NCBI GenBank assembly: GCA_013153295.1
Contig: JAADEV010000089.1
Coordinates: 1 to 14,862 of the forward strand
Reading direction: 5' to 3'
Source of the DNA: Aquificota bacterium
GTDB lineage: Bacteria > Aquificota > Aquificia > Aquificales > Hydrogenothermaceae
DNA: 14,862 bases
Positions 1-14,862 of the stretch are shown one piece after another (the stretch's first letter is position 1; each line of letters starts with the position of its first letter). Under the pieces are notes generated by a model, which saw only the letters and a program-made list of their open reading frames with translations, was not told the DNA's origin and did no database searches. Made by a program: the position numbers and the translations under genes.

Positions 1-932
1 TGTAGTGTTTCTTTTTCATTTAGTAGTCTGTATATATCTTCCAGTTGTTCTAACTTTTCTACTTTTTTCTGTAGTGCAGGTAGTTTTTCCTTCAACTGGT
101 TTATTAATTTTAGACTTTCCTGTTCTTCTTCCAACCTGCCTTGTAGGGTGGATATTTTGTCCTGTAGAATTTTTATTCTACTTTGTATCTGTAGGGCTTT
201 ATCCTTTTCTGCTTGTAGTTTTTTTATCTCCTCCCCTGTTTTTTTTCTTTTTGTTCTGAGACAGTCTGCCCTTTTTTGTAGTGTGTTTACCTTCCGTTGT
301 AGTGTGTCTATCTCCTGTGTAAGTTGTTGTATCCCTTCTTCTATTTCTGTTATATCCTTTATATCCTGTAGTTTTGCTTCAAGCTCCCTGTTCAGCTCTT
401 TCCTTTTCTCCCCTGCAAGCTCAGAAACTATCTGGTAAATAGTCATATCAAGCATTTCTTCAAATATTTTTGCCCTTTCACTTCTTGGTATCTCAAGGAG
501 TTTTTCTATCTCCCCTTGTTTTATAAGAATAGATGCTTGGAAGGTTTTGTTTGTTATCCCTGTAATGTTTTGCAGGCTTTTTGTTATATCTTTACTGTAG
601 TAGGGGATAAACTGGTCTTTTTCCTTTTTGTAAACCATTGCTGATGTGGAGGCTTTTTTCCCCCTGATTGTTATCTCCCTTTCTACCATATACTCATCTT
701 TGCCCCTCTGGAAAATAAGGCTAACTGTAGCTTTGTTTTTCCCCCACTGGATTAAATCCTTTGCACTACCCTTTGTAGACCTTCCAAACAGGGCGTAGTA
801 TATCCCATCTATTATTGAACTTTTCCCAGCCCCATTATCCCCAACAAATATTGTTATCCCCTCAGGCTCAAACTTTATATGCGTTTTTGTATGGGACAGA
901 AAGTTTTCTAATTTTAGTTCTTTCAGTATCAT
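1..932 (-). CDS. sbcC: SbcC/Rad50-type DNA repair ATPase, N-terminal part (cut by window edge)
   Basis: The minus strand is open from an ATG at 932 to the left edge, 310 codons with no stop, so the gene is partial at its 3' end. Residues 1-8 (MILKELKL) begin a typical SMC/Rad50 first strand. Walker A GDNGAGKSS is at residues 31-39 and the Q-loop (ILIKQGEI) around 135-142, followed by a box ending in ARIFEEM-like sequence (KIFEEMLDM). From about residue 170 onward the protein is a Lys/Glu/Gln/Leu-rich heptad coiled coil. The C-terminal ATPase lobe and zinc hook must lie beyond the window. Family knowledge: SbcC/Rad50 pairs with the nuclease SbcD/Mre11 to process DNA ends and hairpins; no sbcD is visible here and it could lie to the left. 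A weak AGG lies about 8 nt upstream of the start. SbcC and archaeal-style Rad50 cannot be told apart from this half. Confidence 0.93.
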   Translation of the reverse strand, partial: MILKELKLENFLSHTKTHIKFEPEGITIFVGDNGAGKSSIIDGIYYALFGRSTKGSAKDLIQWGKNKATVSLIFQRGKDEYMVEREITIRGKKASTSAMVYKKEKDQFIPYYSKDITKSLQNITGITNKTFQASILIKQGEIEKLLEIPRSERAKIFEEMLDMTIYQIVSELAGEKRKELNRELEAKLQDIKDITEIEEGIQQLTQEIDTLQRKVNTLQKRADCLRTKRKKTGEEIKKLQAEKDKALQIQSRIKILQDKISTLQGRLEEEQESLKLINQLKEKLPALQKKVEKLEQLEDIYRLLNEKETL

Positions 933-965
933 CTGCTTACCTACTACTTAAAAGCTGTTTTTAAT

Positions 966-971
966 AGTATA
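966..971 (-). promoter_or_regulatory. Candidate -10 box for the sbcC-like gene
   Basis: Read on the minus strand this is TATACT, 34 nt before the ATG at 932, in the 124-bp divergent spacer. The hexamer 17 bp upstream (CTATCC) is a poor -35, so the call rests on the -10 alone. Confidence 0.35.
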
Positions 972-1040
972 ACCTAAGTATTCTTATAGGATAGTAAGCT
1001 TCCTGCTTCATTAGATTTTTATACACTTTCATTTTAAACC

Positions 1041-1049
1041 TGCTATAAT
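1041..1049 (+). promoter_or_regulatory. Extended -10 (TGcTATAAT) directly before the tRNA nucleotidyltransferase
   Basis: A perfect TATAAT at 1044-1049 is preceded by TG at 1041-1042, an extended -10. No convincing -35 is seen 16-18 bp upstream. Initiation about 7 nt downstream would fall on or next to the ATG at 1057. No Shine-Dalgarno sequence precedes that ATG, so the mRNA may be leaderless. This is probably the main promoter of the plus-strand train. Confidence 0.6.
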
Positions 1050-1056
1050 CATTCCT

Positions 1057-1998
1057 ATGCTTGGGATAGAGAGGTTGTTGGAGAAACTTTTTAATAGGCG
1101 TTCAGTTCCAAAAGAGGAAAGGGAGGAAATATCCTTAGAGGATATTGGGACAAAGTATATACACGGCTTGCTGTTTTACAACACATACTTTGACCAGCTT
1201 TCACAGGTTTTAGGTAAAGATACAGTATGCTTTATAGTCGGTGGGTGGATAAGGGACAGAATGGTAAACCTACCACTTGGGGACAAGGTAGATGTGGATT
1301 TTTTAATCACCACAGAACCTATGGAAGTGGTAAAAAGATTTAAAAAGCTACTTGGTAAAGGGGAAATATTCCAATTTGAGAAAGGAAAACCTGTAGCTAC
1401 CATAATTTTTGAGGAAGACGGGGTTAGATACAGGTTTGATTTTTCCCTTTTAGATATATCAGACATTATGTCAAACCCTAATCTGGACTTTTACGACAAA
1501 GAAAAAGCTGTTATAGACAGACTTGAAGAAGACCTGAAGAAAAGGGATTACACAATAAACGCAATGGCTGTAGTGTTTGATGATGCCCTTGGGCTTGGGG
1601 CTTCACAAACAGTTCTTTTTGACCCAACAGGTGGCTTGGAAGACCTACAGGAAGGTATAGTTAGACCTGTATCCCTACAGAACATACAGGAAGACCCTGT
1701 AAGGATTGTTAGGGGATACAGGATAGCAAACCAGCTTGATTTCACATTGGAAAAAGAATTTAGAAAATGGGTAAAGGAAAACCTACACCTACTTGAGAAA
1801 GCCCCTAAAGAACGGATTAGGGACGAGTTATTAAAGATACTTGAGATGGAAAACTCCCACAAAATCCTAAAAGAGATGGAAAGGGACGGCGTCCTACAAA
1901 CTGTTATACCTACACTGAAAGATGTAAATAAAAGTGAGTTAAACCAGTCTATACAAGCTGTAGAAAGGATAGAGGAAATCCTAAAAAAAAAGTGGTAA
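1057..1998 (+). CDS. tRNA nucleotidyltransferase / poly(A) polymerase family, catalytic (N-terminal) part
   Basis: Class II nucleotidyltransferase head and neck of the family that adds CCA, or CC or A alone, to tRNA 3' ends. Visible motifs: GGWIRD at residues 62-67; the metal-binding DVD pair D79/D81; RDYTINA at 163-169; the EDPVRIVRGYR helix at 212-222; and ERIRDELLKIL at 252-262. About 50 residues precede the first motif, more than in many homologues. The frame ends at TAA 1996-1998 right after an A9 tract, and the -1 frame continues with what looks like the body/tail of the same protein. A whole family member is normally 400 residues or more, so 313 is short. Aquifex aeolicus is known to split CCA addition between CC- and A-adding enzymes; the sequence does not show which activity this one has. 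The ATG has no Shine-Dalgarno sequence and sits just after a -10 box. TTG codons at 1075/1078 after GAGAGG are an alternative start. Confidence 0.85.
   Translation: MLGIERLLEKLFNRRSVPKEEREEISLEDIGTKYIHGLLFYNTYFDQLSQVLGKDTVCFIVGGWIRDRMVNLPLGDKVDVDFLITTEPMEVVKRFKKLLGKGEIFQFEKGKPVATIIFEEDGVRYRFDFSLLDISDIMSNPNLDFYDKEKAVIDRLEEDLKKRDYTINAMAVVFDDALGLGASQTVLFDPTGGLEDLQEGIVRPVSLQNIQEDPVRIVRGYRIANQLDFTLEKEFRKWVKENLHLLEKAPKERIRDELLKILEMENSHKILKEMERDGVLQTVIPTLKDVNKSELNQSIQAVERIEEILKKKW
1971..1992 (+). promoter_or_regulatory. Candidate -1 frameshift (recoding) site: SD-like AGAGGAA plus slippery A AAA AAG
   Basis: A run of nine A (1983-1991) followed by G gives the in-frame codons CTA AAA AAA AAG, so A AAA AAG (1986-1992) is exactly in the X XXY YYZ register used for -1 slippage in E. 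coli dnaX. AGAGGAA at 1971-1977 lies about 9 nt upstream, near the spacing of the stimulatory Shine-Dalgarno in dnaX. The zero frame stops 3 nt later (TGG TAA). A weak 5-bp hairpin (TACCT 2011-2015 with AGGTA 2023-2027) lies downstream, further away than usual. One A missed in sequencing, or RNA polymerase slippage adding one A, would join the frames equally well. Confidence 0.55.
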
Positions 1999-2534
1999 AT
2001 ACCCTTTCCCTACCTGATGTGGAGGTATACACAGAAACATTTCTGTCCCAGTTTTCAACAACACCCTTTTTAAAGTTAGCTGTAATTTTACTAAAAGCAG
2101 AAAAAGACAAAACTGGGCTACCTATTGGCAAAAGGGCAAACCTATTTATAACAAACCTGATAAAAGGGACTAAACAGCTGTTTAGTATACAAAAGGGGAA
2201 AGGTAGCCTTAACAGATTTATCTACCAATACAAAAGCCACCTGCCTTATATACTTACTGTTTACACTGTATTAACAGGTGAGAATACAGAAAAGGTTTAT
2301 AGAAAGATAGCCAAACACTACACAGAAAACTACAGGGGAAAGGTTGTTGAAGAACCACTTTTAACAGGTAAGGATATAATACAGATACTTGGTATACCCC
2401 CTTCAAAACAGGTTGGGATACTAAAGGAAAAACTGTTAAATGAACAGATAGAAGGGAGGATAAAAACAAAAACAGAGGCGGAAAACTTTATAAAAGCTGT
2501 TTATAAAGGGGATAAAGATGTTTATAACATTTGA
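1992..2534 (+). CDS. tRNA nucleotidyltransferase, C-terminal (body/tail) part in the -1 frame
   Basis: A 180-residue helical frame that begins just where the catalytic frame ends and matches the distal half of tRNA nucleotidyltransferases: a helical body, then LLTGKDIIQILGIPPSKQVG near residues 122-141, and a closing EGRIKTKTEAENFIK helix. This arrangement (LTG-D-LG-PPS-VG, then INGEIKT-type ending) is typical of the C-terminus of these enzymes. Joined by a -1 shift at AAA AAG, the product would read ...EILKKK-VVNTL... and total 492 residues. Independent translation from GTG 1992 is possible, because GTG overlaps the preceding stop region. However AGAGGAA is about 15 nt away, which is far for a ribosome binding site. 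The catalytic motifs are absent, so alone this part could only be a tRNA-binding partner. It overlaps tmk by 17 nt. Confidence 0.8.
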   Translation: MVNTLSLPDVEVYTETFLSQFSTTPFLKLAVILLKAEKDKTGLPIGKRANLFITNLIKGTKQLFSIQKGKGSLNRFIYQYKSHLPYILTVYTVLTGENTEKVYRKIAKHYTENYRGKVVEEPLLTGKDIIQILGIPPSKQVGILKEKLLNEQIEGRIKTKTEAENFIKAVYKGDKDVYNI

Positions 2535-3132
2535 AGGTATAGAAGGGGCAGGGAAATCTACACAGGCTAAGATGCTTTACCAGTATCTAAAATCCCAAGG
2601 GAAGCCTGTTATCCTAACAAAAGAACCGGGGGGGACAGAAAGGGGTAAGAGAATAAGGGAGATACTACTATCTAAAACAGATGAACCTTTTCCACATATA
2701 GCTGAACTTTTCCTTTATGAAGCGGACAGAAACCTACATATTAACAACCTGATAAAACCCTACCTACAGAAGGGATACACAGTTATAAGCGACAGGTATA
2801 CACACTCAACCTTAGCCTACCAAGGATACGCCAGAGGTTTGGATATAAATCTAATACAACAGCTTAACAACATAGCAACAGAAGGATTACAACCGGATAT
2901 AACATTTCTAATAGATATACCTGTGGAAGAGGGACTAAAGAGGATTACCAGATACAGGGAAAAGGATAGGATAGAGGAGGAGGATATAAACTTCCACCAC
3001 AGGCTAAGGGAGGGATTTTTAAAGATAGCCCAGCAGGAAGGGGACAAGGTTGTGGTTTTAGACGGCACACTACCACCTGAAACCCTGTTTAAAAAAGTGT
3101 TAGACACCTTAAAAGAAAGGAATATAATCTAA
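2518..3132 (+). CDS. tmk: Thymidylate kinase (dTMP kinase)
   Basis: Phosphorylates dTMP to dTDP with ATP, the last step specific to dTTP synthesis, in the cytoplasm. The 204-residue length is normal. P-loop GIEGAGKST is at residues 7-15, EPGGT at 36-40 and the DRY motif in SDRYTHSTLAYQG at 91-103. The LID region (RYREKDRIEEED, about 150-161) carries basic residues, as in the bacterial form with arginine in the LID. The ATG at 2518 lies inside the end of the preceding frame and follows AAGGGG by about 8 nt. holB starts 5 nt downstream. tmk next to holB is a common bacterial arrangement and supports both calls. Confidence 0.97.
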   Translation: MFITFEGIEGAGKSTQAKMLYQYLKSQGKPVILTKEPGGTERGKRIREILLSKTDEPFPHIAELFLYEADRNLHINNLIKPYLQKGYTVISDRYTHSTLAYQGYARGLDINLIQQLNNIATEGLQPDITFLIDIPVEEGLKRITRYREKDRIEEEDINFHHRLREGFLKIAQQEGDKVVVLDGTLPPETLFKKVLDTLKERNII

Positions 3133-3137
3133 AGATT

Positions 3138-4067
3138 ATGAAACTAATAGGACATCACAGGGAGATAGACTTACTAAAAAGGTATCTAAACAGGGATTTC
3201 CACTCTTACTCATTCCTGTTTGAAGGGAAAGACTGTATAGGTAAAAAGCTGGTGGCACTGATAGTGGCAAAATCATACCTATGTGAAAAGGGGGAGTTTT
3301 TCGGCTGTGGCAGTTGTCAAAGCTGTAAACTGTCCCAAAACACAATAGACAGTATATACACAGGGGAAGACAAACCTACACACCCGGATATACTGGTAGT
3401 TTCCAGTGAAAAGGGTATAAAGATAGACCAGATAAGGCAGGTAAACCAGTTCCTAAAACTAAAGAAAAAAAAGGTGGTTATTATAGAAAAGGCAGAAAAT
3501 ATGACAGTGGAGGGGGCTAACGCCCTTTTAAAAACCCTTGAAGAACCGCCACAGGACAGCATAATAATCCTTACCACATCTAACCAGCAGAAACTACTAC
3601 CTACAATAACATCAAGATGTATAAAAGTAAGGTTTAACAGCCTTTCCAAAGAAGAAATAGAGGAGATACTTACACTTAAAGGGGTAGACCAGAAACAGAT
3701 AAAAACCCTGTTAGCCCTATCCGACGGTAGTATGTGTATACCACAGGCTGTACTACAGGAACCTAAGATTTTTAAATACGCCAAAGATTTATACAATCTG
3801 CTTACAGTTGAAGGGACACACCCGGAGGGAATAATATCCCTTTCAAACCTTATGGACAAGTTAGAACTAAACCAGCTTAACAGTGTTTTACAAACCACAG
3901 AAAAGATACTTTACAAAAAAACCTTAAAAGGGGATATACCCCTTGATGTTTATGATAAATTTATAAAAGAGGTAAAAACACTAAAAACCGCCGTAGACAA
4001 AGGTGTAAAGAAAAAGTTAGCATTACAGGGGCTATACTTTAACATTAAGGAGGAAGTAAATGTCTAA
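3138..4067 (+). CDS. holB: DNA polymerase III delta prime subunit (clamp loader)
   Basis: Clamp-loader AAA+ subunit that, with delta and the DnaX proteins, opens and loads the beta sliding clamp. The zinc-finger cysteines of the DnaX/delta prime family are present: C49, C57, C60 and C63. The P-loop is degenerate (GKDCIGKK, residues 30-37, no Thr/Ser after the lysines) and Walker B is degraded (VVIIEKAE, 113-120), as expected for a delta prime that does not hydrolyse ATP. GANALLKTLEEPP (126-138) and the SRC motif (159-161), which supplies the arginine finger to a neighbouring subunit, are conserved. Length 309 is normal. The start has only a weak ribosome binding site 5 nt after the tmk stop, suggesting translational coupling. 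The end overlaps ricT by 8 nt. Confidence 0.95.
   Translation: MKLIGHHREIDLLKRYLNRDFHSYSFLFEGKDCIGKKLVALIVAKSYLCEKGEFFGCGSCQSCKLSQNTIDSIYTGEDKPTHPDILVVSSEKGIKIDQIRQVNQFLKLKKKKVVIIEKAENMTVEGANALLKTLEEPPQDSIIILTTSNQQKLLPTITSRCIKVRFNSLSKEEIEEILTLKGVDQKQIKTLLALSDGSMCIPQAVLQEPKIFKYAKDLYNLLTVEGTHPEGIISLSNLMDKLELNQLNSVLQTTEKILYKKTLKGDIPLDVYDKFIKEVKTLKTAVDKGVKKKLALQGLYFNIKEEVNV
4047..4056 (+). promoter_or_regulatory. Strong ribosome binding site (AAGGAGGAAG) fixing the ricT-like start
   Basis: AAGGAGG lies inside the last codons of holB with 6 nt to ATG 4060. It is the strongest Shine-Dalgarno match in the plus-strand train and confirms the overlapping start. Confidence 0.85.
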
Positions 4068-4926
4068 TATAGATACATACCTTGCAAGGATAAGATTTCC
4101 AGATACAAACAAGTTTAGTGATGTGGAAGGTGTCCCAAGGGATATACAAAAGGGTGAAAGGATTGTGGTAGAAACTGAAAAAGGTGAAGAGGTTGTAAAG
4201 GTTGTAGGGGAAGCGGTATACGACCCTGAAGCCCCCCCTAAGTATAAATTCCTCAGGAAAGCCACCAAAAAGGATATAGCCACATTCTACAAACACGAAA
4301 AGGAAGCAGAAAAGGCGTTAGGGCTTTGTAAAAAGTTAGCAGAAAGCCTTGGGCTTAAGATGAACCTACTTAAGGCATACATTCCAATAAACCGTTCAAA
4401 AATACTGTTTTACTATGTATCTGAAGGTAGGGTTGACTTTAGACAGCTTGTTAAGGAGCTGGCAAAAAGGCTAAAAATGAGAATAGAGATGAGGCAGGTA
4501 GGTGTTAGGGACGGCGTCCAGATAGCAGGGGCAGTTGGGGTGTGTGGCAACCAGTGTTGCTGTTCAGTATTTATAGATAAGTTTGACACTGTAAATGTGG
4601 AAATGTTAGAGGAGCAGAACCTACCACCTACACCGGCAAAATTTACAGGTATATGTGGCAGGCTTATGTGTTGCCTTGCCTTTGAAAGGGATAACTACGC
4701 CATTAGAAAAGAACTACCTGATATAGAAAGTGAGGTTGAGATAGAAGGTAGAATTTACAAAGTAAAAGAGTATGACTTTATAAAAGAGAGGGTAGTCCTT
4801 ACAACAGACCTTGGGGAAATCCTTTATATACCATTTGATAAACTTGATGAGTATGGATTAAGAAAGCCTTCCCCCTGTGATACCTGCCAGTTTAAGGTTG
4901 GAGGTGAGGTAGCTGTTGAAACCTAA
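4060..4926 (+). CDS. ricT: PSP1-domain protein, RicT/YaaT-like
   Basis: The 288-residue protein has the PSP1 C-terminal domain of B. subtilis YaaT (RicT). The cysteine clusters are clear: CGNQCCC at residues 162-168, CGRLMCC at 199-205, and a C-terminal CDTC at 273-276. In B. subtilis RicT works with RicA and RicF (YmcA, YlbF), the complex carries [4Fe-4S] clusters, and it affects RNase Y-dependent mRNA maturation. Whether that role applies in a Gram-negative thermophile is unknown, and no RicA/RicF homologue is in this window. Position directly after tmk-holB matches the order seen in Firmicutes (tmk ... holB, yaaT). It overlaps holB by 8 nt and kdsD by 11 nt. Confidence 0.9.
   Translation: MSNIDTYLARIRFPDTNKFSDVEGVPRDIQKGERIVVETEKGEEVVKVVGEAVYDPEAPPKYKFLRKATKKDIATFYKHEKEAEKALGLCKKLAESLGLKMNLLKAYIPINRSKILFYYVSEGRVDFRQLVKELAKRLKMRIEMRQVGVRDGVQIAGAVGVCGNQCCCSVFIDKFDTVNVEMLEEQNLPPTPAKFTGICGRLMCCLAFERDNYAIRKELPDIESEVEIEGRIYKVKEYDFIKERVVLTTDLGEILYIPFDKLDEYGLRKPSPCDTCQFKVGGEVAVET
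4900..4909 (+). promoter_or_regulatory. Ribosome binding site (GGAGGTGAGG) supporting a TTG start for kdsD
   Basis: GGAGGTGAGG lies within the end of the ricT-like gene, 6 nt before TTG 4916. An in-frame TAG at 4910-4912 blocks any earlier start, so the TTG (or the adjacent CTG 4913) is the initiator. Confidence 0.8.
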
Positions 4927-5881
4927 CAAAGCTGTAGAGATAGGGAGAAAAGTTCTACAGGAGGAAAAAAGGGCTTTAGAAAGGCTGTCCCAAGCCCTTG
5001 ACCATAACTTTGAAAGGGCAGTGGAAACAATACTAAACACAAAGGGAAAGGTTATAATAACAGGGATAGGTAAATCTGGATTAATAGGGCAGAAAATCTC
5101 AGCTACTTTGTCCTCCACAGGCACACCGTCTTTCTTTCTACACCCTGCTGAGGCGATACACGGGGATTTAGGGGTAATATCAAAGGAGGACACTATTATA
5201 GCCATATCCAATAGCGGGGAGACACCTGAACTACTTGCAATAGTCCCTATAATAAAAAGGTGGGGGAACACAATAATAGCAATAACAAACAATCCAAACT
5301 CAACACTGGCGAAGGAAAGCCATATACACCTTTACCTAAATGTGGATAGGGAAGCCTGTCCACTTAACTTAGCCCCAACATCATCGTCCACAGCTACACT
5401 TGCCCTTGGGGACGCACTGGCAGTAGCACTGTTAGAGGAAAGGGGATTTACACCTGAGGATTTTGCCAGATACCACCCGGGGGGTTCACTTGGTAAAAAG
5501 CTAATGAAGGTAGAGGAGATAATGCATACAGGGGAGGAGATACCTGTGGTATCCCCAGAAACACCACTTACAGAAACGGTTATAGTGATGTCAGAAAAGG
5601 GCTTTGGCACGGCGTTAGTTGTGGATAAAGATGGAAATCTAATTGGGATAATTACAGACGGAGATTTAAGGCGTTTTGTTAGAAAAGGTGGTAGTGTTGA
5701 CAGAAGTCTTACAAAGGACGCAATGACACAGAACCCAAAGTATATAACCAAGGATATATATGTTCTTAAGGCTTTAGAGGTTATGGAGGATTACAACATT
5801 ACAGTTTTACCTGTAGTTGAAAACGGCAAGCCAGTAGGCATAATCCATATGCACGATATACTAAAAAGTGGAGTTTTTTAA
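4916..5881 (+). CDS. kdsD: Arabinose-5-phosphate isomerase (KdsD/KpsF family)
   Basis: Interconverts D-ribulose 5-phosphate and D-arabinose 5-phosphate, the first step toward Kdo for lipopolysaccharide. The domains are a SIS sugar-isomerase fold (about residues 35-180) followed by two CBS domains (about 200-255 and 265-321), with family length 321. Motifs: GIGKSG at 50-55, HGDLG at 82-86, SNSGET at 98-103, APTSSSTA at 153-160 and HPGGSLG at 187-193. Translation starts at TTG, directed by a strong GGAGGTGAGG site. An LptE-like gene further along the train also belongs to LPS biogenesis. A capsule-specific KpsF has the same architecture, but no capsule genes are nearby. Confidence 0.94.
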   Translation: MKPNKAVEIGRKVLQEEKRALERLSQALDHNFERAVETILNTKGKVIITGIGKSGLIGQKISATLSSTGTPSFFLHPAEAIHGDLGVISKEDTIIAISNSGETPELLAIVPIIKRWGNTIIAITNNPNSTLAKESHIHLYLNVDREACPLNLAPTSSSTATLALGDALAVALLEERGFTPEDFARYHPGGSLGKKLMKVEEIMHTGEEIPVVSPETPLTETVIVMSEKGFGTALVVDKDGNLIGIITDGDLRRFVRKGGSVDRSLTKDAMTQNPKYITKDIYVLKALEVMEDYNITVLPVVENGKPVGIIHMHDILKSGVF

Positions 5882-5906
5882 AAGCTTAAAAACCCTCTAA
5901 AAAGCA

Positions 5907-6392
5907 ATGGAAAAATTTAGGGAAGATGAATTTTCAGTTATCCAAAGGAATATAGAAAGGAAGTTTCTACAAAACCTGCAAAAACTGGAAACTGTAAAAA
6001 GCAAAGAGGAGTTTTTAGAGGAATTTCCAAAGTTATGGAAAAAGAAAAAAAGATTTGAGGAACATATTAGAAAAAGAAAAAATCTTGGGCATATCCCAGA
6101 GGAAGACGCAGAGTTTACATACGCAAAACATATTATTCAAGTTCTTTCTGCATTTGATAGGGTATTTATAGAAAAAAAGAAGTTAGGTAGTCAGGTGGAT
6201 TATTTTTACAAAGATAACTGGGTGGTAATTATTAATGATAAAGGGAAGATAGAAACGGCATATAAGTTGGAGACTACCTTGTCAAAGTTTGTAGAGAGAC
6301 ATAAAATTAAGAATGAATTGAGAGAAGGGGAAATAAATGAAGAATTTAGAAAAATTATTAAAGGCTTATGGAATAGGGTTAAACTATTTTGA
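5907..6392 (+). CDS. Unrecognised basic protein, 161 aa; possible nuclease-toxin-like fold
   Basis: I do not recognise the family. The protein is rich in Lys/Arg/Glu. Residues 1-95 look helical, and residues 98-122 look like a beta hairpin of the pattern YFYKDNWVVIIN...GKIETAYKLE, then a helical tail ending WNRVKLF. The W-V-V-I-N / TAY pattern reminds me of BECR/barnase-EndoU-type RNase toxins, but this is an impression, not a match. The start at 5907 has no clear Shine-Dalgarno sequence and follows kdsD by 25 nt. The 3' end overlaps the next gene by 56 nt, far more than other overlaps in this train. No signal peptide or membrane segment is seen. The gene looks more A-rich than its neighbours. 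Confidence 0.72.
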   Translation: MEKFREDEFSVIQRNIERKFLQNLQKLETVKSKEEFLEEFPKLWKKKKRFEEHIRKRKNLGHIPEEDAEFTYAKHIIQVLSAFDRVFIEKKKLGSQVDYFYKDNWVVIINDKGKIETAYKLETTLSKFVERHKIKNELREGEINEEFRKIIKGLWNRVKLF

Positions 6393-6612
6393 CGAAGATG
6401 ACCCAGAGGCTGATTTACTGCTTATATACAGACAAGAGTTGGAAGAAAACAAACATCTCCTTTCCCCTGAGGATTTAGACCTTTTATACCAGTATGACCT
6501 TAAAGCTGTAGAACTATATGAGAAATACAAAAAATACGACACGGAAGCTGTTGATTGGCTAAAAGACACCGTTCAAATAGCCAAGTCAAATCTCCAAAAA
6601 CAACTTAAATAG
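6337..6612 (+). CDS. Unrecognised small acidic helical protein, 91 aa
   Basis: A GAAGGGG ribosome binding site lies 6 nt before ATG 6337, which supports translation although the first 56 nt lie inside the preceding gene. The protein is acidic (FDEDDPEAD at residues 18-26 and several further Asp/Glu), has many Tyr and Leu, and looks helical throughout. No Cys, signal peptide or known motif is seen. A basic upstream product overlapping a small acidic one resembles a toxin-antitoxin pair or a protein with its dedicated binding partner. That is inference from layout and charge only. The next gene starts 4 nt after the stop. Confidence 0.68.
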   Translation: MKNLEKLLKAYGIGLNYFDEDDPEADLLLIYRQELEENKHLLSPEDLDLLYQYDLKAVELYEKYKKYDTEAVDWLKDTVQIAKSNLQKQLK

Positions 6613-6616
6613 TATA

Positions 6617-6907
6617 ATGGTAAAACTAATCTTGGACAAAAGGGCTTTAAAACACGGTTATGTTAATTTGTATACTAATGATAATGTAGAAATAGATGAA
6701 AGTTTATCTAATGAAATACTGTTAAAAACCCCCTGCTATGATTTAGCAGTATCTCCTAAAGGCGAACTAATAGAACTTGAATGTGATACTGGGGATTTAG
6801 ACAGGATAAACCCCCGTTTACTTTCAGGGAGTTATAATTTTGAAGGGAAAATAGTTAACTTTGAAGGGCTGATAAATACCATCAAAAACGCTGTTATTAA
6901 ATCCTAA
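6617..6907 (+). CDS. Unrecognised small protein, 96 aa
   Basis: The ATG is 4 nt after the stop of the 91-aa gene, with no visible Shine-Dalgarno sequence, so translational coupling is likely. The product looks like an alternating strand/helix protein with no membrane segment. Residues 46-62 (AVSPKGELIELECDTGD) have a beta-hairpin character. No catalytic motif is recognised. It ends 16 nt before rsmD. Its place after two other unrecognised genes suggests the three form a cassette inserted between kdsD and rsmD. Confidence 0.65.
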   Translation: MVKLILDKRALKHGYVNLYTNDNVEIDESLSNEILLKTPCYDLAVSPKGELIELECDTGDLDRINPRLLSGSYNFEGKIVNFEGLINTIKNAVIKS

Positions 6908-6923
6908 AAACGGACACTAAAGT

Positions 6924-7385
6924 ATGAAAAATAATCTACTAAAAGACCTTAGACCTACATCGTCCAAAGTAAGACAGGCTTTGTTTAATATCCTTTACGA
7001 TGTGGAGGGGCTTTCATTTTTAGACCTGTTTGCAGGGACAGGGGGGGTAGGCATTACCGCTTTAGAAAAAGGGGCAAAACCTGTTGTATTTGTAGAGAAA
7101 AACAGAAAAAGGGCTTTAGAGATAAAAAAGAAATTGGGGAAAAGGGAAGGTAAAGTTATACCTACAGATGCAGTTAAATATCTAAAAGATACCCAGTATA
7201 AGTTTGATATTATCTTTGCAGACCCACCCTATAACTACAAACAGTATGATAAATTAATAGATAACGCATTAAACAGCCTTTCTGAAGGAGGTATTTTTAT
7301 ACTTGAACATAGGGCAGGGAAAAGTTTCGGGGCAGAGGAGGAAAGGAGATACGGGGATACAATCCTTTCTTTTTGGAGAAGGTAA
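6924..7385 (+). CDS. rsmD: 16S rRNA (guanine-N2)-methyltransferase RsmD, N-terminally short
   Basis: SAM-dependent methylation of a guanine in 16S rRNA (G966 in E. coli numbering). LRPTSSKVRQALFNIL (residues 9-24) is the family hallmark. The SAM-binding loop DLFAGTGG is at 34-41 and the catalytic DPPY at 100-103. At 153 residues it lacks about 15-20 N-terminal residues found in E. coli RsmD (the RIIGGxxxGRKL strand). An in-frame TAA at 6918-6920 rules out an earlier start, and the preceding 16 nt do not encode that segment. coaD begins directly after the stop. The rsmD-coaD pair is widely conserved and supports the call. Confidence 0.92.
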   Translation: MKNNLLKDLRPTSSKVRQALFNILYDVEGLSFLDLFAGTGGVGITALEKGAKPVVFVEKNRKRALEIKKKLGKREGKVIPTDAVKYLKDTQYKFDIIFADPPYNYKQYDKLIDNALNSLSEGGIFILEHRAGKSFGAEEERRYGDTILSFWRR

Positions 7386-7871
7386 ATGATAACAAAAATA
7401 TGTGTGTATCCCGGCACATTTGACCCTGTCCATTACGGACACCTTGATATAGTAAAAAGGGCTTTGAATATATTTGAGTATGTAGTTGTGGCAGTTGCAA
7501 AAAACCCGAAAAAAAAGCCCCTTTTCACAGTGGAAGAACGGGTTGAGATGTTCAGAAGGTCTGTAGAGGATTTTGGGCAGGATAGGGTAATAATAGAGCA
7601 GTTTGATGGATTACTTGTAAACTTTATGAAAAAATACAACACAAAAATTATAATCAGAGGGGTAAGGCTGTTTACAGATTTTGAGTATGAGCTACAGATA
7701 GCTATGACAAATTACAACTTAGACAAGGCAGAAACCCTGTTCCTAATGCCTGCACAGGAGCTTATCCATATAAGTTCATCAATAGTTAAAGATGTAGCTT
7801 ACCATCACGGAGATTTGTCAAAAATGGTTCACCCCTTTGTGGCAAAAAAGTTAGAGGAAAGGTTCCTATGA
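7386..7871 (+). CDS. coaD: Phosphopantetheine adenylyltransferase
   Basis: Transfers AMP from ATP to 4'-phosphopantetheine, making dephospho-CoA, the penultimate step of coenzyme A synthesis. The nucleotidyltransferase signature YPGTFDPVHYGH (residues 8-19, HxGH at 16-19) and the ISSSIVKD motif (about 128-135) are intact. Length 161 is standard. The ATG immediately follows the rsmD stop and is preceded by GGAGAAGG. Its last codons overlap the lptE-like start by 4 nt (ATGA type). Confidence 0.97.
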   Translation: MITKICVYPGTFDPVHYGHLDIVKRALNIFEYVVVAVAKNPKKKPLFTVEERVEMFRRSVEDFGQDRVIIEQFDGLLVNFMKKYNTKIIIRGVRLFTDFEYELQIAMTNYNLDKAETLFLMPAQELIHISSSIVKDVAYHHGDLSKMVHPFVAKKLEERFL

Positions 7872-8353
7872 TATACAGGATACTTTTAGCTGTTTTACTA
7901 ATGTTTTTCTCCTCCTGCGGTTATAAAACAGTCCAACATAACAAAGAAAACCAGCAGGTATACTGTATAACAAAGATAAAACTACCTACTGCACAGGAAA
8001 CAGCCCTTGATGTCCTCTCCCGTTCAATATCAGAAGCGGTTTTATCATCAGGAAACAGGCTACAGTGTTCCGGAGAGACAACAAGGTTTATAGAGGTTGT
8101 GGTGTCTTCCCTATCTGTAAGACCTATCGGATACTCTGTATCGCAAAGGGCAAGTGTTTACAAAGTCTCTATAGATATGCTTTTTACAGTAAAAAACAGA
8201 AAAAATGAGGTTCTTTTACAAAAAAGGATAAAAGAGATGACCCAGTATACAGGGACAGGGCTAAACGCCGATATTGAAAAAAGATACGCAATAGAAGAAA
8301 TAGGCAGAATAATAGGCATAAGGGTATACTCCCTTCTAAACAGCAATGGCTGA
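7868..8353 (+). CDS. lptE: LptE-like outer-membrane lipoprotein (LPS assembly)
   Basis: A short signal peptide (hydrophobic residues 5-14) ends in FFSSC-GYK, a lipobox with Cys17 as the lipidated residue. The rest, about 145 residues, has the small alpha/beta pattern of LptE/RlpB proteins with a closing helix. Length 161 is in range. Family role: LptE plugs the LptD barrel that inserts LPS in the outer membrane. The strongest support is position: lptE lies directly before holA in many Gram-negative bacteria, and the next gene here is holA. The sequence itself is divergent, so the call leans on lipobox plus synteny. It overlaps coaD by 4 nt and holA by 8 nt. Confidence 0.8.
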   Translation: MIYRILLAVLLMFFSSCGYKTVQHNKENQQVYCITKIKLPTAQETALDVLSRSISEAVLSSGNRLQCSGETTRFIEVVVSSLSVRPIGYSVSQRASVYKVSIDMLFTVKNRKNEVLLQKRIKEMTQYTGTGLNADIEKRYAIEEIGRIIGIRVYSLLNSNG

Positions 8354-9341
8354 AAAAAGTATTATCCAGCTTATAAAGGATTTTGATATACAACAGCTTA
8401 AAGGGGTTAGTCTAATATACGGCACAGAGGAATTTTTGAAAAAACAGCTAATAGAAAGGGTAAAGGGCTGTTGCAACCCTACAATCCTGTGGGGTGATGA
8501 GATACAGTTATCAGACCTAAAGGAAAAATTCGGTAGCGGTTCCCTTTTCTCCACAGAAACAACAGTTATACTACTTAACGGTGAGGAGTTTATAAAAAAC
8601 CTATCTAAAAAAGATGTAGGGGATTTTCTAAAGCTACTACAAGGTATACAGCCCCCTGACAGATTGTTAATATTCCTGTCCCTTGAAAAACCGCCTGCAA
8701 AGGAGCCTTACAAAACCCTGCTAAAAGAGGCTGACAGTATAGTTTCCCCAAACCTTACACCTAAAGCCTTTTATATATCTATAAAAAACAAAATACAAAA
8801 AGCTGGCAAAAAGATAGATGATGAAACCCTAAAGTATCTCCTCTCAAAGATAAAAAATGACCTTTTTGTAGCAAAACAGGAGATAGAAAAGCTACTACTT
8901 TATGTAGGGGATAGGGAAGAGATAACCAAGGAAGATATAGACAAGGTTATAATCCCCTCAAAGGTAGACAATATATTTGCGTTTTTAGACAGGTTTTTTT
9001 CAAAAGACAAAAGGGCTTTGGAGATACTAAACCAGCTTATAGAAACACAGTATCACCCCTTTGAGATACAGACCCTTCTACTAAACCATATAAACAAGAT
9101 ACTTATGTTTAAATCTCTACTTAAAAGTGGAAAAGATTTAGAGGGGGCTTTTGCCTCAGTGGGGGTAAAACACCCTTCAGCAAAGGCAACACTAAAAAAA
9201 CATTCCTCATTAACAAGCGAAAAAGAGCTAATATCCTTAATAAAACAACTATACCAGCTTGAAATAGACCAGAAGGTAAACTACCAAGATATAAACAAAT
9301 CCTTACAAGAATTCGTCCTAAAAGTAGTCCACGGCGGTTAA
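8346..9341 (+). CDS. holA: DNA polymerase III delta subunit (clamp loader wrench)
   Basis: Delta binds and opens the beta clamp. The 331-residue protein starts with the LIYGTEEFLKKQL segment (about residues 23-35) that corresponds to the beta-interacting and degenerate nucleotide-binding N-terminus of HolA. It continues with FLSLEKPP... and then the conserved KIKNDLFVAKQEIEKLLLY helix (about 166-184), typical of the family (ND...L-EIEKL), before a helical C-terminal collar domain. No functional Walker motif is expected or seen. It starts within the end of the lptE-like gene, and ruvB follows after 4 nt. With holB in the same train, both unique clamp-loader subunits are encoded within about 6 kb. 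Confidence 0.93.
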   Translation: MAEKSIIQLIKDFDIQQLKGVSLIYGTEEFLKKQLIERVKGCCNPTILWGDEIQLSDLKEKFGSGSLFSTETTVILLNGEEFIKNLSKKDVGDFLKLLQGIQPPDRLLIFLSLEKPPAKEPYKTLLKEADSIVSPNLTPKAFYISIKNKIQKAGKKIDDETLKYLLSKIKNDLFVAKQEIEKLLLYVGDREEITKEDIDKVIIPSKVDNIFAFLDRFFSKDKRALEILNQLIETQYHPFEIQTLLLNHINKILMFKSLLKSGKDLEGAFASVGVKHPSAKATLKKHSSLTSEKELISLIKQLYQLEIDQKVNYQDINKSLQEFVLKVVHGG

Positions 9342-9345
9342 CAGC

Positions 9346-10302
9346 ATGGCAGAAGAGAAACAATCTATATCTGTTAGACCACAGAGTTTAGATGAGTATA
9401 TCGGACAGGAAAATATAAAAAAACAGGTAAAGGTTTTTATACAGGCATCAAAAAGGACAGGAAAACCTTTAGACCATACCCTTATAACAGGACCACCGGG
9501 GCTTGGGAAAACAACATTAGCACAGGTAATAGCAAATGAACTGGGAAAGGAGATAGTTTTTACATCTGGAACGGCACTTGAGAAAAAAGGCGATTTAGCG
9601 GGTATCCTATCATCTCTACAGGAAGGGGATATTCTGTTTATAGATGAGATACACCGTTTAAACCCAGCTGTGGAAGAGATGTTATACCCTGCTATAGAGG
9701 ATTTCCATCTGGATATAGTAATAGGAAAGGGAACAACTGCAAAAACTGTAAGACTAAATCTACCACAGTTTACCCTTATAGGGGCTACAACAAAAGCTGG
9801 AATGCTTACGCAACCTTTACTATCTAGATTTGGGATAATTCTTAATATGGATTTTTATGATATAAAATCCCTTACCCAAATTGTAATCAGGTCTGCAAGT
9901 ATACTTGGTATACAGATAACACCTGAAGGGGCGGAGGAGATAGCAAAATCCTCAAGGGGAACTCCAAGGATAGCAAACAGACTGTTAAGGCGGGTTTACG
10001 ATTACGCAGTTATACACAACAACGGTATTGTGGATAAAGAAACTTCAAGGAAGGCGTTGGCATTCCTTGGTATAGATAGTAATGGACTTGACCAGATAGA
10101 TAGGAAGTATCTAAGTTTACTTGTTAACACCTACAGTGGAAAACCTGTAGGGTTAAACACCTTATCATCTGCATTAGGGGAAACCAAAAGAACTATAGAG
10201 GAAGTAATAGAACCTTACCTTATACAGCAGGGACTTGTGAAAAAAACCCCCCGTGGAAGGGTAGCTACAGACAAAGCTATTAAACTGTTTGGAGAGCTTT
10301 AA
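9346..10302 (+). CDS. ruvB: Holliday junction branch migration ATPase RuvB
   Basis: AAA+ motor that drives branch migration with RuvA. Walker A GPPGLGKTT is at residues 49-57, Walker B with DEIH at 100-103 and LYPAIEDF-LDIVIGKG at 113-128. Sensor-1 GATTKAG (146-152; most homologues have TTR here) leads into PLLSRFGI with the arginine-finger region. SRGTPRIANRLLRRVYDYA follows, and a C-terminal winged helix ends in PRGRVAT. Length 318 is slightly short because the N-terminal lead is brief. ruvB is the last gene of the plus-strand train. Its TAA overlaps the TAA of metK on the other strand by 4 nt, leaving no room for a terminator between them. Confidence 0.97.
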   Translation: MAEEKQSISVRPQSLDEYIGQENIKKQVKVFIQASKRTGKPLDHTLITGPPGLGKTTLAQVIANELGKEIVFTSGTALEKKGDLAGILSSLQEGDILFIDEIHRLNPAVEEMLYPAIEDFHLDIVIGKGTTAKTVRLNLPQFTLIGATTKAGMLTQPLLSRFGIILNMDFYDIKSLTQIVIRSASILGIQITPEGAEEIAKSSRGTPRIANRLLRRVYDYAVIHNNGIVDKETSRKALAFLGIDSNGLDQIDRKYLSLLVNTYSGKPVGLNTLSSALGETKRTIEEVIEPYLIQQGLVKKTPRGRVATDKAIKLFGEL

Positions 10303-11432
10303 ACCTCTTTTTTTATTTCTTCTAAGATGTTTTTGTGGAGGGTTTCCCAGAGATAATCGTCATCATTAATTCCAAAGTGTCCAAGTATAGATGTTTTTTT
10401 GTATATAGGTCTTCTAAGGTCTAAACTTTTTATTATTCCTGCTGTGGATATGTCAAATATCTCTTTTACTATGTTATTTAGCTTTTCTGTGTTTATATCT
10501 GTATCTACTTTAATATTGAAAGAGACAGGCATACTACTGCCTATTACGTAAACCATCTCCACATTACACTGGTTTGCCACACCGGAGGCTACAATATGTT
10601 TTGCTATCATTCTTGCCATATAAGAGGCTGACCTATCTATCTTTGTTGGGTCTTTACCTGCAAAGGCACTGCCACCTGACGCCGCCGCTGTTCCGTAGGC
10701 ATCTGCTATCGTTTTTCTACCTGTTAATCCGGTATCTGCCATAGGTCCGCCGATAATAAACCTTCCAATCGGGTTTATTACTATAGGTGTATCTTTCTTT
10801 ATTAGGTGTTGGGGGACAACTTTTTTTATTACCTGTTCCATAACCGCTTCTTTTACATCTTTTTCTGATACCCACGGGTCGTGTTGCACAAGCACTGTTA
10901 TACTGTTTATCCCTACAGGTTTGTTGTCCTCGTAATCCACAACAACTATTGCCTTACCATCTGGTCTAAAGAAGGGGACTATATCGTCTTTCCTAAGCTC
11001 ATCTATTGTTTTTACTATACTGTTTGCTATATTGCAGGGGAGGGGCATATAGTTGTCTGTTTCGTTTGTTGCGTATCCTACTACTATACAGGTATCCCCT
11101 GCCCCGTCAGATGGAACCCCCAATGCGATTTCCGGGCTTTGGTCGTTTATTGTTGTTATAACCCCCGCTGTGTAGCCGTCAAAACCGTAGTCTGGTTTTG
11201 TGTATCCTACCTCTATAAGTGTGCTTCTGGCTATATTTGGAATATCTACATAGGCGTCTGTGGATAACTCACCGGAGACGTGAACCAGCCCTGTGGTGAT
11301 TAAGACCTCTATAGATGCCCTTGTGTAAGGGTCTTTTGCTATTAACTGGTCTAATATTGCATCTGCGATTATATCTGCTGTTTTATCAGGGTGTCCAAGG
11401 CATACTGCTTCAGCACTTTTTATTATTCCCAT
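10299..11432 (-). CDS. metK: S-adenosylmethionine synthetase (divergent bacterial-type MetK)
   Basis: Makes SAM from methionine and ATP. The overall bacterial MetK architecture and length (377) are clear: GHPDK at residues 13-17, NDQSPEIALGV at 96-106, GYATNET at 119-125, NPIGRFIIGGPMADTGLTGRK at 220-240 (in two adjoining blocks) and KDPTKIDRSASYMAR at 260-274. Several normally near-invariant positions differ. EGHPDK is LGHPDK, GAGDQG is GAGDTC (residues 110-115), and GGGAFSGKD is GGSAFAGKD (253-261), so both classical signatures are broken. Key metal/ATP residues H14, D16, K17 and K260 remain. It is co-directional with ahcY upstream. The start shares one base with the ilvD stop (TAATG), suggesting coupling. 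Confidence 0.93.
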   Translation of the reverse strand: MGIIKSAEAVCLGHPDKTADIIADAILDQLIAKDPYTRASIEVLITTGLVHVSGELSTDAYVDIPNIARSTLIEVGYTKPDYGFDGYTAGVITTINDQSPEIALGVPSDGAGDTCIVVGYATNETDNYMPLPCNIANSIVKTIDELRKDDIVPFFRPDGKAIVVVDYEDNKPVGINSITVLVQHDPWVSEKDVKEAVMEQVIKKVVPQHLIKKDTPIVINPIGRFIIGGPMADTGLTGRKTIADAYGTAAASGGSAFAGKDPTKIDRSASYMARMIAKHIVASGVANQCNVEMVYVIGSSMPVSFNIKVDTDINTEKLNNIVKEIFDISTAGIIKSLDLRRPIYKKTSILGHFGINDDDYLWETLHKNILEEIKKEV

Positions 11433-13105
11433 TAGAAACAGTCCTCTTCTAAAATTGCCCCTTTGTTTGCAGATGTTACGTGTTTTGCGTATCTCTTAAG
11501 CCATCTACTTTTTATCTCTTTTCTTTTTGGGGTAAAGTTTTCCATTCTCCTTTGTATCTCTTCATCATCAACAAGTAGCTGTATTTTTCTGTTTGGTATG
11601 TCTATTAGTATCCTGTCTCCATCTTGTATTATTCCTATTGTTCCTCCAGCCGCCGCTTCAGGTGATATATGCCCTATACAAGCTCCCCTTGTTGCCCCTG
11701 AGAAACGACCGTCTGTAATAAGGGACACCTTGTCCCCAAGCCCCATACCCATTATTGCAGATGTTGGTGATAACATCTCCCTCATACCGGGGCTACCTTT
11801 TGGTCCTTCGTATCTGATTACAACCACATTACCAGCTTTTACCTTCCCACCGAAAATACCTGATATAGCCTCCTCTTCACTGTCAAAACAGACAGCTGTC
11901 CCCTCAAAGACCTGCATTTCAGGGTCTACAGCCGCAGACTTTACAACACAACCATCTGGGGCAATATTTCCAAACAGTATTGCAAGCCCTCCTGTTTCAC
12001 TGTAAGGGTTGTCTATAGGTCTTATTACATTTGGGTCTTTTATTTCTGCGTCTTTGATAACTTCACCGATTGTTTTTAGGCTTACAGTCGGTCTGTCCAG
12101 ATGTAATAACCCTTTTTTTGAAAGCTCTTTTAGTATTGCAGGTATTCCCCCTGCCCTGTCTAAATCCTCCATATGGTATTGTGAAGCAGGGGCAAGTTTA
12201 CATAAGGTTGGTGTTCTCCTTGATATTTCATCTATTTTTTCAAGTGGAAACTCTATACCTGCCTCGTATGCAATTGCAAGGAGGTGTAAAACTGTGTTAG
12301 ATGAACCTCCCATTGCAATATCCAGTGTAAAGGCGTTTTCTATAGTTTCTTCATTTACTATATCCCTAAATTTCAGGTCTGCTTCAAGTAGTTTTAGGAT
12401 TTGTCTACCAGCTTGTTTTGCAAGCTCTTTTCTCCTTGGGTCTACAGCTAATATTGAACCGTTCCCCGGTAAGGCTACACCTAAAGCCTCTGCCAGACAG
12501 TTCATTGAGTTTGCTGTAAACATTCCTGAACAGGAACCACAGGAGGGACAGGCGTTTTCTTCTATCACTTTTAACTCCTGTTCTGTCATTTTACCTTGTG
12601 CTACAGCCCCAACTGCCTCAAACGCAGTGGCAAGGTCTATGGCAGTTCCATCTGGTAGGTGTCCAGCTAACATAGGTCCACCGCTAACGAATATGGTAGG
12701 TATGTTTAGCCTTGCCGCCGCCATCATCATACCGGGGACTATCTTATCGCAGTTTGGAATACATACAAGGGCGTCTAACTTGTGGGCTTCAACAACAGTT
12801 TCTATAGCATCAGCTATAAGTTCCCTACTTGGGAGGGAGTAATGCATTCCAGAGTGTCCCATTGCTATACCGTCGTCTACCCCGATAACATTAAACTCAA
12901 AGGGAACACCTCCAGCTTCCCTAATCGCCTCTTTTACAATATCTGCAAACTCCCTTAAATGGACGTGTCCCGGTATTATATCTATGTAGGAGTTTGCTAT
13001 TCCTATAAACGGTTTGTTAAAATCCTCGTTTGAAAGCCCACAAGCCCTTAATAAACTTCTGTGTGGCGCCCTTTCAAAACCTTTTTTTATCTCATCACTT
13101 CTCAT
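11432..13105 (-). CDS. ilvD: Dihydroxy-acid dehydratase
   Basis: Dehydrates 2,3-dihydroxy-isovalerate and -methylvalerate to the 2-keto acids in valine, isoleucine and leucine synthesis. It is an iron-sulfur enzyme of normal length (557). Cluster and active-site motifs: NCDKIVPGM with C119, [16 protein letters not shown] at residues 186-201 (C186, C189, C192), and GGPMLAGHL at 142-150. The segment PGHVHL (45-50) has Gly where the [2Fe-2S] plant/mycobacterial type has Cys, so it resembles the E. coli [4Fe-4S] type. The C-terminus shows LITDGRFSG and [18 protein letters not shown] precedes ATG 13105 and the start follows the DUF465 stop directly (TAAATG). No other ilv or leu gene is in the window. 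Confidence 0.97.
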
Positions 13106-13339
13106 TTACTCTCCACCTTCCTGTTGTTTTAAAAACTCCCTAATCCTTTGTTCCATCATATCCTTAAGGTAAAGTTTTCTCCTTTTTAGCCTTTCTTCCT
13201 CTGCTTCCAGTTCAGGGTCAGGTGGATAATGTTTGTCAAGTTTGTGTATCTTCCACTTTAGTTCTTCCCTTTCTTCGTGCCATTGTCTAAACTCTTCATC
13301 TGTTTCAAGTAGCTTTTTGATTGCCTCTTCCCTTGTCAT
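13106..13339 (-). CDS. DUF465 (YdcH-like) small coiled-coil protein
   Basis: The 77-residue, highly charged protein follows the DUF465 pattern: LLETDEEFRQWHEEREELKW (about residues 10-29), then the IHKLDKHYPPDPELEAEEERLKRRKLYLKDMME core. The core is two antiparallel helices around a KLDKHYPP turn. It has no Cys, signal peptide or catalytic motif. The family function is unknown. GGAGG about 8 nt before the ATG supports the start. It lies between ahcY and ilvD on the same strand, 23 nt after ahcY and directly before ilvD, so it is co-transcribed with them. No link to SAM metabolism is implied by sequence. Confidence 0.87.
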   Translation of the reverse strand: MTREEAIKKLLETDEEFRQWHEEREELKWKIHKLDKHYPPDPELEAEEERLKRRKLYLKDMMEQRIREFLKQQEGGE

Positions 13340-13362
13340 AGCTAACTCCTCCTAATCTTATT

Positions 13363-14649
<1,287 letters not shown>

Positions 14650-14670
14650 TTAATATTAAAACTTCATGTT

Positions 14671-14679
14671 ATTATAACA
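14671..14679 (-). promoter_or_regulatory. Extended -10 (TGtTATAAT) for ahcY
   Basis: Read on the minus strand: TGT TATAAT, 51 nt before the ahcY ATG, the same extended -10 form as at 1041-1049. The -35 region (TAAATA with a 17-nt spacer) is weak. Expected 5' leader is about 40-45 nt. I saw no SAH or SAM riboswitch consensus between promoter and start. Confidence 0.6.
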
Positions 14680-14722
14680 CCTTTATTATTCGTTATTTAT
14701 TAGACCATAATTTGCCACTATT

Positions 14723-14743
14723 ATAGAAAGTATATACTTCTAT
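14723..14743. repeat. Imperfect inverted repeat, possible operator
   Basis: ATAGAAAGTATATACTTCTAT: perfect palindromic core AGTATATACT (14729-14738) and arms ATAGAA/TTCTAT that pair except for one extra A. It lies between the ahcY promoter and a candidate rightward promoter, a natural place for a dimeric regulator. AT-rich palindromes also arise by chance. Confidence 0.35.
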
Positions 14744-14759
14744 CGTAATCTTAAAAATT

Positions 14760-14789
14760 TTGTTTCTTTATAAAGTTTTGTGATATATT
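14760..14789 (+). promoter_or_regulatory. Candidate rightward promoter
   Basis: TTGTTT (14760-14765), an 18-nt spacer and TGaTATATT (TG 14781-14782, hexamer 14784-14789). It would start a transcript near 14796 that leaves the window to the right through the base-paired element at 14817-14861. The region is AT-rich, so some promoter-like matches are expected. Confidence 0.4.
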
Positions 14790-14816
14790 ATTTAAGTTTT
14801 TGCTTGCAAATAAACA

Positions 14817-14861
14817 CGCCTCCGTCTGCAAAAGGGTTGCCCTTTGTGGTTATGGGAGGCG
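14817..14861. other. GC-rich nested stem-loop (structured RNA or terminator, cut by window edge)
   Basis: CGCCTCC (14817-14823) pairs perfectly with GGAGGCG (14855-14861), enclosing an inner hairpin AAAGGG-TTG-CCCTTT (14831-14845) that can gain one more C-G pair with a bulged A. The block is far more GC-rich than the surrounding spacer, a common mark of functional RNA in AT-rich thermophiles. On the plus strand it sits just after a candidate promoter, so it may be a 5' leader element or small RNA. On the minus strand it is followed by TGTTTATTTG, so a terminator of a leftward gene is the alternative. I do not recognise an RNA family. Confidence 0.5.
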
Positions 14862-14862
14862 G

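Follow-up and report, generated by a model that had tools for sequence, protein, structure and literature searches.

A gene for a tRNA-maturation enzyme is divided between two reading frames at a run of exactly nine A in the window, i.e. the whole 14,862-nucleotide stretch of DNA analysed here. Most genomes examined from a free-living bacterial family appear to carry the gene for such an enzyme out of frame, and a second gene shares this condition. The enzyme is most likely a CC-adding class-II tRNA nucleotidyltransferase, with the CC specificity taken from its closest relative only. We are almost certain that the break is real and that the C-terminal half is expressed by a change of frame, and the complete enzyme is probably possible only via a one-base slip of the cell's machinery at A9. 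It is likely that the gene is kept out of frame and that the full-length form is obtained via an extra A, with RNA polymerase as the main agent. We infer that cells make this full-length protein, that they do so through RNA polymerase and not the ribosome, and that they need the enzyme.

The window corresponds to contig C110 in an assembly of 1.1 Mb (75% complete). In the frame starting at 1057, the sequence across the run is CTA AAA AAA AAG TGG TAA, with exactly nine A (Table 1). A sequence-only reading of this DNA had described a catalytic frame (1057-1998) ending right after A9-G, with the missing C-terminal half in the -1 frame. Both observations were confirmed, the two parts comprising 313 aa and 180 aa respectively and 492 aa once fused. 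The same reading had placed the -1 frame at 1992-2534. This stretch does encode the C half, but position 1992 is merely the first GTG of an ORF list, and the frame is open from past a stop at 1935-1937 until it reaches the stop codon 2532-2534. If the window gene is read with ten A, a KKK-VVNTL... junction and a 492-aa fusion (309+3+180) result, in line with the proposal that one gene encodes both a truncated 313-aa and a full 492-aa product. Elsewhere in the window, an ORF running off the contig (3-932, minus strand) resembles by eye the N-terminus of a Rad50/SbcC-type ATPase.

Table 1. Features of the divided nucleotidyltransferase gene and its surroundings in the window.
Feature	Position	Strand	Remarks
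First ORF: head and neck (catalytic) part of class-II tRNA nucleotidyltransferase	1057..1998	+	313 aa, stop TAA 1996-1998; PolyA_pol, PolyA_pol_RNAbd
A9 tract, putative slip site; its first A is the last base of CTA	1983..1991	+	kept in 28/36 informative family genomes
Open -1 frame; from 1992 on the C-terminal half (body and tail), 180 aa	1938..2534	+	homologous to the C half of intact relatives
AGAGGAA, Shine-Dalgarno-like	1971..1977	+	strong in window; not conserved in family
Next gene, thymidylate kinase-like (named by eye)	2518..3132	+	overlaps the end of the -1 frame by 17 nt

Both the PolyA_pol (head) and PolyA_pol_RNAbd (neck) domains score above the curated Pfam cut-offs in the first ORF. 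The match of the C half to tRNA_NucTran2_2 is weak (24.5 bits, cut-off 27), and the Pfam search gave no match to the HD domain in either half of the window enzyme. By eye, the HDIG-K motif of relatives is missing from this copy, which forms a long branch in the protein tree (1.12). The best solved sequence relative of an intact Persephonella copy (L043) is 3wfo (E 5.6e-112), the next other enzyme following at 5.4e-17. A confident structure model of L043 (mean pLDDT 87) has as its top 17 solved fold matches entries of the 3wfo-3wfs series, with TM scores of 0.72-0.78 by query length and up to 0.93 by target length. We take 3wfo-3wfs to be the CC-adding enzyme of A. aeolicus (AaS).

The HD domain of L043 covers residues 304-413. 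Its three lysines, residues 319-321, fall where one helix of the predicted model (303-319) breaks off and the next (321-327) begins. By this model a truncated product would keep the head, the neck and one body helix, and would lose the remaining body and the tail. The body domain of CC-adding enzymes has been tied to tRNA positioning (excerpts of PMC3925840). The A. aeolicus system described in the same excerpts resembles ours in that the A. aeolicus enzyme is the closest solved relative of the intact Persephonella copy and, possibly, in a second, A-adding-like gene of the window genome; the window copy differs in its lack of an HD match. This second nucleotidyltransferase (L001 115-1347, contig C144) has 410 aa. 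Its best NCBIfam match is to A-tRNAntase, with 234 bits vs a cut-off of 1440, and is confined to the last half of this 880-aa model, while the open frames of most relatives exceed 800 aa.

To place the break in context, 41 genomes of the family (f1, probably the Hydrogenothermaceae) were searched, with the tract identified as the longest stretch of A close to where the BLAST match ends. The junction is informative in 36 genomes. Exactly nine A followed by the C half in the same shifted frame was found in 28 of these, from eight genera (g1 10, g2 1, g3 1, g4 2, g5 4, g7 2, g8 6, g9 2), although counts of this type are not independent since the genomes are related. In another four (one each from g1, g4, g5 and g8) the run is A10 and the frame is intact, three have an intact frame without a run (all g6), and in one (G022, g10) the halves are separated by TAA and then directly ATG. 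An A9 or A10 tract is therefore present in 32/36. In the G022 gene (L024), the in-frame TAA and ATG divide the enzyme at the same place into a 289-aa chain and a C part. The uninformative genomes comprise three with a match at the A-adding-like level only (G010, G021, G044), one in which the sequence stops before the site (G012), and one with an in-frame TAG that is cut by the contig end (G008). The 28 include G042 (L131), where a stop occurs 68 codons into the C half and the C half gave no BLAST hit. Unlike the window family, nine Aquificaceae (f2) genomes have the gene in a single open frame of 518-543 aa, and the run is absent from all seven Aquificaceae loci that were read at the site.

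The sequence-only reading had regarded a plain missing A in the assembly as a serious alternative, to be judged by tract length in related genomes. Four relatives do have A10 in frame, but 28 genomes in eight genera carry A9 with the same break; A9 is real and conserved, and hence neither an error nor a private mutation. Homopolymer errors are common in principle, and further breaks occur in the draft assemblies G042 and G008. In contrast, the A9 carriers include the near-complete genomes G015 (2 contigs) and G051 (1 contig). Assembly error was rejected given the recurrence of the break. Furthermore, A9 runs are otherwise scarce: G015 contains 21 exact A9 runs vs about 85 expected (a rough first-order estimate), and G051 contains 23 vs about 254 (first-order, rough, with composition from only 4 kb). 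The recurrence of the A9 break in this gene is more than chance.

A search of the public protein set that scored 7,997 candidates yielded 79 homologous protein clusters, with 61 ending at KKK or KKN plus at most 7 residues, 17 long, and 1 short with another end. The short products annotated for Persephonella hydrogeniphila (322 aa) and Hydrogenothermus marinus (308 aa) are examples. The C-terminal half is missing from annotation because databases carry these truncated forms as the product.

We determined dN/dS for sixteen pairs of genes, fourteen A9-A9 and two A9-A10. The C half gave values of 0.08-0.37 in 13 of the 14 A9-A9 pairs (dS was saturated in the fourteenth, L020/L013), and of 0.17 and 0.20 in the two A9-A10 pairs. 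The N half is more constrained than the C half in all 14 pairs for which both values are finite. The C frame lacks stops over a stretch in which 4-29 occur in each of the other frames. The C half in A9 species is under purifying selection. A sequencing artefact or a decaying pseudogene thus has a negligible chance of being correct, as neither the selection on the C half nor the common occurrence of the break fits such an origin.

An origin of the two halves as separate subunits, with the C half initiated at its own start codon, would resemble the arrangement in G022, where the halves share one frame. The window has a GTG at 1992, and at least one start codon within 30 codons of the tract is present in 9/28 A9 loci. 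However, no ATG, GTG or TTG occurs in the other 19 between the last C-frame stop and 30 codons past the run, and the A10 relatives are fused. Separate initiation hence cannot be the general route and was rejected as such; as an explanation of the divided gene it is very improbable. Purifying selection together with the lack of a nearby start codon in these 19 loci therefore indicates that full-length enzyme comes from a frame change, in agreement with the earlier suggestion that recoding or slippage is required.

The frame could also be restored in the DNA itself, with replication slippage flipping A9 and A10 such that only A10 cells make the enzyme. On the protein tree A10 corresponds to four separate changes, each at a tip next to A9 sisters, and the A9 genome G009 and the A10 genome G004 are near-identical at the site, as phase variation would predict. 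The tree needs 7 state changes, and well-supported branches make at least 5 unavoidable for A9. However, A9 is the state of eight genera, and a tRNA-maturation enzyme would be switched off in 28 of the 32 tract genomes, yet its C half is under purifying selection. Phase variation is accordingly hardly credible.

The anatomy of the tract bears on which machinery slips. We numbered the run 1-9, with position 1 as the third base of the codon before it. The heptamer A_AAA_AAG requires positions 4-9 and the following G, and leaves position 1 free; A_AAA_AAA requires positions 1-7, and position 9 could become G without change to the fused protein. Fewer than nine A would suffice for either heptamer, but all 32 tract loci have a run of nine or ten. 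The run begins with the synonymous third base of the preceding codon, which is TTA in 21, CTA in 9 and ATA in 2 of these loci, although codons ending in A make up only about 47% of the Leu codons in this gene. Among 113 conserved columns, five lack synonymous variation, namely the Leu column before the run and four Phe columns. The base after the run in the 28 A9 loci is G in 21, C in 5 and T in 2. Only a need for the whole run predicts a fixed A-ending codon, a length of 9 or 10 and a variable next base. The run is retained in full whatever its register or next base, as expected of a transcriptional slippage site. A stop in the truncated frame follows within three codons in 32/32 tract loci compared to 40% of control positions, and the third frame has a stop within eight codons of the tract.

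Programmed -1 ribosomal frameshifting, or ribosome sliding, at A_AAA_AAG or A_AAA_AAA on an A9 mRNA would have the same outcome. All A9 loci contain A_AAA_AAA and 21/28 contain A_AAA_AAG, and ribosomes are described as sliding on AAA codons and runs (excerpts of PMC4363877). In G015, 32 of the 40 tRNA matches were scanned (the other eight being 84-90 bases long), and these contained two tRNA-Lys UUU and no CUU. With only tRNA-Lys UUU among those scanned, as in E. coli, ribosomal slipping is permitted. The AGAGGAA motif (1971-1977) of the window sits 8 nt 5' of the A_AAA_AAG heptamer (1986-1992), and the sequence-only reading had identified the two as a dnaX-type signal. Both elements are present in the window, but the G is absent in 7/28 A9 loci and neither the Shine-Dalgarno-like site nor a downstream structure is conserved. 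Upstream anti-SD pairing has a family median rank of 0.36 among in-gene positions, and the downstream fold, scored in a 60-base window with pseudoknots left aside, has a median rank of 0.81, i.e. weaker than usual. The corresponding window ranks are 0.15 (15% of same-frame positions in the gene are equally strong) and 0.14. In three Persephonella loci (L005, L006, L008) the SD rank does not exceed 0.02, and the strong SD-like ranks in the window and these loci suggest that a ribosomal contribution is possible in these species. A dnaX-type combination of SD and hairpin, scored against the in-gene background, was rejected as a family feature, though it is strong in the window. Retention of the whole run, the variable next base and the lack of a conserved SD or hairpin favour RNA-polymerase slippage over dnaX-type frameshifting, and we consider a ribosomal mechanism unlikely.

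We propose that this one gene stays out of frame at exactly nine A, with full-length enzyme depending on the reading of one additional A at this site. RNA polymerase slippage would lead to a mixed mRNA pool (A9, A10, ...). The A10 messages would support synthesis of the full enzyme (492 aa in the window), while translation of A9 messages would stop 1-3 codons past the tract to release the head-neck piece (313 aa in the window). After fixation the A9 state would be self-maintaining, as a synonymous substitution interrupting the run would eliminate the frame change, and tract conservation is therefore expected whether the slippage is programmed or merely tolerated. This explanation needs no dedicated role for the short product. 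The occurrence of A10 at tips only, together with the scarcity of A9 runs elsewhere, hints that A9 itself may be favoured, but mutation bias could equally yield both.

The second gene with a recurrent break is ylxR (PF04296), which was matched in 24/41 family genomes. In 22 of the 24 loci (L150-L173), TGT is followed by the A run and the conserved LxRF part lies in the -1 frame at A9. The exceptions are G001, with A10 and an intact frame, and G014, where A10 requires a shift in the opposite direction. The run is again nine long but in a different codon register from that of the nucleotidyltransferase, and the next base is G in 18, C in 3 and T in 1. In the window genome (L161, G000 C12, near 1500), for example, ylxR comes after what by eye appears to be the end of nusA. 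No match to ylxR was found in 13 outgroup genomes (9 f2, 4 f3), hence the gene has no outgroup. YlxR is described as an RNase P partner in Bacillus subtilis (excerpts of PMC11898665). On this basis we speculate on a link of YlxR to joint control of the tRNA ends. A9 would be a standing decoding element for tRNA end maturation, such that full-length levels of the CC-adding enzyme (3' end) and YlxR (5' end) would both follow how often the polymerase slips, which depends on temperature and NTP supply; the head-neck piece would act as a functional partner, as the short form does in tssM1. We regard this extension as doubtful.

Known slippage systems, described here from excerpts of the cited papers, provide both parallels and differences. 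In Thermus thermophilus dnaX, RNA polymerase slips at nine A and a long and a short product result (PMC1088944, PMC5009743). That system shares with ours nine sense-strand A in a thermophile gene, the long and short products and the nearby stops in other frames; however, there the full-length tau frame is intact and slippage leads to the short form, whereas here the gene is out of frame in the DNA and slippage would be needed for the long form. Blochmannia and Buchnera show frame-restoring slippage at poly(A) and likewise have out-of-frame A runs in needed genes that are conserved between species without decay (PMC3017870). Those are obligate endosymbionts with reduced genomes, in contrast to the free-living family studied here, in which one exact run length is used and two genes are out of frame in most copies found. 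In Citrobacter rodentium tssM1 (PMC4256274), an A run before a nearby stop similarly allows an out-of-frame gene to encode a long product, but that run is A11 and the case was demonstrated experimentally, with both forms needed; ours is A9 and is described here from sequence. The E. coli dnaX -1 frameshift (PMC3711429, PMC5009743) is comparable in its A_AAA_AAG heptamer (21/28 A9 loci) and in the tRNA-Lys UUU complement of G015 (32/40 matches scanned), and differs in that SD, downstream structure and G are not conserved in the family. Search listings of the PMC literature returned no report of a frame break in this gene. The word 'nucleotidyltransferase' is absent from the GeneTack paper (PMC3711429), the excerpted review (PMC5009743) and an Aquificales comparison (PMC4227106), supplements aside, and GeneTack clusters may contain the gene unnamed. 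The family comprises hot-spring and vent bacteria, and its cultured members would allow direct measurement of frame-restoring slippage, of how this state maintains itself in evolution and of any role that the short product may have.

Breaks at A9 were also observed in other genes. A family-B DNA polymerase gene (PolB) was matched in 9/41 genomes, with the loci of G056 and G010 outside the comparison. A -1 break at A9 is present in G015 (L266/L279), G011 (L281) and G002 (L284), G007 has A10 and an intact frame, and G020 and G055 have an intact frame without a run; neither a run nor the N part was detected in G054. Of the 21 exact A9 runs of G015, three (plus that in ylxR) are breaks flanked by long frames, each of the -1 type. 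In an outer-membrane usher-like gene of this genome (L247), the frame is broken at an A9 run; with the pieces searched separately, PF00577 was matched in the second. Two breaks flanked by long frames occur among the 23 exact A9 runs of G051, one of them (L272) in the opposite (+1) sense. The need for an opposite shift at L272 and in the A10 ylxR of G014 counts against the favoured explanation. The family dnaX was rejected as a parallel: it matches above the cut-off in 39/41 genomes with open frames of 467-529 aa, and some A9 or T9 run is present in 7/30 fetched loci.
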